Shown in pieces: positions 1-64,000 of a stretch of 64,000 nucleotides of DNA (position 1 is its first letter; the number at the start of each line of letters is the position of its first letter). This DNA is from Aureimonas populi (GTDB lineage: Bacteria; Pseudomonadota; Alphaproteobacteria; Rhizobiales; Rhizobiaceae). The translations under genes and the position numbers were made by a program. Under the pieces are notes generated by a model, which ran no database searches, was not told the DNA's origin, and was given only the letters and a program-made list of their open reading frames with translations. The stretch spans positions 496,001-560,000 of the forward strand of contig NZ_CP072611.1 of assembly GCF_017815515.1 (NCBI RefSeq), written 5' to 3'.

Positions 1-1
1 C

Positions 2-1285
2 ATCGAGCCGGAAGAGGCCCTCGGCCTTGCGGCGGCGGCCGACGCGCGCCTTGCCAAGGGCGAGCCCTCGGGCCCGCTCGACGGCGTGCCCTTCGCCCAC
101 AAGGACATGTTCTACGCCAGGGGCAAGGTTTCCACCTGCGGTTCCCTGATCCGCCGGGACTGGGTGGCGAGCGAGGATTCCACCGCCCTTGCCCGCCTGA
201 CGCGCGCCGGCGCGCTTCGCCTCGGCACGCTGCACATGGCCGAGTTCGCCTACGGGCCCACGGGGCACAACGCCCATCTCGGCCACGCGCGCAACCCGTG
301 GAACGGGGCGCATGTGACGGGCGGCTCCTCCTCGGGCTCGGGCGCGGCGGTCGCCGCGCGCCTGACGCCCGCCGCGCTCGGCTCCGACACCGGCGGCTCC
401 ATCCGCATGCCCGCCAATTTCTGCGGCGTCACGGGCCTCAAGACCACGGTCGGCCGCGTCAGCCGCTTCGGGGCGATGCCGCTCTCCCATTCGCTCGACA
501 CGATCGGCCCGCTCGCCCGCTCGGCGGCCGACTGCGCCCTGGTGCTGCAACTGATCGCCGGCCCCGACCCCGCCGACCCGACCACCGCGCACATCCCCGT
601 GCCGGACTATCGCGCGGCCTGCGAACGGCCGGTCCGGGGCATGCGCCTCGGCGTGCCTGAGCGCTTCTACACCGAGGGCCTGCACGCGGAGACCGAGCGC
701 GTGTTCGGGCAAGCGCTCGACCTTTTCCGCGCCGAGGGCGTCGAGATCGTCCCGCTGGCCCTGCCCGACCAGGCACGCCTTTCGGCGGCGGGCCAGATCC
801 TGCTCGCAGTGGAGGCCGCCGCCTTCCACCGCCAATGGCTGAAGGAGCGGCCGCAGGACTATGGCGCGCAGGTGCGCGCGCGGCTGGAGAACGGCCTTGC
901 CGTGCCGGCCGTCACCTATCTGGAGGCCCTGCGCTGGCGCGGCCTCGCGCTGGCGGAGCACATCCGCGCCGTCTCCGGCGTCGACGCCTTCATCGCGCCC
1001 GTCAGCGCCACGCCCTCCCCCACCATCGCCGAGAGCGACGTGGGTGGGGCGCCCGGCGCGGAAGCGGTGATCCAGGCCGTCACGCGCTTCATGCGCCCGG
1101 TCAACTATCTCGGCCTGCCCGCGCTCGCCCTGCCCGCCGGCTTCACCGGCGCCGGCCTGCCCGTCGGTGTCCAGATCGTCGGGCGCCCGTTCGAGGAAGA
1201 CACCATCCTGGCGCTGGGCGCAGGCTTCCAGCGCGCCAGCGACCACCACAAGGCCCTTCCCCCGCTCCCCGGAGGCACCGCATGA
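2..1285 (+). CDS. Amidase signature family hydrolase, 5' end outside window
   Basis: Reading frame is open from the first bases of the window, so the true start lies upstream; about 427 residues are visible. All three catalytic elements of the amidase signature family are present: the Lys in FAHKDM, the cis-Ser in GGSSSGSGAAV and the nucleophilic Ser in DTGGSIRMPA. It should hydrolyse a carboxamide (amide or carbamoyl bond) in the cytoplasm; the substrate cannot be told from sequence. No GatB or GatC is adjacent and it sits with a Dpp-type ATPase, a racemase and a deaminase-like gene, so a catabolic amidase is more likely than GatA. The stop overlaps the next start (ATGA). Confidence 0.9.
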   Translation: MEPEEALGLAAAADARLAKGEPSGPLDGVPFAHKDMFYARGKVSTCGSLIRRDWVASEDSTALARLTRAGALRLGTLHMAEFAYGPTGHNAHLGHARNPWNGAHVTGGSSSGSGAAVAARLTPAALGSDTGGSIRMPANFCGVTGLKTTVGRVSRFGAMPLSHSLDTIGPLARSAADCALVLQLIAGPDPADPTTAHIPVPDYRAACERPVRGMRLGVPERFYTEGLHAETERVFGQALDLFRAEGVEIVPLALPDQARLSAAGQILLAVEAAAFHRQWLKERPQDYGAQVRARLENGLAVPAVTYLEALRWRGLALAEHIRAVSGVDAFIAPVSATPSPTIAESDVGGAPGAEAVIQAVTRFMRPVNYLGLPALALPAGFTGAGLPVGVQIVGRPFEEDTILALGAGFQRASDHHKALPPLPGGTA

Positions 1286-2259
1286 CCCCCGCCATCGAGG
1301 TGAACAACCTGAAGGTCCGCTTTTCGGGCAGCCGCACGGTTCACGCGGTCAACGACGTGTCGCTGACCGTGGGCCAGGGCGAGGTGCTGGGGCTTCTGGG
1401 CGAAAGCGGCTCGGGCAAGAGCGTGACCCTGCGCGCCCTGATGCGCCTCCTGCCCAAGCGGCGCACGACCATCTCCGGCACCGTGCGCGTGGGCGGCGAG
1501 GACGTGATGGCGATGGACGACACCGCGCTGTCCGCCTTTCGCGGCAAGGCCGTCTCCATGATCTTCCAGGAGCCCATGCTGGCGCTCGACCCGGTCTATC
1601 GGATCGGCGACCAGATCGCCGAATCCGTGGTGCGCCACGAGGGCGTCTCCCGCGCGGAAGGGCGCAGCCGCGCGCTCGAGATGCTGGAGCGGGTGCGCAT
1701 CCCCTCGCCGAAGAGCCGGCTGGAGGCCTACCCGCACGAAATGTCCGGCGGAATGCGCCAGCGTGCGATGATCGCGCTGGCGCTCGCGTGCCGGCCCAAG
1801 GTGCTGCTGGCCGACGAGCCCACCACGGCGCTCGACGCCACGGTGCAGATCCAGATCCTGCTGCTCCTGCGCGAGCTCCAGGCCGAGTTCGGCATGTCGA
1901 TGATCTTCGTCACCCACGATATCGGCGTGGCGGTGGAGATCTGCGACCGCATCTCGGTGATGTATGCGGGCGAGGTGATCGAGAGCGGCTCCCTGCGGGA
2001 TGTGGTGCGCGATGCGCGCCACCCCTACGCGCAGGGGCTCCTCGCCTCCACCGTGCACGGCAATCCGGGCGGCGAGCGGCTGGAGACGATCCCCGGCGCG
2101 CCGCCCTCGCTCGACATCGCCCCCGCCGCCTGCTCCTTCGCGCCGCGCTGCGCCCATGCCGTGCCGCGCTGCGTGGAGGCCCCGCCCCCGGTCGCGCATC
2201 TGGGCCCGCGGCGCATGGCGCGCTGCATCATCCCCGCAGGCGAGATGGCCGCCGCCTGA
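1282..2259 (+). CDS. Oligopeptide/dipeptide-type ABC transporter ATPase (DppD-like)
   Basis: A 325-residue nucleotide-binding subunit with Walker A GESGSGKS (about residues 40-47), signature MSGGMRQR, Walker B VLLADEP and the H-loop THD. The C-terminal Cys-containing extension (CSFAPRCAHAVPRC) is the oligopeptide/dipeptide ATPase tail found in the DppD/OppD group. I chose the ATG that overlaps the amidase stop by four bases; longer versions of the frame run through the amidase gene. The membrane subunits, binding protein and a DppF partner are not downstream, so they are expected upstream of the window. It presumably energises uptake of the substrate degraded by the neighbouring amidase, racemase and deaminase-like proteins. 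Confidence 0.92.
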   Translation: MTPAIEVNNLKVRFSGSRTVHAVNDVSLTVGQGEVLGLLGESGSGKSVTLRALMRLLPKRRTTISGTVRVGGEDVMAMDDTALSAFRGKAVSMIFQEPMLALDPVYRIGDQIAESVVRHEGVSRAEGRSRALEMLERVRIPSPKSRLEAYPHEMSGGMRQRAMIALALACRPKVLLADEPTTALDATVQIQILLLLRELQAEFGMSMIFVTHDIGVAVEICDRISVMYAGEVIESGSLRDVVRDARHPYAQGLLASTVHGNPGGERLETIPGAPPSLDIAPAACSFAPRCAHAVPRCVEAPPPVAHLGPRRMARCIIPAGEMAAA

Positions 2260-2987
2260 TGAGGATCGCCATCGTCAATCCCAATGCCAGCGCCTCCATG
2301 ACGGCGATGGTGCTGAACACCGCGCGCGGCCTGGCCGCGCCGGGCACGCATATCGAGGCGGCCACCAACGAGGACGGCCCGCTCTCCATCGAAGGCACGG
2401 TGGACGGGGCGCTCGCCGTGCCCGGAATGCTGGCCCGGATGAAGCGCGCGCAGGAGGCGGGGGCGCACGCCCATATCATCGCCTGCTTCGACGATACGGG
2501 GCTCGATGCGGCGCGCTCGCTTCTGGAAAAGCCGGTGATCGGCATCGGCGAGGCGGGAGCCAAGGCGGCGAGCTTCCTTGCCTCCCGCTTCACCGTGGTC
2601 ACGACGCTGTCCTGCTCCGTGCCGATCCTGGAGGAGAACCTGCGCCGCTACGGCCTGGCCGACCGCGCCACCGTGCGGGCCAGCGAGATGGCGGTGCTGG
2701 CGCTGGAGGCGGACCCCGGACAGGCCGAGGCGCGTATCTCGGACGAGATCGAAAAGGCCATCGCGCAGGATCGCGCCGAGGCCGTCGTCCTCGGCTGCGC
2801 GGGCATGACGGCGCTTGCCGCCGGCCTGTCGCGCCGGCACGGCCTTCCCGTGGTGGACGGCGTGGCGGCGGCGGTGAAATTCGCCGAGGCCCTCTGCGCG
2901 CTCGGCGTGGGCACGGCGCGGCGCGGGCTTTATGCCCCGCCCCGCGATGCGGCAGCGAAGAGAAAGGACGGGGAGGAGAGGCGATGA
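2259..2987 (+). CDS. Asp/Glu/hydantoin racemase family protein
   Basis: A 242-residue protein of the aspartate/glutamate/hydantoin racemase superfamily. It starts with the typical IVNPNAS segment and carries the two-Cys arrangement expected of the family: a Cys in the ACFDDTG region and a Cys in VLGCAGM. Length is normal for HyuE-like racemases. The start ATG overlaps the upstream stop (TGATG), indicating translational coupling. Racemisation next to an amidase fits use of both enantiomers of an amide or hydantoin-like compound, but allantoin racemase-like or maleate isomerase-like activities cannot be excluded. Confidence 0.85.
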   Translation: MRIAIVNPNASASMTAMVLNTARGLAAPGTHIEAATNEDGPLSIEGTVDGALAVPGMLARMKRAQEAGAHAHIIACFDDTGLDAARSLLEKPVIGIGEAGAKAASFLASRFTVVTTLSCSVPILEENLRRYGLADRATVRASEMAVLALEADPGQAEARISDEIEKAIAQDRAEAVVLGCAGMTALAAGLSRRHGLPVVDGVAAAVKFAEALCALGVGTARRGLYAPPRDAAAKRKDGEERR

Positions 2988-3739
2988 GCGGTGTCGAGAT
3001 CACGGCAGGCGGTTACAGGACGCTGCCGCTGGTGATGCAGTTTTCCGCCGGCGTCGCGGCCCTGCCCGGCTTTGCCGTGGAGCGCGCCCGTTTCGAGCAC
3101 CCGGTGCCGCTCGCGCAGGGTTTCGCGCGGATCGAGGCGCATCTGAAGGCCATCGGCCGGCCGCTCACCGCCTTCTGCGCCTGCGAGCTGCGCTCGCCCG
3201 AGCCCTTTACCGAGGCGAGCTTCGCCGCCTTCAACCTCGTCTACACCGGCACCCTGCGGGAGTGGGGCGTGATGGCGGACGGGATGAATCCGGTGGCCCG
3301 CTCCAATGTCTGCCCCGAGATCGGACCGCCGGGGGAACCGTCCTTCCACGCCGTCTCCTATACGGTGGAGGCGCCGGGCGCGGGGCCGAGCTTCGTCGTG
3401 GCCGGCTCTTGCGAGGTGCCGGAGAACCAGCCCGGCGAGTATGCCTCCCATATCGTGCGCCATGGCGAGACCAGCCCGGAGGCCATCGCCGAGAAGGCCC
3501 GCTTCGTGCTCGGCGAGCTGGAGCGGCGCATGGGCCTCCTCGGCGCATCATGGGCGCAGGTGACGGGAACGCAGGCCTATACGGTCCACGATCTGGGGCC
3601 GTTCCTGGCGCAGGAGATCGTCGCGCGCGGCGCGGCGCCCCACGGGCTGACATGGCACTACAACCGCCCGCCCGTCCTCGGCCTCGAATTCGAGATGGAT
3701 TGCCGCCGCGTGCTGCTCGAGCGGGTCCTCGAGGCGTAA
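2984..3739 (+). CDS. CnbZ/RidA-like deaminase-family protein
   Basis: A 251-residue soluble protein. Its opening GGYRTLPLVMQFSAGVAAL and the later LTAFCACELRSPEPFTEA resemble proteins annotated as 2-amino-5-chloromuconate deaminase (CnbZ), a large RidA-related family often found next to amidases; this is from memory and not verified by a search. RidA-like proteins deaminate enamine or imine products. It is the last gene of the operon, ATGA-coupled to the racemase, so it may remove ammonia from the product of the amidase/racemase pathway. The precise substrate is unknown. It converges on the cdsA-like gene with about 40 bp between stops. Confidence 0.6.
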   Translation: MSGVEITAGGYRTLPLVMQFSAGVAALPGFAVERARFEHPVPLAQGFARIEAHLKAIGRPLTAFCACELRSPEPFTEASFAAFNLVYTGTLREWGVMADGMNPVARSNVCPEIGPPGEPSFHAVSYTVEAPGAGPSFVVAGSCEVPENQPGEYASHIVRHGETSPEAIAEKARFVLGELERRMGLLGASWAQVTGTQAYTVHDLGPFLAQEIVARGAAPHGLTWHYNRPPVLGLEFEMDCRRVLLERVLEA

Positions 3740-3780
3740 GCGGCGGCCGGACCCGGGACGCGAAGGGTATCGCCCCCGCC

Positions 3781-4722
3781 TTACGGCACGAAGTAGTAAT
3801 TCGTGAGATGGAAGAAGAGCGGCGCGGCGAAGGTGACCGAATCCATCCGGTCCAGCGCGCCGCCATGGCCCTCGATCATCCGGCCCCAGTCCTTGGCGCC
3901 CATGGAGCGCTTCACGGCCGAGAGCACGAGCCCGCCGCAGAAGCCGGCCAGCACGATGGCCAGCGCCATGCCGGCGGCCTGTAGCGGCGTGAAGGGCGTG
4001 ATCCAGAACAGGCCGGCGCCCAGAAGCGTCGCGGCCGCGCCGCCGCCGAGAAAGCCCTCCCAGGTCTTGTTGGGGCTGACGACAGGCGCGATCTTCCTGC
4101 GGCCCCACAGCTTGCCGAAAATGTACTGGAGAACGTCGCTCGCCTGCACGATGGCCACGAGGAAGAACAGCAGAAGGACGTTGCGGCCCTCGAAGCCGGG
4201 AATCTTCAGGAGCAGCAGCGCGGGCGCGTGGCTGATGCAGTAGACGGTGAGCATCAGCGCCCACTGCACCTTGGCGGTCCGGGCAAGGAAGTCGTCCGTC
4301 TCGTGCTTCAGCACGGCCAGCACCGGCAGGAGCAGGAAGGCGTAGACGGGAATGGCGATGGAGAAGAGGCTCTGCCAGTCGATCCCGATCAGCACATATT
4401 GCAGCGGCAGGAAGACGTAGAAGGCGAAGGCCAGCGCGCGGTGGTCCGCCGGCCGCGTGGGCGTGAGCGAGATGAACTCGCGCAGGCAGTAGAAGGAGGT
4501 CAACGCGAAGAGCACCAGCGTCACCGTCTTGCCGAAGGTGAAGGCGAGCGCGAAGATCGCCACCATCAGCCACCAGGCGCGGATGCGGGCGTTGAGGTTG
4601 TCCACCGTGGCGCGGGCCTCCGGCGTCCTCGCCCGGCCGCGCAGCAGGCGGCCCGTGAGCGTGGCGAGCGAAAGGATGGCGACGAGGCCAGCGAAGAGCG
4701 GGAGAAGCGTCGGGTCCATCAT
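3781..4722 (-). CDS. Phosphatidate cytidylyltransferase (CdsA/YnbB-like)
   Basis: A 313-residue polytopic membrane protein making CDP-diacylglycerol from phosphatidate and CTP. The C-terminal cytidylyltransferase signature is clear: SAVKRSMGAKDWGR followed by HGGALDRMDS, with the second SPNKTWEG block upstream. Several hydrophobic segments precede it. It is ATGA-coupled to the acyltransferase, which is ATGA-coupled to a CDP-alcohol transferase, so the three make a compact phospholipid cassette. This layout recalls the ynbA-ynbB pair more than the essential cdsA locus (usually with uppS, dxr and bamA), so it is probably an accessory paralogue. Confidence 0.9.
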   Translation of the reverse strand: MMDPTLLPLFAGLVAILSLATLTGRLLRGRARTPEARATVDNLNARIRAWWLMVAIFALAFTFGKTVTLVLFALTSFYCLREFISLTPTRPADHRALAFAFYVFLPLQYVLIGIDWQSLFSIAIPVYAFLLLPVLAVLKHETDDFLARTAKVQWALMLTVYCISHAPALLLLKIPGFEGRNVLLLFFLVAIVQASDVLQYIFGKLWGRRKIAPVVSPNKTWEGFLGGGAAATLLGAGLFWITPFTPLQAAGMALAIVLAGFCGGLVLSAVKRSMGAKDWGRMIEGHGGALDRMDSVTFAAPLFFHLTNYYFVP

Positions 4723-5324
4723 CGCACCTGCGCCATGGCCACGATGGCGTCGCGCGCGCGGATGAGGAAGGCGTCCTTCTCCTCCCCCTCCCCAAGGCGG
4801 AGCGGGGCTCCGATGCGCACGTGGCAGGAGATCGGCACGGGCAGGAAGGCGCCGCGCGGGAAGGCGCGCGAGAGGTTCTCCAGGTAGACGGGGACGAGTT
4901 CGGCCTCGGGAAAGCGTGTCGCCAGCCGGAACAGGCCGGACTTGAAGGGGCCGGGCAGCTTCGCTCCGCCGCGCGTGCCTTCCGGGAAGATGATCAGCGA
5001 ATGGCCGCGCCGCAACTGCTCCTCCAGCGGCGCCAGCGGGTCCTTGCCGCCCGCCGAGCCGGCCCTGTCCACCAGCACCGAGTTGAGAAGGCCGATGGCG
5101 ATGGCCCGCCGAAGCCTGTCCTTGCCCCAATAGTCGGCAGCCGCGACCGGATGGGTCGTGGCGCGAAGACTTTTCGGCATGGCCGCCCAGAGCAGGATCG
5201 TGTCGAGATGGCTGCCGTGATTGGCGAAGTAGATGCGCTGGCGCGGCGAGGGCTGCGCGCCGATCCAGTCCGGCCGCCCGCCGACGAGAAAGCGTGCCAG
5301 CCCGACGAGCATGTCGTCGATCAT
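4719..5324 (-). CDS. 1-acyl-glycerol-3-phosphate acyltransferase family (PlsC-like)
   Basis: A 201-residue acyltransferase with the two diagnostic blocks: H-x4-D at residues 36-41 (NHGSHLD) and FPEGTR at 113-118. It should transfer an acyl chain to a lysophospholipid or related acceptor at the inner membrane. It is shorter than housekeeping PlsC and has no strong N-terminal membrane helix visible. It sits between the CDP-alcohol phosphotransferase and the CDP-diglyceride synthase genes, with four-base overlaps on both sides, so the three are almost certainly co-translated. Confidence 0.88.
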   Translation of the reverse strand: MIDDMLVGLARFLVGGRPDWIGAQPSPRQRIYFANHGSHLDTILLWAAMPKSLRATTHPVAAADYWGKDRLRRAIAIGLLNSVLVDRAGSAGGKDPLAPLEEQLRRGHSLIIFPEGTRGGAKLPGPFKSGLFRLATRFPEAELVPVYLENLSRAFPRGAFLPVPISCHVRIGAPLRLGEGEEKDAFLIRARDAIVAMAQVR

Positions 5325-5968
5325 CGCCCGCCCTCCAGCGCGCGCGCCATGCGCGCGATGCGACGAACGCAGGTCCAGGCCGTGCCGGCCACCACCACCG
5401 CCAGCACGACGAGCGGCACATGCAGGGTCTGGAAGAGGGCGATCTCGCCGAGGGACGCCACGCCCCCCAGCGTCAGCGCGGCCATGCGCTGGGGCTTGGC
5501 CATCGGCCCGCCGAAATCCTGCCCGAGCCCCAGGGAGGCCCCGAAGGCCCGCAGATAGGCGGTGAGAACGGCCAGCAGCGCCGCCACGAAGCCCAATTCC
5601 GGCAGGCCGGCCGCATAGCCGAAGCCGATGAGCAGGAAGCTGTCCTCCAGCCGGTCGGGAATCTCGTTGAACAGCGCCCCGGTCGGCGAGCCGCGCCCGC
5701 CTTCCACCGCCACCATCCCGTCGAGGAGATTGCACAGGAGCCGAAGCTGGACGAGGAGCGCGCCGGCGAGAAACAGCCAAGGGTATTCGGGCGCGAAGGC
5801 GAAGGCGATCCCCCCGAGCGCCGCGAAGAGGATGCCCGTCGCCGAAATGCCGTTCGGCGTGGCGGGTGTGCGCAGGAGCCCCCTTGCAAGCGCCTGTGCC
5901 CAGGCCGTGCCCCGCGAGGCCAGCGGACGGCGGTCCCCCGTCGCCTCCCTCTCCTTCGCCCCCCTCAT
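5321..5968 (-). CDS. CDP-alcohol phosphatidyltransferase family, variant active site
   Basis: A 215-residue membrane protein recognisable by the CDP-alcohol phosphotransferase block around residues 80-105 (NLLDGMVAV, then GALFNEIPDR). In the canonical D-x2-DG-x2-AR-x8-G-x3-D-x3-D motif, the first Asp is Asn80, the Arg is Val88 and the third Asp is Asn101; Asp83 and Asp105 are kept. The ATG at 5968 is preceded by GGGGAGAT at good spacing, so I prefer it to the longer frame. It heads the three-gene lipid cassette and would use the CDP-diglyceride made by the downstream synthase. Whether the altered metal ligands allow normal catalysis is open. Confidence 0.8.
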   Translation of the reverse strand: MRGAKEREATGDRRPLASRGTAWAQALARGLLRTPATPNGISATGILFAALGGIAFAFAPEYPWLFLAGALLVQLRLLCNLLDGMVAVEGGRGSPTGALFNEIPDRLEDSFLLIGFGYAAGLPELGFVAALLAVLTAYLRAFGASLGLGQDFGGPMAKPQRMAALTLGGVASLGEIALFQTLHVPLVVLAVVVAGTAWTCVRRIARMARALEGGR

Positions 5969-6180
5969 CGCGCGATCTCCCCTGGTGCAGGATGCTGCCG
6001 AAGACAGACGGCGCGCCCCTTGCGAAAGGCTGTGCCGAGGGCTCGATTTGCGCTTTGCAAGGCTCGCCATCCTCCCGGTCGCCTACGATCAGGGAATCGT
6101 TGGCCACGACTTGACGGCCGCCGTGATGAAGCGAAAAAGGCCCGAAGGCAAGGGCCGAACGGCCCGCGCGGCGGACGAAT

Positions 6181-7971
6181 TCAGCCCGGGACGGGCGAGG
6201 AGGAGGCTGGTGCCAGTCCCGCTTCGATACGGGCGCGCACGGCGCCCACTTCGAGCGGCTTGGCGATGAGGTAGCCCTGCACCTCGTCGCAACCGCGCTT
6301 TTCGAGAAGCGCGTAGGTCTCCGCGTCCTCCACGCCCTCGGCGACGACCCTGTAGCCGAGCCTGTGTCCCAGATCGATCATGGCCGAAACCGTGATATCG
6401 GCCATGCGTTCGCTCAGCATTCCGGCGATAAGCGAGCGGTCGATCTTGAGCGTGGAGGCCGGAAGGGCGAGGAGATAGGAGATGTTGCTGTAGCCGGCCC
6501 CGAAATCGTCGATGGCCACGCTGACGCCCAGGGCCCGGATGTCCCGCAGCCTTTGCACGGCCGTCTGGCTGCCGTCGAGGTCGATATCCTCCACGATCTC
6601 CACCTCGATGCGGCCCGGATCGACCCCCGCCGCCGCCAGCACCGCTTCCAGGCGCTCGACGAAATCCTCCTCCAGCAGGTTCCGGACCGAGACGTTGACC
6701 GAGCAGACGAGCCGCAGGCCCTCTTTCTCCCAGGCCGCGACCTGCCCGGCCGCGTGGCGCAGGACGAACTGCGTGACCTCCCGGATCAGGCCCGTCTTCT
6801 CCACCAGCGGAAAGAACTGAGAGGGCGGGATCGCGCCCATCACGGGATGGTTCCAGCGCAGCAGCGCCTCGACCGAGTGGCACCGGCCCGTGGCGAGGTC
6901 GATGCGCGGCTGGTAGACGAGGCGGAGTTGGTCCTCGGCGCGCAAGGCGGCGGGAAAATCGGACAGCAGGCTGAAGGAGCGGCGATGCGCCTCATCCTTG
7001 CCCGCATCGTACCAGGCAAGGCCGGTTTCGGCCTCTCGCGCCTGGCGCGCCGCAGCCAGGACGGTGCGCAGGATATCGGGCGAGGCCATTTCCACGAGGC
7101 CGACCTCGCGCAGCCCCGCGCACGGGCGCAAGGCCACCGGAATTCCCGCGGCCGAAGGCATCGGCGCGCGCAGTTCGCCCAGCACGGAGGAGAGCAGCGG
7201 CGCGGGATCGCCTATGCTCTCCAGCAACAGCGCCAGATAGGCGGCGCCGACGTGATAGACGACCGTTCCGGGCAGCACCTTCACCGCCATCTCCGCGGCA
7301 TGGCGGACCTGCTCGTTGAAGAAATCCAGACCCAGAGCCCCGATGGCCTCGTCGATATCCCGCGTGCTCATGAGGTCGACCAGCACAAGCAGCCGCCTGG
7401 CATCGGGGTCGCGGCGCGCGACGGCCTGCATGTCCAGAAGCAGCTTCAGCCGGTTCGGCAGGCGGGTCATGGGATCGAGGAAGCCGATTTCCCGGTCCAT
7501 CTTGACCTGCGTCAGCACCAGGGAGGCAAGATCCTCGAGCGCCAGCCGGTCCGCCTCCCCGAAGCTGCGCGGCGCGCTGTCCAGAATGCACACCGTGCCG
7601 ATGGCATGGCCGTCATGGGTGATGATGGGCGCGCCTGCGTAGAAGCGAGGGAGGGGGGCGCCGTCCAGAGGGTCCAGGTCGCGGAAACGCTCGTCCTCTT
7701 GCGTGTCCTCCACGACCAGCGTCGCACGGTTGTCGATCGCGTGTACGCAGAAACTCTCCTCGGGGCGGTTCTCCTCCATCCGGGTGCCCAGATGCGACTT
7801 GAACCACTGCCGCTCGCCATCCATGAAGGTGATCAGCACGATCTCGGTGCCGAAGATTCGCTGCGCCAGCCTCGCGATGCGGTCGTAGGCGACCCGGCTC
7901 GTCGGGTCGTCCATGACGCCGAGAGCCTTCACGGCGTCGATCCGTCGCCGTTCCCTCCGCCTGGCCGCCAT
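6181..7971 (-). CDS. GAF - degenerate GGDEF - EAL cyclic-di-GMP phosphodiesterase
   Basis: A 596-residue soluble signalling protein. Order: GAF sensor (about 20-160), a GGDEF-like domain (about 180-330) and an EAL domain (about 345-590). The cyclase signature is lost: HVGAAYLALL stands where GGDEF is expected, so that domain is likely regulatory. The EAL domain keeps EALLRW, DDFGAGYS, KIDRSL, AEGVED and QGYLIAKPL, so it should hydrolyse c-di-GMP. No membrane helix is seen. The ATG at 7971 has an AAGGAAGAGG ribosome site. It stands alone between the lipid cassette and msrBA. Confidence 0.92.
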   Translation of the reverse strand: MAARRRERRRIDAVKALGVMDDPTSRVAYDRIARLAQRIFGTEIVLITFMDGERQWFKSHLGTRMEENRPEESFCVHAIDNRATLVVEDTQEDERFRDLDPLDGAPLPRFYAGAPIITHDGHAIGTVCILDSAPRSFGEADRLALEDLASLVLTQVKMDREIGFLDPMTRLPNRLKLLLDMQAVARRDPDARRLLVLVDLMSTRDIDEAIGALGLDFFNEQVRHAAEMAVKVLPGTVVYHVGAAYLALLLESIGDPAPLLSSVLGELRAPMPSAAGIPVALRPCAGLREVGLVEMASPDILRTVLAAARQAREAETGLAWYDAGKDEAHRRSFSLLSDFPAALRAEDQLRLVYQPRIDLATGRCHSVEALLRWNHPVMGAIPPSQFFPLVEKTGLIREVTQFVLRHAAGQVAAWEKEGLRLVCSVNVSVRNLLEEDFVERLEAVLAAAGVDPGRIEVEIVEDIDLDGSQTAVQRLRDIRALGVSVAIDDFGAGYSNISYLLALPASTLKIDRSLIAGMLSERMADITVSAMIDLGHRLGYRVVAEGVEDAETYALLEKRGCDEVQGYLIAKPLEVGAVRARIEAGLAPASSSPVPG

Positions 7972-8115
7972 CGCCTCTTCCTTGCAAGACGCCGAGCGTT
8001 CCGCCGAGCTTAACGCTCACACTTCCATTTGGTTACGATAGCGCAGCCTCGATAGGTAGGAAATGCCCTGCGAGCCCTTGGAGCCGCGCAAGCGGCAGGG
8101 TGTCACAGGGAAACG

Positions 8116-8156
8116 GCAGCCCGCCCGCCGGCCTTTCACGGCATTGGGCGGGCTGC
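8116..8156 (-). terminator. Hairpin downstream of msrBA
   Basis: An 11-bp perfect stem (GCAGCCCGCCC with its complement) lies 14 bases past the msrA stop, with a 19-base loop that can itself pair through GCCG and CGGC. On the minus strand it is followed by CGTTTCCC, a weak T-run. Probable transcription terminator for msrB-msrA, shielding the downstream phosphodiesterase gene. Confidence 0.55.
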
Positions 8157-8169
8157 ATTGCCGAGCGGC

Positions 8170-8679
8170 TCAGGCCGCGTCGGCCCGGCGCGGCAGCTTC
8201 CAGCCGGGCCGCACGAAGTGGCAGGTATAGCCGTTGGGGATGCGCTCCAGATAATCCTGATGCTCGGGCTCGGCCTCCCAGAAATCGCCGACCGGCGAAA
8301 GCTCGGTGACGACCTTGCCCGGCCAGAGACCGGAGGCGTCGACATCCGCGATGGTGTCAAGCGCCACCGCCTTCTGCGCCTCGTTCTCGTAGAAGATAGC
8401 CGAGCGGTAGCTGGGGCCACGGTCGTTGCCCTGGCGGTCGGGCGTGGAAGGATCATGGATCTGGAAGAAGAACTCCAGAAGATCGCGGTAGCTGACCACG
8501 GCCGGATCGAACAGGATCTCGATCGCCTCGGCGTGGTTGCCGTGGTTGCGATAGGTGGCGTTCGGCACCTCGCCGCCGCTATAGCCCACGCGCGTCGCCA
8601 CGACGCCCGGAAGCTTGCGGATGAGGTCCTGCATGCCCCAGAAACAACCTCCGGCCAGAACGGCGCGTTCGGTGCTCAT
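8170..8679 (-). CDS. msrA: Peptide-methionine (S)-S-oxide reductase MsrA
   Basis: A 169-residue enzyme reducing the S-form of methionine sulfoxide. The catalytic GCFWG motif lies at residues 11-15 and the family blocks GYSGG and [12 protein letters not shown] follow. Its start overlaps the msrB stop (ATGA), so the two repair enzymes are made together. No signal peptide, so it is cytoplasmic. The C-terminus has no additional Cys, so the usual resolving Cys pair is not evident and recycling may rely directly on an external thiol. Confidence 0.97.
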
Positions 8680-9125
8680 GCCACTTCCTCCACCTGGGGC
8701 AGATAGGCGCCGTAGCCTTCCGCTTCCATGTCGTCACGATGCACGAAGCGCAGGGAGGCGGAGTTGATGCAGTAGCGCAGGCCACCCCGGTCCCGCGGCC
8801 CGTCGTTGAACACATGGCCGAGATGGCTGTCGCCATGCCGGGAGCGCACCTCGGTGCGAACCATGCCGTGCGAAGTGTCCGTGATCTCGGCGACATGCGC
8901 CGGCTCGATGGGCTTGGTAAAGCTCGGCCAGCCGCAGCCGGACTCGTATTTGTCGGAACTGGCAAAGAGCGGCTCGCCGGACACGATGTCCACGTAGATG
9001 CCCGGCTCCTTGTTGGCCAGGAGCGCGCCCGTTCCCGGCCGCTCCGTGCCGCTCTCCTGCGTCACCCAGTATTGTTCGGGGGTCAGGGCGGCGAGCGCCT
9101 CTTCGGTCTTTCGATAGCTTGCCAT
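8676..9125 (-). CDS. msrB: Peptide-methionine (R)-S-oxide reductase MsrB, lacking zinc cysteines
   Basis: A 149-residue enzyme reducing the R-form of methionine sulfoxide. The catalytic region [11 protein letters not shown] and the CGWPSF block with the resolving Cys are present. The two CxxC zinc ligand pairs of many MsrB proteins are absent (the first would fall near YVDIVSGEP), placing it in the zinc-free subgroup. The ATG at 9125 follows an AAAGGAGAT ribosome site; the longer frame has no support. It is first in the msrB-msrA pair. Confidence 0.95.
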
Positions 9126-9266
9126 GATGGATCTCCTTTGCCGATGGAGATGGTGACGGTGCGGCCCTTGTCCAACTGGAGACCGCGAGGGCCATGCCGC
9201 CGCGCAGCCCTTCATGGGGCCGCAAGGCAGGAGGCCCGTCCAGCCCCTGGGGTCATCTGCCCCTGC

Positions 9267-9304
9267 GGCCGGCGCGCCGGCCCTCGCTCCCCTAGCCGGG
9301 AGCG
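9267..9304 (-). terminator. Two adjacent hairpins after the mucR-like stop
   Basis: Five bases past the regulator stop lies a 7-bp stem CGCTCCC/GGGAGCG with a CTAGCC loop (9285-9304). It is followed at once by a perfect 16-bp palindrome GGCCGGCGCGCCGGCC (9267-9282). There is no T-tract. Likely 3' end structure of the regulator mRNA; the palindrome could alternatively bind protein. Confidence 0.45.
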
Positions 9305-9308
9305 CGGT

Positions 9309-9866
9309 TCACTCCACCGGTTGGGCGGGCTTGGCCTTGGGCGCGCGCGCCGCGCGGCCCTCGCGCTTGGCACCTTGCGCCGACGATTTCGCGCGCTTGG
9401 GGGCGGCGGGCGCCGCCTCGGGTGCCCCCTCGGGCGCCACGTTCGACACCGTGTCCGACACCGCTTCCGTGGGCTTGCGCCCGAGGCCCAGCCGCTTGGC
9501 CACCTCGCGGCGCTGCTCCGAATAGCTCTGCGCCACCATGGGATAGTCGCGCGGAAGATTGTAGCGGCCGCGATACTCCACCGGCGTCAGGCCGTGCGAG
9601 GAGAGGTGGCGCTTCAGGCTCTTGTAGGGCTTGCCGTCGATCATGCTGAGGATGTGATCGCGCGAGGCGAGGCTGGCGCGCACCGAAACGGCCGGCACAT
9701 GCGCGGGCTCCGCCGGCGCGGCGGGCTTGGCTTCCTCGTCCAGTGCCGCGCGCGTCGAGCGGATCAGATCGGCGAGTTCGCCGCTCGGAACCGCGTTGTT
9801 GCCGACGTAAGCGCTCAGAAGTTGCACCGTCAAAGCGGTGAGGTTAGGCTTTTCCACTTCGGACAT
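9309..9866 (-). CDS. mucR: Ros/MucR-family regulator lacking the zinc-ligand Cys
   Basis: A 185-residue DNA-binding regulator. Residues 5-40 resemble the MucR N-terminal oligomerisation region (LLSAYVGNNAVPSGELADLI). Residues 72-112 are the Ros/MucR finger, with YKSLKRHLSSHG and PVEYRGRYNLP. The normal C-x2-D start of the zinc site is S74-x2-D77 here, although H87 and H91 remain. A low-complexity Ala/Pro/Lys/Arg tail (about 131-185) is not typical and looks histone-H1-like. The ATG at 9866 follows AGAGAGAA; the longer frame runs through the promoter. MucR proteins act as H-NS-like silencers in rhizobia and Brucella. Confidence 0.88.
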   Translation of the reverse strand: MSEVEKPNLTALTVQLLSAYVGNNAVPSGELADLIRSTRAALDEEAKPAAPAEPAHVPAVSVRASLASRDHILSMIDGKPYKSLKRHLSSHGLTPVEYRGRYNLPRDYPMVAQSYSEQRREVAKRLGLGRKPTEAVSDTVSNVAPEGAPEAAPAAPKRAKSSAQGAKREGRAARAPKAKPAQPVE

Positions 9867-9999
9867 CTTGGTTCTCTCTGCTGGGTTCGCAATGGCAAAG
9901 GCCTGTCGCCACGCGACCATGACCTTCGGTTGAAACTGGATTCCCCGGAATCTGCACAGATCGCCGACAAGCGCTCCCGCATCTCGGGCAAGTTCATTT

Positions 10000-10028
10000 G
10001 CTATAGTCAAGAATTGCACAATAGCCAA
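10000..10028 (-). promoter_or_regulatory. Sigma-70-type promoter for the mucR-like gene
   Basis: Read on the minus strand: TTGGCT (-35), exactly 17 bases, TATAGC (-10). It lies in the AT-rich part of the gap and points at the regulator, with a long untranslated leader. Members of this family commonly repress their own gene, so the AT-rich flank may also be the binding site. Confidence 0.6.
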
Positions 10029-10238
10029 GCAATCGCGGCGAGATATTCAAATCTCACCACGCTCTATGCACCAAAACCGAGCCGATTGATCCCGATCGTG
10101 TTCGATCGAGGCTCGCGAACTCTACTTGGGGCCCGCTCCATCGTATCGCGGCCGGGCTCGCGCGGCCGGCCTCCCTGCGAGCGTGGCGTTTCGGCCGTCG
10201 CGCCGGGCCGGGCGGAGCCGCGAGGCCCTTTCGTCCAC

Positions 10239-10258
10239 CCTTGCCGCCGGCGACAAGG
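10239..10258 (-). terminator. Weak stem after the histidine phosphatase gene
   Basis: CCTTG and CAAGG arms flank a self-complementary CGCCGGCG core, beginning 8 bases beyond the stop. No T-tract follows, so this is only a possible 3' end for the importer operon. Confidence 0.3.
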
Positions 10259-10266
10259 CGCCCGTC

Positions 10267-10875
10267 TCAGTCGGGCGCGTCGAGGATCGGGCCCGTCGGG
10301 CTGTAGTTGAACAGCTCGAGCCGCATGTCGGTCAGCGACTCGCCCTGCCGGCGCAGGATGGTGAGGCTGGCCGGCCCGACGGGGATGATGCGCTTGGGGC
10401 TGATCCCGAGGAAGCTTTCCAGAAGCGCGCGGATGACCCCGCCATGGGCGACGACGAGGAGCGTCGCGGCGGTCTCCTCGCTGAGCGACAGCACGGCCTT
10501 TCGCGTCCGCCCCGCGAACCCGGCCCAGCTCTCGCCCCCCGGCGGCGTGTGCGTGCCCGCCCGCCAGCCGGCATAGGCCGTGGGGTCGGCGGCCACGAGA
10601 TCGGCGATGCCCTGCCCCGTCCAGTCGCCGACATGGTTCTCGCGCAGGTCGGTGCGCCGCTCGGCCTGCGGAAAGCCCAGAAGCTCGGCGGTGACGCGCG
10701 CGCGAGAAAGGTCGGAGGTCGCCACGCGGTCGGGCGCAAGGTCGGCCACGGTGTTCTTGAGCGCCAGCGCCTGCGCGCGGCCGCGCTCCGAAAGGGAGAT
10801 GTCGGCCTGCCCTTGCAGGCGGCGGATCGAGTTCCATTCGGATTCGCCATGGCGGACCAGGAGCAGGCGTTTCAT
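10267..10875 (-). CDS. Histidine phosphatase (phosphoglycerate mutase-like) family protein
   Basis: A 202-residue cytoplasmic phosphatase-fold protein. The phosphoacceptor RHGE motif is at residues 8-11 (LLLVRHGESEWN) and the second catalytic His lies in VVAHGG. Length and motifs match the cobC/gpmB-like branch, so substrate cannot be read from sequence. It is the last gene of the RpiR-linked ABC importer operon and is ATGA-coupled to the ATPase gene. The context suggests it dephosphorylates the imported compound or a product of it. Confidence 0.9.
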   Translation of the reverse strand: MKRLLLVRHGESEWNSIRRLQGQADISLSERGRAQALALKNTVADLAPDRVATSDLSRARVTAELLGFPQAERRTDLRENHVGDWTGQGIADLVAADPTAYAGWRAGTHTPPGGESWAGFAGRTRKAVLSLSEETAATLLVVAHGGVIRALLESFLGISPKRIIPVGPASLTILRRQGESLTDMRLELFNYSPTGPILDAPD

Positions 10876-11909
10876 CGCACCAGCGCTCCCTCGCGCGAGA
10901 ACAGGGCGGCGGGCCGGTCGGGGATACGGAAATGCACGCTCTGCCCCACGCGAAGCGTCGGCGCGCGGTCGACCACCGCCGTCAGGCGCATGTCCTTCGA
11001 GACGCCGGTGATCATCGTGCGCCCGGCCACCGGGCTCGCCTCGGCATAGTCCAGCACGATCGTCCGAGGCCCCGCCGCCTCGTCCACGAAAAGCTCCTCG
11101 GGCCGGAACATGAAGGCGCCGCCCTCCCCCTGGCCGGAAAGGGGATGGCCGGCGGGAATGGCGTTGGCGGGCACGAGATTGGCCGGCGGGGTGCCCACGA
11201 AGGTGGCGACGAACGCGCTCTGCGGGTGGGCGACGAGCTCGTCCGGGCTGCCGAACTGCTCCACGCGCCCCCCGTTCATCACCGCCACATGGCTCGCCAT
11301 GGTCATCGCCTCCACCTGGTCGTGCGTGACATAGACCGAGGTCGCGCCCGTCGCCCGATGGATGCGCAGAAGCTCCGTGCGCATCTCGACGCGCAGCTTG
11401 GCGTCGAGATTGGACAGCGGCTCGTCGAAGAGCAGGATGCCGGGCTTGGGCGCGATCATGCGGGCGATGGCCACGCGTTGCTGCTGGCCGCCGGAAATCT
11501 CGTTCGGATAGCGCTCCGCCAGCTTGTCGATGCCCAGGAGCCCCAGCACCTCGCCGATGCGCGCGCGCCGCTCGGCCCTGCCCATGCCGGCCACCTTCAG
11601 CGGCCATTCGACATTGCCGCCCACCGTCATGTGCGGCCACAGCGCGTAGGACTGGAAGACGAGGCCGGCATTGCGGCGCGCCGGCTCGATGGTCCAGCTT
11701 CGCGCTCCGTCCGACACGAGCTTGCCGTCGAACGCGATGGTGCCCGCGCTCGGCGTCTCCAGCCCCGCCAGCATCCGCAGCATGGTGGACTTGCCGCAGC
11801 CGGACGGGCCGACGAGCACGAGGAAGGCGCCCTTCGGCACTTCGATGGAGACGTCGCTGACGGCCTGAAAGCCGGCGAAGCGCTTGGAAAGGTTGGAGAT
11901 GCGGATCAT
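10872..11909 (-). CDS. ABC importer ATPase (FbpC/AfuC/PotA-like)
   Basis: A 345-residue ATPase of the iron/polyamine/sugar-phosphate importer group. Walker A GPSGCGKST (about 33-41), signature ISGGQQQRVAIAR, Walker B ILLFDEP and switch His in YVTHDQ are all present, and the C-terminal third is a TOBE-type regulatory domain. It lies 4 bases after the permease gene and is coupled to the phosphatase gene. It powers uptake through the 581-residue permease. Confidence 0.93.
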   Translation of the reverse strand: MIRISNLSKRFAGFQAVSDVSIEVPKGAFLVLVGPSGCGKSTMLRMLAGLETPSAGTIAFDGKLVSDGARSWTIEPARRNAGLVFQSYALWPHMTVGGNVEWPLKVAGMGRAERRARIGEVLGLLGIDKLAERYPNEISGGQQQRVAIARMIAPKPGILLFDEPLSNLDAKLRVEMRTELLRIHRATGATSVYVTHDQVEAMTMASHVAVMNGGRVEQFGSPDELVAHPQSAFVATFVGTPPANLVPANAIPAGHPLSGQGEGGAFMFRPEELFVDEAAGPRTIVLDYAEASPVAGRTMITGVSKDMRLTAVVDRAPTLRVGQSVHFRIPDRPAALFSREGALVR

Positions 11910-11913
11910 GGGA

Positions 11914-13659
11914 TCAATCCTTCAGCCAGGGCTGGGTCTTGGCCTGCAAGCGGTTGGCCAGAAGCGTCGCGCCGATGGAGATCACGAGGACCACCACGGT
12001 GATGGCGTTGGCGAACTGGGTGAAGCCCTCCGAGGCGTAGCGATAGGCGAGCACCGACAGGAGCGGCATGGTGGGGGTGAAGAGCAGGACCACGAGGGAC
12101 AGGTCGCGCACGATCTTCACGAAGATGATCAGCGCGCCGGCCGACAGGCCCCGGATCGCCAGCGGCACGGTGATGGCGCCCAGCCGCCGCAGGAAGCCAG
12201 CCCCGGTCAGGCGCGCGCTCTCGTCCAGGTCGCCCGACACCTGCTGGATGACGGCCCGCCCCGTCTGCGCCGAGAAGGGCACGAGATAGGCCGTGGCCGC
12301 CAGCACCAGCAGCGCGAAGCTGCCGTAGAGCGCCGGGAACGGGCCGATGGGCGCGCCGAAGAGCGCGATATAGGCGGCGCCGAAGGCGATGCCGGGCACC
12401 AGCAGCGGCAGGAAGGAGATCTGGTTGATCAGCCCCGACAGGAAGCCGCCCCGATAGCGCGCCAGCGCGAAGGCGACCAGAAGCCCGATCATGGTGCCCG
12501 TGAGCGCCACGCTCGCGCCCAGCCCCACCGTGATGCCGGTGGCCGTGAGGATGGCCGGATTGTGCCAGATGCCGGGCTGGCCTTGCGCGACGGAAGCGCT
12601 GGACAGGCCCGTCCAGTAATGCAGCGTCCAGTTGGAGAGGAGCGCGGAGGAGGACGGGGCAAGGCTCGACGCCACGAGGATCGCCACCGGCACGATGGTG
12701 GTGAGCACGCAGATGAGGAGCGCGGCCGAGAACAGCGGCAGGCGGGCCGGGCCGAGCGCGAAGCGCTTGGAGCGCCCGCCCTTCCCGGTGACGGTGGCAT
12801 AGGAGCGCCGGCCGGAGATGACCCGGTTGCCGAGCCACAGGAAGAAGGCCGAGACGAGGATGAGCAGGATCGCGATGACGTAGCCCCGCGCCGTCTGGCC
12901 GATCTCGATCATGCCGAAGAGGCGGGTGGCCAGCGTCTGCATGCGCACCGGCAGGCCGAGCAGCGCGGGCGCGGCGAAGTTGGAGACGGCGCCCGCGAAG
13001 GTGAGCGAGGCGCCCGCCACGATGGCCGGCAGCGCCACGGGCAGGACGATGCCGGACAGGATGCGGCGGCGCCTGGCGCCGGCAAGCTGCGCGGCCTCCA
13101 CCAGGTCCGAGTTGACGGTGGCGAGCGCCGCCGCGATCACCGTGAAGGCCAGCGAATAATAGTGCGCGATGAGGACGATGAGCGTGGGCACCATGCCCCA
13201 GGCCAGCCAGTCCGGCACCGCGAAGCCCAGCCCCTCCACGAAGCCGACCTGCCCGCCCACGCGCGAATTGCGGAAGAGCGAGCCCCAGGCGAGCGCGGTG
13301 GCGAAGCTCGGGATCATGAAGGGGAGCGTGGCCATCACCCCGATGGTGCGGCGGAACGGGATGTCCGTCATCACCACCAGCCAGGCCAGGAAGCCGCCGA
13401 TGAGGACGCAGCCGGTCGCCACCCCGAAGCCGAGCGCGAGCGTGTTGGTGAGCGGCAGCCAGAAGAGGTTGCGCGAAAGGCGGCCGACGAGCACGTCGCT
13501 CCAGGCCTGCATCGTTTCGGGCCGCAGCGTCTCGGCCAGGATCTTCAGGAGCGGCCCGGCGATGAGCACGCCGATGATGGCGAGCACCACCAGCTTCAGG
13601 ACAAGGCCGGGAGAGGCGGCGAACGCCCGCCCGCGCTCCGACAGGGAGATGGTCGACAT
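11914..13659 (-). CDS. ABC importer permease with two fused membrane domains (FbpB/AfuB-like)
   Basis: A 581-residue inner-membrane protein containing two binding-protein-dependent permease domains in tandem. Each carries an EAA-type loop (EAAQLAGARRRRILSGIVLP in the first half, ESARLTGAGFLRRLGAITVP in the second). About twelve hydrophobic segments are visible. The double-length architecture is typical of FbpB/AfuB/SfuB permeases. It sits between the binding-protein and ATPase genes and follows a strong hairpin. Confidence 0.93.
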   Translation of the reverse strand: MSTISLSERGRAFAASPGLVLKLVVLAIIGVLIAGPLLKILAETLRPETMQAWSDVLVGRLSRNLFWLPLTNTLALGFGVATGCVLIGGFLAWLVVMTDIPFRRTIGVMATLPFMIPSFATALAWGSLFRNSRVGGQVGFVEGLGFAVPDWLAWGMVPTLIVLIAHYYSLAFTVIAAALATVNSDLVEAAQLAGARRRRILSGIVLPVALPAIVAGASLTFAGAVSNFAAPALLGLPVRMQTLATRLFGMIEIGQTARGYVIAILLILVSAFFLWLGNRVISGRRSYATVTGKGGRSKRFALGPARLPLFSAALLICVLTTIVPVAILVASSLAPSSSALLSNWTLHYWTGLSSASVAQGQPGIWHNPAILTATGITVGLGASVALTGTMIGLLVAFALARYRGGFLSGLINQISFLPLLVPGIAFGAAYIALFGAPIGPFPALYGSFALLVLAATAYLVPFSAQTGRAVIQQVSGDLDESARLTGAGFLRRLGAITVPLAIRGLSAGALIIFVKIVRDLSLVVLLFTPTMPLLSVLAYRYASEGFTQFANAITVVVLVISIGATLLANRLQAKTQPWLKD

Positions 13660-13681
13660 GGGAAAAGCCCTCGGCCGAAGG

Positions 13682-13706
13682 GGGAGCGCCCATCCGGGGC
13701 GCTCCC
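13682..13706 (-). terminator. GC hairpin between binding-protein and permease genes
   Basis: A perfect 10-bp stem GGGAGCGCCC/GGGCGCTCCC with a 5-base loop, placed between the binding-protein stop and the permease start. With no T-tract it more likely protects the upstream message or causes partial termination, giving more binding protein than permease. Confidence 0.6.
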
Positions 13707-13715
13707 GCGCGTGGC

Positions 13716-14843
13716 CTACTGGAGTTCGAGCACGAGGTCGGCGACGTCCCGGCGGATCTCAGCCGTCGCCTGCGGGTCGATGCGCCAGGCGATGAACTCG
13801 TCCAGCGGCACGGCGTCGGGATAGTCGGCGATGTCGTCCCGCGTGGCATAGTCGCCCGGCACGTAGAAGGGCGCGAAGCCCGGCCCGCCCGTATCCGTGT
13901 CGTCGCCCATCAGGAAGTCGATGGCCAGCCGCGCGGCCGCCGGGTTGGCGGCCTCGGTGACGATGGCCAGCACCGCCGGGAAGAGGATGCCGTTGGAGGG
14001 CACCACCTCGTTGGCCACCTGCAGCGCCCAGCCCTCGTCCTCGTTGTCGCGCCGGTCGGAGTAGGAGGTGAAGCCGATGGGCGGGTTCGCCTGCCCCAGG
14101 CGGCCGACCGCCGCGTTCACCGCGTCGGTGGAGCCGACGAGGATGAGGTCGTTGGCGAAGAGATCGACGATGAACTGCTCGCCGGCATTCTCCACGCCCT
14201 CGTCCAGCTCGATGGCCGCGCCGAACTGGGCCTCGTAGGCCTCGGCCATCTCCTCGCCCCGCAGGACGAACTCCGTCATCAAATCGAGATAATCGCCGCG
14301 CTGGAGCGGGTCGACCATCACGACACGGCCGGACCAGTCATCGGTGGTGAGCTGCCAGAGATTGTCCACCGGCGCGCCGTCCGGATGGGCCTCCTCATTG
14401 TACATCAGCACCTTGGTGGACAGGCGCTGGGCGAGAAGCGGGCTCTTGAACTCCTCGGCCAGCCGGTCCGCGACGCGCGGGGGCACGTAAGGGGCCACGA
14501 TGCCGCTCTCCAGAAGCTCGGTGATCACCACCGGCGTGTCGGAGATGTAGACGACGTCGGCATTGGCGATGCCCGCGGCCGCCTCGGTCCTCAGCCGGGT
14601 GATCTGCTCGGTGGAGGACATGTCGTTGGAGACCATGTCCACGCCCGGATAGACTTCCTCGAACGCCGTTTCGACGCGGGCGATGCGGCTGGTGAAGGAA
14701 TAGACCGTCACGCGGCCCTCCTCCCGCGCCAGAGGCAGAAGCTCCTCGGCCGACAGCGCGTCGAGATCCGGCTCCTGCGCGAGGACGGGCGGCGCGCTCA
14801 TCAGCACGGCCATGGCGATCATGGGAATGGGCAGGCGTCTCAT
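13716..14843 (-). CDS. Periplasmic binding protein of an AfuA/FbpA-type importer
   Basis: A 375-residue extracellular solute-binding protein. The N-terminus MRRLPIPMIAMAVLMSAPP with cleavage near VLAQ is a Sec signal peptide, and VTVYSFTSR and GRVVMVDP resemble the FbpA/AfuA fold. I see no obvious pair of adjacent Tyr iron ligands. The ATG at 14843 follows GGAGGA. Iron is the classic annotation, but an RpiR/SIS regulator and a phosphatase in the same cluster favour a sugar-phosphate or similar phosphorylated ligand, as known for AfuA. Confidence 0.85.
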   Translation of the reverse strand: MRRLPIPMIAMAVLMSAPPVLAQEPDLDALSAEELLPLAREEGRVTVYSFTSRIARVETAFEEVYPGVDMVSNDMSSTEQITRLRTEAAAGIANADVVYISDTPVVITELLESGIVAPYVPPRVADRLAEEFKSPLLAQRLSTKVLMYNEEAHPDGAPVDNLWQLTTDDWSGRVVMVDPLQRGDYLDLMTEFVLRGEEMAEAYEAQFGAAIELDEGVENAGEQFIVDLFANDLILVGSTDAVNAAVGRLGQANPPIGFTSYSDRRDNEDEGWALQVANEVVPSNGILFPAVLAIVTEAANPAAARLAIDFLMGDDTDTGGPGFAPFYVPGDYATRDDIADYPDAVPLDEFIAWRIDPQATAEIRRDVADLVLELQ

Positions 14844-14900
14844 GGGTTCCTCCTTGGATAGGGCGGCCGGTCTTGGATGCCGGCTTCTTCTGCGCATAAA

Positions 14901-14940
14901 CTTGCAACACTGCGATGACATGCAAATCCTCCTGCATGAC
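14901..14940. promoter_or_regulatory. Copy 1 of a 40-bp repeated operator, before the binding-protein gene
   Basis: 28 of 40 bases are identical to the element at 15849-15888. The shared parts are CTTGCAACA at the left, TGCAA in the middle and TGCAT at the right, so TGCA recurs at offsets 0, 18 and 30. It lies 58 bases upstream of the binding-protein ATG. Likely binding site of the RpiR regulator encoded next door. Confidence 0.65.
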
Positions 14941-14970
14941 GGCGGCGTGCGAAGTCCTCTTGATCCTCTT

Positions 14971-15810
14971 TCAGCGTCCCTCGAACGTGGCCAGAAGCTG
15001 GCCCACCCGCTCGAGGCGCTCCATCGAGCGGACCTCGTCGAGCTTGGCCACCTGCAGGACGAGCGCGTTGGTGATCGTCATGGGGACGGTCAGGGTCTGG
15101 AACGCCTCGTCGGAGCCGGAACGGGGCGCGAAGAGAAGATGGTCCCCCGCTGGCAGGAGCGAGGGGCCGACGGCGTCCGAGACCACCACGCGCGCCGCCC
15201 CCATCCGGGCGGCGTGATCGAGCACGATCGACCAGTGCCGGGGCGCCCTGCGGAAGGCGAAGGCCAGAAGCGCGTCCCCCTCCTCCATGGCGGCGAGGCG
15301 CTCCGCCAGATCGCGCGCGTCGCCGGAGAGGACGACCGTGTCGACGCCCATGCGGCGAAGCCGGCGATCCGCCAGCACGCAGAGCGCCTCCGCATTGCCG
15401 CGCGCGAAGATGAAGAGCTTGCGGGCGCCGACCAGCGCCTGCGCCGCCGCCTCCAGCCCGGCCTGCGGCACGAAGTCGGCCAGCGCCGAAAGCGCGGCGG
15501 CCTCCTGCGCCACGAGGTCGCCCAGGATCGAGCCGCCCGCCGCCGTCGCCAGCGTGTTGCGCACGCGCACGGCCGGGTCGGTCTTGACGATGAACTCCTG
15601 CCGCAGCGCATCCCGGAAATCGGCATAGGATTCGAAGCCGAGCTTGCGCGCCAGCCGCGAGGCGGTGGCCTCATGAACGCCGATCCGGCGCGCGAACTCC
15701 CCCGCCGTGCCCAGCGCCGCGTCCCGCGGCCGAGCCAGAAGCTCGCGCACGAGCTTGTGCTCGGACGGCGTCAACTCTTGCGCCGACGACTGGATCCGGT
15801 CAAAAATCAT
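14971..15810 (-). CDS. RpiR/MurR-family regulator with SIS domain
   Basis: A 279-residue transcription factor. The N-terminal HTH_6 region (about 1-77) has the helix-turn-helix GEFARRIGVHEATASRLARKLG, and residues about 125-265 form a SIS sugar-phosphate-binding domain. The ATG at 15810 follows a GGGAGG site; the GTG four codons earlier lies inside that site and is less likely. It is transcribed just ahead of the binding-protein gene, and both have the same 40-bp repeat upstream, so it probably controls itself and the importer in response to a phosphorylated ligand. Confidence 0.93.
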   Translation of the reverse strand: MIFDRIQSSAQELTPSEHKLVRELLARPRDAALGTAGEFARRIGVHEATASRLARKLGFESYADFRDALRQEFIVKTDPAVRVRNTLATAAGGSILGDLVAQEAAALSALADFVPQAGLEAAAQALVGARKLFIFARGNAEALCVLADRRLRRMGVDTVVLSGDARDLAERLAAMEEGDALLAFAFRRAPRHWSIVLDHAARMGAARVVVSDAVGPSLLPAGDHLLFAPRSGSDEAFQTLTVPMTITNALVLQVAKLDEVRSMERLERVGQLLATFEGR

Positions 15811-15848
15811 GGTGCCTCCCACCTCCAGCTATGCACGCCGCAAATCTG

Positions 15849-15888
15849 CTTGCAACAGGATTATCACCTGCAAGCCATCATGCATCAC
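15849..15888. promoter_or_regulatory. Copy 2 of the 40-bp repeated operator, before the RpiR gene
   Basis: Same element and same orientation as 14901-14940, 39 bases upstream of the RpiR ATG. An extra TGCA at 15832 lies between it and the gene. The recurrence in front of two adjacent transcription starts supports a specific regulator site rather than chance. Confidence 0.65.
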
Positions 15889-15925
15889 CGGATGACATCC
15901 ATGTGATCGTCGGGAGACCGGTCGT

Positions 15926-17125
15926 TCAGGCGGGTGAACGCTCGCCGGAGCGGGTGGGCAAGACGCCGGAGCCGAGCCGTCCGCGTTTCTCGACGAGATG
16001 GGCAAGCAGGCTGGCGCCCACCGGCAGGATGGTGTCGTCGAACAGGAAGCCCGGATTGTGCAGCGGCACACCGCCATCGTGCCCGAGGTTGAAGAAGGCG
16101 CCCGGCACCACGCGCAGGAGATCGGCCATGTCCTCGGACCCCATGGTGGGCTCCGCGTCGGCCGCCGCCTTGTCCCCGACGATGTCGCGCGCGGCTTCGA
16201 TCAGCGCCTCCACGGCTGCCGGATCGTTGTGCAGCACGTCGAAGACGTTGCGGACGGCCACGTCGATCTCCACGCCGTGGGCCAGCGCGAAGCCTGCGCC
16301 CAGCTTGCGGATACGATCCTCGATGAACCGCGCATCAGAGGTTTCGAAGTAGCGGAACGTGCCGGCCAGCACGGCCTCGTCGGGGATGACGTTGTAGGCC
16401 GCGCCGGATTGGAAGCGCGTGACGGAGAGGACGACGGCATGGGTGGGGTCGGTGTTGCGCGAGACGACGCCTTGCAACTCCTTCACCAGGCCTGCGGCGA
16501 TGACGATCGGGTCCTGCCCCATGTGGGGCATCGCCCCGTGGCACCCCCTGCCCCGCACCGTGATATCGAAGAAGGCCGCGCCGGCCTGCGCCGGCCCGGG
16601 CCGCACCGACACGCGCGAATGCTCGCTATAGGGCGAGTTGTGCAGCCCGTAGAGTTCGTCGCAGGGGAAGCGCTCGAAGAGCCCGTCCGCCAGCATGGCG
16701 CGCGCGCCGCCCAGCCCCTCTTCGGCCGGCTGGAAGATGAAGACCGCTCGCCCTGAAAAGTCGCGGGTCTGCGCCAGATAACGCGCCGCGCCCAGCAGCA
16801 TCGCCATGTGCCCGTCATGGCCGCAGCCGTGGAAGACGCCGGGGTTCCGCGAGGCGTAGGGAAGATTGGTCGCCTCGTCCATCGGCAATGCGTCCATGTC
16901 GGCCCGAAGACCGACCGTGCGGCCGGGCCCCGCGCCCTCCAGAACACCCACGACGCCCGTCCCACCGACATTGCGCGTCACCGCCACTCCCCAGCCTTCG
17001 AGGAGTTCGGCCACGCGGGACGCCGTGCGGACCTCCTGGAAGCCGATCTCGGGATGGGCGTGGAAATCCCGGCGGATGGCGGTCAGCTCATCCGCCGAGG
17101 CGGCGATGCGTTCGATCACGGCCAT
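15926..17125 (-). CDS. M20-family amidohydrolase (hippurate/N-acyl amino acid hydrolase-like)
   Basis: A 399-residue metallo-amidohydrolase of the M20D group. Metal-binding blocks are visible: FHAHPEIGF at the start, CGHDGHMAMLLG, and PAEEGLGGA with the catalytic Glu. The dimerisation insert (about 185-290) is of normal size. There is no signal peptide, so it is cytoplasmic. It would remove an acyl group from an N-acyl amino acid or a similar amide. It is transcribed divergently from the IclR-HyuAB-Dpp operon across a gap with several palindromes, so it may act on the product of that pathway. Confidence 0.92.
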   Translation of the reverse strand: MAVIERIAASADELTAIRRDFHAHPEIGFQEVRTASRVAELLEGWGVAVTRNVGGTGVVGVLEGAGPGRTVGLRADMDALPMDEATNLPYASRNPGVFHGCGHDGHMAMLLGAARYLAQTRDFSGRAVFIFQPAEEGLGGARAMLADGLFERFPCDELYGLHNSPYSEHSRVSVRPGPAQAGAAFFDITVRGRGCHGAMPHMGQDPIVIAAGLVKELQGVVSRNTDPTHAVVLSVTRFQSGAAYNVIPDEAVLAGTFRYFETSDARFIEDRIRKLGAGFALAHGVEIDVAVRNVFDVLHNDPAAVEALIEAARDIVGDKAAADAEPTMGSEDMADLLRVVPGAFFNLGHDGGVPLHNPGFLFDDTILPVGASLLAHLVEKRGRLGSGVLPTRSGERSPA

Positions 17126-17207
17126 GGGGGAGGCACTCCTTTCGTTGCATGGGGCGCGGCTTCCGTTTTCGGCACGAAACCGCCTACCCTCTCATCTATT
17201 GCACAAT

Positions 17208-17219
17208 TTTTGATCAAAA
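17208..17219. promoter_or_regulatory. 12-bp perfect palindrome in the M20/IclR divergent gap
   Basis: TTTTGATCAAAA is perfectly self-complementary and lies in an AT-rich patch 83 bases from the M20 start and 95 from the IclR start. Candidate protein-binding site for the M20 promoter; the binding factor is unknown. Confidence 0.4.
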
Positions 17220-17241
17220 TTTCGAGTGCTGAAAATATAGA

Positions 17242-17271
17242 TTGACCGGCCGCAAAAACGCATCCTAATCT
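17242..17271 (+). promoter_or_regulatory. Candidate promoter of the IclR-hyu-dpp operon
   Basis: TTGACC, 18 bases, then TAATCT. The -10 match is modest. A start near 17279 would place the GGAAC/GTTCC operator immediately downstream, where bound repressor could block transcription. Confidence 0.45.
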
Positions 17272-17279
17272 CAATTAAC

Positions 17280-17305
17280 GGAACCTTGGTTCCATATTTT
17301 GGAAC
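17280..17305. promoter_or_regulatory. Three-half-site operator, probably for the IclR regulator
   Basis: GGAAC (17280-17284), GTTCC (17289-17293) and GGAAC (17301-17305) alternate. The right pair is a perfect inverted repeat GTTCCA-N5-TGGAAC; the left pair is GGAACC-N2-GGTTCC. The right repeat has the size and spacing of IclR-family operators and lies 8 bases from the regulator start, consistent with autorepression. Confidence 0.65.
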
Positions 17306-17313
17306 AATCTCCC

Positions 17314-18072
17314 ATGTCAGTGCTCATCAATGCCGCCGCCGTGCTGCGTTGCTTCGATACACAGACGCCCAACCTCACCGTCACGGATGTCGTGCGGCGG
17401 CTCGACCTGCCCAAGGCCAACGTGTCCCGGCTGATGAAGGCCATGCGCGAGGCGGGCCTTCTGGAGACGGTGGGCCGCGGCCGGCAGCACCGGCCCGGCC
17501 GTTTCCTGCTCGACCTGGCGGCGGCCTTCCGCTCCTCCTCGCGCCTCATCAACCGGGCGGCGGATGTTGTCGCTGCGGTCAGCGGTCGCTTCGGCCACAC
17601 CGGCTACGTGTCGATCCGCGATGGGCGCGACGTGACGGCAGCGGTGGATTTCGAGGGCACCAACTCGCTGCGGGTCGTGAGCAGCCTCGGCCGCCGCCTC
17701 CACGCCCATTGCAGCGCGACCGGGCGCACCATGCTGGCCCGGCTGAGCGACCGGGAGGTCCGCTCGCTCTATCCGGACGATCCGGCAGTCGAGGCGCTGT
17801 TGCAGCGCCTGCGGCGCATCCGGGCCGAGGGTTTCGACATCTCCAGCCAGGAATCGACCCGCGGCGTGGATGCGGTGGCCGTGGCCGTGGGTGATCCCTC
17901 GACCGAGGAAGTGGTCAGCCTGTGCATCGTCTATCCGCACATGCTGGTCGATGCGGCGGGGCGCGATGCCATCGTGGCGGCGCTCGCCGAAGGGGCGGCG
18001 GCCATTGCGCGGGAGGTCGGCGACACCGGCTTCATTCCCCCCGTCATCGCGCAGGAAGGACTTTTGGCATGA
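17314..18072 (+). CDS. IclR-family transcriptional regulator
   Basis: A 252-residue regulator with an N-terminal winged helix (LTVTDVVRRLDLPKANVSRLM, about 26-46) and a C-terminal IclR effector domain (HCSATGRTMLARLSDREV region). ATG at 17314 is preferred over the TTG five codons earlier, which lies in the operator. The stop overlaps the HyuAB start (ATGA), so regulator and enzyme share one transcript. It likely senses the substrate or product of the HyuAB reaction. Confidence 0.9.
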   Translation: MSVLINAAAVLRCFDTQTPNLTVTDVVRRLDLPKANVSRLMKAMREAGLLETVGRGRQHRPGRFLLDLAAAFRSSSRLINRAADVVAAVSGRFGHTGYVSIRDGRDVTAAVDFEGTNSLRVVSSLGRRLHAHCSATGRTMLARLSDREVRSLYPDDPAVEALLQRLRRIRAEGFDISSQESTRGVDAVAVAVGDPSTEEVVSLCIVYPHMLVDAAGRDAIVAALAEGAAAIAREVGDTGFIPPVIAQEGLLA

Positions 18073-21000
18073 GCGTTCCCTCTCACCGCTGGCGCGTCGG
18101 CTTCGACATCGGCGGGACCTTCACGGATTTCGTGCTCTATGACGGCAAGACCTCGTCCGTCACGCTGCACAAGCGCCTGACGACGCCGCACGACCCTTCC
18201 GAAGCCGCCCTGCTCGGACTGCGGGAAATCCTCGCGGCCAAGGGTCTTTCCCACGGCGATGTCGGCGAGATCGTCCACGGCACCACGCTCGTCACCAACG
18301 CCGTGATCGAGCGCAAGGGCGCGCCCCTCGGGCTGATCACGACGCGCGGTTTCCGCGACATCCTGGAGATGGGAACCGAGCAGCGCTACGACATCTACGA
18401 CCTCTTCGTCGCCTTTCCCGAGCCTCTGGTCGGCCGCGACCTGCGCCTCGAAGTGGAGGAGCGGCTGGATTCGCGCGGCGCGGTGGTGACGCCGCTCGAC
18501 GAGGCCGGCGTCCGTCGCGCCGCCGAGGCGCTGGTGGCGCAAGGCTGCGAGGCCATCGCCGTCGCCTTCCTTCACGCCTACGCCAACCCGGCGCACGAAC
18601 GGCGCGCGGCGCAGATCGTGCGTGGGCGTTTCCCCGATCTGGCGGTGTCCATCTCCTCGGAAGTCGTGGCCGAGATGGGCGAGTATCAGCGCTGCGTGAC
18701 GACCTGCGCCAATGCCTATGTGCAGCCCCTGATGCACCGCTACCTCACCCGGCTGGAGAGCGCGCTGCGCTCGCAGGGCTTTTCGGGCCCGCTGCGGCTC
18801 ATGCACTCCGCCGGCGGCCTCGTCTCGGTGGAAACCGCGCGCGACTTTCCCATCCGGCTTCTGGAAAGCGGGCCGGCGGGCGGCGGGCTCGCCACGGCGC
18901 TCTTCGGCAAGGCCGCCGGCCTCTCGGACGTGATCTCCTTCGACATGGGCGGCACCACCGCCAAGGCCTGCATGATCGAGAACGGCCGCGCCGAGATCGC
19001 GCCGCTTCTGGAGGCGGCGCGCGTCCATCGTTTCACCAAGGGCTCGGGCCTGCCGATCAAGGCGCCGGTGATCGAGATGATCGAGATCGGTGCGGGCGGC
19101 GGCTCCATCGCGGCCATCGACGAGGTGGGGCTCCTGAAGGTCGGCCCCCGCTCGGCGGGCTCCGATCCCGGTCCGGCCTGCTACGGCCTGGGCGGTGCGG
19201 AGCCCACCGTGACCGACGCCAATCTCGTGCTCGGCTATTACGACCCGGGCTTCTTCCTGGGCGGCGCGATGACGCTCGACCTTGCGGCGGCGCGCGAGGC
19301 CGTCGCGCGCGTCGCGGGGCCTCTCGGGCTCGGCATCGAGGAAGCCGCGCTCGGAATCCACAAGGTGGTGGTGGAGAGCATGGCCGCCGCCGCGCGCGTC
19401 CATCTGGTGGAGCGGGGCAAGGACCCGCGCGCCTATTCCATGATCGGCTTCGGCGGCGCCGGCCCCGCCCATGCGGTGGACGTCGCCCGGGCGATGGGCA
19501 TCGCCTCCGTGCTGGTCCCGCCGGCATCCGGCGCGGCCTCCGCGCTCGGCTTCCTCGCCGCCCCCCTCTCCTTCGAGGGCGTGCGCTCGCGGCGCGTGGA
19601 ACTGGCCCCGGGCTTTGCGGGGGAAGGCGTCAACGCCCTTCTCGCAGAGCTGGAAGAGGAGGGACTGCGCCGGCTCTCCGCCGCCGGCGTCGCGCGGGAG
19701 GACGCGGTGGTGGAGCGCACGGCCGACATGCGCCTCGTCGGGCAGATGCAGGACATCTCGGTGCCGCTCCCCTCCGGAACGCTCGGCGAGGACGACCTGC
19801 CGGCGATCCGCGAGGCTTTCATACGGGCCTATTCGGCCCGCTATGCCGCGCCGTTCGAAGGGTCGCGCTTCGAGGCGGTCAATTTCCGCGTCCGCGTCGC
19901 GGGGCCGACGCCCGAGCCCGCCCTCACCGGGGCGACGGGCGGCGGCGAGCCGGCGGCCAGGATCAAGGGCCGGCGCCTGTGCTGGTTCGACGAAGGGCGT
20001 TTCGAGACCGCGGTCTACGACCGCTACGCGCTCGTCGCGGGCGACGAGATCGAGGGCCCGGCGATCATCGAGGAGCGCGAGGCGACGACCGTGATCGGCC
20101 CCTCGGACCGCGTGACGATCGACGCGGGCCTGAACATCTGCGTCAGCGTCGGCGCCCTGAAGACGGATGCCGCCCGCCTCGGCGCGGGGCTGAGCCGGGC
20201 CGAGGCCGTGGCGCGCATCGAGGCCGACCCCATCGGCCTCGAGATCATGTGGTCGCGCCTCGTCAATGTCGTGGAGGAGATGTGGCTCACCGTGTGCCGC
20301 ACCGCCTTCTCCCTGGTGATCGCCGAGGCGCAGGACTTCGCCTGCGAGTTGCTGGACAAGGACGGCGAGACGCTTGCCCACTCCCCGCGCGCCATGCCCG
20401 TCTTCAACCTGACGCTGCCGCGCGCGGTGAAGGCCCTTCTGGAGCACTACCCCGCCGAGACGCTGAAACCCGGCGACGTGCTCATCACCAACGATCCATG
20501 GCTGTGCGCGGGCCATCTCTTCGACATCGCCATCGTCACTCCCGCCTTCCGCGACGGGCGGCTCGTCGGGCTGATGGGCACTGTGGGCCATGTCTCCGAC
20601 ATCGGCGGCACCAAGGATTCGCTTCACGCCCGCGAGATCTACGAGGAGGGCCTCCAGATTCCGCCGATGAAGCTGTTCGACGCCGGAACGGCGAACGAAA
20701 CGCTTCTGGCGCTCATTCGCCGAAACGTGCGCAACGGCGAGCAGGTGCTCGGCGACATCTTCTCCTTCGTGGCCGCCAACCGGCTGGGAGCGGAGCGGCT
20801 CGAGGCGTTCATGGCCGACTACGGCATGGACGATCTGGGGGCGCTCGCCGAAGTGGTGCAGGGCCTGTCGGAAAAGGCCATGCGCGAGGCGATCGCCGCG
20901 ATCCCCGACGGAGACTACCGCTCCACCATCGCCAACAACCCGCTCGGCGAGCGGATCGAGTACCCGGTGCTGGTCAAGGTGCGTGGCCAGACCATCTCGG

Positions 21001-21917
21001 TGGATTTCGAGGGCGTGCCGCCGCAGCTTCCGCAGGGGGGCCTGAACTCCACGCTGAACTACACGGCCGCCCACACCACCTACCCGCTCAAATGCATGCT
21101 CACCCCCTCGGTGCGCGGCAATGCCGGCTGCTACCGCCCCTTCGCGGTGGAAGCGCCGGAGGGCTCCATCCTCAACCCGGCCTATCCGGCGGCGGTGAAC
21201 CTTCGCACGCGCACCGGCTGGTACATCGCGCCCAACATCTTCATGGCGCTCGCCAGGGCGGCGCCCGCAGGCGTCCAGTCCTTCTCGGGCCTCGCCGTGG
21301 CGGCCAATGTCTATGGCCGGGACGAGAACGGGAATTTCTACTCCGACATGCTGTTCTGCGGCGGCGGGCAGGGCGGATCGGCGCGTGGCGACGGGCATTC
21401 GGCGCTCCTCTGGCCGACATCAGCGGCCAACACCTCGATCGAGCTGATGGAAAGCCGCGTGCCGATCCTCGTGATCGAGAAAGCCTTCCTCCCGGACAGC
21501 GGCGGGCCGGGCAAGGCGCGCGGGGGGCTCGGCCAGATCGTGCGCTTCCGCAAACGCGACGACGACGGCCACGTCACGCTCGTCTCCATCTACCCGGAGG
21601 GCGTCGACAACCCCATTCCCGGCCTTTTCGGCGGTGGATCGGGAGGCGGCGCGCTCGGCCGCATCGTCGATGGGCAGGGCAAGGTGCTGCGCGACTGCGG
21701 GACGGGCGCCCTCGTCGAGATCCGCGAGCCCGGAGAGATCGTGGAGTTCGTGCTCGCCGGCGGCTCGGGCTACGGCAATCCCGCCGAGCGCGACCCGGCC
21801 GCCGTCGCGCGTGACCTCGCGCTCGGCTTCGTCACGCCCGAACATGCCGCGCGCCATTACCGCGCCGACCCCGCAAGGGCCGGCGCGACGGGGAGGAGGA
21901 ACCCGGTCGACGCCTGA
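18069..21917 (+). CDS. Fused HyuA-HyuB hydantoinase/5-oxoprolinase-family enzyme
   Basis: A single 1282-residue chain. The HyuA half (about 1-690) begins with the ATPase-fold GFDIGGTFTDFVLYD and has FDMGGTTAKACMI. The HyuB half starts near residue 715 (DPIGLEIMWSRLVNVVEEMW) and ends with GGSGYGNP. In many bacteria the halves are separate subunits; the fused form resembles eukaryotic-type 5-oxoprolinase (OPLAH), which opens 5-oxoproline with ATP. N-methylhydantoinase is an alternative. It is followed by a complete peptide-type importer and regulated by the coupled IclR gene. Confidence 0.9.
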   Translation: MSVPSHRWRVGFDIGGTFTDFVLYDGKTSSVTLHKRLTTPHDPSEAALLGLREILAAKGLSHGDVGEIVHGTTLVTNAVIERKGAPLGLITTRGFRDILEMGTEQRYDIYDLFVAFPEPLVGRDLRLEVEERLDSRGAVVTPLDEAGVRRAAEALVAQGCEAIAVAFLHAYANPAHERRAAQIVRGRFPDLAVSISSEVVAEMGEYQRCVTTCANAYVQPLMHRYLTRLESALRSQGFSGPLRLMHSAGGLVSVETARDFPIRLLESGPAGGGLATALFGKAAGLSDVISFDMGGTTAKACMIENGRAEIAPLLEAARVHRFTKGSGLPIKAPVIEMIEIGAGGGSIAAIDEVGLLKVGPRSAGSDPGPACYGLGGAEPTVTDANLVLGYYDPGFFLGGAMTLDLAAAREAVARVAGPLGLGIEEAALGIHKVVVESMAAAARVHLVERGKDPRAYSMIGFGGAGPAHAVDVARAMGIASVLVPPASGAASALGFLAAPLSFEGVRSRRVELAPGFAGEGVNALLAELEEEGLRRLSAAGVAREDAVVERTADMRLVGQMQDISVPLPSGTLGEDDLPAIREAFIRAYSARYAAPFEGSRFEAVNFRVRVAGPTPEPALTGATGGGEPAARIKGRRLCWFDEGRFETAVYDRYALVAGDEIEGPAIIEEREATTVIGPSDRVTIDAGLNICVSVGALKTDAARLGAGLSRAEAVARIEADPIGLEIMWSRLVNVVEEMWLTVCRTAFSLVIAEAQDFACELLDKDGETLAHSPRAMPVFNLTLPRAVKALLEHYPAETLKPGDVLITNDPWLCAGHLFDIAIVTPAFRDGRLVGLMGTVGHVSDIGGTKDSLHAREIYEEGLQIPPMKLFDAGTANETLLALIRRNVRNGEQVLGDIFSFVAANRLGAERLEAFMADYGMDDLGALAEVVQGLSEKAMREAIAAIPDGDYRSTIANNPLGERIEYPVLVKVRGQTISVDFEGVPPQLPQGGLNSTLNYTAAHTTYPLKCMLTPSVRGNAGCYRPFAVEAPEGSILNPAYPAAVNLRTRTGWYIAPNIFMALARAAPAGVQSFSGLAVAANVYGRDENGNFYSDMLFCGGGQGGSARGDGHSALLWPTSAANTSIELMESRVPILVIEKAFLPDSGGPGKARGGLGQIVRFRKRDDDGHVTLVSIYPEGVDNPIPGLFGGGSGGGALGRIVDGQGKVLRDCGTGALVEIREPGEIVEFVLAGGSGYGNPAERDPAAVARDLALGFVTPEHAARHYRADPARAGATGRRNPVDA

Positions 21918-21974
21918 GAAGCGCCGCCCGGGCCGCATCGAAAGCCTCACAGCCACTCATACGGAGCCACGACG

Positions 21975-23549
21975 ATGACCTCCCCTGCCCTCCTTCCGCT
22001 CACGCGGCGCAGCCTTCTGGCGGCCGCCGGCGCCGGTCTTGCCGCCGCCGTCTTTCCCGCCCCCCTTTTCGCCCAGTCGGGGAGCGCGATCCTCGTGATC
22101 GCGGCCGGGCAGGACATCCCGAATTTCGACCCCCACACCGCCACCGGCTATTCGGCCTCCTTCTTCCTGCGCAACGTCTACGATCCGCTGGTGCGCGTGG
22201 AGGGCAATCCGCCCGAGCCGACCCCTGCCCTCGCCCAAAGCTGGGAGGTGAGCGAGGACGGGCGCGAATACGTCTTCTCGCTGAACCCAGAGGCGCGCTT
22301 CCACGGCGGCAGCCCGGTGACGGCAGAGGACGTCGTCTACTCTTTCCAGCGCGCCCTGCGCCTGGCGCAGGGCAACGCATGGATGATCCGGGGCATCGTG
22401 GAGGAGGACGGGATCGTCGCACAGGACGAATCCACCGTCCGCTTCACGCTCGCCGCCCCCTTCGCCGCCTTCCTCCAGGTGCTGCCGTGGATCTTCGTCG
22501 CCGAGAAGGCGGCGATCGAGGCCAATCTCGGCGAGGACGACGGCCAGGCCTGGCTCATGGCGAACATCGCCGGGTCCGGCCCCTTCTCGCTCGCCCGCTC
22601 GCAGGCCGGCACGCTCTATCATCTGGAACGCGTCTCCGATGCCTGGCAGCAGGGCGGCGGCAACCTTCAGGGCGTCGTCTGGCAGATCGTGCGCGAAACG
22701 GCGACGCAGCGCCTGATGCTCCAGCGCGGCGAAGTCCATATCGCCATCGACCTCACCAGCGAGGACATGGACGCTCTGGAGGGCGCGGCCGGCGTGGTCC
22801 GGGTGATCGAGCCCGAGTACCGGACCTTCTCGATCAAGTTCAACACGCAGCACGGGCCGCTTGCCGACATCCATCTGCGCAAGGCGGTCTCCTACGCCAC
22901 CAACTACGATGCGATCCTCGACGCGGCGGGCTATGCCGACCTCATGGTCGGCCCGCTGCCGAGCACGATCTTCGGCCACGACCCCGGTCTGGAGGTCTAC
23001 CGGACCGATCTTGAGAAGGCGCGCGAACACCTGGCGCAATCGGCCTATCCGCAAGGCGGCATCACGCTGCGCATGGTGCATGTCTCCGGGCTCGAGCAAC
23101 AGCGCCGCTGGGCGCTGATCATGCTCGACAGCCTGCGCCAGCTCGATATCGACCTGGAGATCGTGCCGATGAACTGGCCCGACATGGTCGCGGCCTGCCA
23201 GTCGCCGGAGACGTTCCCGGACCTCTTCCCCGTCTACCAGACGGCCAATTACGGCGACCCGGACAACATCGCCTTTGCCGCCTACCACTCCTCGCGCAAC
23301 GGCGGGTGGCAAAACGCGGTCTACGCCAACCCGGAGGTGGATGCGTTGATCGAGGAAGGACGCACGCAGATCGACCCGGCCCGCCGCGAGGAGATCTACG
23401 CCGAGTTCCAGCGCAAGGTGGTGGAGGACGCGCCGGACATTTTCGGCGTCCTCGAGCGGCGCAAGCTGGGCATGCGCGACACCGTCCAGAACTACCGCTT
23501 CACCCCGGTCGCCTCCAACGCGATCGAGGCATTCGGCCTTTCGCTCTAA
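21975..23549 (+). CDS. Periplasmic peptide-type binding protein (family 5), Tat signal
   Basis: A 524-residue solute-binding protein of the DppA/OppA family. The N-terminus has a twin-arginine motif TRRSLLAAAGAG and a hydrophobic stretch ending near LFAQ, suggesting Tat export. The family opening FDPHTATGYSASFFLRNVYD is clear. It heads the transporter part of the operon, 57 bases after HyuAB, and is followed by a strong hairpin. The ligand is probably the HyuAB substrate or a precursor such as a pyroglutamyl or hydantoin compound. Confidence 0.93.
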   Translation: MTSPALLPLTRRSLLAAAGAGLAAAVFPAPLFAQSGSAILVIAAGQDIPNFDPHTATGYSASFFLRNVYDPLVRVEGNPPEPTPALAQSWEVSEDGREYVFSLNPEARFHGGSPVTAEDVVYSFQRALRLAQGNAWMIRGIVEEDGIVAQDESTVRFTLAAPFAAFLQVLPWIFVAEKAAIEANLGEDDGQAWLMANIAGSGPFSLARSQAGTLYHLERVSDAWQQGGGNLQGVVWQIVRETATQRLMLQRGEVHIAIDLTSEDMDALEGAAGVVRVIEPEYRTFSIKFNTQHGPLADIHLRKAVSYATNYDAILDAAGYADLMVGPLPSTIFGHDPGLEVYRTDLEKAREHLAQSAYPQGGITLRMVHVSGLEQQRRWALIMLDSLRQLDIDLEIVPMNWPDMVAACQSPETFPDLFPVYQTANYGDPDNIAFAAYHSSRNGGWQNAVYANPEVDALIEEGRTQIDPARREEIYAEFQRKVVEDAPDIFGVLERRKLGMRDTVQNYRFTPVASNAIEAFGLSL

Positions 23550-23558
23550 GGCCCGGCA

Positions 23559-23581
23559 GGGGAGCGGCACACCCGCTCCCC
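23559..23581 (+). terminator. GC hairpin after the binding-protein gene
   Basis: A perfect 9-bp stem GGGGAGCGG/CCGCTCCCC with a CACAC loop, nine bases after the stop and before the first permease gene. No T-tract. Likely stabilises the upstream message or partly terminates. Confidence 0.6.
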
Positions 23582-23603
23582 GTCCCGGCAAAAGGACCGG
23601 CCG

Positions 23604-24611
23604 ATGCTGTTGTTCGTCCTCAAACGGCTCATCCTGATCGTCCCGGTGCTGATCGGGCTGACGGTCGTCATGTTCGTGATCGCGCGCGTCCTGCCGGGCG
23701 ACCCCGTGGCGCTCGCCGCCGGGCCCAACGCCACGCGCGGCGAGATCGAGGCGCTGGCGCGCCAGTTCGGCCTCGACCAGCCGCTCTGGACGCAATATTT
23801 CACCTATCTCTCCGGCTTGCTTCACGGCGATCTGGGCACCTCGCTCTCCACGCGCCGCCCCGTCGCCGCCGATATCGCGGCCTATCTTCCCGCGACCCTC
23901 GAACTCGTCTTCGCCGCCATGCTTCTGGCCATCCTCGTCGGCGTGCCCCTCGGCCTCCTGACGGCCGTGTGGCGCAATCGCTGGCCGGACTACCTGGCGC
24001 AGGTCGCGGCCATCGGCGCCATCTCCATGCCGCGCTTCTTCCTCGGCCTCCTGCTCCAGCTCTTCTTCGCCATGTGGCTGATGTGGCTGCCGCTCGGCGC
24101 GCGCCTGCCCATCATCACCATTCCGCCGCCCACCGTCACCGGCTTCTTCACGCTCGACGCGCTGATGGCCGGCGATTTCGACACCTTCCGCACGGCGCTG
24201 CGGCATCTGGCCATGCCGGCCATCGCCATGTCGCTTTCGCCGCTGGCCACCATCATGCGCATGATGCGCGCCTCCACCATCGAGGTGATGCAGCAGGACT
24301 ATGTCACCACCGCGCGCGCGCTCGGCCTGCCGCGCGCCAAGATCATCGGCAAATACGTCGCCCGCAACGCGGTCTCCGCCACGCTGACGGTGATCGGCCT
24401 CTATTTCGGCTGGCTCCTGGGAGGCACCGTGCTGGTGGAGACGGTCTTCGACTGGCCGGGCCTCGGCCTCTATGCGACGCGCGCGATCCTCGCCCAGGAC
24501 ATGATGCCGGTGATCGCGGTGGCGCTGGTGATCGGCGTTCTCTTCGTGACGGCCAATCTTCTCATCGACCTCCTCTACGGCGTCGTGAACCCGAAGGTGC
24601 GATACTCATGA
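23604..24611 (+). CDS. Peptide-type ABC permease, DppB-like
   Basis: A 335-residue inner-membrane permease with about six hydrophobic segments and the DppB N-terminal pattern (FVLKRLILIVPVLIGLTVV). The EAA-like loop YVTTARALGLPRAKIIGKYV contacts the ATPases. Its stop overlaps the next start (ATGA). It forms the channel with the DppC-like protein. Confidence 0.95.
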   Translation: MLLFVLKRLILIVPVLIGLTVVMFVIARVLPGDPVALAAGPNATRGEIEALARQFGLDQPLWTQYFTYLSGLLHGDLGTSLSTRRPVAADIAAYLPATLELVFAAMLLAILVGVPLGLLTAVWRNRWPDYLAQVAAIGAISMPRFFLGLLLQLFFAMWLMWLPLGARLPIITIPPPTVTGFFTLDALMAGDFDTFRTALRHLAMPAIAMSLSPLATIMRMMRASTIEVMQQDYVTTARALGLPRAKIIGKYVARNAVSATLTVIGLYFGWLLGGTVLVETVFDWPGLGLYATRAILAQDMMPVIAVALVIGVLFVTANLLIDLLYGVVNPKVRYS

Positions 24612-25504
24612 CGGACGCGGCCGCGCCCCTTGCCCCGCCCGCCGCGATGCCGAGGCGCGACCGGCTGCGGCGGGCCTTCTTCCGCTTCCGGCAGAGCCGG
24701 CTCTCGCTCGTCGGCGCGGCGATTTCCGCGCTCGTTCTCTTCCTCGCCCTCTTCGGCGCCGCGCTCGCTCCCTATCCCGCCCATGTGGCGGGCGGCGTCG
24801 ATACCGCCTCGCGCTTTCTGGCGCCCTCGCCCGCCCACCCCTTCGGCACCAACGAGCTGGGGCAGGACGTGCTCTCGCTGGTGATGGCCGGCACCCGGGC
24901 CTCGGTTCTGGCGGGCTTTGCCGTGGTGGTGATCGGAACGATCATCGGAACGCTGGTGGGCGCCGTCGCGGGATTTGCCGGGCGGTGGATCGACGAGGCG
25001 CTGATGCGCCTGACCGATCTCACCCTCACCATCCCCTCGCTGATCCTCGCCATGGCGATCGCGGCCGCGCTCGGCCCGGGCTTTGCCAACATGGTGATCG
25101 CGATATCGCTGTCCTGGTGGCCGGGCTATGCGCGCCTCGTTCGCGGCGAGGTTCTGGCCGTGCGCGAGGAAACCTACGTGACCGCCGCCCGCGCACTGGG
25201 CGCCGGCCCCTCGCGCATCCTCTTTCGCCACGTCCTGCCGAACGTCGCCTCGCCGGTGATCGTCAAGATGTCGCTGGACATGGGCTTTGCCATCCTCACG
25301 GTCGCCGGGCTCGGCTTCATCGGCATCGGCGTGCGGCCGCCCACGCCCGAATGGGGCACGCTCCTTTCGCTCTCGCGCTCCTACATGCCGGATGTCTGGT
25401 GGACGGCGGTGGCGCCGGGCATGGCGATCTTCCTGGCCGTCTTCGGCTTCAACCTTCTGGGCGACGGGCTTCGCGACGCCTTCGACCCGAGGGGACGGCG
25501 CTGA
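24608..25504 (+). CDS. Peptide-type ABC permease, DppC-like
   Basis: A 298-residue second permease subunit. It has the N-terminal helix and periplasmic loop HPFGTNELGQDVLS typical of DppC, followed by a five-helix core and the loop YVTAARALGAGPSRILFRHV. It is translationally coupled to the DppB-like gene and separated by one base from the DppD-like gene. Confidence 0.95.
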   Translation: MTDAAAPLAPPAAMPRRDRLRRAFFRFRQSRLSLVGAAISALVLFLALFGAALAPYPAHVAGGVDTASRFLAPSPAHPFGTNELGQDVLSLVMAGTRASVLAGFAVVVIGTIIGTLVGAVAGFAGRWIDEALMRLTDLTLTIPSLILAMAIAAALGPGFANMVIAISLSWWPGYARLVRGEVLAVREETYVTAARALGAGPSRILFRHVLPNVASPVIVKMSLDMGFAILTVAGLGFIGIGVRPPTPEWGTLLSLSRSYMPDVWWTAVAPGMAIFLAVFGFNLLGDGLRDAFDPRGRR

Positions 25505-25505
25505 G

Positions 25506-26540
25506 ATGGCCGAGACGCTCCTGACCATCCGGGGCCTGCGCCTCTCGATGCAGAGCTTCGACGGGGAGGCCAAGGTCCTGAACGGAGTGGACCTGACGGT
25601 GCGACGGGGCGAAATCTGGGGCCTCGTCGGGGAATCGGGCTGCGGCAAGTCGCTGACCGGCCTTTCGGTCTCACAGCTCCTGCCCTCCCCGCCCGCGCTC
25701 TATCGCGGCGGCGAGATCCTCTTTGCGGGCCGCGATGTCCTGAAGGCAGGGCGCGCGGAGATGGAGGCCCTGCGCGGCAAGCGCATCGGCATGATCTTCC
25801 AGGACCCCACCACCAACCTCAACCCCGCCTTTCGCGTCGGCGAGCAACTGGCCGACGTGGCGCTCTCCGCCGCCCGGCACGACCCCGCGATCCTCGATCT
25901 GCCGGCTGGCGCCAACGCCCGCAGCCGCCGCAAGGCGGCGTGGCGCCTGGCGGAAAGGATGCTGGAAAGCGTCGGCATTCCCGATCCCGCCTCGCGCCTG
26001 ACCGCCTATCCCCATCAGTTCTCCGGCGGCATGCGCCAGCGCGTCCTCATCGCCATGGCGCTGATCGGCCGACCCGACCTCCTGATCGCCGACGAGCCCA
26101 CCACGGCGCTGGACGTCTCCGTGCAGGCGCAAATCCTCCAGCTCATCAAGCAGGCGGTCGCCGAACGCCACATGGGCGTGATCCTGACCACGCACAATCT
26201 GGGCGTCGTTGCCCAGACCTGCACGCATGTGGCGGTCATGTATGCCGGCAATATCGTGGAGAGCGGGCCCGTTCGCGCGGTGATCGGCTCGCCCGCCCAT
26301 CCCTACACACGCGCCCTGCTCGCCGCGATCCCGAGGCGCGACACGAGGCGGGGCGAACTCAAGGGGCTGGCCGGGCAGGTGCCGGACCTCGTGGACCCGC
26401 CGCCGGGCTGCCGCTTCGCGCCGCGCTGCACCCTCGCCCTGCCCGCCTGCCGCGCGGCGCTGCCGGCGGCGCTGGAGGTGGGGGCCCACCATCATGCGGC
26501 GTGCATCCGCGCGCACGAGCCGGAGCTTCTCCATGCCTGA
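25506..26540 (+). CDS. Peptide-type ABC ATPase, DppD-like
   Basis: A 344-residue ATPase with Walker A GESGCGKS, signature FSGGMRQRV, Walker B LLIADEP and an oligopeptide-type Cys-containing C-terminal tail (CRFAPRCTLALPAC). It overlaps the DppF-like gene by eight bases. The paired ATPases hydrolyse ATP for uptake. Confidence 0.95.
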   Translation: MAETLLTIRGLRLSMQSFDGEAKVLNGVDLTVRRGEIWGLVGESGCGKSLTGLSVSQLLPSPPALYRGGEILFAGRDVLKAGRAEMEALRGKRIGMIFQDPTTNLNPAFRVGEQLADVALSAARHDPAILDLPAGANARSRRKAAWRLAERMLESVGIPDPASRLTAYPHQFSGGMRQRVLIAMALIGRPDLLIADEPTTALDVSVQAQILQLIKQAVAERHMGVILTTHNLGVVAQTCTHVAVMYAGNIVESGPVRAVIGSPAHPYTRALLAAIPRRDTRRGELKGLAGQVPDLVDPPPGCRFAPRCTLALPACRAALPAALEVGAHHHAACIRAHEPELLHA

Positions 26541-27330
26541 CGCTCTCCTGGAGATCGACCGTGTTTCGAAGACCTATCGCGGACGCGGCGGGCTGTTCGG
26601 CCGCTCGCCGGATGTCGAGGCGCTGAAGGGCGTCAGCCTCTCCGTCCGCAGGGGCGAGAGCTTCGGGCTGGTGGGCGAGAGCGGCTCCGGCAAGACCACG
26701 CTGACCCGCGCCATCCTGCATCTGGAGACGCCGAGCTCGGGCGCGATCCGCTTCGAGGGGCGCGATCTGGCAAGGCTCCCGGCCAGCGAGATGCGCCGCC
26801 TGCGCGCCCGTATCCAGATCGTCTTCCAGGACCCCTACGCCTCGCTGAACCCGCGCCTGTCGGTCCACGACATCGTCACCGAGCCCATGGTGATCCACCG
26901 CGACACGCTCGGCCTCGATGCGCGCGCGCGCACCGACAGGGCCGCCGAGCTCCTGTCGCTGGTCGGCCTCGGTCCGCAGCACCTCTACCGCCACCCGCAC
27001 GAATTCTCCGGCGGGCAGCGCCAGCGCATCTGCATCGCGCGCGCGCTCGCCTCCGGCCCCCAGCTCCTGATCCTCGACGAGCCGACCTCGGCGCTCGACG
27101 TGTCGGTGCAGGCCCAGGTGCTGAACGTCCTGATCGATCTTCAGGAGCGACTGGGCCTGACCTACTTCTTCATCAGCCACGATCTGGCCGTGGTGCGCTA
27201 TCTGTGCGACCGGGTGGCGCTGATCTATCGTGGCGAGATCGTCGAGGAAGGCGAGAGCGCGCAGGTCTTCGAGGCGCCGCGCAGCGACTATGCGCGGATG
27301 CTGATCGGCGCGATGCCGGATATCGGTTGA
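26533..27330 (+). CDS. Peptide-type ABC ATPase, DppF-like
   Basis: A 265-residue ATPase with Walker A GESGSGKTT, signature FSGGQRQRI, Walker B LLILDEP and FFISHDLAV. I chose the ATG at 26533, where MPDALLEIDRVSKTYRG aligns with DppF starts; the upstream extension overlaps the DppD tail. It is shorter than many DppF proteins and lacks the Cys-rich C-terminal tail. Last gene of the operon, converging on eutC. Confidence 0.93.
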   Translation: MPDALLEIDRVSKTYRGRGGLFGRSPDVEALKGVSLSVRRGESFGLVGESGSGKTTLTRAILHLETPSSGAIRFEGRDLARLPASEMRRLRARIQIVFQDPYASLNPRLSVHDIVTEPMVIHRDTLGLDARARTDRAAELLSLVGLGPQHLYRHPHEFSGGQRQRICIARALASGPQLLILDEPTSALDVSVQAQVLNVLIDLQERLGLTYFFISHDLAVVRYLCDRVALIYRGEIVEEGESAQVFEAPRSDYARMLIGAMPDIG

Positions 27331-27354
27331 GGTCAGGGGCCGCTTGGGAACGGG

Positions 27355-28191
27355 CTACCGGTCGTCCGCCAGCGCTCCGGGGCCGGGTGCGGAGGAGAGC
27401 CATTCGCGGTCGCTCTCGTCCTTCAGCGCCACGCCGGTGGCCCCGCGCCGGCGCGCCTCCATCAGGAGCCAGACTGCCTTGTGGGCGGCCCTGTCGAAGG
27501 ACAGGCCGGCCGGGCGCACATTGGAGATGCAGTTCCTCTCGGCGTCGGAACGGCCGAGGCGGGGCGCGGCCGTGAGGTAGAGGCCAAGGCTGTCGGGCGA
27601 GGACAGGCCGGGACGTTCCCCGATCAGCATCAGCACGGCGCGCGCCTCCATCAGCTCGGCGATCTCGTCGCCCACTGCCACGCGCGCATTCGCCACGACC
27701 GGCACATGCCCGGCCGCGCGCAGGCCGGCCGCTTCGAGGCGCGGGCGCAGGCGGGCCAGGAAGGGGCCGGCGTTCTCGTTCACCGCCCGCGCCGAAAGGC
27801 CGTCGCCGATCACCACGGCCAGATCGGCCTGCGCGTCCCGATGGGCCGCCGCGCGTTCCCGATCCCGCTCGTCCAGCCGACGGCCGAGATCGGGCCGGCG
27901 CAGATAGTCCGAGCGCGAGGCGGCCCGGCTCGCCAGGGCCAGCGGCTCGAAGCCGGCCGCGCGCACGGCCGCCGCCACCGCCGCCTCGTCCATCGGCTGA
28001 TGCACCGCGTCCCGCGCCCTGGCATGGGCCAGCCCGAAGCCTAGGACCTCGCGCGTGGGAAGGGACGCGCCGCTGCGCCCGAGGGCGATGCGGGCCGAGG
28101 TGAGAGCGGCCAGCTCCCGCCAGGGGTCGGGCGGAACGCCCTCGCCCGCCGGCGCCGGCGCGGGCGGGCGCCCGTTCCGCTCCCCGCTCAC
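27355..28191 (-). CDS. eutC: Ethanolamine ammonia-lyase small subunit EutC
   Basis: A 278-residue small subunit of the adenosylcobalamin-dependent lyase that converts ethanolamine to acetaldehyde and ammonia. Family blocks visible include VIGDGLSARAV, VANARVAVGDEI and IGERPGLSSPDSLG. It starts with GTG overlapping the eutB stop (GTGA); this is the only start consistent with the coupling. No microcompartment shell gene, eutA reactivase or aldehyde dehydrogenase is nearby. Confidence 0.96.
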   Translation of the reverse strand: MSGERNGRPPAPAPAGEGVPPDPWRELAALTSARIALGRSGASLPTREVLGFGLAHARARDAVHQPMDEAAVAAAVRAAGFEPLALASRAASRSDYLRRPDLGRRLDERDRERAAAHRDAQADLAVVIGDGLSARAVNENAGPFLARLRPRLEAAGLRAAGHVPVVANARVAVGDEIAELMEARAVLMLIGERPGLSSPDSLGLYLTAAPRLGRSDAERNCISNVRPAGLSFDRAAHKAVWLLMEARRRGATGVALKDESDREWLSSAPGPGALADDR

Positions 28192-29576
28192 GCCGCCTTG
28201 CCCGGCAGCGCGGAGAGCAGCGGCTGGGCCGGGCTCTGCGGCAGGAGGGCGCCATCGGGCGCCGTGATCCGCATGCGCTCCAGCCACGCCTCGAACTCCG
28301 GCGCGCGCTTCAGCCCCGTGATCTCGCGGATATAGAGCTGGTCGTGGAAGGATGTGGACTGGTAGTTCAGCATCACGTCGTCGGCGCCGGGCACGCCGAT
28401 CACGAAGGCGACGCCCGCCACCGCCAGCAGCGTGAGCAGCGTGTCCATGTCGTCCTGGTCGGCCTCGGCATGGTTGGTGTAGCAGACGTCGCAGCCGAGC
28501 GGCAGGCCCATCAGCTTGCCGCAGAAATGGTCCTCCAGCCCGGCGCGCACGATCTGTTTGCCGTCATAGAGATATTCCGGGCCGATGAAGCCGACCACGG
28601 TGTTGACGAGCAGCGGCTCGAAGGGCCGGCATACCGCATAGGCGCGCGCCTCCAGCGTCTGCTGGTCGATCCCGTGATGGGCGTTCGCCGAGAGCGCCGA
28701 CCCCTGGCCGGTCTCGAAATACATCACATTATCACCCAGCGACCCACGTTTCTGGGAGCGACCGGCCTCCATGCCCTCGCGCAGCACCGCGAGGTCGATG
28801 CCGAAGGAGGCGTTGGCCGCCTGTGTGCCCGCCACGGACTGGAAGACGAGGTCGACCGGAGCGCCCTTGCCGATCAGCTCGATCGAGGTCGTCACATGCG
28901 TCAGCACGCAGGACTGGGTGGGAATGTCGAAGCGGGCGATCAACTCGTCCAGGAGATGCAGGAGGTCGGAGATGACGGGCACGCTGTCGGAGGCCGGATT
29001 GATGCCGATCACCGCATCGCCGCAGCCATAGAGCAGGCCATCCAGCGTGGAGGCCATGATGCCCGCCATGTCGTCGGTCGGATGGTTGGGCTGAAGCCGC
29101 ACGGCCATGGTGCCCGGCAGGCCGATCGTGTTGCGGAAGCGCGTGACGACGCGGCACTTGCGGGCCGCCAGGATCAGGTCCTGGTTGCGCATGATCTTGG
29201 AGACGGCGGCGGCCATCTCGGGCGTGATGCCGGGCGCGGCCCGCGCCAGCATGTCGCTCGTCGTGGTGGAGGCGAGCAGCCATTCCCGGAAGTCGCCCAC
29301 CGTCATCGAGGCGAGCGGGGCGAAGGCCCGCGCGTCGTGCGTGTCGATGATCAGGCGCGTCACCTCGTCCGCCTCGTAGGGAACGAGCGCTTCGGAGAGG
29401 AAGGTGGCCAGCGGCAGGTCCGCCAGCACCATCCGCGCGGCCATCCGCTCCTCCTCGCTGCCCGCCCCGATGCCCGCCAGCGCGTCGCCCGAGCGGTGGG
29501 GCGAGGCCTTGGCCATCACCGATCCCAGATCGTCGAACAGCCAGCGCGTGGAACCGATCGTATGGCTGTAGCCCAT
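28188..29576 (-). CDS. eutB: Ethanolamine ammonia-lyase large subunit EutB
   Basis: A 462-residue catalytic subunit with the expected length and blocks: RFRNTIGLPGTMAVRLQPNH, GIDLAVLREGM and NTVVGFIGPEYLYDGKQ. It binds ethanolamine and, with EutC, the cobalamin cofactor in the cytoplasm. The ATG at 29576 is 8 bases after the upstream permease stop and has GAGGA in front, so it is co-transcribed with the PotDABC-type importer. This suggests the importer brings in ethanolamine or a related amino alcohol. Confidence 0.97.
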   Translation of the reverse strand: MGYSHTIGSTRWLFDDLGSVMAKASPHRSGDALAGIGAGSEEERMAARMVLADLPLATFLSEALVPYEADEVTRLIIDTHDARAFAPLASMTVGDFREWLLASTTTSDMLARAAPGITPEMAAAVSKIMRNQDLILAARKCRVVTRFRNTIGLPGTMAVRLQPNHPTDDMAGIMASTLDGLLYGCGDAVIGINPASDSVPVISDLLHLLDELIARFDIPTQSCVLTHVTTSIELIGKGAPVDLVFQSVAGTQAANASFGIDLAVLREGMEAGRSQKRGSLGDNVMYFETGQGSALSANAHHGIDQQTLEARAYAVCRPFEPLLVNTVVGFIGPEYLYDGKQIVRAGLEDHFCGKLMGLPLGCDVCYTNHAEADQDDMDTLLTLLAVAGVAFVIGVPGADDVMLNYQSTSFHDQLYIREITGLKRAPEFEAWLERMRITAPDGALLPQSPAQPLLSALPGKAA

Positions 29577-29584
29577 CCGGTCCT

Positions 29585-30379
29585 CTACTTCACGAAGGTC
29601 CTGCCGAGGCCGACGGACCGGTCGACGACGAGCACCACGGCCAGCGTCATGACGATCAGCAGCACCGAGATGGACGCCACCAGCGGGTCGGCCTGCGCGT
29701 CCACGTGCCGGTACATGGCCACCGGCAGGGTGGTGAGGCGCGGGCCGGTCAAAAAGAGCGAGATCACAGCTTCGTCGAAGGAGACGAGAAAGGCAAGCGC
29801 GCTCGTCGCCACGATTCCCGGCGTCATCAGCGGCAGCGTGACGCGGCGGAACACGGTGAGGGGCGAGGCGCCCAGCGTGGCGGCGGCCTCCTCTACGCCG
29901 AGGGGCAGGCCCGAGAGCGAGGTCGTCAGCACCCGCAGCGCATAGGGCAGCACCACCACGAGATGGCCGATCACCAGCCCGTGGAAGGTGCCCAGGAGCC
30001 CCTGCCCGGCAAAGACGATGAGAATGGCAAGGCCCAGCACGATGGTCGGCAGCAGGAGCGGAGCGGTGAAGAAGGCCAGCAGCGCCTCGGCGCCGAACAC
30101 CCTGGAGCGGACGATCGCGTAGGAGGCGGGAAGCGCGATGACGAGCGACAGGACGGTGACGATCAGCGCCAGAAGCGTCGAGGTGCCCAGCGCGCCGATC
30201 ATCTGGCTGTTGGAGAAGAAGGCCGCGTACCATTTCAGGCTCCAGCCCGATGGCGGGAAGCTCATGTAATTGTCGGCGGAGAAGGAGATCGGCACCACGA
30301 GGATGACCGGCGCCAGCAGGAACAGGAACATCACGAAGGCGGTCCCCTTCAGGAAGGGTGAGATCGGCCGTTCTTCCAT
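29585..30379 (-). CDS. ABC permease, PotC-like
   Basis: A 264-residue inner-membrane permease with about six helices and the loop EEAAATLGASPLTVFRRVTLP. The ATG at 30379 has GGAGG seven bases upstream; a GTG one codon earlier is possible. It pairs with the PotB-like permease. A 23-codon frame with stop-start overlaps fills the space to the upstream permease gene. Confidence 0.93.
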   Translation of the reverse strand: MEERPISPFLKGTAFVMFLFLLAPVILVVPISFSADNYMSFPPSGWSLKWYAAFFSNSQMIGALGTSTLLALIVTVLSLVIALPASYAIVRSRVFGAEALLAFFTAPLLLPTIVLGLAILIVFAGQGLLGTFHGLVIGHLVVVLPYALRVLTTSLSGLPLGVEEAAATLGASPLTVFRRVTLPLMTPGIVATSALAFLVSFDEAVISLFLTGPRLTTLPVAMYRHVDAQADPLVASISVLLIVMTLAVVLVVDRSVGLGRTFVK

Positions 30380-30450
30380 CACGCAGCCTCCGGCGCGCCG
30401 GCCCGCCGCCGGTTTCGGGCGGGCCGCGCGCTCACGTCCAGGGGTTTCAT
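30379..30450 (-). CDS. Possible 23-residue coupling ORF between two permease genes
   Basis: ATG at 30450-30448 overlaps the PotB-like stop (ATGA) and its TGA overlaps the PotC-like start (TGATG). The predicted peptide, beginning MKPLDVSARPARNRRRAG, is basic and has no recognisable domain. No ribosome site precedes it, so it would depend on re-initiating ribosomes. Could be chance in GC-rich DNA. Confidence 0.25.
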   Translation of the reverse strand: MKPLDVSARPARNRRRAGAPEAA

Positions 30451-31313
30451 AGCACCGCGCGCAGGAGGCGCGCGTAGAGAACGAGGGCGGCGCCGAAGAT
30501 CACGAGGACGATCATCGAGAGCGTGGCCGCCACAGGCCAGTTCAGCGTGACGATCGCCTGGTCGTAGATCTCGGTGGCCAGCAGGAACACCCGGCCGCCG
30601 CCCAGGAGCTTGGGGGTGATGAAGGAGGACACCGCCAGCACGAAGCACAGGAGGCAACCGAGCGCGACGCCCGGCATGGTCAGCGGCACCACCACACGCC
30701 AGAACACCTTGAAGGGCGGCGCGCCCAGCGTCTCGGCCGCCTCCTCCACGCGCGGGTCGAGCCGGCCGAACCCGGCCAGCAGCGCGAGGATCATGTAGGG
30801 CATGAGGATTTCCGTCAGGCCGATCACAACGCCCACCTGGTTGAACATCAGGCGCATCCCCCCGCCATGGCCGAGCCATGCGAGCAGATTGTTGACGAGG
30901 CCGTCATCGGCCAGGATCGCGATCCAGCCATAGGTGCGCACCACCGCCGAGGTCAGCAGCGGCGATATCACCAGCACGAGCAGCACCGTCTTCCACCGCC
31001 CCCGCGAGCGGTGGAGATAAAGCGCGATCGGAAAGGAGGTGACGAGCGCCAGGAGCGTGATGGCGAGGCTGGTGAGAACGCTCTGCCAGATGAGTTCCAG
31101 GTAGAAGACGTCGGACAGGGTGCCCGTCCAGTTGTCGAGCGTGTAGCTCGTGCCGAGCCCCCCGCCCGGAAGCGCCTCCAGGAAGGACAGGCGCAGGAGG
31201 TTGAGCACCGGCAGCACGAATGCGAGCGCGTTGACCAGCGCGATGGGCACGAGGAGCGCCGCGGCCACCGCCTGCCCGGAGCCGCCGGGCGCGCGGGCCG
31301 CGCCCGCGCTCAT
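30447..31313 (-). CDS. ABC permease, PotB-like
   Basis: A 288-residue permease with six hydrophobic segments and the loop EEAAETLGAPPFKVFWRVVVP. The start ATG overlaps the ATPase stop. Partner of the PotC-like permease in an importer that leads into eutBC. Confidence 0.93.
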   Translation of the reverse strand: MSAGAARAPGGSGQAVAAALLVPIALVNALAFVLPVLNLLRLSFLEALPGGGLGTSYTLDNWTGTLSDVFYLELIWQSVLTSLAITLLALVTSFPIALYLHRSRGRWKTVLLVLVISPLLTSAVVRTYGWIAILADDGLVNNLLAWLGHGGGMRLMFNQVGVVIGLTEILMPYMILALLAGFGRLDPRVEEAAETLGAPPFKVFWRVVVPLTMPGVALGCLLCFVLAVSSFITPKLLGGGRVFLLATEIYDQAIVTLNWPVAATLSMIVLVIFGAALVLYARLLRAVL

Positions 31314-32404
31314 CGGGCCGCCTCGAAGACGAGCGTGTCGGACACCAGCCAGGACAGCTCCACGTCCATCCCGTCGGCCAGCGGCGCCTGCGTGGCCTGC
31401 GTCACGCGCTCCACCTGGATGACCTGCCCGGCGGCGGCCACCTCGTACTGGAGCAGGTCGCCCGAATAGGATGCGTTGCGGATGGTGCCGGACAGGCGGT
31501 TGCGCGGCTCCCCGCCCGTTTCGCCCGGCGCCTCCCCCTTCGCCGCCATGGCGATGCGGTGCGGGCGCACCATCACCTCCACCGCGCCCGAATGCGCGCC
31601 CGGCGTGCGCAGCGTGGCGCCGCCGATATCCACGCTCTCGCCCGAGGCGGTGCCCGACAGGCGGTTGCTGCGGCCGACGAAGGAGGCGACGAAGGCGCTG
31701 GCCGGCCGCTCGTAGAGGTCGCGCGGCGTTCCGAGCTGCTCCAGGCGGCCGCCGTTCAGGACGGCGACCTTGTCGCACATCGAAAGTGCTTCGACCTGGT
31801 CGTGCGTCACGAAGATCGAGGTGATTCCGAGCCGCTTCTGGATCTGGCGGATTTCCACGCGCATCTCGTCGCGCAGCTTGGCGTCCAGATTGGAGAGGGG
31901 CTCGTCGAAGAGGAGGATGGAGGGGCGGATCACCAGCGCGCGGGCCAGCGCCACGCGCTGCTGCTGCCCCCCGGAAAGCTGCGCCGGGCGCCGGTCCTCG
32001 CGCCCTTCCAGCCGCACGAGGGCGATCGCCTCGCGGGCACGCCGCTCGGCCTCCGCCTTCGGCACCTTGCGCATCTCGAGCCCGAACAGCACGTTCTGCA
32101 GGACGCTCATATGCGGGAACAGCGCATAGCTCTGGAAGACGAGGCCGATGTCGCGCCGGAAGGCGGGCGCGGCCGTGACGTCCCGCCCGTCTATGGAGAT
32201 GACGCCGGAGGTGGCAGGCGTCAGCCCCGCGATCATCCGCAGCGAGGTGGACTTGCCGCAGCCCGAAGGGCCGAGAAAGGCCACCAGCTCTCCCCGCGCC
32301 ACGTCGAGGTCCAGGCTATCGACGGCCGTGAAGCCGTCGTAGCGCTTGGTCAACGCGCGAAGGGACAGGTGGCCTGGCGCGGAAGCGGGCCGGTCTTCAT
32401 GCAT
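31310..32404 (-). CDS. ABC importer ATPase, PotA-like
   Basis: A 364-residue ATPase with Walker A GPSGCGKST, signature LSGGQQQRVALAR, Walker B ILLFDEP, VTHDQ and a C-terminal TOBE domain. It lies 49 bases after the binding-protein gene. Members of this group serve polyamine, iron, thiamine and opine importers; the downstream eutBC genes argue for an amine or amino-alcohol cargo. Confidence 0.94.
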   Translation of the reverse strand: MHEDRPASAPGHLSLRALTKRYDGFTAVDSLDLDVARGELVAFLGPSGCGKSTSLRMIAGLTPATSGVISIDGRDVTAAPAFRRDIGLVFQSYALFPHMSVLQNVLFGLEMRKVPKAEAERRAREAIALVRLEGREDRRPAQLSGGQQQRVALARALVIRPSILLFDEPLSNLDAKLRDEMRVEIRQIQKRLGITSIFVTHDQVEALSMCDKVAVLNGGRLEQLGTPRDLYERPASAFVASFVGRSNRLSGTASGESVDIGGATLRTPGAHSGAVEVMVRPHRIAMAAKGEAPGETGGEPRNRLSGTIRNASYSGDLLQYEVAAAGQVIQVERVTQATQAPLADGMDVELSWLVSDTLVFEAAR

Positions 32405-32453
32405 GACGTCGCCTTTCCAGAGATCGTCCTAGGGCCCCGAGGGCGTGGCGCCG

Positions 32454-33494
32454 TCAGCGGCTGAGCGGGATCACCTGCCGGCGCCATTGCTGGGTGATCT
32501 GGTCGCGCACGGCGGCAAGGCCGATCCAGTCGAGGTCGATCATCCGGTCGAGGGAGCCGACGACCGTGCGCTCCGAGACCTCGGGGGAGATTTCGGCCTG
32601 AAGGTTGGTGGGCGCATAGTACATCGCCTCCGTGAAGGCGGCCTGGGCCTCCGGGCTCAGCGCGTAGTCCACGAAGACGCGCGCGGCCTCGCCCGCCGGC
32701 CCGTTCTTCACGAGGTTGATGGTGTTGGTCTGCAAGACGCTTCCCTCCTCGGGCAGGACGACGGCCAGCCGCCCCTCGGAGGTGTCGGCGTTGAGCTGCG
32801 AGCGCGCGTTCCAGCCCACGCCCAGCCAGACCTGGCCGTTGACGACATTGGGGTAGACCTCCGGCCTCGGCTCCCAGGACTGCACGTTGGGGGCGATCTC
32901 GGCCATCGCCTCGATACCGAGATCCACATTGTCGATCGGGTCGGTGCCGCCGGCGGCGTGGTCGAGAATGACCGTCAGGCCGATGCCGACGAGATCGGGA
33001 GCACCGAGCATGGCGACGCGCCCCTCATAGGCCGGGTCCTTCAGCGCGTTCCAGGAGGTGGGCGCCTCCGTCACCGCTCCCGTGTTGTAGAGCATCACCA
33101 GATTGTCGAAGGTGATGCCGGCCCCGGCCACCCCATCGGCGCGCGCGCGCGGGTCCAGCTCCGCGACATGGGCCGAGACGCTTTCATCGACCGGGTCGAA
33201 GAGCCCCTCGTCCGTGCCCGTCTTGGCGACCGAAAGGTCCATGATGGCGATATCGGACTGCGGCGAGGCGCTCTGGGCGCGCAGCGTGCCGAGAATCTGC
33301 GCCGAGCCCTGGATGGGGAAGTACTCCACCCGGATGTCGGGATGGGCGGCCATGAAGGGCTCGATCACCGCCTGGGTGTAGCGCTCCTGGAAGAGGCCGC
33401 TATAGCCCACCAGGGTCACGGTCTCCTGCGCGGCGGCGGGAAGGGCGGCGCCCGCCGCCAGCGCCAGGGCCGCCATCGTTGCCAATGTTCTCAT
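32454..33494 (-). CDS. Periplasmic binding protein, PotD/spermidine-like family
   Basis: A 346-residue extracellular binding protein with a Sec signal peptide (MRTLATMAALALAAGAA, cleavage near PAAAQ). The mature part begins VTLVGYSGLFQERYTQAVIEP. I chose the ATG at 33494 because the longer frame lacks coding character and would destroy the signal peptide. It is first in a PotDABC-eutBC operon, and is a candidate ethanolamine-binding protein. Confidence 0.9.
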   Translation of the reverse strand: MRTLATMAALALAAGAALPAAAQETVTLVGYSGLFQERYTQAVIEPFMAAHPDIRVEYFPIQGSAQILGTLRAQSASPQSDIAIMDLSVAKTGTDEGLFDPVDESVSAHVAELDPRARADGVAGAGITFDNLVMLYNTGAVTEAPTSWNALKDPAYEGRVAMLGAPDLVGIGLTVILDHAAGGTDPIDNVDLGIEAMAEIAPNVQSWEPRPEVYPNVVNGQVWLGVGWNARSQLNADTSEGRLAVVLPEEGSVLQTNTINLVKNGPAGEAARVFVDYALSPEAQAAFTEAMYYAPTNLQAEISPEVSERTVVGSLDRMIDLDWIGLAAVRDQITQQWRRQVIPLSR

Positions 33495-33555
33495 CCGACT
33501 TCTCCATGCCTGTGCTTCGGGAAAGAAAGACCGCCGGCCACCGCCGCGCGTCAGA

Positions 33556-34221
33556 TCAGGCGACCCGCCGGGCCTCGACCATGGCGTTCGCGCCGGAGAT
33601 GTCCGGCAGCTTCTCGCCGGTCCGCAGCCGCTCCAGAAGGACCAGTTCGTCCTCCTGCATCCTGATGGCCTTTCGCGCAATGTCCGGGGCCTGCGAGGGC
33701 GAAAGCACCACCACGCCGCTATCGTCGCACAGCACCGCGTCGCCCGGCCGCACGACCTGCCCGCCCACGCTCACCGGCACGTTGAGCGCGCCCTCCAGCC
33801 CCAGGATCTTGGTGGTGATGGGCGAGGGGCCGCGGCACCACATGGGCATGTCGACCTTCTCGAATTCGGCGAAGTCCGTCGCCGGGCCGTCGATGACGCC
33901 GGCCTTGACGCCCCCCATCTTCATCACATTGGTGATGACGCCGCCCCAGCAGGCATGGCGGGTGTCTCCGCAGCGGTCGATGAGCACCACGTCGCCCGGC
34001 CGCACGAGCTGGGTCAGGTAGTGCAGAAGGGCCGAATCGGCGTGGGGGATGCGCAGCGTGACGGCCGTTCCGGCCACACGCCGGCCGGGCAGCACGGCCC
34101 GCAGGGCCGGGTCCACGAAGCCGGAATGCAGGACATGGCCGATCGTGGCCACCTCGACCTTCTCCAGAAGGGCGACGAGATCCTCGTCGATCTGCTCGGG
34201 CATGGGCTGGACGGTGAACAT
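33556..34221 (-). CDS. RraA-like / HMG-KMG aldolase family protein
   Basis: A 221-residue member of the RraA-like superfamily. The block VLIDRCGDTRHACWGGV holds the Arg and Asp residues typical of the 4-hydroxy-4-methyl-2-oxoglutarate / oxaloacetate-type aldolases of this fold. In catabolic operons such proteins are usually lyases or decarboxylases rather than RNase E inhibitors. It lies 14 bases after the nitrilase-family gene, suggesting a shared transcript. Confidence 0.8.
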   Translation of the reverse strand: MFTVQPMPEQIDEDLVALLEKVEVATIGHVLHSGFVDPALRAVLPGRRVAGTAVTLRIPHADSALLHYLTQLVRPGDVVLIDRCGDTRHACWGGVITNVMKMGGVKAGVIDGPATDFAEFEKVDMPMWCRGPSPITTKILGLEGALNVPVSVGGQVVRPGDAVLCDDSGVVVLSPSQAPDIARKAIRMQEDELVLLERLRTGEKLPDISGANAMVEARRVA

Positions 34222-34235
34222 GAGCGCGGTCCTGA

Positions 34236-35054
34236 TCAAAGCACGTGATGGTTGGCGACGGGCACATCGGCCCGCACCTTTGCGGCGTAGTCGAAATCGA
34301 GCGTGGCGCTGACCATGCCGACCGTGTCGGAGCACTGGGCCACGACATGGCCCCAGGGGTCGATGGCCATGGTATGGCCCCAGCAGGCCTTGCGCCCGCC
34401 GGCATGGGTGCCGGTCTGGCCCACCGCCAGAAAATAGGTCTGCGTTTCCACCGCGCGGGCGCGGGCCAGCACCTCCCAATGGTCCTTGCCGGTCATCAGC
34501 GTGAAGGCCGCCGGCAGGACGATGACGTCCGCGCCCTTGTCGCGCAGCGCGCGGAACAGTTCCGGGAAACGGATGTCGTAGCAGATGGCGCAGCCCACGG
34601 TGCGCCCGCCGACTTCGTAGGTCACGACCTCCTCGCCCCGGCCGACCGAGTCGGACTCGCGGTAGCTGATGCCGTTGGGGGTATCGACGTCGAAGAGATG
34701 GATCTTGCGGTAGCGGGCGATCTCGGCCCCGTCCGGCCCGAAGACCAGCGTGGTGTTGAAATGGCGGTTGCCCTCGCGCTCCACGATGGAGCCGGCATGG
34801 AGCGTGATGCCCGAGCGGCGGGCCAGATCGCTCAGCGTGGCGTGGATCCGCCCGCCGGGAAACGCCTCGCCGCTCGAATGCATGTTGGCCGGCCCATCCT
34901 CGAGATAGGCGAAATATTCCGGCAGGACGACGAGGTCAGGACGCTCGCTCGCCACGGCCTTCTCGATCATCGAGACGGCGGTGGCGAGATTGGCGTCGAG
35001 ATCGCCCTGCGAGTTCATCTGGATCAGCGAGACTTTCAAGATCGGGGCCTCCAT
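34236..35054 (-). CDS. Carbon-nitrogen hydrolase (nitrilase superfamily)
   Basis: A 272-residue cytoplasmic amidohydrolase with the Glu-Lys-Cys triad: Glu in VVLPEYFAY, Lys in YRKIHLFD and Cys in CAICYDIRFPE. The pattern and length resemble the Nit/omega-amidase and deaminated-glutathione amidase branch. I prefer the ATG at 35054 over a longer frame reaching into the AT-rich gap. It would release ammonia from an amide; the RraA-like and TRAP genes nearby suggest an organic acid product. Confidence 0.88.
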   Translation of the reverse strand: MEAPILKVSLIQMNSQGDLDANLATAVSMIEKAVASERPDLVVLPEYFAYLEDGPANMHSSGEAFPGGRIHATLSDLARRSGITLHAGSIVEREGNRHFNTTLVFGPDGAEIARYRKIHLFDVDTPNGISYRESDSVGRGEEVVTYEVGGRTVGCAICYDIRFPELFRALRDKGADVIVLPAAFTLMTGKDHWEVLARARAVETQTYFLAVGQTGTHAGGRKACWGHTMAIDPWGHVVAQCSDTVGMVSATLDFDYAAKVRADVPVANHHVL

Positions 35055-35138
35055 GGCGTTGCGGCCATGAAGCCGGCGCGGCCCCGCGCTGGCAAACGAG
35101 AAATTTCTATCCGGCCTCACAACGAAAGCTTATGGATT

Positions 35139-35166
35139 AATCGTTTTGCAATGCAGCACAATCGTT
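35139..35166. repeat. Direct repeat AATCGTT, 21 bp apart
   Basis: Two AATCGTT copies (35139-35145 and 35160-35166) are two helical turns apart in the AT-rich 110-bp gap before the nitrilase gene, the second touching the LysR stop. Possible regulator site for the nitrilase-RraA unit. Confidence 0.35.
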
Positions 35167-36073
35167 AGGCATAGGCCTGCCTGTTCGCGGCCCGCGCGTC
35201 GGCGGCGATCTGCAGGGCCATGTCGGTGATGACCTTCGCCAGGATGTCGTCGCTGCGATCCTGGTGGACCACATGGAAGGTCAGCGAGGGCACCGGGGGC
35301 TGGATGTCCAGGATGCGCGCCCGGCCCTCGCGCACAAGGTCCTGGACGAGCACCACCGGGAGCGCGCCGATGCCGACCCCGGCGGAGACGAGCCGCGTCA
35401 TCACCGCCAGCGAATTGGAGTTGTAGACGCGGAAGCTTTCCAGCCCGGCCTTCGACAGATGGTCGAGCAGCGCCCGGTGCGGCGCCGAGCCCGTGGAGAA
35501 GGTGAGCAAGGGATAGGCATCCAGTTCGGCAAGGTCCAGCGGCCCCTCCCCGATCCCCAGGCTCGCCGAGGCGACCCAGCAGGAGGCGAAGGTGCATGCC
35601 TCGACCGAGCGGATTCCCGGCGCCACCACCGGGCCCATGATGATGCCGAGGTCGATCTCCCCGTCCTGGATCTGCCGCGCGAGGTTCAGGCTCGTGTCGA
35701 TGTTCACGTCCAGGCTCACGCTCGGATAGCGGGCCTGCATCCGGGCGATCAGCTCGGGAAGCCAGGAATAGGCGATCGTGTCGGAGGAGCCGATGCGCAC
35801 GACGCCGCGCAGGGCCGAACGGCTGCCCACCGTTTCGCGGAACTCGGCCGTCAGGCGCACGATGGCCTGCGCCTGCTCCACCGCGTGGCGCCCTTCCGGC
35901 GTCAGGCGCACGGATCTGAGATCCCGGTCGAAGAGCCTCACCCCCAGGTCGCGCTCCAGCGTGGCGATCCGGCTGGAGACGGCCGCCTGCGTGGTGTGCA
36001 GCTTCTCGGCCGCGCCCGAGAAGCTCTGCAGCCTGGCCACCCAGAGGAAGGTCTCCAGAAACCTGACGTTCAC
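35165..36073 (-). CDS. LysR-family transcriptional regulator
   Basis: A 302-residue regulator. The N-terminal winged helix (residues 3-62, VNVRFLETFLWVARLQSFSG and AEKLHTTQAAVSSRIATLE) and the LysR substrate domain (about 90-295) are clear. Start is GTG at 36073 with GGGGGAG six bases upstream; no ATG fits. It lies between the TRAP genes and the nitrilase/RraA genes, all on the same strand, so it may control either side. Confidence 0.93.
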   Translation of the reverse strand: MNVRFLETFLWVARLQSFSGAAEKLHTTQAAVSSRIATLERDLGVRLFDRDLRSVRLTPEGRHAVEQAQAIVRLTAEFRETVGSRSALRGVVRIGSSDTIAYSWLPELIARMQARYPSVSLDVNIDTSLNLARQIQDGEIDLGIIMGPVVAPGIRSVEACTFASCWVASASLGIGEGPLDLAELDAYPLLTFSTGSAPHRALLDHLSKAGLESFRVYNSNSLAVMTRLVSAGVGIGALPVVLVQDLVREGRARILDIQPPVPSLTFHVVHQDRSDDILAKVITDMALQIAADARAANRQAYA

Positions 36074-36162
36074 TCCGGCTCCCCCGCAATTCCCGCCGGC
36101 CCTGCCGGGCCGTGCGAGCCACGGGACCGCGCAATGCTCGCGCCGCGAGGATCGCACGCGGC

Positions 36163-37248
36163 TCAGCGGTAAGGATAGCCCGCCTTCTCCATCATCTGGG
36201 TATAGTCGCGGAAGGCCTGGACGACCCGCTGGGCGCGCGGGCTCGACCCGGCGATCTCCTCCCAGAAGCCCACCGCGTCGGCGCTCACCTGGTTCCACTC
36301 TTCCGCGGGAAGCGCTGTCAGCTCCATCTTCTCGCCCTCCACGCGCAGGCGCGCCTCTCCGCCCCAGTACCAGACGTTGCGGTAGTAGTGGGACTGGTCG
36401 ATCGTGGTGCGGAAGAGTTGCTGGAGATGGGGCGGCACGCGCTCCCAGCTCTGCGTGTTGGCGAAGTAGGAGCCGAACCAGGCGCCGGTCAGGCTGTTGG
36501 TGAGGGCGTAGTTGCACACGTCCGCCCAGCCCACCTCGTAGGCTTCGGTGAAGCCGCACCAGGCCACGCCGTCGAGCTGGCCGGTCTGGAGGCCCACCTC
36601 CACGTCGTCCCACGGCACGGTGACGGGAATCAGCCCGTAGCGCGAGAGGAAACGGCCCGCCGTGGGCACGCCGAAAACGCGCTTGCCGCGCATGTCGGCG
36701 AGCGAGCGGATCGGCTCGCGGGTGAAGATGTGCAACGGGTCCCAGGCGCCGGTGGACAGCCAGGTGATGCCCGGCACCTCGGCATAGGCCTCCTCCCACA
36801 CCTCGTTCAGCCCGTAATAGTGGAACAGGGCGGGCACATCGAGGCTGTAGCGCGTGGCGAAGGGGAAGTAGCCGCCGAACACGGCGATGTCGACCGGCGA
36901 AGCCATGGTCGCCTCGTCCGACTGGACGGCGTCGATCGTGCCGTTCTGAAGCGCGCGGAACAGCTCGCCCGTCGGCACGAGCTGGTCGGCGTAATAGAGC
37001 TCGATCTCCATCTCGCCATTGGCCGCGGCGTTGAAGGCGTCGATCTGCGGCTTGATGACATGGGCGCCGAGCGGGGCGCCCGAATAGGTCTGGAGGCGCC
37101 AGCGGATCGGCGATTGCGCGCGCACCACGGCGGGCGCGGCGAGCGTGGAGGCGGCGGCCGCCCCGCCGAGCCCGGCCATGCTCATGAACTTGCGCCGGCT
37201 GGCCAGGATGGCTTGCGAGGGGGCGGCGGGCTTGTCTTGCTGCGTCAT
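36163..37248 (-). CDS. TRAP transporter binding protein (DctP family), Tat signal
   Basis: A 361-residue periplasmic receptor. The N-terminus carries SRRKFMSMAGLGGAAAAS, a twin-arginine signal, with cleavage near VVRAQ. Family blocks TYSGAPLG, GRFLSRYG and GQLDGVAWCG follow. It would deliver a carboxylate or similar ligand to the DctQM membrane proteins. The ATG at 37248 follows AAGGAGA. Unusually for the order, the receptor gene is last in the DctQ-DctM-DctP unit. Confidence 0.93.
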   Translation of the reverse strand: MTQQDKPAAPSQAILASRRKFMSMAGLGGAAAASTLAAPAVVRAQSPIRWRLQTYSGAPLGAHVIKPQIDAFNAAANGEMEIELYYADQLVPTGELFRALQNGTIDAVQSDEATMASPVDIAVFGGYFPFATRYSLDVPALFHYYGLNEVWEEAYAEVPGITWLSTGAWDPLHIFTREPIRSLADMRGKRVFGVPTAGRFLSRYGLIPVTVPWDDVEVGLQTGQLDGVAWCGFTEAYEVGWADVCNYALTNSLTGAWFGSYFANTQSWERVPPHLQQLFRTTIDQSHYYRNVWYWGGEARLRVEGEKMELTALPAEEWNQVSADAVGFWEEIAGSSPRAQRVVQAFRDYTQMMEKAGYPYR

Positions 37249-37292
37249 GTCACGGTCTCCTTTTCGTGCCGGATGAGGTCGCAGGCCCCGCG

Positions 37293-38618
37293 TCAGCCTT
37301 GCAGATACACCCGCTGGGGCAGCCACAGCGCGATCTGCGGGAAGATCATGATCAGGACGATGGTCAGGACCATGATGAGGAAGAAGGGGGTGATCGAGCG
37401 GTAGATGTCGCCGAGCGTGATCTCTGGCGGCGCCATGGCGCGCATCAGGAACAGATTGTAGCCGAAGGGCGGGGTGATGTAGGCGATCTGGCAGGTGATC
37501 GTATAGACGACGCCGAACCAGATGAGGTCGAAGTCCAGCGCGCGCACGAGCGGGATGTAGAGGGGCGCGACGATCACCAGCATGGCTGTGTCGTCCAGGA
37601 AAATGCCCAGGATGATGAAGCTGAAGATGATCATCGCCATCACCTGCCAGCGCGAGAGGCCCCAGTCGTTGACGAACAGCCCCTCGATCGCACGCCCCGC
37701 GCCCAGCCCGTCGAAGATCGCCCCGAAGGCGAGCGCGGCGAGGATGAGCCACAGGAACATGCAGGAGATGGCGAGCGTGCGCCGCGCGGTCTCGTGCAGG
37801 AGCCGCAGCGAGAGCCGGCCCTTCACCGCGGTTGCCAGCGTGGCCGAGGCCGCGCCGAAGACGGCGCTTTCGATGAGGCTCAGATAGCCCGTCACGAACA
37901 GGCCCATCATGGAGAAGAAGATGAGGAAGGGCAGGATGCCCGCCCGCAGCAGCTTGATCTTCTCCACCAGCGGCATGTTCAGCTCGTCGTCGCGCACCGT
38001 GGGCGCGAGCTTCGGGTTGATGCGGCAGATGACGATGACGTAGAGAAGGAACAGCGCGCCCATGAGCAGGCCGGGAAACACGCCCGCCAGCCAGAGCTGG
38101 CCCACCGGCTGGCGCGCGATCATGCCGTAGAGCACGAGCACCACGCTGGGTGGCACGAGGATGCCGAGCGAGGAGCCGCCCTGCACCACGCCCGAGATCA
38201 GCATCTTGTCGTAGCCGCGCCGCAGCATCTCCGGCAGCGCGATCGTCGCACCGATCGCCATGCCGGCGACCGAAAGCCCGTTCATCGCCGAGATGATGAT
38301 CATCAGGAGGATGGTGCCGATGGCAAGGCCACCGCGAACGCGGCCGAACCAGACGTGAAGCGCGCGGTAGAGGTCCTCCGCGATCCCCGACTCCGCGAGG
38401 ATGTAGCCCATGTAGATGAACATGGGCAGCGTCAGCATGGGGAACCAGTTGAACAGGCGGAACACCGCGTTGAACGGCATCTCCACCGCGCCCTGCCCAT
38501 AGAGCAGCAGCGCCGCCCCCGCCGCCACGAAGCCGATGGCGGCAAAGACGCGCTGGCCCGTCAGCAGCATCAGCATCATGGCCGCGAACATCAGGAGGGC
38601 GATGGTCTCGTAGCTCAT
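37293..38618 (-). CDS. TRAP transporter large permease (DctM family)
   Basis: A 441-residue inner-membrane protein with about twelve hydrophobic segments, the size of DctM-type permeases. Conserved stretches include GGSSLGILVPPSVVLVLYG and ITPPFGYNLFLMRA. It uses the sodium gradient for substrate uptake. Its start overlaps the DctQ stop by four bases. Confidence 0.95.
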   Translation of the reverse strand: MSYETIALLMFAAMMLMLLTGQRVFAAIGFVAAGAALLLYGQGAVEMPFNAVFRLFNWFPMLTLPMFIYMGYILAESGIAEDLYRALHVWFGRVRGGLAIGTILLMIIISAMNGLSVAGMAIGATIALPEMLRRGYDKMLISGVVQGGSSLGILVPPSVVLVLYGMIARQPVGQLWLAGVFPGLLMGALFLLYVIVICRINPKLAPTVRDDELNMPLVEKIKLLRAGILPFLIFFSMMGLFVTGYLSLIESAVFGAASATLATAVKGRLSLRLLHETARRTLAISCMFLWLILAALAFGAIFDGLGAGRAIEGLFVNDWGLSRWQVMAMIIFSFIILGIFLDDTAMLVIVAPLYIPLVRALDFDLIWFGVVYTITCQIAYITPPFGYNLFLMRAMAPPEITLGDIYRSITPFFLIMVLTIVLIMIFPQIALWLPQRVYLQG

Positions 38619-39130
38619 CGCAGCGGCGTCCGCGCCAGGGCCAGCGCGCCGTACCGGCAGGCCAGCGCCAGCGTCTGCAGGATCATCAGCGCGATGCAAC
38701 CCACCATCAGCGCCTTGATGGGGATCATCGAGGGGTTCCACATGGAGAAGCGGCGCTCGTTCGTGGAGATCGCGTATTCGAGGCTGGAGGTCGACCCGAT
38801 GAGCAGCACCACCAGGAAGAAGAGCAGGCACCAGACGGTGGCGAAGTCCAGAACGGCGCGGCCGCGCGGGCCGAACCGGGAGTAGATGAGGTCCATGCGC
38901 ACATGGTCCTCGTCCTTCAGCGTCTTGGCGCCGCCCATGAAGTAGTAGGCCGCCAGCATGAACTGCACGAGTTCCACGCCCCAGTGCAGGGACAGGCTGA
39001 AGGTGTTGCGGGCGATGGCGTCGGCCAGGAGCACGGCGCCCATCGCGTAGACGAGATACATCGCCACGATGCCGACCCAGTCCGACAGGCGGTCGACGAC
39101 GCGCACATAGGCCTCGATCACGCCGCGCAC
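38615..39130 (-). CDS. TRAP transporter small permease (DctQ family)
   Basis: A 171-residue membrane protein with four hydrophobic segments and the DctQ segment LHWGVELVQFMLAAYYFMGGA. It associates with DctM. First gene of the TRAP operon; a promoter-like sequence and an inverted repeat lie upstream. Confidence 0.92.
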   Translation of the reverse strand: MRGVIEAYVRVVDRLSDWVGIVAMYLVYAMGAVLLADAIARNTFSLSLHWGVELVQFMLAAYYFMGGAKTLKDEDHVRMDLIYSRFGPRGRAVLDFATVWCLLFFLVVLLIGSTSSLEYAISTNERRFSMWNPSMIPIKALMVGCIALMILQTLALACRYGALALARTPLR

Positions 39131-39172
39131 GGCCGCCCCTGCCCGCCGCGCGGGTTCGTCCCCTGCTCGCCC

Positions 39173-39200
39173 ATCATCCCACCCCCGGTCGACGGATGAT
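39173..39200. promoter_or_regulatory. Inverted repeat in the TRAP operon leader
   Basis: ATCATCC and GGATGAT are perfect 7-base arms separated by 14 bases, 43 bases upstream of the DctQ start and downstream of the candidate promoter. It may be an operator or a leader RNA stem. Confidence 0.4.
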
Positions 39201-39231
39201 CACTCGGCCATAACGATGACCTTTCGGGCAA

Positions 39232-39259
39232 ACGCTACCAGTTGCCCGACGGCTGTCAA
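39232..39259 (-). promoter_or_regulatory. Candidate promoter of the TRAP operon
   Basis: On the minus strand a perfect TTGACA (-35) is followed after 16 bases by TAGCGT (-10, weak). It gives a leader of about 95 bases ahead of the DctQ gene. Confidence 0.45.
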
Positions 39260-39525
39260 CGCGCCGGGAAGGCGCCGATTGCCCATGAAACGGCCTGCTC
39301 CTGCCCAGCGATGCGGCGCCTTCTGACCGAACGGGCGCCCCACGCGCCTCCGAGCCCCTTGCCTGCACGCGATCCGAAGGAGTTCGCGGGCCGCCGCGCA
39401 TCGGGGCCGGCCTTGCGGGCCCCGGCGGCGCAAGGGCTCGAGCGGGTTCGCGGGAGCTTGCCTCCGCACGTCCCGACAGCGTCAGCGGGGAATCTCGGCC
39501 CTGCCTTAAATTCGGGCAGCGAGCA

Positions 39526-40299
39526 TCAGCCCGCGTCGATGATTTCCACGCCTGCGGCCGCCATCGCCTCGCCGATGGCCAAGGGCGGCTCGCCATCGGT
39601 GACGAGACGGTCGATGGCCGTCCAGGGCGCCACGTCGAAGACGCCGCCGCGCGCGAACTTCGCCGTGTCGGCCAGCACCGTCACGCGCTCGACGCGCTCG
39701 ATCATCGCCTGCGCGATCTCGGTCTCCTGCGCGTCGAAATCCATCACCGCGGCCTCGTTCGCCGCGCCGATGGTGAGGAAGGCGTGCCCGGCGCGGAAGC
39801 GGCGGATCTGGTCCACCGCGAACCGCCCCAGCGTTTCCCCCGCATCCGCGCCGTAGGCGCCGCCGATCAGGAACACCTTGTGCGAGGCGTTGGCCGAAAC
39901 CGTCGCCGCGATCCGCCAGGAATTGGTGATGACCACGAGATTCGACAGGCCGACGAGGCTTTCGGCGAACATCAGGGTCGTGGTGCCGGTGTCGATGAAC
40001 AGCGAATCGCCGGGCGCCAGCAGCGCGGCGGCGCGCGCCGCGATCCGCCGCTTGGCGCGCGGCCTGTCCGCCAGGCGCGAGGCGAACGGCCCCTCGGCCG
40101 CGAGCCCCGCCGCCCGCGCGCTCTGCGCGCGCGCGCCGCCGTGGAACTTGCGGACGCGGCCGGCCGCGTCGAGCCATGCGAGATCGCGCCGGATCGTCTC
40201 GCGCGAGACGCCGAGCCTTTCCGCCAGATCCTCCACGGGCACCTCGCCCGCCTTCTGCACAAGGCGAACGATCTCCTCGTGCCGCTGTCCGGGCCTCAC
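39526..40299 (-). CDS. DeoR/GlpR-family transcriptional regulator
   Basis: A 257-residue regulator with the DeoR winged helix at the N-terminus (VEDLAERLGVSRETIRRDLAWL, about 23-44) and a C-terminal sensor domain containing LFIDTGTTTLMFAE, the phosphosugar-binding part. Starts with GTG at 40299 preceded by GGGAGGGAATC. It is divergent from a GlpA-like gene across 186 bases containing a long inverted repeat, so it probably represses that operon until a phosphorylated intermediate accumulates. Confidence 0.93.
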   Translation of the reverse strand: MRPGQRHEEIVRLVQKAGEVPVEDLAERLGVSRETIRRDLAWLDAAGRVRKFHGGARAQSARAAGLAAEGPFASRLADRPRAKRRIAARAAALLAPGDSLFIDTGTTTLMFAESLVGLSNLVVITNSWRIAATVSANASHKVFLIGGAYGADAGETLGRFAVDQIRRFRAGHAFLTIGAANEAAVMDFDAQETEIAQAMIERVERVTVLADTAKFARGGVFDVAPWTAIDRLVTDGEPPLAIGEAMAAAGVEIIDAG

Positions 40300-40455
40300 G
40301 ATTCCCTCCCTCGCCTCTGCTGGGCTCTGCGGGCCGGCAGGCAGAAGCCCATACGGTCACGCCATGCCTCATTTAGCCCACCCCGCGCCCAGCGCAAGTC
40401 GCCGCGCAGGCCCCCCGCATCGCCCGCGCAGCTTTACACGCCAGAGCGCAATTGT

Positions 40456-40486
40456 TACCGTTCGGTCACTAATTGCCCGAACGGTA
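40456..40486. promoter_or_regulatory. 31-bp inverted repeat operator abutting the start codon
   Basis: TACCGTTCGG and CCGAACGGTA form perfect 10-base arms with an 11-base spacer; the last A is the first base of the GlpA-like ATG. The TTCG/CGAA core resembles GlpR/DeoR-type sites. A TTTACA (-35 like) lies 17 bases upstream of the left arm, which would put the -10 inside the operator. Binding would block both transcription and, as an RNA stem, could hide the start codon. Confidence 0.7.
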
Positions 40487-41910
40487 TGAAAATGCAGACC
40501 AGTCCCCTTCTCGTCGCGGAGCGCTTCGACCTCGCCGTCATCGGCGCGGGGGTCGTCGGCTGCGCGGTCGCGCGCCGCTTCGCCCTGGCGGGCGCCCGCG
40601 TGGTGGTGCTGGAGAAGGGGCGCGACATCCTTTCCGGGGCCTCCAAGGCCAACAGCGCCATCCTGCACACCGGCTTCGACGCGCCGCCGGGAAGCCTGGA
40701 GCTGGAACTGGTCCGCGCCGGCCGGGCGGAGTATCTGGCGATCCGCGAGGAGCTGAACCTGCCGCTGGTGGAGACGGGTGCCTTCGTCTGCGCCTGGGAC
40801 GAGGCACAGGCCGGCGCGCTGGAGGAGATCGAGGCGCAGGGCCGCGCCAACGGCATCGAAGGGCTGGCGCTGCGCAGCGCGGGAGAGGCGCGCGCCGCCA
40901 TGCCCTCCCTGTCGGGGCGCCTGCGCGCCGCGCTGGAGGTGGAGGGCGAGCATGTGGTGGACCCGTGGTCCGCGCCCCTCGCCTATCTCACGCAGGCCGT
41001 CGCGCTCGGCGCCGTCTTCCTGCGCGGCACGGAGCTTCTGGCCGGCCGGTTCGACGGCGCGTGGCATCTGGAGACCACGGCGGGCACGGTGCGGGCGGAC
41101 GCGCTCGTCAACGCGGCCGGCCTCTACGGCGATGTCGTGGACGCGCGGCTCGGCTTCACCCCCGGCTTCGAGATCCGCCCGCGCAAGGGCCAGTTCGTGG
41201 TTCTGGACAAGGCCGCGTCGCGCCATGTCCGCAGGATCGTCCTGCCGGTGCCCACGCCCGTCACCAAGGGCATCGTGATCTGCCCCACGGCCTTCGGCAA
41301 CGTGCTGGTCGGGCCGACCGCCGAGGAGCAGGACGACAGGGAGCGCGCGGCGGTGGACACTCCCATGCTGGAGGCTCTTCTGGCGCGGGCGCGTGAGATC
41401 GTGCCCGCGCTGGCCGCAATGCCGGTCACGGCCGTCTATGCGGGGCTGCGCCCGGCCAGCGACGACAAGGCCTATCGCATCTTCGCACGGCCGCAGGCGC
41501 GCGCCGTCACGCTCGGCGGCATCCGCTCCACCGGCCTCAGCTCCGCCCTCGGCCTCGCCGGTCACGCCCTGCGGCTCTACCAGTCCTTCTCCGCCCCCCT
41601 CGCCCCGCCGGCGCTCGTGCCGCCGGCGCTCGTGCCGCCGGTTCGCGTGCCGAACCTGGCCGAGACGCGGCAGCGGGACTGGCAGCGGCCGGACCATGGC
41701 GAGATCGTGTGCCATTGCGAGATGACGACGCGCCGCGAGATCGAAACGGCACTGGACAGCCCCGTGCCGCCCGGCGATTTCGGAGGCCTGCGCCGCAGGA
41801 CGCGCGCCGGCATGGGCCGCTGCCAGGGCTTTTACTGCAACGCGCGGCTGGCGCAGATGACGCAGGGGCGCCTCGACCCGCCGCTGGCGGTGCCGGAGCC
41901 GAAGCCATGA
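40486..41910 (+). CDS. GlpA-like FAD dehydrogenase with C-terminal [2Fe-2S] BFD domain
   Basis: A 474-residue flavoprotein. The FAD-binding start LAVIGAGVVGCAVARRFA and a DAO-type oxidoreductase fold occupy residues 12-370. The C-terminal Fer2_BFD domain has CHC and GRCQGFYC, giving the four Cys ligands. Together they match glycerol-3-phosphate dehydrogenase GlpA-type enzymes. Start could be the ATG at 40486, touching the operator with no ribosome site, or the one two codons later. A Pro-Ala-Leu-Val repeat links the domains. First gene of a three-gene operon. Confidence 0.85.
   Translation: MKMQTSPLLVAERFDLAVIGAGVVGCAVARRFALAGARVVVLEKGRDILSGASKANSAILHTGFDAPPGSLELELVRAGRAEYLAIREELNLPLVETGAFVCAWDEAQAGALEEIEAQGRANGIEGLALRSAGEARAAMPSLSGRLRAALEVEGEHVVDPWSAPLAYLTQAVALGAVFLRGTELLAGRFDGAWHLETTAGTVRADALVNAAGLYGDVVDARLGFTPGFEIRPRKGQFVVLDKAASRHVRRIVLPVPTPVTKGIVICPTAFGNVLVGPTAEEQDDRERAAVDTPMLEALLARAREIVPALAAMPVTAVYAGLRPASDDKAYRIFARPQARAVTLGGIRSTGLSSALGLAGHALRLYQSFSAPLAPPALVPPALVPPVRVPNLAETRQRDWQRPDHGEIVCHCEMTTRREIETALDSPVPPGDFGGLRRRTRAGMGRCQGFYCNARLAQMTQGRLDPPLAVPEPKP
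41605..41649 (+). repeat. 15-bp in-frame tandem repeat in the GlpA-like gene
   Basis: Two exact copies of CCGCCGGCGCTCGTG and a third altered copy encode repeated PALVP in the linker between the flavin and iron-sulfur domains. It likely varies in copy number between strains. Confidence 0.75.
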
Positions 41911-43118
41911 GCGAGGATGTGGTGGTGATCGGCGGCGGCCCGGCCGGGGTGGCGGCGGCCGTGGAGCTGCGCCGGCGGGGCGTGCGGCGCGTGGTGCTTC
42001 TGGAGCGCGAGGCCGCGCTGGGCGGCGCGACGCGCCATTGCCTCCATTCCCCCTTCGGGATGCGCGAGTTCGGCCGCATCTACCTGGGCGCGGCCTATGG
42101 CCGCCGCCTGACGGCGGAAGCGGAACGGGCGGGGGTGGACGTGCGAACCGGCCACGCCGTGGTGGAGATCGGCGAGGGCGGGCGCCTTCTCGTCGCCTCC
42201 GCGCGGGGCATGGAGGCGGTGGAGGCGCGCCGCGTGCTCCTGGCCACCGGCGCGCGCGAGATGCCGCGCTCCGCCCGCCTCGTTCCGGGCGACCGACCGC
42301 TCGGCATCCTCACCACCGGCGCGCTTCAGGCCTATGTCGCCTTCCACGGCCTCATGCCCTTCCGCCGTCCGCTCGTGGTCGGCTCCGAGCTCGTCTCCCT
42401 CTCGGCGGTGCTCACCTGCCTCACCCACGGCGCGCGGCCCGTCGCCCTCGTCGAGCCCGGGCCGCGCCTGCTCGCCCGCGCGCCGCTGGCGCTGTTCCCG
42501 CGCCTTTCGGGCATAAAGACGCATACCGCCACCGCCATTGCCGACATTCGCGGCCGGGGGCGCGTGGAGGCGGTGGACCTGCGCATGGCGGACGGGACGC
42601 TCCGCACGCTCGCCTGCGACGGCGTTCTCTTCACCGGGCGCTTCACGCCCGAATCCTCCCTTCTCCTCGGCCTGCCCGGCGGCGTGGACCCGCGCAGCGG
42701 CGGGCCGGCCATCGACCAGGACGGGCGGCTGCAAGACCCGGCGCGCTTTGCCGCCGGCAATGTGCTGCGGCCGGTGGAGACCGGCGGCTGGGCCTTTCGC
42801 GAGGGGCGAGCCGTGGGCGCGGCGCTGGCGCTCGACCTGGAACACGGCCCCAGCCCGCACGCGCCGGTCGCGGTGGAGTTCGACGATCCGGTGAAGCTCG
42901 TGGTGCCGGGCCTCATTCGCCCCCTCGCCGGCGCGCTGGCCCATTTCCAGCTTCGCTTCGCACGCGCGGCGCGCGGGCGGCTTTCACTCAGCCTCGAAGG
43001 GCGCGATGTCTGGGAGCGGCGGGGCCGCTGGATGCCGGAGCGGCGCATCCTGGTGCCGATTCCGCCGCAGGTGGCAGAGGCCCGTTCGGTCCGGTTCGCA
43101 TTCGAGGAGGAGAGCTGA
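41907..43118 (+). CDS. NAD(P)/FAD-dependent oxidoreductase, partner of the GlpA-like enzyme
   Basis: A 403-residue flavoprotein with an N-terminal dinucleotide fold (VVVIGGGPAGVAAAVELRRR) and a mid-protein LLATGAREMPR. The block GGATRHCLHSPFGMREFG resembles the CxHxxFGL region of oxidoreductases paired with GlpA/GlpK in Firmicutes and Thermotoga, where a DUF1667 protein completes the set; none is seen here. It is ATGA-coupled to the GlpA-like gene and probably transfers electrons from it. Confidence 0.75.
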   Translation: MSEDVVVIGGGPAGVAAAVELRRRGVRRVVLLEREAALGGATRHCLHSPFGMREFGRIYLGAAYGRRLTAEAERAGVDVRTGHAVVEIGEGGRLLVASARGMEAVEARRVLLATGAREMPRSARLVPGDRPLGILTTGALQAYVAFHGLMPFRRPLVVGSELVSLSAVLTCLTHGARPVALVEPGPRLLARAPLALFPRLSGIKTHTATAIADIRGRGRVEAVDLRMADGTLRTLACDGVLFTGRFTPESSLLLGLPGGVDPRSGGPAIDQDGRLQDPARFAAGNVLRPVETGGWAFREGRAVGAALALDLEHGPSPHAPVAVEFDDPVKLVVPGLIRPLAGALAHFQLRFARAARGRLSLSLEGRDVWERRGRWMPERRILVPIPPQVAEARSVRFAFEEES

Positions 43119-43119
43119 C

Positions 43120-44511
43120 TTGCGCGTGGCGGCCATCGACCAGGGAACCACCTCCACCCGCTGCCTCGTGATCGAGGATGGCGGGCGCTGGCGGCTGGCG
43201 GGCGCCCGACGCCACGCCCAGCACCATCCCGCGCCCGGCCGGGTGGAGCACGACCCGCGCGAGCTTCTGGCCGACCTGCGCGCGGTCCTTGCGGCGGCAG
43301 GCCCGGTGGACGCGATCGCGCTCGCCAACCAGGGCGAAAGCTGCCTGGCCTGGGACGCGGTGGACGGCGAGCCGCTCTCGCCGGTGATCGTATGGCAGGA
43401 CGCGCGCACGGCCCGCGCCCTCGCCGGCCTCGGCCCCGACGCGCAGGCGCGTTCGCGCGCCATTTGCGGCCTGCCGCTCGACCCCTATTTCTCTGCCGGC
43501 AAGCTCGGCTGGCTGGTGGCGAACTGCCCGGCCGTGGCGGCCGCGCGGCGGGCCGGGCGCCTGCGGCTCGGCACGACGGACGCCTTCTTCCTGGACCGGC
43601 TGGCCGGCACCTTCGCCACAGACGCCGCCACCGCCTCGCGCACCGGGCTCCTCGATCCGGCCCGCATGGAATGGAGCGCCGAGCTGTGCCAGATGCACGG
43701 CGTCCCCATCGAATGCCTGCCGCCCATCCGGGCGGTGAATGCGGGGTTCGGCGAGATCGGCGGCGTGCGGGTGGCCGTTTCCATCGTCGACCAGCAGGCG
43801 GCGCTCTACGGCCATGGCTGCCGCGCGCCCGGCGAGGCCAAGATCACCTTCGGCACCGGCGCCTTCCTTCTGGCCATCGCCGGCCCGGCCCGGCCCGCCG
43901 CGGGCGAGCTTCTGCCGACCATCGCCTGGCAGATGCGCGGGCAGGCGCCCGTCCACGCCATCGAGGGCGGCGTCTACGATGCGGGCGCCTGCCTCGAATG
44001 GGTGCGCCGCCTCGGCCTGTTCTCGGCGGATGCGCAGCTCGACGGCTTCGAGGGCCCCTCGGCGCTCAGCCGGGGCATCGTCTTCGTGCCCGCGCTCTCG
44101 GGGCTGGCCGCGCCGCACTGGGATCGCGGCGCGGCCCCCCTCTTCATCGGCATGGACCACGCGACCGGCCCGCGCGACCTCGTGCGCGCCGTCCTGGAGG
44201 GCATCGCGCTCATGACGAGCGAACTGGTGGACGCGGCGGCCGGGCGGTGCGCGCTGTCACCGCGCCTGTCGATCGACGGCGGCCTGTCGCAAAGCGCGTT
44301 CTTCGCCCGGTTCCTGGCCGATGCATGCGCACGCACCATCGTCGTGCCGCCGATGCACGAATTGACGGCGCTCGGCCTGGCCGAACTGTGCGGCGTGGAG
44401 GCGGCCCCGCTGCGCGCGGGCGCGCGTGAACATGCGCCCGCCACCCCCGTGCCGCCCGGCGAGCGCGACCGCTTCCGCGAAGCGGTGCGGCGCGCGCGCC
44501 ATTGGCGCTGA
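43120..44511 (+). CDS. FGGY-family carbohydrate kinase (glycerol kinase-like)
   Basis: A 463-residue sugar kinase. The N-terminal ATP site AAIDQGTTSTRCLVIEDG and the C-terminal LSIDGGLSQSAFFARFLAD are diagnostic; ITFGTGAFLLA is the glycerol-kinase-like adenosine block. The start is TTG at 43120, chosen because GAGGAGGAGAG lies just upstream; a GTG two codons later is the alternative. The kinase would phosphorylate the polyol used by the two upstream flavoproteins. Glycerol is the obvious guess but erythritol-type polyols cannot be excluded. No glycerol facilitator is seen. Confidence 0.85.
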   Translation: MRVAAIDQGTTSTRCLVIEDGGRWRLAGARRHAQHHPAPGRVEHDPRELLADLRAVLAAAGPVDAIALANQGESCLAWDAVDGEPLSPVIVWQDARTARALAGLGPDAQARSRAICGLPLDPYFSAGKLGWLVANCPAVAAARRAGRLRLGTTDAFFLDRLAGTFATDAATASRTGLLDPARMEWSAELCQMHGVPIECLPPIRAVNAGFGEIGGVRVAVSIVDQQAALYGHGCRAPGEAKITFGTGAFLLAIAGPARPAAGELLPTIAWQMRGQAPVHAIEGGVYDAGACLEWVRRLGLFSADAQLDGFEGPSALSRGIVFVPALSGLAAPHWDRGAAPLFIGMDHATGPRDLVRAVLEGIALMTSELVDAAAGRCALSPRLSIDGGLSQSAFFARFLADACARTIVVPPMHELTALGLAELCGVEAAPLRAGAREHAPATPVPPGERDRFREAVRRARHWR

Positions 44512-44526
44512 AGCGCACTTTTTGCC

Positions 44527-46194
44527 TCAGGCGGGCAGGCCGACCACCGGGGGCGGCGGCGTCAGGCCGAGTTGCTCGCTCGTATAGGCCCAGATCTCCG
44601 CGAGCTGCTGCGGTTCGTCGTTCAGCTTCATCCCGAAGCCGGGAACCATCTCGTGGATTCGCTCCTGCCAGCGCGCCGTCGCGAACTGCTCGGGGAAGAG
44701 CCGGCCGAGCGCACCCAGCATGATCGAGGGTGCCGTGGAAGCGCCGGGCGAGGCGCCCAGCAGCCCCGCGATGCTGCCGTCCTGCGAGCTGACGATCTCG
44801 GTGCCCATCACCAGGTCGGCTCCGCCATCCGCGCCGTGCTTGATGATCTGGACGCGCTGCCCGGCCTGGACGAGGCGCCACTGCGCGCCATCGGCCTGCG
44901 GATAGTAGTGGCGCAGCGCCTCGACGCGATCCTCCTGCGACTGGAGGACTTCGCCGACGAGATAGCGAACCAGCCCCAGCTCGTCCCAGCCGACCTGCAG
45001 CATCGGCAGGATGTTGGAGGTCGTGATGGAGGAGAACAGGTCGAAGCGCGAGCCGTCCATCAGGAAATTGGTCGAGAAGGTCGCGAACGGACCGAACAGG
45101 ACCATCCGTTTCCCGTCGATCACCCGCGTGTCGAGATGGGGCACCGACATGGGCGGCGCGCCGACGGCCGCCTTGCCGTAGGCCTTGGCGAAATGGGTGT
45201 CGGCGACCTCGGGCGTCTCGTTGACAAGGAAGGAGCCGCCCACCGGGAAACCGGCATAGCCGTCGATCTCGGGAATGCCGCTCTTCTGCAGGAGCGACAA
45301 CGCGCCGCCACCGCCGCCCACGAAGACGAACCGCGCATTGACCGCGCGCGAGCCCGATCCGTCCTCGAGATTGCGATAGGTCACGCGCCACGTGCCGTCG
45401 TCGTTGCGCTCGATGTTCTCGACTTCGGTCGAGACATGCAGGGCGAAACTCTCCTCCGCGTCCAGATATCCGATGAACTGGCGGGTGATCTGGCCGAAAT
45501 CGACATCCGTGCCCAGCGAGGACCAGGTGGCGGCCACGGGCTCGGCGTCGAGGCGCCCGGCGATCAGGTGGGGCGCCCATTCCCGGATACGCTCCGGGTC
45601 GGCGGAATATTCCATGCCCGAGAACAGCGGCTGGCCACGCAGCGCCTCGTGGCGCCGGCGCAGGAAGTCCACGTCCTCCTCGCCCCACACGAAGCTCATA
45701 TGGGGCGTGGTGTTGATGAACGAGCCGGGATTTTCGAGAACGCCCTCGCGGACCATCGAGGCCCAGAACTGGCGCGAGATCTGGAACGCCTCGTTGGTGG
45801 CGAGCGCCCTGTCGATCGAGATGTTCCCGTTCGCGTCCTCGGGGGTGTAGTTCAGCTCGCACAGGGCCGCATGGCCCGTGCCCGCATTGTGCCAGGCGTT
45901 GGAGCTTTCCATCGCCACGCCCTCGCGGCGCTCGAACATCTCCATCGTCCAGCCCGGCTCGAGATGGCGGAGCAGCACGCCCAGCGTGGCGCTCATGATG
46001 CCGCCGCCGATGAGGACGACATCGACCTCCCTGTCGGCCGTGGCCGAAGGGGCGGCACAGCCGGGCAGCGCCGTGACGGCAGCGCCCGCCAGCGCGCCGC
46101 TCATGACCTGCCGCCGGGTGACGACCGGCTGCCGGCTACGGGGAGCGGCGTTTTCGATTGGGTTCTTCGTGTCGTCCGTCACCGCGTCATCCAC
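44527..46194 (-). CDS. mqo: Malate:quinone oxidoreductase with Tat/lipobox N-terminus
   Basis: A 555-residue FAD enzyme oxidising malate to oxaloacetate and reducing quinone. The family signatures [16 protein letters not shown] and [20 protein letters not shown] are clear. Before the flavin fold lies an extension with twin Arg (R27-R28 in [15 protein letters not shown]), a hydrophobic stretch and LPGC (Cys46), which looks like a Tat lipoprotein signal; ordinary Mqo proteins lack it. The GTG at 46194 is the only start that fits the frame and lacks a clear ribosome site. Confidence 0.93.
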
Positions 46195-46654
46195 TTCGTC
46201 GGCTCATGATTCGATCGTAAGGCTCCCTTACACCGTCACGAGCGTTTGTAAACAGTCGTCGGCGAAGATGGCAGGGTATAAACGGACTGTTTTCCTGCCG
46301 GTAACGCCCTTGGAACGCGTATCGGAAGCAAAACGAGCGCCTTTCGCCGCTGTCCATATTGTGCCTCTTCGGGCCGGCCGAAGCGCCAGATAGGCCGGTA
46401 GGCAATAAAATGCAACAGGTTAACATTGCTCTACGTTGGCGTCCGGCGGCACGCGCCAGCTACCCGCACCAGGAGAGGGAGCCGCGAGGAACGGACATTC
46501 ACCTTAGAATTACTTTAAGAATGCATTGCACAGCGACGGCGCGTGCTGAATTTTACATCGTCTCGCACGGAACCGTTCTTATTCAGCGCAGAGGTGGCGC
46601 GCGACGGCGAACGCACCGCTTATTTCAGAGGCGACGAATGTGCAACATTTGGGC

Positions 46655-46683
46655 TTGCATGTGCGGCCAAGGGCGATGATTAA
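46655..46683 (+). promoter_or_regulatory. Candidate promoter of the LacI-importer operon
   Basis: TTGCAT (-35), 17 bases, GATTAA (-10 like). The -10 overlaps the operator at 46677-46694, a natural arrangement for autorepression. Confidence 0.4.
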
Positions 46684-46694
46684 TCGTGTAATCA
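46677..46694. promoter_or_regulatory. LacI-type operator
   Basis: TGATTAATCGTGTAATCA has perfect 6-base arms around a central CG, the hallmark of LacI/GalR operators. It ends 22 bases before the LacI ATG. Confidence 0.6.
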
Positions 46695-46716
46695 ACGGCC
46701 AATCTCCCGGTCCGCC

Positions 46717-47715
46717 ATGCAGAACCCGCCCTCCCCCTCCCTCGCGTCCATCGCACGGCACCTGGGCGTGTCCACCGCGACGGTCTCCAACGCGCTGAGG
46801 GGCGTGGGCCGCGTCTCGCCCGAGCTTGCCGAGCGCATCCGGCGGGTGGCGGCGGAAGTGCGCTACGTGCCCGACCAGGTCGCGCGCGCCCTGCGCACCG
46901 GGCGCAGCACCACGATCGGCCTCGTCGTGCCCGATTTCGGCCTGCCTCTCTTTCCCGACTTCGCGCAGGCGGTGGAGCGCGCGGCCAAGCGGCGCGGCTA
47001 CGGCGTCCTGATCGCCGACAGCCTCGGCACCGCCGAGGGGCAGGCCGCCGAGATCGCCAACCTCGCCGCGCGGGGGGTGGATGCGCTGGTGGTCATCCCC
47101 GTGCGCGGCTCCAGGGTGGGAATCGACGAGCACGGCGTGCCGGTGGCGCTGATCGACAGCGCCACGACCCTCGGCAACACGGCCTCCAGCGACCATCGCG
47201 ACGCGGGGCGCCAGCTCATGGGCCATCTCCTGGCGCTGGGCCACCGCGACATCCTCATCTTCGGCGGGCCGCAGAATTCGGCCGTGGCGGTGGAGCGCGT
47301 CGCGGGCATGCGCGAAAGGCTGGACGAGGCCGGCATCGCCGCCGAGATCCGCCATGGCCCGCCCAGTTTCGAGGCCGGGGTGCAGGCCGCGCGCGAGCTT
47401 GACGCAGGGAGCGCGACCGCGCTTGCCTGCGCCTACGACGCCATCGCCGTCGGCCTCGTCAACGGGCTGGCGCAGCGCGGCATCGCCATCCCGCGCGATA
47501 TCTCCATCGCTGGCATCGACGGCATCGCCTGGGCGACGATCGTCTCGCCCTCCCTCACCAGCGTGCGCCAGGATCTCGCGGCCATCGCCGAGCACGCCAT
47601 CGCCTTCGTGGCGGGCGAGACCGCCGAGCCGCGCCTCCTGCCGGTCGAGCTGATCGTTCGCGCCTCCACCGCGTCTCCCTCCCCCCGCCCCGCCCCAACC
47701 GGAGTTCCAGCATGA
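46717..47715 (+). CDS. LacI-family transcriptional regulator
   Basis: A 332-residue repressor. The helix-turn-helix and hinge (SLASIARHLGVSTATVSNAL, residues 8-27) and the periplasmic-binding-like effector domain (about 60-325) are clear. The stop overlaps the start of the binding-protein gene by four bases. It sits immediately behind a LacI-type operator, so it probably controls its own operon: an importer, a nucleoside hydrolase and adenine deaminase. A purine nucleoside or base is a plausible effector. Confidence 0.93.
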   Translation: MQNPPSPSLASIARHLGVSTATVSNALRGVGRVSPELAERIRRVAAEVRYVPDQVARALRTGRSTTIGLVVPDFGLPLFPDFAQAVERAAKRRGYGVLIADSLGTAEGQAAEIANLAARGVDALVVIPVRGSRVGIDEHGVPVALIDSATTLGNTASSDHRDAGRQLMGHLLALGHRDILIFGGPQNSAVAVERVAGMRERLDEAGIAAEIRHGPPSFEAGVQAARELDAGSATALACAYDAIAVGLVNGLAQRGIAIPRDISIAGIDGIAWATIVSPSLTSVRQDLAAIAEHAIAFVAGETAEPRLLPVELIVRASTASPSPRPAPTGVPA

Positions 47716-48740
47716 AGACCACGCTCCTGTCCGCCGCGAGCTTCCTGACGCTCGCCTCCCTCGCCTCGCCGGCGCTCGCCCAGACGCCGACGCTCACCAT
47801 CTCCGTCTACGGCATCGCGCAGGACGCCTATTCGGAGGCGCTCTACAGGCCCTTCGAGGCGCAGTGCGGCTGCACCCTCGTGGTGGAGACGGGCAACAGC
47901 TCGGAGCGCCTCGCCAAGCTGGAGGCCAATGCCGGCGCGCCGGTGATCGATGTCGCGGCCCTTGCCGATTTCAACGCGCTGGAAGCGGCGCAGGCCGGCC
48001 TCCTCCAGCCCATCGACACCTCCAAGCTCTCCAATTACGAGGCGATCTACGACTTCGCCAAGGACCCGGTGGGCGGAGCCATGGCGGTCGGCTACACCTT
48101 CTATTCCACCAGCATCGTCTATCGCTCGGACCTCGTCTCCATCGAGAGCTGGAAGGACCTCTTCCAGGAGGGCCTCGCCGGCCGCGTGGCCCTGCCCAAC
48201 ATCACGACGACCCAGGGGCCGCTGGCGATCTACATGATCGACAAGGCCGAGGGCGGCACAACGCCGGACCTTGCCGCCGGCATCGCCGCCATCGGCGAGC
48301 ACCGCGACGACATCGTCACCTTCTACGAGCGCGGCTCGCAGGTGCCCCAGCTCCTCCAGCAGGAGGAGATCGCCGCCGCCGTGGTCGGGCGCTTCGGCTG
48401 GGCCAACATCGCCAAGCTCGACCTGCCGGTGGAATGGGCCGAGCCGGTGGAGGGGCAGACGGGCGGCATGAACGTCCTGTCCATCGTCAAGGGCACGCAG
48501 AACGAGGAACTGGCCCACCGGTTCATCGACTACTGGCTCTCGCAGGAGGTGCAGACCAAGCTCGCCATGGGCCTCGTCGACAGCCCGGTGAACGCGGCGG
48601 TCGAGGTGCCGGAGGAGATCGCCGAGGGGCTGACCTACGGGGCCGAGACGGCGGAGAGCATCGAGTTCATCGCGCCCCAGACCATGCTCGACAACCGCGA
48701 CGCCTGGGTCGCGGCCTGGAACGAGACCGTCGCCCGCTAA
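47712..48740 (+). CDS. Periplasmic binding protein of a PotD-like importer, linked to purine genes
   Basis: A 342-residue binding protein with a Sec signal peptide (MKTTLLSAASFLTLASLASP, cleavage near ALAQ). The mature part contains QCGCTLVVETGNSSERLAKLE, with two close cysteines that may form a small disulfide loop. Overall it is an extracellular solute-binding protein of the spermidine/putrescine superfamily. Downstream enzymes suggest the ligand is a purine nucleoside, not a polyamine. Start is coupled to the LacI stop. Confidence 0.85.
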   Translation: MKTTLLSAASFLTLASLASPALAQTPTLTISVYGIAQDAYSEALYRPFEAQCGCTLVVETGNSSERLAKLEANAGAPVIDVAALADFNALEAAQAGLLQPIDTSKLSNYEAIYDFAKDPVGGAMAVGYTFYSTSIVYRSDLVSIESWKDLFQEGLAGRVALPNITTTQGPLAIYMIDKAEGGTTPDLAAGIAAIGEHRDDIVTFYERGSQVPQLLQQEEIAAAVVGRFGWANIAKLDLPVEWAEPVEGQTGGMNVLSIVKGTQNEELAHRFIDYWLSQEVQTKLAMGLVDSPVNAAVEVPEEIAEGLTYGAETAESIEFIAPQTMLDNRDAWVAAWNETVAR

Positions 48741-48756
48741 GGGTTCCACGCAATGG

Positions 48757-48776
48757 GGGCCGCCCTCCGGCGGCCC
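48757..48776 (+). terminator. GC hairpin after the binding-protein gene
   Basis: A perfect 8-bp stem GGGCCGCC/GGCGGCCC with a 4-base loop, 17 bases after the stop and 22 before the permease start. No T-tract. Third example of this layout in the window. Confidence 0.6.
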
Positions 48777-48798
48777 GCCTTCTCTTCGGATCGCCCCC

Positions 48799-49626
48799 AT
48801 GTTCGAGCGCAGAGGCATCGGCCTTGCCCTGATGCTGCCGGCCACGGTGTTCATCGCCTTCGGCTTCATCCTTCCCGTCCTCATCCTCCTTGCCGGCAGC
48901 GTGCAGGTGGGGGGCGCCTGGTCGCTCGGCCATTTCGTCGAGTTTTTCTCCAGCCCCCTCAACCGCGACGTCTTCTGGCGCACCTTCCGGCTGGGGCTTC
49001 TGGTCACGGGCGTCTCGGCGGTCCTCGGCTATGCGGTGGCGCTCGCCATCGTGGATTCCTCGCCCTCGGCCAAGGGCCGGCTCGTCGGGCTCATCGTCCT
49101 GCCGCTGATGATCTCGCCCGTGGCGCGCACCTATGCCTGGGTGGTCATCCTCGGGCGCACCGGCTTCCTCAACGTCGCCCTTACCGGCATCGGCCTCACC
49201 GACGAGCCGATCCGAATCCTCTTCACCGAGACGGCGGTGTTCATAGGGCTGATTCAGCTCTTCTTCCCGCTGATGGTGCTGCCGCTCGTCAGCGCGCTGG
49301 AGAACCTTCCGGCCGACGTGGTGCCCGCCGCCCGCGTGCTCGGCGCCTCCTGGTTCACCATCTTCCGCAAGATCATCCTGCCGCTGACGCGCGAGGGGCT
49401 GGTGGTGGGCGGCACGCTCGTCTTCGTCGGCTCGCTCACCGCCTACGTGACGCCGGCCATCCTCGGCGGCTCGCGCGTGCTGATGCTGGAGACGCTTCTC
49501 TACCAGCGCGTGGCGGTGGCCAACGACTACGCCTCGGCCAGTGTCATCGCGGTGATCCTGATCGTCATGAGCATCGCCACCAGCGTGCTTCTGAAGCGTC
49601 TTGCGACCGCGCGGGGAGAACGCTGA
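48799..49626 (+). CDS. ABC permease, PotB-like (purine-linked importer)
   Basis: A 275-residue permease with six hydrophobic segments; the loop ARVLGASWFTIFRKIILPLT contacts the ATPase. Stop overlaps the next start (TGATG). No ribosome site is obvious at its ATG. Confidence 0.93.
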   Translation: MFERRGIGLALMLPATVFIAFGFILPVLILLAGSVQVGGAWSLGHFVEFFSSPLNRDVFWRTFRLGLLVTGVSAVLGYAVALAIVDSSPSAKGRLVGLIVLPLMISPVARTYAWVVILGRTGFLNVALTGIGLTDEPIRILFTETAVFIGLIQLFFPLMVLPLVSALENLPADVVPAARVLGASWFTIFRKIILPLTREGLVVGGTLVFVGSLTAYVTPAILGGSRVLMLETLLYQRVAVANDYASASVIAVILIVMSIATSVLLKRLATARGER

Positions 49627-50399
49627 TGCGCGGCCTCGGGCGCCTCGTCCTCGCCGCCGTTCTTCTTTTCCTGATCGGCCCGTTCATCATCATCTGCCTG
49701 GCCGGCCTCTCGGCGGGCGAGACCCTCGCCTTCCCGCCGCAGGGCCTGTCGCTGCGCTGGGTGGCGCGGGTCTTCGAGGTGCAGAGCTTCCGCTCGGCCT
49801 TCTGGCTCTCCATCTGGCTGGGCTTCGGCGCCACGCTCGGCGCGCTCCTGCTCGGCATTCCGGCCGCCTACGCGCTGGAGCGCTACGACGTGCCGGGGCG
49901 CCAGGTGGTGCGCAACATCGTCTCCGCGCCCATCGTGGTGCCGGGGCTGATCGTGGGCCTGGCGCTCCTGCGCCATCTCGTCATCCCCGCCGGCATTCCG
50001 GTAACGCTCGCCTTGTTCATCGGCCACACTGCGCTTCTCGTGCCCTATGCGGTGCGCATCGTCTCCGCGAGCCTTCAGAACCTGCGCGTGGACATGGAGG
50101 AGGCCGCCGTGCTGCTGGGCGCCAGCCGCGCGGGCGCCTTCTTCCGCGTGGTCCTGCCCAACATCCGCAACGGCATCGTGGCCGCCTTCATCATCGGCTT
50201 CGTCACCTCGTTCAACCAGGTGCCGGTGTCCCTGTTCCTGTCGGGGCCGGGCGTCTCCACCCTGCCCATCGACATGATGTTCTACATGGAATTCAACTAC
50301 GACCCCTCCATCGCCGCGCTGTCGGGGCTGCTCGCCCTCATGTCCTTCGCCATCGTGCTCGTGGCCGAGCGCCTCCTGGGGCTTTCCCGCTATGTCTGA
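49626..50399 (+). CDS. ABC permease, PotC-like (purine-linked importer)
   Basis: A 257-residue second permease, six helices, with the loop EEAAVLLGASRAGAFFRVVLP. It overlaps the ATPase gene by eight bases. Confidence 0.93.
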   Translation: MRGLGRLVLAAVLLFLIGPFIIICLAGLSAGETLAFPPQGLSLRWVARVFEVQSFRSAFWLSIWLGFGATLGALLLGIPAAYALERYDVPGRQVVRNIVSAPIVVPGLIVGLALLRHLVIPAGIPVTLALFIGHTALLVPYAVRIVSASLQNLRVDMEEAAVLLGASRAGAFFRVVLPNIRNGIVAAFIIGFVTSFNQVPVSLFLSGPGVSTLPIDMMFYMEFNYDPSIAALSGLLALMSFAIVLVAERLLGLSRYV

Positions 50400-51414
50400 C
50401 GATTTCCTCGCCCTCGACCGCCTGACGCTCGCCTATGGGGGAAGCGTCGCCGTGGAGGACCTCTCCTTCGCGCTCGCCAAGGGCGAGCTGGTCGCCCTGC
50501 TCGGCCCCTCCGGCTGCGGCAAGACCACCACCATGCGCGCCATCGCCGGCCTGATGACACCCCGGGGCGGCACGATCCGGCTGGGCGGGCGCGACATCAC
50601 GCGCGTTCCCGCCAACAGGCGCGGGGTGGGGCTGGTTTTCCAGTCCTATGCGCTGTTCCCGCACCTCACCGTCTTCGAGAACGTCGCCTTCGGCCTGCGC
50701 CTGCGCGGCGCGGGCCGGGCGGAGGTCGAGCGGCGGGTCACGGCCGCGCTCGCCAATGTGGGGCTCGCCGGCTTCGCCACGCGCCTGCCCAGGGCGCTGT
50801 CCGGCGGCCAGCAGCAGCGCGTGGCGCTCGCCCGCTCCATCGTGGTGGAGCCGGAGCTGCTCCTCCTCGACGAGCCGCTCTCCAATCTCGACGCGCGCCT
50901 GCGGCTGGAGATGCGCTCCGAGCTGAGCCGGCTCCAGCGGGAGCTGGGCATCACCATGGTCTATGTCACGCACGACCAGGCGGAGGCGCTGGCGCTGGCC
51001 GACCGCGTCATCGTGATGCGCGCCGGGCGCATCGAGCAGATGGGCCCGCCGGACGCCATCTACGAGGCGCCGACATCGGCCTTCGTCGCCCGTTTCATGG
51101 GCTTCGAGAACACGTTTTCGATCTCGGACGGGCATCTCGCCGGCCCCTCGGGCGCGCTCGCGCCCGGCTTCGCCGTTCCCCCCGTCGCCCGCGCGCTCGG
51201 CTGGCGGCCGCAGGCGGTGGTGATCGGGCAGGGCCCGCACGAGGGCCGCGTGGCGGGCGTCTCCTATCTCGGCCAGACGGTGGAGTATCTGATCGACACG
51301 CCCGCCGGCCCGGTGAAGGCGGAAATGCCCGCGGGGGCCCCGCGCCATCCGGCCGGGCAGCCCGTGCGCTTCGACCTGCCGCTGTCCGGCGCCTGCGTCC
51401 TCGAGCGGGAGTGA
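50392..51414 (+). CDS. ABC importer ATPase, PotA-like (purine-linked importer)
   Basis: A 340-residue ATPase. Walker A GPSGCGKTTT, signature LSGGQQQRVALAR, Walker B LLLLDEP and VTHDQ are complete, followed by a TOBE domain. The stop is within a GTGA that could be the next start. Confidence 0.94.
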   Translation: MSDDFLALDRLTLAYGGSVAVEDLSFALAKGELVALLGPSGCGKTTTMRAIAGLMTPRGGTIRLGGRDITRVPANRRGVGLVFQSYALFPHLTVFENVAFGLRLRGAGRAEVERRVTAALANVGLAGFATRLPRALSGGQQQRVALARSIVVEPELLLLDEPLSNLDARLRLEMRSELSRLQRELGITMVYVTHDQAEALALADRVIVMRAGRIEQMGPPDAIYEAPTSAFVARFMGFENTFSISDGHLAGPSGALAPGFAVPPVARALGWRPQAVVIGQGPHEGRVAGVSYLGQTVEYLIDTPAGPVKAEMPAGAPRHPAGQPVRFDLPLSGACVLERE

Positions 51415-51422
51415 GGGGAGCC

Positions 51423-52358
51423 GTGCGGCGCGTCTTCATCGACACCGACATGGGCTTCGACGACCTTGTCGCCATCCTCATGGTGGCCCGCGCGCCGGAG
51501 ATCGAGATCGCCGGCCTGTCGCTCGTGGCGGGCAACGCGCCGCTGGAGACGGTGGCGGCCAATGCGCGGGCGGCGCGGGCCTTCTTCTCCTGGACCATGC
51601 CCATCCATCCGGGCGCCGCGCGGCCGGTGGCCGGCGATCTCGTCACCGCCGCCTATGTGCTGGGCGAGACCGGCATGGCCTCCGCCGGGCGCATCCTGCC
51701 GCCGGCCGGGGGCCCGCTCGACGCCGCCCATGCGCTCGACGCGCTCGTCCGCTATCTGGAGGAGGCGCCGGGCGAGATCCTGGCGCTGGGGCCGCTCACC
51801 AACATCGCCCATCTGGCGATGATCCGGCCCGACCTCGCCTCCCGCATCGAGCGCCTCGTCTGGATGGGCGGCAGCGCCGGGCCGGGCAACCATACGGCCA
51901 GCGCCGAGTTCAACGCCTTCGTCGACCCGGAAGCCATCGCGGCGGTGCTGGGCGCGGGAGTGCGGCTCCAGATGGTCGGCCTCGATGCGTGCCGGCCCGT
52001 CACCGTTTCCATGGAGGACGTGGCGGCGATGCGCGCGGCCGATCCGGGAGAACGCGGGGCAACCCTCGCCGATCTTCTGGAGGCCTATGTGCGCATCGCC
52101 CTCCCGTCCGGCGGCAAGGCGCAGGCGATCTTCGACCCCGTGGCCGCCGCAGCCCTCATCGCGCCGCAGACGGTCGCATTCCGTCCCGCCCGGCTCGATG
52201 TCGAGCTGGCCGGCCGCCACACGCGCGGCATGACGGTGGTGGAATGGCGCGTGCCACGCAAGGCGCCGGCCAATGCCGACATCGCCGTCAGTCCCGACGC
52301 GCCGCGCATCCGCGCCCTGATCCTCGACGCCCTTCGATCCAGCCTGGCGATATCATGA
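51423..52358 (+). CDS. Nucleoside hydrolase (IUNH family), likely purine-specific
   Basis: A 311-residue nucleoside hydrolase with the calcium-binding motif FIDTDMGFDD at the N-terminus and VWMGGSA further on. The position that is His-Asp-Pro in inosine-uridine hydrolases is Phe-Asp-Pro here (IFDPVAAAALIAP), as expected for enzymes that do not use that His. I chose GTG at 51423, which has GAGGGGAG upstream; GTG at 51411 overlapping the ATPase stop is possible. It releases a base and ribose, the base presumably passing to adenine deaminase. Confidence 0.88.
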   Translation: MRRVFIDTDMGFDDLVAILMVARAPEIEIAGLSLVAGNAPLETVAANARAARAFFSWTMPIHPGAARPVAGDLVTAAYVLGETGMASAGRILPPAGGPLDAAHALDALVRYLEEAPGEILALGPLTNIAHLAMIRPDLASRIERLVWMGGSAGPGNHTASAEFNAFVDPEAIAAVLGAGVRLQMVGLDACRPVTVSMEDVAAMRAADPGERGATLADLLEAYVRIALPSGGKAQAIFDPVAAAALIAPQTVAFRPARLDVELAGRHTRGMTVVEWRVPRKAPANADIAVSPDAPRIRALILDALRSSLAIS

Positions 52359-54127
52359 CCCCCGAACCGCACGATCTCGACGAGCCCTCCCTGCGCGACC
52401 GGGCGGTGCGCGCCGCGCAAGGGCTGGAGCCCTTCGACATCCTCATATGCGGCGGCACGCTGGTGGACGTGGCCACCGGCGAGCTGCGCGCCGCCGATAT
52501 CGGCCTCGTCGGCCCCCTCGTCGCCTCGGTCCACGCGCCCGGCGCGCGAGACGACGCGGCCACCCGGATCGAGGCGGGCGGCCGCTTCGTCGCGCCCGGC
52601 CTCATCGACACGCACATGCATGTCGAAAGCTCGATGGTCACGCCCCGGCGGTATGCGCAGACCGTGCTGCCGCAGGGCACCACCACCATCTGCTGGGACC
52701 CGCACGAGGTGGGCAACGTCGTGGGGCTGGACGGCGTGCGCTGGGCGGTGGAGGCCGGCCGCGGCCTGCCGCTGCGCATCCTCACCCTGGCGCCCTCCTG
52801 CGTGCCCTCCGCGCCGGGCCTCGAGGTTTCCGGCGCTGATTTCGCGGGCCCGGAGATGGGGGAGATGCTGGGCTGGCCCGAGATCGCGGGCGTCGCGGAG
52901 GTGATGAACATGCGCGGCGTGCTCGACCGGTCCGAGCCGATGCGCGGCGTCGTGGCGGCCGGGCTCGCCAGCGGCAAGCTGGTCTGCGGCCATGCGCGCG
53001 GCCTTCAGGGGCAGGCCCTTCAGGGCTTTGCCGCCGCCGGCATCCAGTCCGACCACGAGATCACGTCCGGCGCCGACCTTCTGGAAAAGCTGCGCGCCGG
53101 GCTCACCGTCGAGCTGCGCGGCTCGCACGACTATGTGCTGCCAGGGGCGGTGGAAGCGCTCAACGCGCTGCCGCACATGCCCCAGACGCTGGCCCTGTGC
53201 ACCGACGACATCTTTCCCGACGACCTCGTGGCGAAGGGCGGGATGGTCGATCTCCTGCGCCGCCTCGTCGGCTACGGCCTGAAGCCGGTGGACGCGCTGC
53301 GCGCCGCCACCCTCAACGCGGCCATGCGCCTGCACCGCCGGGACCTCGGCCTCGTCGCGCCGGGGCGGCGCGCCGACATCGTGATCTTCTCCGACCTTTC
53401 GCGATTCGGCGTGGAGCATGTGCTCGCCTCCGGGCGCCCGGTCGCGCGGGACGGCGTCCTCCTGGAGGGCGAGATCGGCCGCCCGGCCGACGCCTTCCAC
53501 GACACGGTCCGCGTGCCCCGCCTTGGCCCCGCCGATTTCGAGATCGCGGTGCCGGGCGCCTCGCGCGCCACGCTCAACGTCATCCACCGCCCGCGCTTCA
53601 CCGAATGGCGCACGGCAGGCATGGCGGTGAGCGAGGGACGGGCTGTCCTGCCCGAAGGCTTCATCCGCATGGCCGTGATCCACCGGCACGGCCGACGCCC
53701 GGCAAAGGTCCAGCTCGCCGTCCTCGGCGACTGGGGCCACTGGACCGGGGCGCTGGCCACGACCATCGCCCATGACGGCCACAATCTCAGCGTCTTCGGC
53801 CGCGAGCCCGCCGACATGGCGGCGGCCGCCAATGCGGTGATCGAGGCAGGCGGCGGCATGGCTGTGGCCTCGGGCGGGCGCGTCCTCGCGGTTCTTCCCC
53901 TGCCCGTCTGCGGGCTGCTCTCCGACGCGCCGACCCATGAGGTCGCCGGAGCCTTCGCAAGGCTCAAGGCGGCGGCCGACACCGTGGCCCCCTGGCAACC
54001 GCCCTACCGCACCTTCAAGGCGGTGGTGGGCGCGAGCCTCGCCTGCAATCCCGGCCCGCACCTCACCGATCTCGGCCTCACCGACGGCTCCACCGGCGAA
54101 ATCCGCCCCCTCCTCCACGAAAGCTGA
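52355..54127 (+). CDS. ade: Adenine deaminase
   Basis: A 590-residue amidohydrolase converting adenine to hypoxanthine. Metal site DTHMHVESSM, DPHEVGNVVG, CGHARGL and LCTDDIFPDDL match the bacterial Ade family. It is ATGA-coupled to the nucleoside hydrolase gene, giving an ordered route: import, hydrolysis of the nucleoside, deamination of adenine. Length is typical. Last gene of the LacI operon. Confidence 0.95.
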   Translation: MTPEPHDLDEPSLRDRAVRAAQGLEPFDILICGGTLVDVATGELRAADIGLVGPLVASVHAPGARDDAATRIEAGGRFVAPGLIDTHMHVESSMVTPRRYAQTVLPQGTTTICWDPHEVGNVVGLDGVRWAVEAGRGLPLRILTLAPSCVPSAPGLEVSGADFAGPEMGEMLGWPEIAGVAEVMNMRGVLDRSEPMRGVVAAGLASGKLVCGHARGLQGQALQGFAAAGIQSDHEITSGADLLEKLRAGLTVELRGSHDYVLPGAVEALNALPHMPQTLALCTDDIFPDDLVAKGGMVDLLRRLVGYGLKPVDALRAATLNAAMRLHRRDLGLVAPGRRADIVIFSDLSRFGVEHVLASGRPVARDGVLLEGEIGRPADAFHDTVRVPRLGPADFEIAVPGASRATLNVIHRPRFTEWRTAGMAVSEGRAVLPEGFIRMAVIHRHGRRPAKVQLAVLGDWGHWTGALATTIAHDGHNLSVFGREPADMAAAANAVIEAGGGMAVASGGRVLAVLPLPVCGLLSDAPTHEVAGAFARLKAAADTVAPWQPPYRTFKAVVGASLACNPGPHLTDLGLTDGSTGEIRPLLHES

Positions 54128-54273
54128 GCGCCCGGCTGGCTCCGCGCCGACAAGCGCCCTGCCGACGCGCCGGTTCGCGCCGCGCGCGCCGGCAGGAAAG
54201 CGTCACGCCTTCACCGGCACCGCAAGCGCGGCACCGGCACGGCAAACGGATCGACAGTCTATCTTGCGGGAAG

Positions 54274-54349
54274 TGGTGCCCAGGGACGGAGTCGAACCGC
54301 CGACACTGCGATTTTCAGTCGCATGCTCTACCAACTGAGCTACCTGGGC
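54274..54349 (-). tRNA. tRNA-Phe (anticodon GAA)
   Basis: 76 bases including an encoded CCA. Acceptor GCCCAGG/CCTGGGC pairs fully, D stem GCTC/GAGC, anticodon arm TGCGA-CTGAAAA-TCGCA with GAA, and T arm GGCGG-TTCGACT-CCGTC with one G-T pair. Length and loops are canonical. Confidence 0.98.
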
Positions 54350-54406
54350 ATCCGTGCAGCGCGTTCCGGGCCGTTTTGGGGAGCCGTGCGAACGCGAAGT
54401 GAGCGC

Positions 54407-54435
54407 CTTATAGGGAAGGCGATTTGGCCTGTCCA
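54407..54435 (-). promoter_or_regulatory. Promoter of tRNA-Phe
   Basis: On the minus strand TGGACA, 17 bases, TATAAG. Both hexamers differ little from the sigma-70 consensus, and the start would lie about 50 bases before the mature tRNA. Confidence 0.75.
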
Positions 54436-54575
54436 GCCCCTCGGCCTGTCCCCTGCCGGCAAATCGGTCGGCGCGGGGAAGAATCCCCTCGCCCGTCCGA
54501 ACCCTGCCCCCTCACGGATGCTTCTTGCAAGTCTCGGCACAGGTCGTCCTGCGATGATCGGGCGCGAGAGGACGC

Positions 54576-54749
54576 ATGATGAACACGACCGACGACAAGA
54601 CCCAGGCGATGCTGGAGCGCCTTCGCGATACGCTCCGGCAGATCGAGCGGATGCTCCAGGAGGACCGCCAGTCCTATTTCGAGGCCTTGGCCCGCAAGGC
54701 CTCCGGCGCCTCCACCGGCAATGTGACGGCGCAGTTCTTCTCCCACTGA
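54576..54749 (+). CDS. Small hypothetical protein, 57 residues
   Basis: Two consecutive ATG codons (54576 and 54579) follow a GAGAGGA ribosome site. The product is helical and charged in its first half (ERLRDTLRQIERMLQEDRQS), then KASGASTGNVTAQFFSH. No known domain. It stands between the tRNA promoter and the convergent acyl-CoA synthetase/GNAT gene. Confidence 0.6.
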   Translation: MMNTTDDKTQAMLERLRDTLRQIERMLQEDRQSYFEALARKASGASTGNVTAQFFSH

Positions 54750-54777
54750 GCCGGCGCCGGAAGGATAGCCGGCGCCT

Positions 54778-57447
54778 TCACGAGCCGGCCCGCAGGTCGA
54801 TCTCCACATGGTACAGGCCCGGATCGTCCGCATGCGTGCGGCGGGTAAAGCCCAGATCGTGGGCCATGCGCAGCATGGAGCGGTTCTCGGCCAGCACCTC
54901 GGCATAGACCCGCCCGACATGCCGGGCGCGCGCATAGGACAGGATGGCCTGCATCAGCGCGTAGCCCAGGCCCCGCCCCTTCTGGTCCGAGCGCACCATG
55001 ATGCCGAATTCGGCCGCCTCCTCGTCCGGCTCGATGATGAGGCGCGCCACGCCCAGGATCGGCTGGCCCGGCTCGTCGGGCGCCTGCGCCACGAAGGCCA
55101 TCTCGCGCGAATAGTCGATCTGTGTCAGCCGCGCCGCGAAGGCGTGGCCGATTCTGTTCATCGCCGCGAAGAAGCGCAGGCGCAGGTCCTCCGGCTCCGA
55201 GCGCTCCATCATGTCGATCAGGGCCGCCTCGTCCTCGGGGCGGATCGGCCGAAGCCGCAGGGCGCGCCCGCCGCGAAGGCTCAAGGCGCCCTCCAGCTCG
55301 TCCGGATAGGGCTGGATCGCGAAGCGCGAGCGCCCCGCGCCCTTCGGCGGCTCGACCACCACCCGCGCGTCGAGCGCGATCACCCCCGTCTCGTCGGCGA
55401 GCAGCGGGTTGATGTCCAGCTCGACGATCTCCTCATGGTCCACCAGCATCTGGGAGAGCTTCACCAGCGTGGCCGCCAAGGCGTCGAGATCGGCGGCGGG
55501 GCGGTCGCGGTAGCCGGCCAGAAGGCGCGAGACGCGCGTGCGCCCGATCATCTCGGAAGCCAGCGACATGTTGAGAGGCGCGAGCCCCACCGCCCTGTCG
55601 GCGATGATCTCGGCCGCCACGCCGCCCTGCCCGACGATGACCACGGGGCCGAAGACCGGATCGGTGCTCACGCCCGCGATCAGCTCGTGCGCGCGCGGCC
55701 GGCGGATCATTTCCTGCACGGTGAAGCCCTCCACCCGCGCGTCCGGCCGCCTTTCGGCCACCAGCCGCAGCATCTGGCCGGCGGCCTCCTCCACCAGTTC
55801 GGGCGTGTCCAGCTCCAGCCGCACCCCGCCCACGTCGGATTTGTGGGATATGTCGGGAGAGAGGATCTTCAGCGCCACGGGAAAGCCGATCGCGGCCGCG
55901 ATTCGCCCGGCCTCCTGTGGCGAGGCGGCGGTGAGTGTGCGTACTACCGGTATGCCGTAGGCGGCGAGCAGGGTCTTGGCTTCCGGCTCGGTCAGCACCC
56001 TGCGCCCGCGCGAGAGGGCATCGGCGATCACCGCCCGGCCCGCCGCCTCGTCCACGTCGCCCACAAGGGAGGCGGCCGGCGTCTGCATCAGCAGGTCCTG
56101 GTTGCGGCGGTAGTCCACGAGTTGCAGGAAGGCGCGCACGGAGGCGTCCGGCGTATCGTAGGTGGGCAGGCCCCGCGCGGCGATGAGCCGGCGCGAATCG
56201 CGCGCGGCCCGCTCGCCCAGCCAGCAGGTCAGCACGGGCCGGCGGCGGAAGCGGGCACTGGCGGCGATGGTGGCCCTTGCCGCATCCGCCCCGTCGGCGA
56301 TGGCCGTCGGGCAGTTCATCACGAGCACCGCGTCCTGCCCGCCATCCTCCAGGATCGCGGTGAGCGCTTCCTCGTAGACGCCGCCAGGCGTATCGCCGCG
56401 CGTATCGGCCGGGTTGGCGCGCGACCAGCCGGCGGGGAAGACCGCGTCGAGCCGGGCAAGCGTCTCCTCGGACAGGCGGGCCAGCCGGCCGCCATGCAGG
56501 GAGAGCGCGTCCGCGGCCAGCACGCCCGCGCCGCCGCTGTTGGTGAGGATGGCCAGCCTGTCGCCCGCCGGGCGGATGCCGGAGGCGAGCGTGCCCACCG
56601 CCTCGAACAATTCGCGCAGCGTATCGACCCGCAACATGCCCGCGCGGCGGAAGGCGGCGTCGTAGACGGCGTCGGCGCCGGCCAGCGCGCCGGTATGGGA
56701 GGCGGCCGCGCGCGCGCCCTCCTCGCTGCGCCCCGCCTTGATGACGACCACGGGCTTGGCCCGCGCCGCGATGCGGGCCGCCGACATGAACTTGCGCGCA
56801 TTGGTGATGCTCTCGACATAGAGCAGGATGGCGCGGGTGCGGGCATCCACGGCCAGATGATCGAGCAGGTCGCCCAGGTCCACGTCGCACATCTCGCCGG
56901 TCGAGACGACGTGCGAGAAGCCGATCTCGCGCACATCCGCCCAGTCGAGCACGGCGGTGGCGATGGCGGCGGACTGGCTGACGAAAGCGAGGTCGCCCGC
57001 ACGCGGCGTGAGATGGGCGAAACTGGCGTTGATGCCCCGATGCGGAGAGATGAGGCCCATGCAATTGGGCCCCACGACGCGCAGGAGATGGGGCCGCGCC
57101 GCATCGAGCAGCGCCTGGCGCAGGCCCGGCTCCTCGAAGCCGGCGGAAATGACCACCGCCGCCCGGCAGCCGCGCCGGCCCAGTTCGTCGATGATCCGCG
57201 GCACGCCCGGGGCCGCCGTGGCCACCACGGCAAGGTCCGGATCGACCGGCAGCTCCGCGACGGTGCGGTAGCTGGCCGTGGAGCGCACGGCCGTGCGCTG
57301 GGCGTTCACCGGCATGACGGGCCCCTTGAAGCCGGCGGTGAAGAGATTGCGCGCCAGCACCTCGCCCACCGAAGCCGGGCGGTCGCTCGCGCCGATCAGC
57401 GCGATCGCCTTCGGCGCGAACAGGGCGTCGAAATTCCTGGTGGACAT
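54778..57447 (-). CDS. ADP-forming acyl-CoA synthetase fused to GNAT acetyltransferase (Pat-like)
   Basis: An 889-residue four-part protein: CoA-binding domain (about 5-135), succinyl-CoA-ligase-like domain (about 150-450), ATP-grasp (about 480-700) and a C-terminal GNAT domain (about 725-885) with the acetyl-CoA loop QKGRGLGYAL. The layout matches protein lysine acetyltransferase Pat/PatZ. The phospho-His of ADP-forming synthetases, lost in the characterised Salmonella Pat as I recall, is retained here as His251 in SHTGALAG. The ATG at 57447 follows GGGGAGG. Confidence 0.9.
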   Translation of the reverse strand: MSTRNFDALFAPKAIALIGASDRPASVGEVLARNLFTAGFKGPVMPVNAQRTAVRSTASYRTVAELPVDPDLAVVATAAPGVPRIIDELGRRGCRAAVVISAGFEEPGLRQALLDAARPHLLRVVGPNCMGLISPHRGINASFAHLTPRAGDLAFVSQSAAIATAVLDWADVREIGFSHVVSTGEMCDVDLGDLLDHLAVDARTRAILLYVESITNARKFMSAARIAARAKPVVVIKAGRSEEGARAAASHTGALAGADAVYDAAFRRAGMLRVDTLRELFEAVGTLASGIRPAGDRLAILTNSGGAGVLAADALSLHGGRLARLSEETLARLDAVFPAGWSRANPADTRGDTPGGVYEEALTAILEDGGQDAVLVMNCPTAIADGADAARATIAASARFRRRPVLTCWLGERAARDSRRLIAARGLPTYDTPDASVRAFLQLVDYRRNQDLLMQTPAASLVGDVDEAAGRAVIADALSRGRRVLTEPEAKTLLAAYGIPVVRTLTAASPQEAGRIAAAIGFPVALKILSPDISHKSDVGGVRLELDTPELVEEAAGQMLRLVAERRPDARVEGFTVQEMIRRPRAHELIAGVSTDPVFGPVVIVGQGGVAAEIIADRAVGLAPLNMSLASEMIGRTRVSRLLAGYRDRPAADLDALAATLVKLSQMLVDHEEIVELDINPLLADETGVIALDARVVVEPPKGAGRSRFAIQPYPDELEGALSLRGGRALRLRPIRPEDEAALIDMMERSEPEDLRLRFFAAMNRIGHAFAARLTQIDYSREMAFVAQAPDEPGQPILGVARLIIEPDEEAAEFGIMVRSDQKGRGLGYALMQAILSYARARHVGRVYAEVLAENRSMLRMAHDLGFTRRTHADDPGLYHVEIDLRAGS

Positions 57448-57588
57448 GGCGGCCTCCCCTTTCGACCAAATGCCCCGCCTCTACGCGCCGGGCGCGCCCG
57501 CATCATGGCGTGCGGCGGGCGCCTTGTCCCTGCGCCAGATCAAGGCCGTGCCCTCGCGCGAACGGGGGCCCTGCCCTCAACGGGCGGA

Positions 57589-58707
57589 TTACGCCAGGCA
57601 GACACCGCCGCCCCGGCGCTTGCCGTCGTAGAGGCGCGCGTCGGCCAGCGCCAGCGCCTCGTCCGTGCGGCCGGGCAGCACGCTGGCCCCGCCGATGGTG
57701 ACGCCCACGCGGACGGAGGAGCCGCCCGGAAGGACCACGGGCTCTCGCGCCCGCGCGATCAGCCGCTCCGCCAGTTCGGCCGCCCCGGCGTGCGAGCCGC
57801 CCGGCAGGACGATCACGAACTCGTCCCCGCCGACGCGGCCGATGCAGCCGGCCTCGCCCAGATCCTCGACGAAGCGACCGGCCAGGACCTTAAGGACATG
57901 GTCGCCGCACGCGTGGCCGAACCCGTCATTGACCCCCTTGAAGCCGTCGAGATCGAGATAGAGCAGGAACGGCAGGGCCTCCCCCGCGCCGCCGGCCTTG
58001 CGGGAAAGCGTCTCGATGGCGTCGAGGATGCCGGCGCGGTTGGCGATGCCCGTCAGCTCGTCGTTGGAGGCCAGGAACCGGTTCTGGTTTCGCGTCAGGA
58101 CCAGCGTCGCCACCGCATCGTGCGAACGGCCGGTGAGGTGCATGACGCCGATCATCCAGATCGGCCCCAGCACGAAGAGCACCTCCATGCCGGGCACGCC
58201 GGTGAAGGCGCTGGCCACGAGAAAGGGCACCGCCACGATGGCGACCTGCACGCGCGCCAGGCGCGGCATGCCCGCATTGTTGTAGACGCTGGTGAAGGCG
58301 AAGCCCGTCACCGTCAGCGCGCAGACCGTGGTGAGCACGATATGGCCCGTCAATATGCCCAGCGCGCAGGCCAGGCCCACCACGGCGGCCCAGACGAGCC
58401 CGGTGCCGACCACCATTGGCGCGGCCGCGAGGCCCGATCGGGCCGCGCGCATGCCCAGCATCCGCCCGCCTGCGGCCAGGACGCCGGACAGGGCCAGCGG
58501 CAGGGAGGCCAGCGGCTGGACGAACGCATAGAGCCCGACCTGCAGGAGAAGGCACACGCAGCCGAACACCACCACGGGCACGCCTCCGCCCGTCGTGCGA
58601 ATCAGATCGTCCTCGAGCCCCGCGTAACGCTTGTCGTCCGGGCGTGAGAACCAGGCGACCCAGCGGGCAAGCGCACTCCGCTCGGCAGAGGGCGCACCGC
58701 CTTCCAT
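57589..58707 (-). CDS. Membrane diguanylate cyclase (GGDEF)
   Basis: A 372-residue protein: five or six membrane helices (about 45-195), then a GGDEF domain with LDLDGFKGVNDGFGHACGDH and an intact RVGGDEF active site. The RxxD product-inhibition site expected five residues before GGDEF is absent (EAGCIG instead), so feedback control may be weak. Start ATG 58707 has GGAGAGG in front; the TTG six codons earlier is less likely. Should synthesise c-di-GMP, opposing the EAL protein at 6.2-8.0 kb. Confidence 0.92.
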   Translation of the reverse strand: MEGGAPSAERSALARWVAWFSRPDDKRYAGLEDDLIRTTGGGVPVVVFGCVCLLLQVGLYAFVQPLASLPLALSGVLAAGGRMLGMRAARSGLAAAPMVVGTGLVWAAVVGLACALGILTGHIVLTTVCALTVTGFAFTSVYNNAGMPRLARVQVAIVAVPFLVASAFTGVPGMEVLFVLGPIWMIGVMHLTGRSHDAVATLVLTRNQNRFLASNDELTGIANRAGILDAIETLSRKAGGAGEALPFLLYLDLDGFKGVNDGFGHACGDHVLKVLAGRFVEDLGEAGCIGRVGGDEFVIVLPGGSHAGAAELAERLIARAREPVVLPGGSSVRVGVTIGGASVLPGRTDEALALADARLYDGKRRGGGVCLA

Positions 58708-58775
58708 CAACCTCTCCAGGCGCAAGCTCTCCTGCCGCTGTCCGCTGTACCGTGTCCCTTACGTACCGTAACAAA

Positions 58776-59522
58776 TCATGGGCGGGGCGGCGAGTCGCTC
58801 CGCCGTGCCTCGGCGGCGCTGTTCCCCGGGCGAGGCCCGTCCAGCGAGAGAAAAAGCGGCTGGGGCAGCGGCGTCCATCGCCCCGTCGCGATTCCCGCCT
58901 CGGCGAGCCCTCTCGCCACCCAGACATTGCAGCCGAAGGCCGCGTTGAAAACGGGCCTCGCCTTGTAGAAATGGTCGCTCTCGATGATGCCGGGGTGGTT
59001 CAGCGGCGCGGGCGCGCCGGCACGGTCGCGTTCGAGCGTGTCCTCCACGAAGGCGACCAGCGCCTCCAGCCCTTCGTCCGACATCAGGAGGCTGCGCCGT
59101 CCGGCCCATTCCCCGCCGAGGTCGGCGAGTGGCGCGAAGCGCAGCACGGAGGCATCCGCCGTGACCGAGGCGAGAAGCCCGCCAAGACCGATACGCTCCG
59201 GCGTGCCGTTGTTGGGATAGAAGCGGCGCCCGCCCCAGCCGACCAGAAGATGGGACAGGCCGGGGTGGTCGACCGGAATGCCGACCGCTTTCAGGAAGGC
59301 GAAGCGCCGGCGCACCATGGGCGTGGCCGGCAGGCCGATATCGGTGTGCAAGGCATTGGTGAGGAGCAGCAGAACCTCGTTCGGGCCACCCTCCTCCCGT
59401 CGCCCCGCCCGGCGCGGCACCAGCGCCCCGGCCGCCAGAGCCAGCCCCAGGGCGCCGCCGAGAGCGGCAAGGGTGAAAGCCCGGCGAGCGGGCCACGCGC
59501 GCCGGGAGAGGAAAGGAATCAT
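58776..59522 (-). CDS. DUF2459-family exported protein
   Basis: A 248-residue protein of unknown function. The N-terminus (SRRAWPARRAFTLAALGGAL) is basic then hydrophobic, a signal peptide or anchor. The family pattern is visible in TNALHTDIGLP, GWGGRRFYPNN, SDHFYKARPVF and FGCNVWVARGLAEAG. Related proteins were noted near urease genes, but none are here. The start at 59522 is a guess: no ribosome site is seen and longer frames exist. Confidence 0.7.
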   Translation of the reverse strand: MIPFLSRRAWPARRAFTLAALGGALGLALAAGALVPRRAGRREEGGPNEVLLLLTNALHTDIGLPATPMVRRRFAFLKAVGIPVDHPGLSHLLVGWGGRRFYPNNGTPERIGLGGLLASVTADASVLRFAPLADLGGEWAGRRSLLMSDEGLEALVAFVEDTLERDRAGAPAPLNHPGIIESDHFYKARPVFNAAFGCNVWVARGLAEAGIATGRWTPLPQPLFLSLDGPRPGNSAAEARRSDSPPRP

Positions 59523-59701
59523 TTCGGAAAGTGCCCCATTCGCCGCCTTCACGCCCGTGCCGGCGAAGGCGCGAACCGGCCGGATGCGGGCGCGCATTCG
59601 CAGGGGCGGTGCTCGTCCCCAAGCCCGCCGGCGTCCCAAAGGTTCCGCTGTTTTGGGGCGCACGAGACGTGCCGGAAGGCACCGCGCAGTCCGGCGCAAA
59701 G

Positions 59702-59808
59702 AAAAAGCCCGCTCGGGGGAGGACCGAGCGAGCTCTTAAGTTTGCGGGCTGGGAGGAGGATGCCCGCTGAGATGTTTATGCCAGACGCCCATTGTTTGAG
59801 CTATGGCC
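59702..59808 (-). ncRNA. Candidate small RNA with two anti-Shine-Dalgarno loops
   Basis: Roughly 107 bases. The 5' part is unpaired; then a GCGGGC/GCCCGC stem (59744-59749 with 59762-59767) shows the loop ATCCTCCTCCCA. Next comes an 11-bp stem with one G-U pair (59706-59734) and loop TCCTCCC, followed by TTTTT, an intrinsic terminator. Both loops complement a ribosome-binding site. Layout and the CCUCCUCCC motif match the alphaproteobacterial cuckoo/alpha-r14/CcsR class. It lies in a 409-bp gap that otherwise holds no gene. Confidence 0.75.
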
Positions 59809-59814
59809 GATCCT

Positions 59815-59842
59815 GCATGGCTGATATGCAAATTCGCTTCAA
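59815..59842 (-). promoter_or_regulatory. Candidate promoter of the small RNA
   Basis: On the minus strand TTGAAG, 16 bases, CCATGC. This is poor as a sigma-70 site but resembles heat-shock (RpoH) type sites; stress control is known for related RNAs. Transcription start would be near 59808. Confidence 0.4.
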
Positions 59843-59931
59843 CTTGCCGTTGCGTCCACTGCCGCAGCCAGCGGTTGATCCCGCCGCGTCGCCGAAGGAG
59901 AATGCACGGGCAAATGGAAAGGACGGCAGGC

Positions 59932-60171
59932 ATGGATGAGCGGTTGAGCTTGGCGCTGGAGCAGATGGACAAGCGGGTGCAGAACGTCCTTACCTTCCTT
60001 CAGGGCGTCGAACCCGGCCGCCCGTCCGACCCCGCCGCCTTGCAGGAGGCGATCCACGACACCGCGAACGTGGCCGCGAACATGCGCGCGCTGCGCCGCC
60101 TGCTGCGCCGCGCGATGCCGGAGGCCGGCCAGGGTCTCACGCGGCCGGACGGCGGCGCCGGCGCGGCCTGA
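59932..60171 (+). CDS. Small hypothetical protein, 79 residues
   Basis: A short, mainly helical protein (MDERLSLALEQMDKRVQNVL at the start) with a Gly/Ala-rich end. No known domain. I chose the ATG at 59932 with AAAGGA upstream; an ATG ten codons earlier is too close to its AAGGAG. It converges on the amidotransferase gene with one base between stops and is divergent from the small RNA. Confidence 0.55.
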   Translation: MDERLSLALEQMDKRVQNVLTFLQGVEPGRPSDPAALQEAIHDTANVAANMRALRRLLRRAMPEAGQGLTRPDGGAGAA

Positions 60172-60172
60172 C

Positions 60173-61009
60173 CTAGGCGGTCGGCGTGGGCCTTGCCGGG
60201 CGGGCGTCGGATTGCGGCGACGGCTCGGGAGCCGCGACGGGCGCGCCGAAGATCAGGCCGAGGAACTGCTCCAGCCAGCGCTTCACCGGCCCGTCATGGA
60301 TGGCCCGCCCCTCCAGATGCGCGCGCCGCCCCTGCGCGCCCGGCAAGGTCAGGCGCTCATGGCCACGCGTGGTCCACCGGTGCACCATGGCCAGCGTCAG
60401 CTCGGCATGGAACTGAACGCCATAGGCGTTGGCGCCGTAGCGGAAGGCCTGGTGCTCGAACACGTCGCTGGTGGCCAGGAGCTGTGCCTCGCGCGGCAGG
60501 GAGAACCCCTCGCGGTGCCATTGATAGACCATGGAGGGCCAGTGCGGCACGAGATGGCGCCCCGCGGCCGTGGCTTCCAGCGGGTAGTATCCCACCTCGA
60601 CCAGCCCCTCCGGATGCGGCCCCACCGTACCGCCGAGCTGGCGCGCCAGCATCTGCGCGCCGAGGCAGATGCCGAGGAAGGGCCGCTCCTCGCGCAGCGG
60701 CACGTCCAGCCAGTCGATCTCGTGGCGGATATAGGGGTCGGAATCGTTGGCGCTGGGCGGACCGCCGAAGACGACCGCGCCGCGATGGGCCTCCAGCGTG
60801 TCCGGCAGCGCCTCGCCCAGCACCGGTCGGCGGATGTCGAGCGTCAGGCCGCCGGCTTCCAGGATCTGCCCCACGCGCCCGGGCGTCGAGCTTTCCTGAT
60901 GCAGGACGATGAGCACGGGGCGCGGATCGTCCAGCGCCGCCAGCGCATAGCGCTTTTCCTGCGCGGCGGTGTCGCCGATGCTGCCGGCCAGCGTATAATC
61001 CTTCCTCAT
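60173..61009 (-). CDS. Class I glutamine amidotransferase-like protein (GMP synthase-like)
   Basis: A 278-residue protein with an amidotransferase fold: the nucleophile elbow FLGICLGAQML and the catalytic His/Glu in VQFHAELT. There is no attached synthetase domain, so it belongs to the stand-alone GuaA-like group whose members often have unknown partners. A ~30-residue N-terminal extension and a Pro-rich tail flank the domain. Start is coupled to the TerB gene (ATGA). Confidence 0.88.
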   Translation of the reverse strand: MRKDYTLAGSIGDTAAQEKRYALAALDDPRPVLIVLHQESSTPGRVGQILEAGGLTLDIRRPVLGEALPDTLEAHRGAVVFGGPPSANDSDPYIRHEIDWLDVPLREERPFLGICLGAQMLARQLGGTVGPHPEGLVEVGYYPLEATAAGRHLVPHWPSMVYQWHREGFSLPREAQLLATSDVFEHQAFRYGANAYGVQFHAELTLAMVHRWTTRGHERLTLPGAQGRRAHLEGRAIHDGPVKRWLEQFLGLIFGAPVAAPEPSPQSDARPARPTPTA

Positions 61010-61467
61010 CGGTCCGCCTGCCGCCGCGCGGCCGCCCGCTTGGCCAGCATCCGCTCCCGCGAGGGCACGGCCAGAAGCTCGGAGATGCGCCAGACGAGGT
61101 TGTCCTCCAGCTCGTGAAGCGCCCCGTCGGCGAAGCACATCTCCCAGAGCAGGTCCACGAAAGCGATCCGTTGCGCCTCGTCGAGATGGGCCATCAGGAC
61201 CGAGGTGAAGCGGAAGAGATCGACGGCCTGGTGATCCTCACGGCGGCCCGCCGCCGCGATCTCGCCCGCCTCCGCCGGGCCGAGGTCGAACTTGAAGGCA
61301 AGGAGCGCATCGAGCCGCTCCCGCTCCTCGGGCGAGACCATGCCGTCCGCCCGGCTGACATGGGCCAGCAGGGCGGCGGCGGCCACGCGCGGATCGTCCG
61401 CGGCATGGGCATCCCGCTCGCCCCCTCCGGTCAGCGTCTCGAGGAACTGTCGGATCTGCTCAAGCAT
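61006..61467 (-). CDS. TerB-family protein
   Basis: A 153-residue helical protein with the TerB pattern of acidic residues (LLAHVSRADGMVSPEERERL and MCFADGALHELEDNLVW), two EF-hand-like acidic segments. Such stand-alone TerB proteins are widespread in alphaproteobacteria, function unknown and not necessarily tied to tellurite. It lies 54 bases after hemY. Confidence 0.85.
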   Translation of the reverse strand: MLEQIRQFLETLTGGGERDAHAADDPRVAAAALLAHVSRADGMVSPEERERLDALLAFKFDLGPAEAGEIAAAGRREDHQAVDLFRFTSVLMAHLDEAQRIAFVDLLWEMCFADGALHELEDNLVWRISELLAVPSRERMLAKRAAARRQADR

Positions 61468-61521
61468 CGGTCCCCTCTGCCAGTCGAAAAGCCTCCCCGT
61501 TGTTCCAAGGTTGGTGAAAGA

Positions 61522-63006
61522 TCAGGCGAAGCGGGCCTGCCGACGCTCCTCCTCGCCCACCGCCTCCGTGGCGGACGAACTGCTCGCGGGCTCGGCCTCG
61601 CCGGCCGAAAGGGTCAGCGCCGGGCGCTCCTCCTCGGGCGCAGGGTCCGGTTCGGCCGCGACGGCTGGCGGGGCCGGCGGCTCGGCGCGCTCGCCCCCGA
61701 TGGATCGGGCAGGCGCCGGCCGTTCGGCGGGGGCGGACCATTTGAAGGCGTCGAGGCGCCCGCTCACCGGCGAGACCGGGCTCCATTGCGGCGAGACCAC
61801 GCCCTCCGCCATCCAGGCGGGATCGCGCGGCGCGGACAGCGCCCGCGCCATCCAGGCGCGCACGCGACCCTGATCGCCCGTGTCGGCGTCCTCGATATCG
61901 GCCAGCAGCAGGAACACCGATTCGCGCGGATCGCCGGCGGCGGCGGCCTCGGCCTCCCTGCGCGCCAGCACGAGGTCGCGCGCCTCCAGCGCGGCGTGGG
62001 CGACGGCCAGATGCGATTCGGCCGACTGCGGCTGGAGGGACAGGAGGCGCTGCGCGCGCTGCAAGCGCTCGGCCGCCGGGAGGCCGGGCTTGGCGTGAAC
62101 GTAGAGTTCGGCGACCTCCGGGTGCGGCGCCTCGCTCCATGCTTTTTCGAGGATGCGCGAGGCCCGGCGCGTGTCGCCGAGCCGGATCGACGCCTTGGCG
62201 GCGACGAGGGCGGCGGGCGTCAGGTCCGGCGCCAGCTTCTGCGCCTCGCGCGCGGCGGTGCGGGCATTGGCGGGGTCGGTCTCGGCCTGCGTCTGCGCCT
62301 TGGCGGTCAGGAGCACGGCGCGCAGCCGGTTGCTTTCCTGCCGGTCGACCAGATGCGAGGAGCGCTGCGCCTTCAGGATGTCGAGCGCGGCGTCGTAGTC
62401 GCCCTCGGCGGCCTTCAGCTCCAGAACCGCGCCGCCGGCCCATGGCACATGCGGCGCGATGCGCACCGCCCGCTCGGCATAATGGCGCGCGGCGACCGGA
62501 TCGTTGACGCGCTCGGCCTCCAGGAACAGGCCGCGCAGCGCCAGGAGGCGGGTGTCCTCATCCTTCTCCATTGCCTCGAACAGGCGGCGGGCCCGTCCGT
62601 GGTCGCCCTCGATCATCGCGGTCTGCGCGTCGAGAAAGCGCAGGAGCGGCTCCTTGCGCCCGTCCAGCGCCCGCTCGCTCTTGCGCAGCATCCGGCGCGC
62701 GGTGGCCGCATCCCCGGCCCCGGCGGCCAAAATCCCCCCCGAGAGGGCGCGATAGCCCTTGTCGCGCCGGCGGGCCGAGAAATAGCCGCCGATGCGCTCG
62801 GGAGCGGAGAACAGCGAGGAGACGAGCCAGAACAAGAGGATCGCGGCGCCGACGACGAGGAGCGCGGCGATCAGGAAGGTCAGGAAGCTCGTTTCGACCT
62901 CGCGGCCGAGCCAGGCGATGGTCACGTCGCCGGGATTGTCCGCCACCCAGGCGAAGCCGAGGCCGAGGATGAGGACGACGAGAAGGAAGGCGAGTATGCG
63001 GAACAT
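61522..63006 (-). CDS. hemY: HemY-like membrane TPR protein
   Basis: A 494-residue protein with two N-terminal membrane helices (about 3-22 and 41-65, ending before the FSAPERIGGYFSARRRDKG region), a HemY-type helical TPR region (about 80-400) and a Pro/Glu/Ala-rich tail. Its role in heme synthesis is by association: alphaproteobacteria carry it beside hemD and a mitofilin-like gene, and the latter is adjacent. It probably organises or supports membrane heme enzymes. Not the oxidase also called HemY. Confidence 0.88.
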   Translation of the reverse strand: MFRILAFLLVVLILGLGFAWVADNPGDVTIAWLGREVETSFLTFLIAALLVVGAAILLFWLVSSLFSAPERIGGYFSARRRDKGYRALSGGILAAGAGDAATARRMLRKSERALDGRKEPLLRFLDAQTAMIEGDHGRARRLFEAMEKDEDTRLLALRGLFLEAERVNDPVAARHYAERAVRIAPHVPWAGGAVLELKAAEGDYDAALDILKAQRSSHLVDRQESNRLRAVLLTAKAQTQAETDPANARTAAREAQKLAPDLTPAALVAAKASIRLGDTRRASRILEKAWSEAPHPEVAELYVHAKPGLPAAERLQRAQRLLSLQPQSAESHLAVAHAALEARDLVLARREAEAAAAGDPRESVFLLLADIEDADTGDQGRVRAWMARALSAPRDPAWMAEGVVSPQWSPVSPVSGRLDAFKWSAPAERPAPARSIGGERAEPPAPPAVAAEPDPAPEEERPALTLSAGEAEPASSSSATEAVGEEERRQARFA

Positions 63007-63016
63007 CTGGGGTCCT

Positions 63017-64000
63017 TCAGCCTTGGGTGCCGGCGGCCGCCGTGGCGCGCGTCAGGGCCTCGTCGACGACGGTGCCGGCCTGCCGGCGCGCGTCCACGCG
63101 GTCGGCGAAATCGCTGGACGCGCTCCGCGCCGCCTCGTCGAGAGTGTCCCATTCCGCCCGCCATGCGGCGGCGTCGTCCGCCCGCAGCGCGGCGCTCATG
63201 CGCGAAAGGACGGCGTCCATGCCCGTCCCTTCCGCCGCCGCGTCGCCGCTGGAGCGCACCTGCACCAGGGAGGAGAGGCCCGAAAGAATCTGGTCGCCGA
63301 CGCTCGCCTCGCCGGCGGCCGGCGCGGCCGTCGCGCGGATGGCGCGCTCCACCTGCGGCCAGTCGGCCAGCAGTGCCTCGCGGCTCGGCACGCCCTCGGC
63401 CGCGTAGCTGCGCAGCCCTTCCACCGCCTCGCCGCCGCCCCCGGCGGAGGCGAAAGCCTCCAGCTCGCTCATGAAGGGCCCGCCCCGGTCGATCGCCGCC
63501 TTCAGCCCCGCGGCCGTCAGGGCGATGCCGGCCTGGCGGTTGGCCTCCTCCATCGCTTCGATGCGCGTGTCGAACTGGGAGACGCGCGTGTCGAGCGCAT
63601 CCACGCGCCCGCCGATCTCGTTGGCGCGGGTCGTCGCCTCGCCGGCGGCGGCCTGTGCGGCCTCGGCCGTCTGGCGGGCCTGGTCCGCGGCCTGCGTGGC
63701 GGCATCGGCGCTCTGCAGCGCGCCTGCCGCGTCCTCTGCGCTGCGCCCGTCCTGCAACGTGCGCTCGGCGGCGGCGAGGCGGTCGCTGAGGGCGGCGAGG
63801 TCGGAGGCGGAGGCGAAGCTGGTGCCCGCGCCGCCGGCCGCCTGCGCCGACTGGAGCTGCTCCACCGTCTCGCGCAGGTTGGAAAGATCGCCGGAAAGCT
63901 GCTCGACATCCCCGACCGCAGCGTAGCGCACTGCCTCATCGGCCGGACGGCTGCCGAACATGCCGGAATAGCCGAGCGCGGCCGAGCCGGCGAGCGCCAG
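63017..64000 (-). CDS. Mitofilin-like membrane protein, N-terminus outside window
   Basis: Open to the right edge; the visible 5' residues (LALAGSAALGYSG) are the end of a membrane helix, so the gene begins beyond the window. A long Ala/Gln/Glu-rich coiled coil follows (about 130 residues, AAQAADQARQTAEAAQAAA type), then a C-terminal helical domain (LTAAGLKAAIDRGGPF onward) typical of the COG4223/mitofilin family. It lies 10 bases before hemY, the layout found downstream of hemD. Confidence 0.85.
   Translation of the reverse strand: MALAGSAALGYSGMFGSRPADEAVRYAAVGDVEQLSGDLSNLRETVEQLQSAQAAGGAGTSFASASDLAALSDRLAAAERTLQDGRSAEDAAGALQSADAATQAADQARQTAEAAQAAAGEATTRANEIGGRVDALDTRVSQFDTRIEAMEEANRQAGIALTAAGLKAAIDRGGPFMSELEAFASAGGGGEAVEGLRSYAAEGVPSREALLADWPQVERAIRATAAPAAGEASVGDQILSGLSSLVQVRSSGDAAAEGTGMDAVLSRMSAALRADDAAAWRAEWDTLDEAARSASSDFADRVDARRQAGTVVDEALTRATAAAGTQG

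Follow-up and report, generated by a model that had tools for sequence, protein, structure and literature searches.

The minus strand of the window, that is, the whole 64-kb stretch of DNA analysed, probably encodes a two-hairpin small RNA of the cuckoo/ar14 kind that works in trans, which would be expressed from an LsrB/VtlR-activated sigma-70 promoter and act by blocking Shine-Dalgarno (SD) sequences. The predicted mature RNA comprises 67 nt (59768 to 59702, start A at 59768) and reads A-GCGGGC-AUCCUCCUCCCA-GCCCGC-AAACUU-AAGAGCUCGCUCGG-UCCUCCC-CCGAGCGGGCUUUU-U. An earlier note on this DNA had described a GCGGGC stem with its loop followed by a terminator hairpin, and both hairpins and their loops are found on the minus strand in the sequence and in the predicted fold. 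Hairpin 1 (59744 to 59767) has a 6-bp stem, GCGGGC-AUCCUCCUCCCA-GCCCGC, whose loop AUCCUCCUCCCA is the first predicted anti-SD seed. Hairpin 2 is terminator-like and occupies 59698 to 59737 including its U-rich tail, with the second predicted anti-SD seed, UCCUCCC, in the loop; the loop and tail are as described earlier, whereas the stem (AAGAGCUCGCUCGG-UCCUCCC-CCGAGCGGGCUUUU, 59737 to 59703) is predicted to have 14 bp with one G-U pair instead of 11 bp. The placement of two anti-SD loops on separate hairpins was likewise supported, and this layout is common to relatives.

The 67-nt RNA folds at -35.0 kcal/mol, compared with -18.9 ± 2.9 kcal/mol for dinucleotide shuffles (z -5.5). For the full 141 nt considered in the earlier note the fold z was -4.0, and 59769 to 59842 would be mostly promoter. 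An automated terminator scan that treats the stem and the tail as separate items returned no terminator at hairpin 2. Minus-strand reading frames cross the gap, e.g., 59736 to 59972. Going upstream on the minus strand, the first gene that matches Pfam has its end near 60173, therefore the hairpin is not simply the terminator of that gene. TCCTCCTCCC occurs twice in the 64-kb window compared with 0.25 expected occurrences, and its second copy is located at 21891 to 21900 on the minus strand.

In the published description, cuckoo RNAs contain 2-4 hairpins in which the loop motif is conserved and the stem sequence is not (PMC4504443), and a two-hairpin cuckoo-type RNA is known in R. sphaeroides (PMC3927594). 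The RNA of the window can therefore be taken as a new member of the cuckoo kind, and searches of open-licence papers returned no description of an RNA that combines two hairpins with an upstream LsrB/VtlR box. Two Aureimonas strains are named in a table on Paracoccus sRNA conservation (PMC5107571). Comparison with Rfam models gave a match to ar14 (RF02344) at the RNA with 41.1 bits and an E value of 3.4e-6 over 601 bases searched, or 5.1e-6 when the whole genome was searched. This score lies below the 58.8-bit gathering score that marks Rfam membership, and the CcsR1 model gave no match at the locus in a search with relaxed thresholds. No Rfam model matched the RNA over its gathering score, and at gathering thresholds a tRNA was the sole match in the window. 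Other names that appeared below threshold here (Scr3202, ATPC, ftsZ-DE, Rhizobiales-2, mmgR and others) were judged to be chance or shared-terminator matches.

Three ar14-like copies are present in this genome at E <= 1e-4. The paralogue L001 scores 84.6 bits and has three hairpins downstream of a DUF1127-like frame; L002 is the copy in the window; L003 scores 36.4 bits and has two hairpins, with UUCCUCCC in a loop. Two further matches of 18 bits (L004 and L005) were judged chance, because ar14 at E <= 10 matches 9 of 14 control genomes, none over the cut-off. At E <= 0.01, ar14-like matches were detected in all 21 genus genomes (2 to 11 each) and in 46 of 61 genomes, the own genome included, vs none of the 14 controls. 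Two genus genomes, G012 (L032, L201-L209) and G019 (L027, L221-L228), hold 11 and 10 ar14-like matches, many of them preceded by DUF1127-like frames, so that CIN1-type loci have expanded locally. In G006 (L017:1395-1680), two three-hairpin ar14 units stand in tandem, with six consecutive anti-SD hairpins. Like ar14/NfeR1 of Sinorhizobium and relatives, the RNA of the window carries an anti-SD loop in every hairpin, including the terminator. It differs from them in size, with two hairpins and about 67 nt compared with three and about 120 nt, and in motif content, since each of the three ar14/NfeR1 hairpins has CCUCCUCCC, whereas here the full motif occurs in the first hairpin and UCCUCCC in the second.

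The promoter is predicted to be of the LsrB/VtlR type. A palindrome, GCATATCAGCCATGC (GCATGGCTGATATGC on the other strand), at 59815 to 59829 on the minus strand (-61 to -47) is the predicted box for a LysR regulator of this type, and on the plus strand it fits the published VtlR consensus GCAT-N3-TG-N3-T exactly. This sequence was proposed as the VtlR box and is described as confirmed for B. abortus and as a hypothesis for A. tumefaciens; in S. meliloti PabcR1, on which LsrB acts, the same motif occupies -61 to -49 (PMC7486931, PMC8844928). The first of these papers reports that lsrB did not affect the AbcR RNAs in S. meliloti 1021 (PMC7486931); the later one found such an effect with a deletion made in Sm2011 (PMC8844928). 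In S. meliloti, LsrB activates the ar14 RNA NfeR1 by way of a TGCA-N6-GCAT sequence located around -72 to -57 (PMC10746234). A sigma-70 promoter with an upstream LsrB box is known from NfeR1 and predicted in the window, but the window box, GCAT-N7-ATGC at -61 to -47, has the AbcR1 placing. Taken alone, the palindrome occurs once in the 64 kb compared with 1.67 expected occurrences, which is not significant by itself.

Downstream of the box, CATAAA (59775 to 59780, minus strand) may serve as the sigma-70 -10 element, 49 nt from the box start and at -12, with TAGCTC (59798-59803, minus strand) as its weak -35 candidate. A generic sigma-70 promoter scan found nothing at this promoter; CATAAA sits where ar15 loci have CATATC-like -10 sequences. 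The box is present in 9 of 10 ar15 loci outside the genus, at -61 in eight and -62 in one, with distances counted from model starts rather than mapped starts and the ten loci being those fetched of 30 matches. From this geometry (61-62 nt before the model start) the start in the window is predicted at 59768, a single base ahead of the stem of hairpin 1. BLAST identity between the window and the 10 other loci with a GCGGG-type stem ends within 2 bases of 59768 in eight and runs 9-11 bases beyond it in the remaining two. The box followed after 35-65 nt by TCCTCCC was matched 34 times in 15 of the 21 genus genomes compared with 2 times for the reversed pattern; 26 of these matches are among the 27 two-hairpin box loci of the genus, two are one-hairpin loci (L100 and L200) and six look like chance. 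With 45-65 nt between the elements, 45 of 101 family genomes were matched and none by the reversed pattern. L100 (G001) and L200 (G010) have the box and UUCCUCCC in hairpin 1, with no later anti-SD hairpin found, and are possibly one-seed forms.

With regard to AbcR1/ar15, the likeness lies in the promoter geometry (box at -61, -10 at -12) and in the anti-SD loop of the first hairpin. However, the RNA of the window gave no match to the ar15 model, lacks the UUCCCCUC (aSD2) core and the middle hairpin, and has an anti-SD sequence in its terminator loop as in ar14, unlike AbcR1/ar15.

The earlier note had proposed an RpoH-type promoter, and the corresponding reading, a CcsR-like stress RNA with a longer 5' end transcribed from GTTGAA-N16-GCCATGC, is considered unlikely. 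The 16 nt between the two elements match the spacing in the RpoH1 consensus. RpoHI/HII drive the CcsR RNAs, RpoH1 drives S. meliloti AbcR2 (PMC8844928), and a two-hairpin form of a CcsR-like RNA is known in R. sphaeroides. Nevertheless, TTGAA, the proposed -35, stands near 1 of 27 boxes, a count that makes a narrow test, and in this sequence-level test the proposed site did not match the RpoH1 consensus of S. meliloti even when up to 3 mismatches were allowed. The proposed -10 falls inside the conserved palindrome that fits the VtlR/LsrB box, and the RpoH promoter was rejected because it is not conserved among the box loci. Similarity to relatives mostly ends at 59768, which also counts against this reading. 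The assignment to the cuckoo/ar14/CcsR kind made in the earlier note stands as far as a cuckoo/ar14 RNA with CCUCCUCCC is concerned, but the CcsR/CIN1 setting was not recovered: in a motif-based search, no DUF1127-like frame was found within 330 nt upstream of the window copy, whereas one is present at the paralogue L001. Like the cuckoo RNAs, including CcsR1-4 of Rhodobacter sphaeroides (RF02791), the RNA of the window falls within 2-4 hairpins and combines a conserved loop motif with free stems. CcsR RNAs are cut from DUF1127 mRNA, whereas this RNA has its own predicted box promoter. Its predicted switch would be closer to those of other RNAs that control transport than to a heat-shock switch.

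The cuckoo/ar14-kind reading is consistent with how such loci are arranged in the genus. Across the 21 genus genomes, 99 loci, collected as ar14 matches and further box or BLAST hits, were classified with a rough, self-devised rule for counting hairpins. The palindrome GCAT-N7-ATGY lies 54-58 nt before the first CCTCC in 29 of them, of which 27 have two anti-SD hairpins (13 genomes) and two have one. The fixed spacing is common to the window locus and the 28 other near-box loci, which were chosen partly by the box, and for this reason the box alone is not independent evidence. Among the 27 two-hairpin loci, the first TCCTCCC follows the box after 53-58 nt, the strict VtlR/LsrB consensus is fitted on one strand in 19 and missed in eight, and 11 have the GCGGG stem of the window while 16 have other stems. 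A related box, GCA-N9-TGC, lies 64-69 nt away in eight loci, all with at least three CCTCC elements. A DUF1127-like frame is found upstream of 45 loci, none of which has the box and 36 of which have three hairpins. The remaining 17 loci have neither tag. Five of them (L020, L028, L031, L184 and L191) contain GCAATGCAGCNATGC 110-116 nt before the first CCTCC, and these three-hairpin loci are possibly box-driven RNAs with a longer leader. L069, L072, L209 and L231 have two hairpins, no DUF1127 flag and no recognised box, and L069 and L072 were left out of the 27-locus set. Within the genus, the number of hairpins mostly corresponds to the type of promoter.

In the lower five base pairs of hairpin 1, nine distinct arm pairs occur in the 27 loci; 40 of 45 cells pair and 8 of 45 are changed on both sides. 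Shuffled arms reach the observed pairing in 3 of 2000 and the two-sided changes in 23 of 2000 trials, figures that are favoured by taking the arms from predicted folds and inflated by related sequences. The loop core is kept while the stem varies between locus types, as in cuckoo RNAs, here with two hairpins. Covariance of the stems, named in the earlier note as a check, was found in part: pairing is kept between types, and in the terminator 4 of 10 consensus pairs show compensatory change over the 27 loci, but the lower stem is invariant within the 11 GCGGG-type loci and shows no covariation there. The covariation of this stem therefore rests on the comparison with the other locus type. RNAalifold on the 27 loci returned pairs in the terminator alone, the first stems being out of register in that alignment.

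The site of the window copy is not shared with the relatives compared, and it could therefore be an idle or decayed element, either a terminator-like hairpin pair or a relocated ar14-type copy that is no longer transcribed or used. Its flanks match no other two-hairpin locus compared, several of which share sites among themselves; the 23 loci compared, of the 26 other two-hairpin loci, match the window locus within or just beyond the RNA only, and the neighbouring genes are rare, each being present in 2 of 21 genus genomes. In addition, only one of the six NfeR1-type copies of S. meliloti has been reliably detected. Against this, none of the elements (box, -10-like sequence, start, both loops, terminator) is missing and their spacing agrees with that in relatives, and loss of use is considered improbable. 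Synteny was rejected as support for the RNA. The neighbouring protein has 13 named relatives, 6 of them in Aureimonas, the best being from Mangrovicella and Aureimonas with 73-76% identity, and 12 of 13 amidotransferase-relative loci have no anti-SD hairpin in up to 3 kb of flank; the 13th (L047) has a single anti-SD hairpin and no terminator. A local cis element, with a target such as the divergent small frame at 59932-60171, is very improbable: the box does lie between the RNA and this frame, but the frame was rejected as a partner because 2 of 21 genus genomes have it, no box was found in the G006 stretch around it, and the two-hairpin loci share little with the window outside the RNA.

In a search with stricter filters, ar15 (RF02345) scored over the cut-off of 40 bits in none of the 21 genus genomes and in 9 of 61 overall. 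Three genus genomes gave weak ar15 matches of 25.8-28.3 bits, and in this genome there was no ar15 match at E <= 0.01 and no copy of the AbcR core 16-mer. Of 101 family genomes sampled, 61 contain the 16-mer, whereas the two genus members in the sample lack it. Since no ar15 match passed the cut-off in the 21 genus genomes, the two-hairpin RNAs may stand in for AbcR1. In this genome trxB is immediately followed by a LysR gene (L120), as has been described for vtlR, and the product of L120 matches the LysR-family chain 9hh1_A over its whole length with 450.7 bits. From at least 70 matches listed in the family-wide pattern search, 26 loci were selected by eye for strong palindromes and an appearance unlike AbcR. 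On inspection, 20 of these 26 showed three or more anti-SD hairpins, five were AbcR-like (two of them with the UUCCCCUCU core) and one, L169 in another genus of the family, had the box with the two-hairpin anti-SD layout.

NfeR1 and AbcR1/2 are reported to silence mRNAs at the ribosome-binding site through anti-SD loops. In the favoured reading, a LysR activator of the LsrB/VtlR type would bind the palindrome at 59829-59815 and recruit sigma-70 RNA polymerase, and transcription would run from about 59768 for some 67 nt to the terminator. By pairing with GGGAGGA-type SD sequences, the C/U-rich loops may then keep ribosomes off several mRNAs, which would lower the expression of uptake and catabolic genes. 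GGGAGGAG-N3-9-ATG occurs at 22 sites in the genome compared with 7 for the reversed pattern. Ten of the 22 downstream frames were compared with Pfam and eight matched, including a TctC transport receptor, a catechol dioxygenase, an FAD-binding protein, an IclR regulator and a PHB regulator. These candidate targets would fit a carbon-use regulon. A GGGAGGAG start site of a reading frame unmatched in Pfam, at 2971-2986 on the plus strand of the window, is another candidate target.

For an RNA missed by a library search at default thresholds, a predicted promoter, start and 67-nt body can now be given. We suggest tentatively, at somewhat less than even confidence, that in this genus LsrB/VtlR output no longer runs through AbcR1 and that minimal two-hairpin cuckoo RNAs, multiplied in some species, have assumed this role; these RNAs would keep the AbcR1 promoter geometry, have an ar14-type body and have moved between chromosomal sites together with the box. 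If this replacement of AbcR1 holds, the regulator would have kept its job while its RNA was exchanged.
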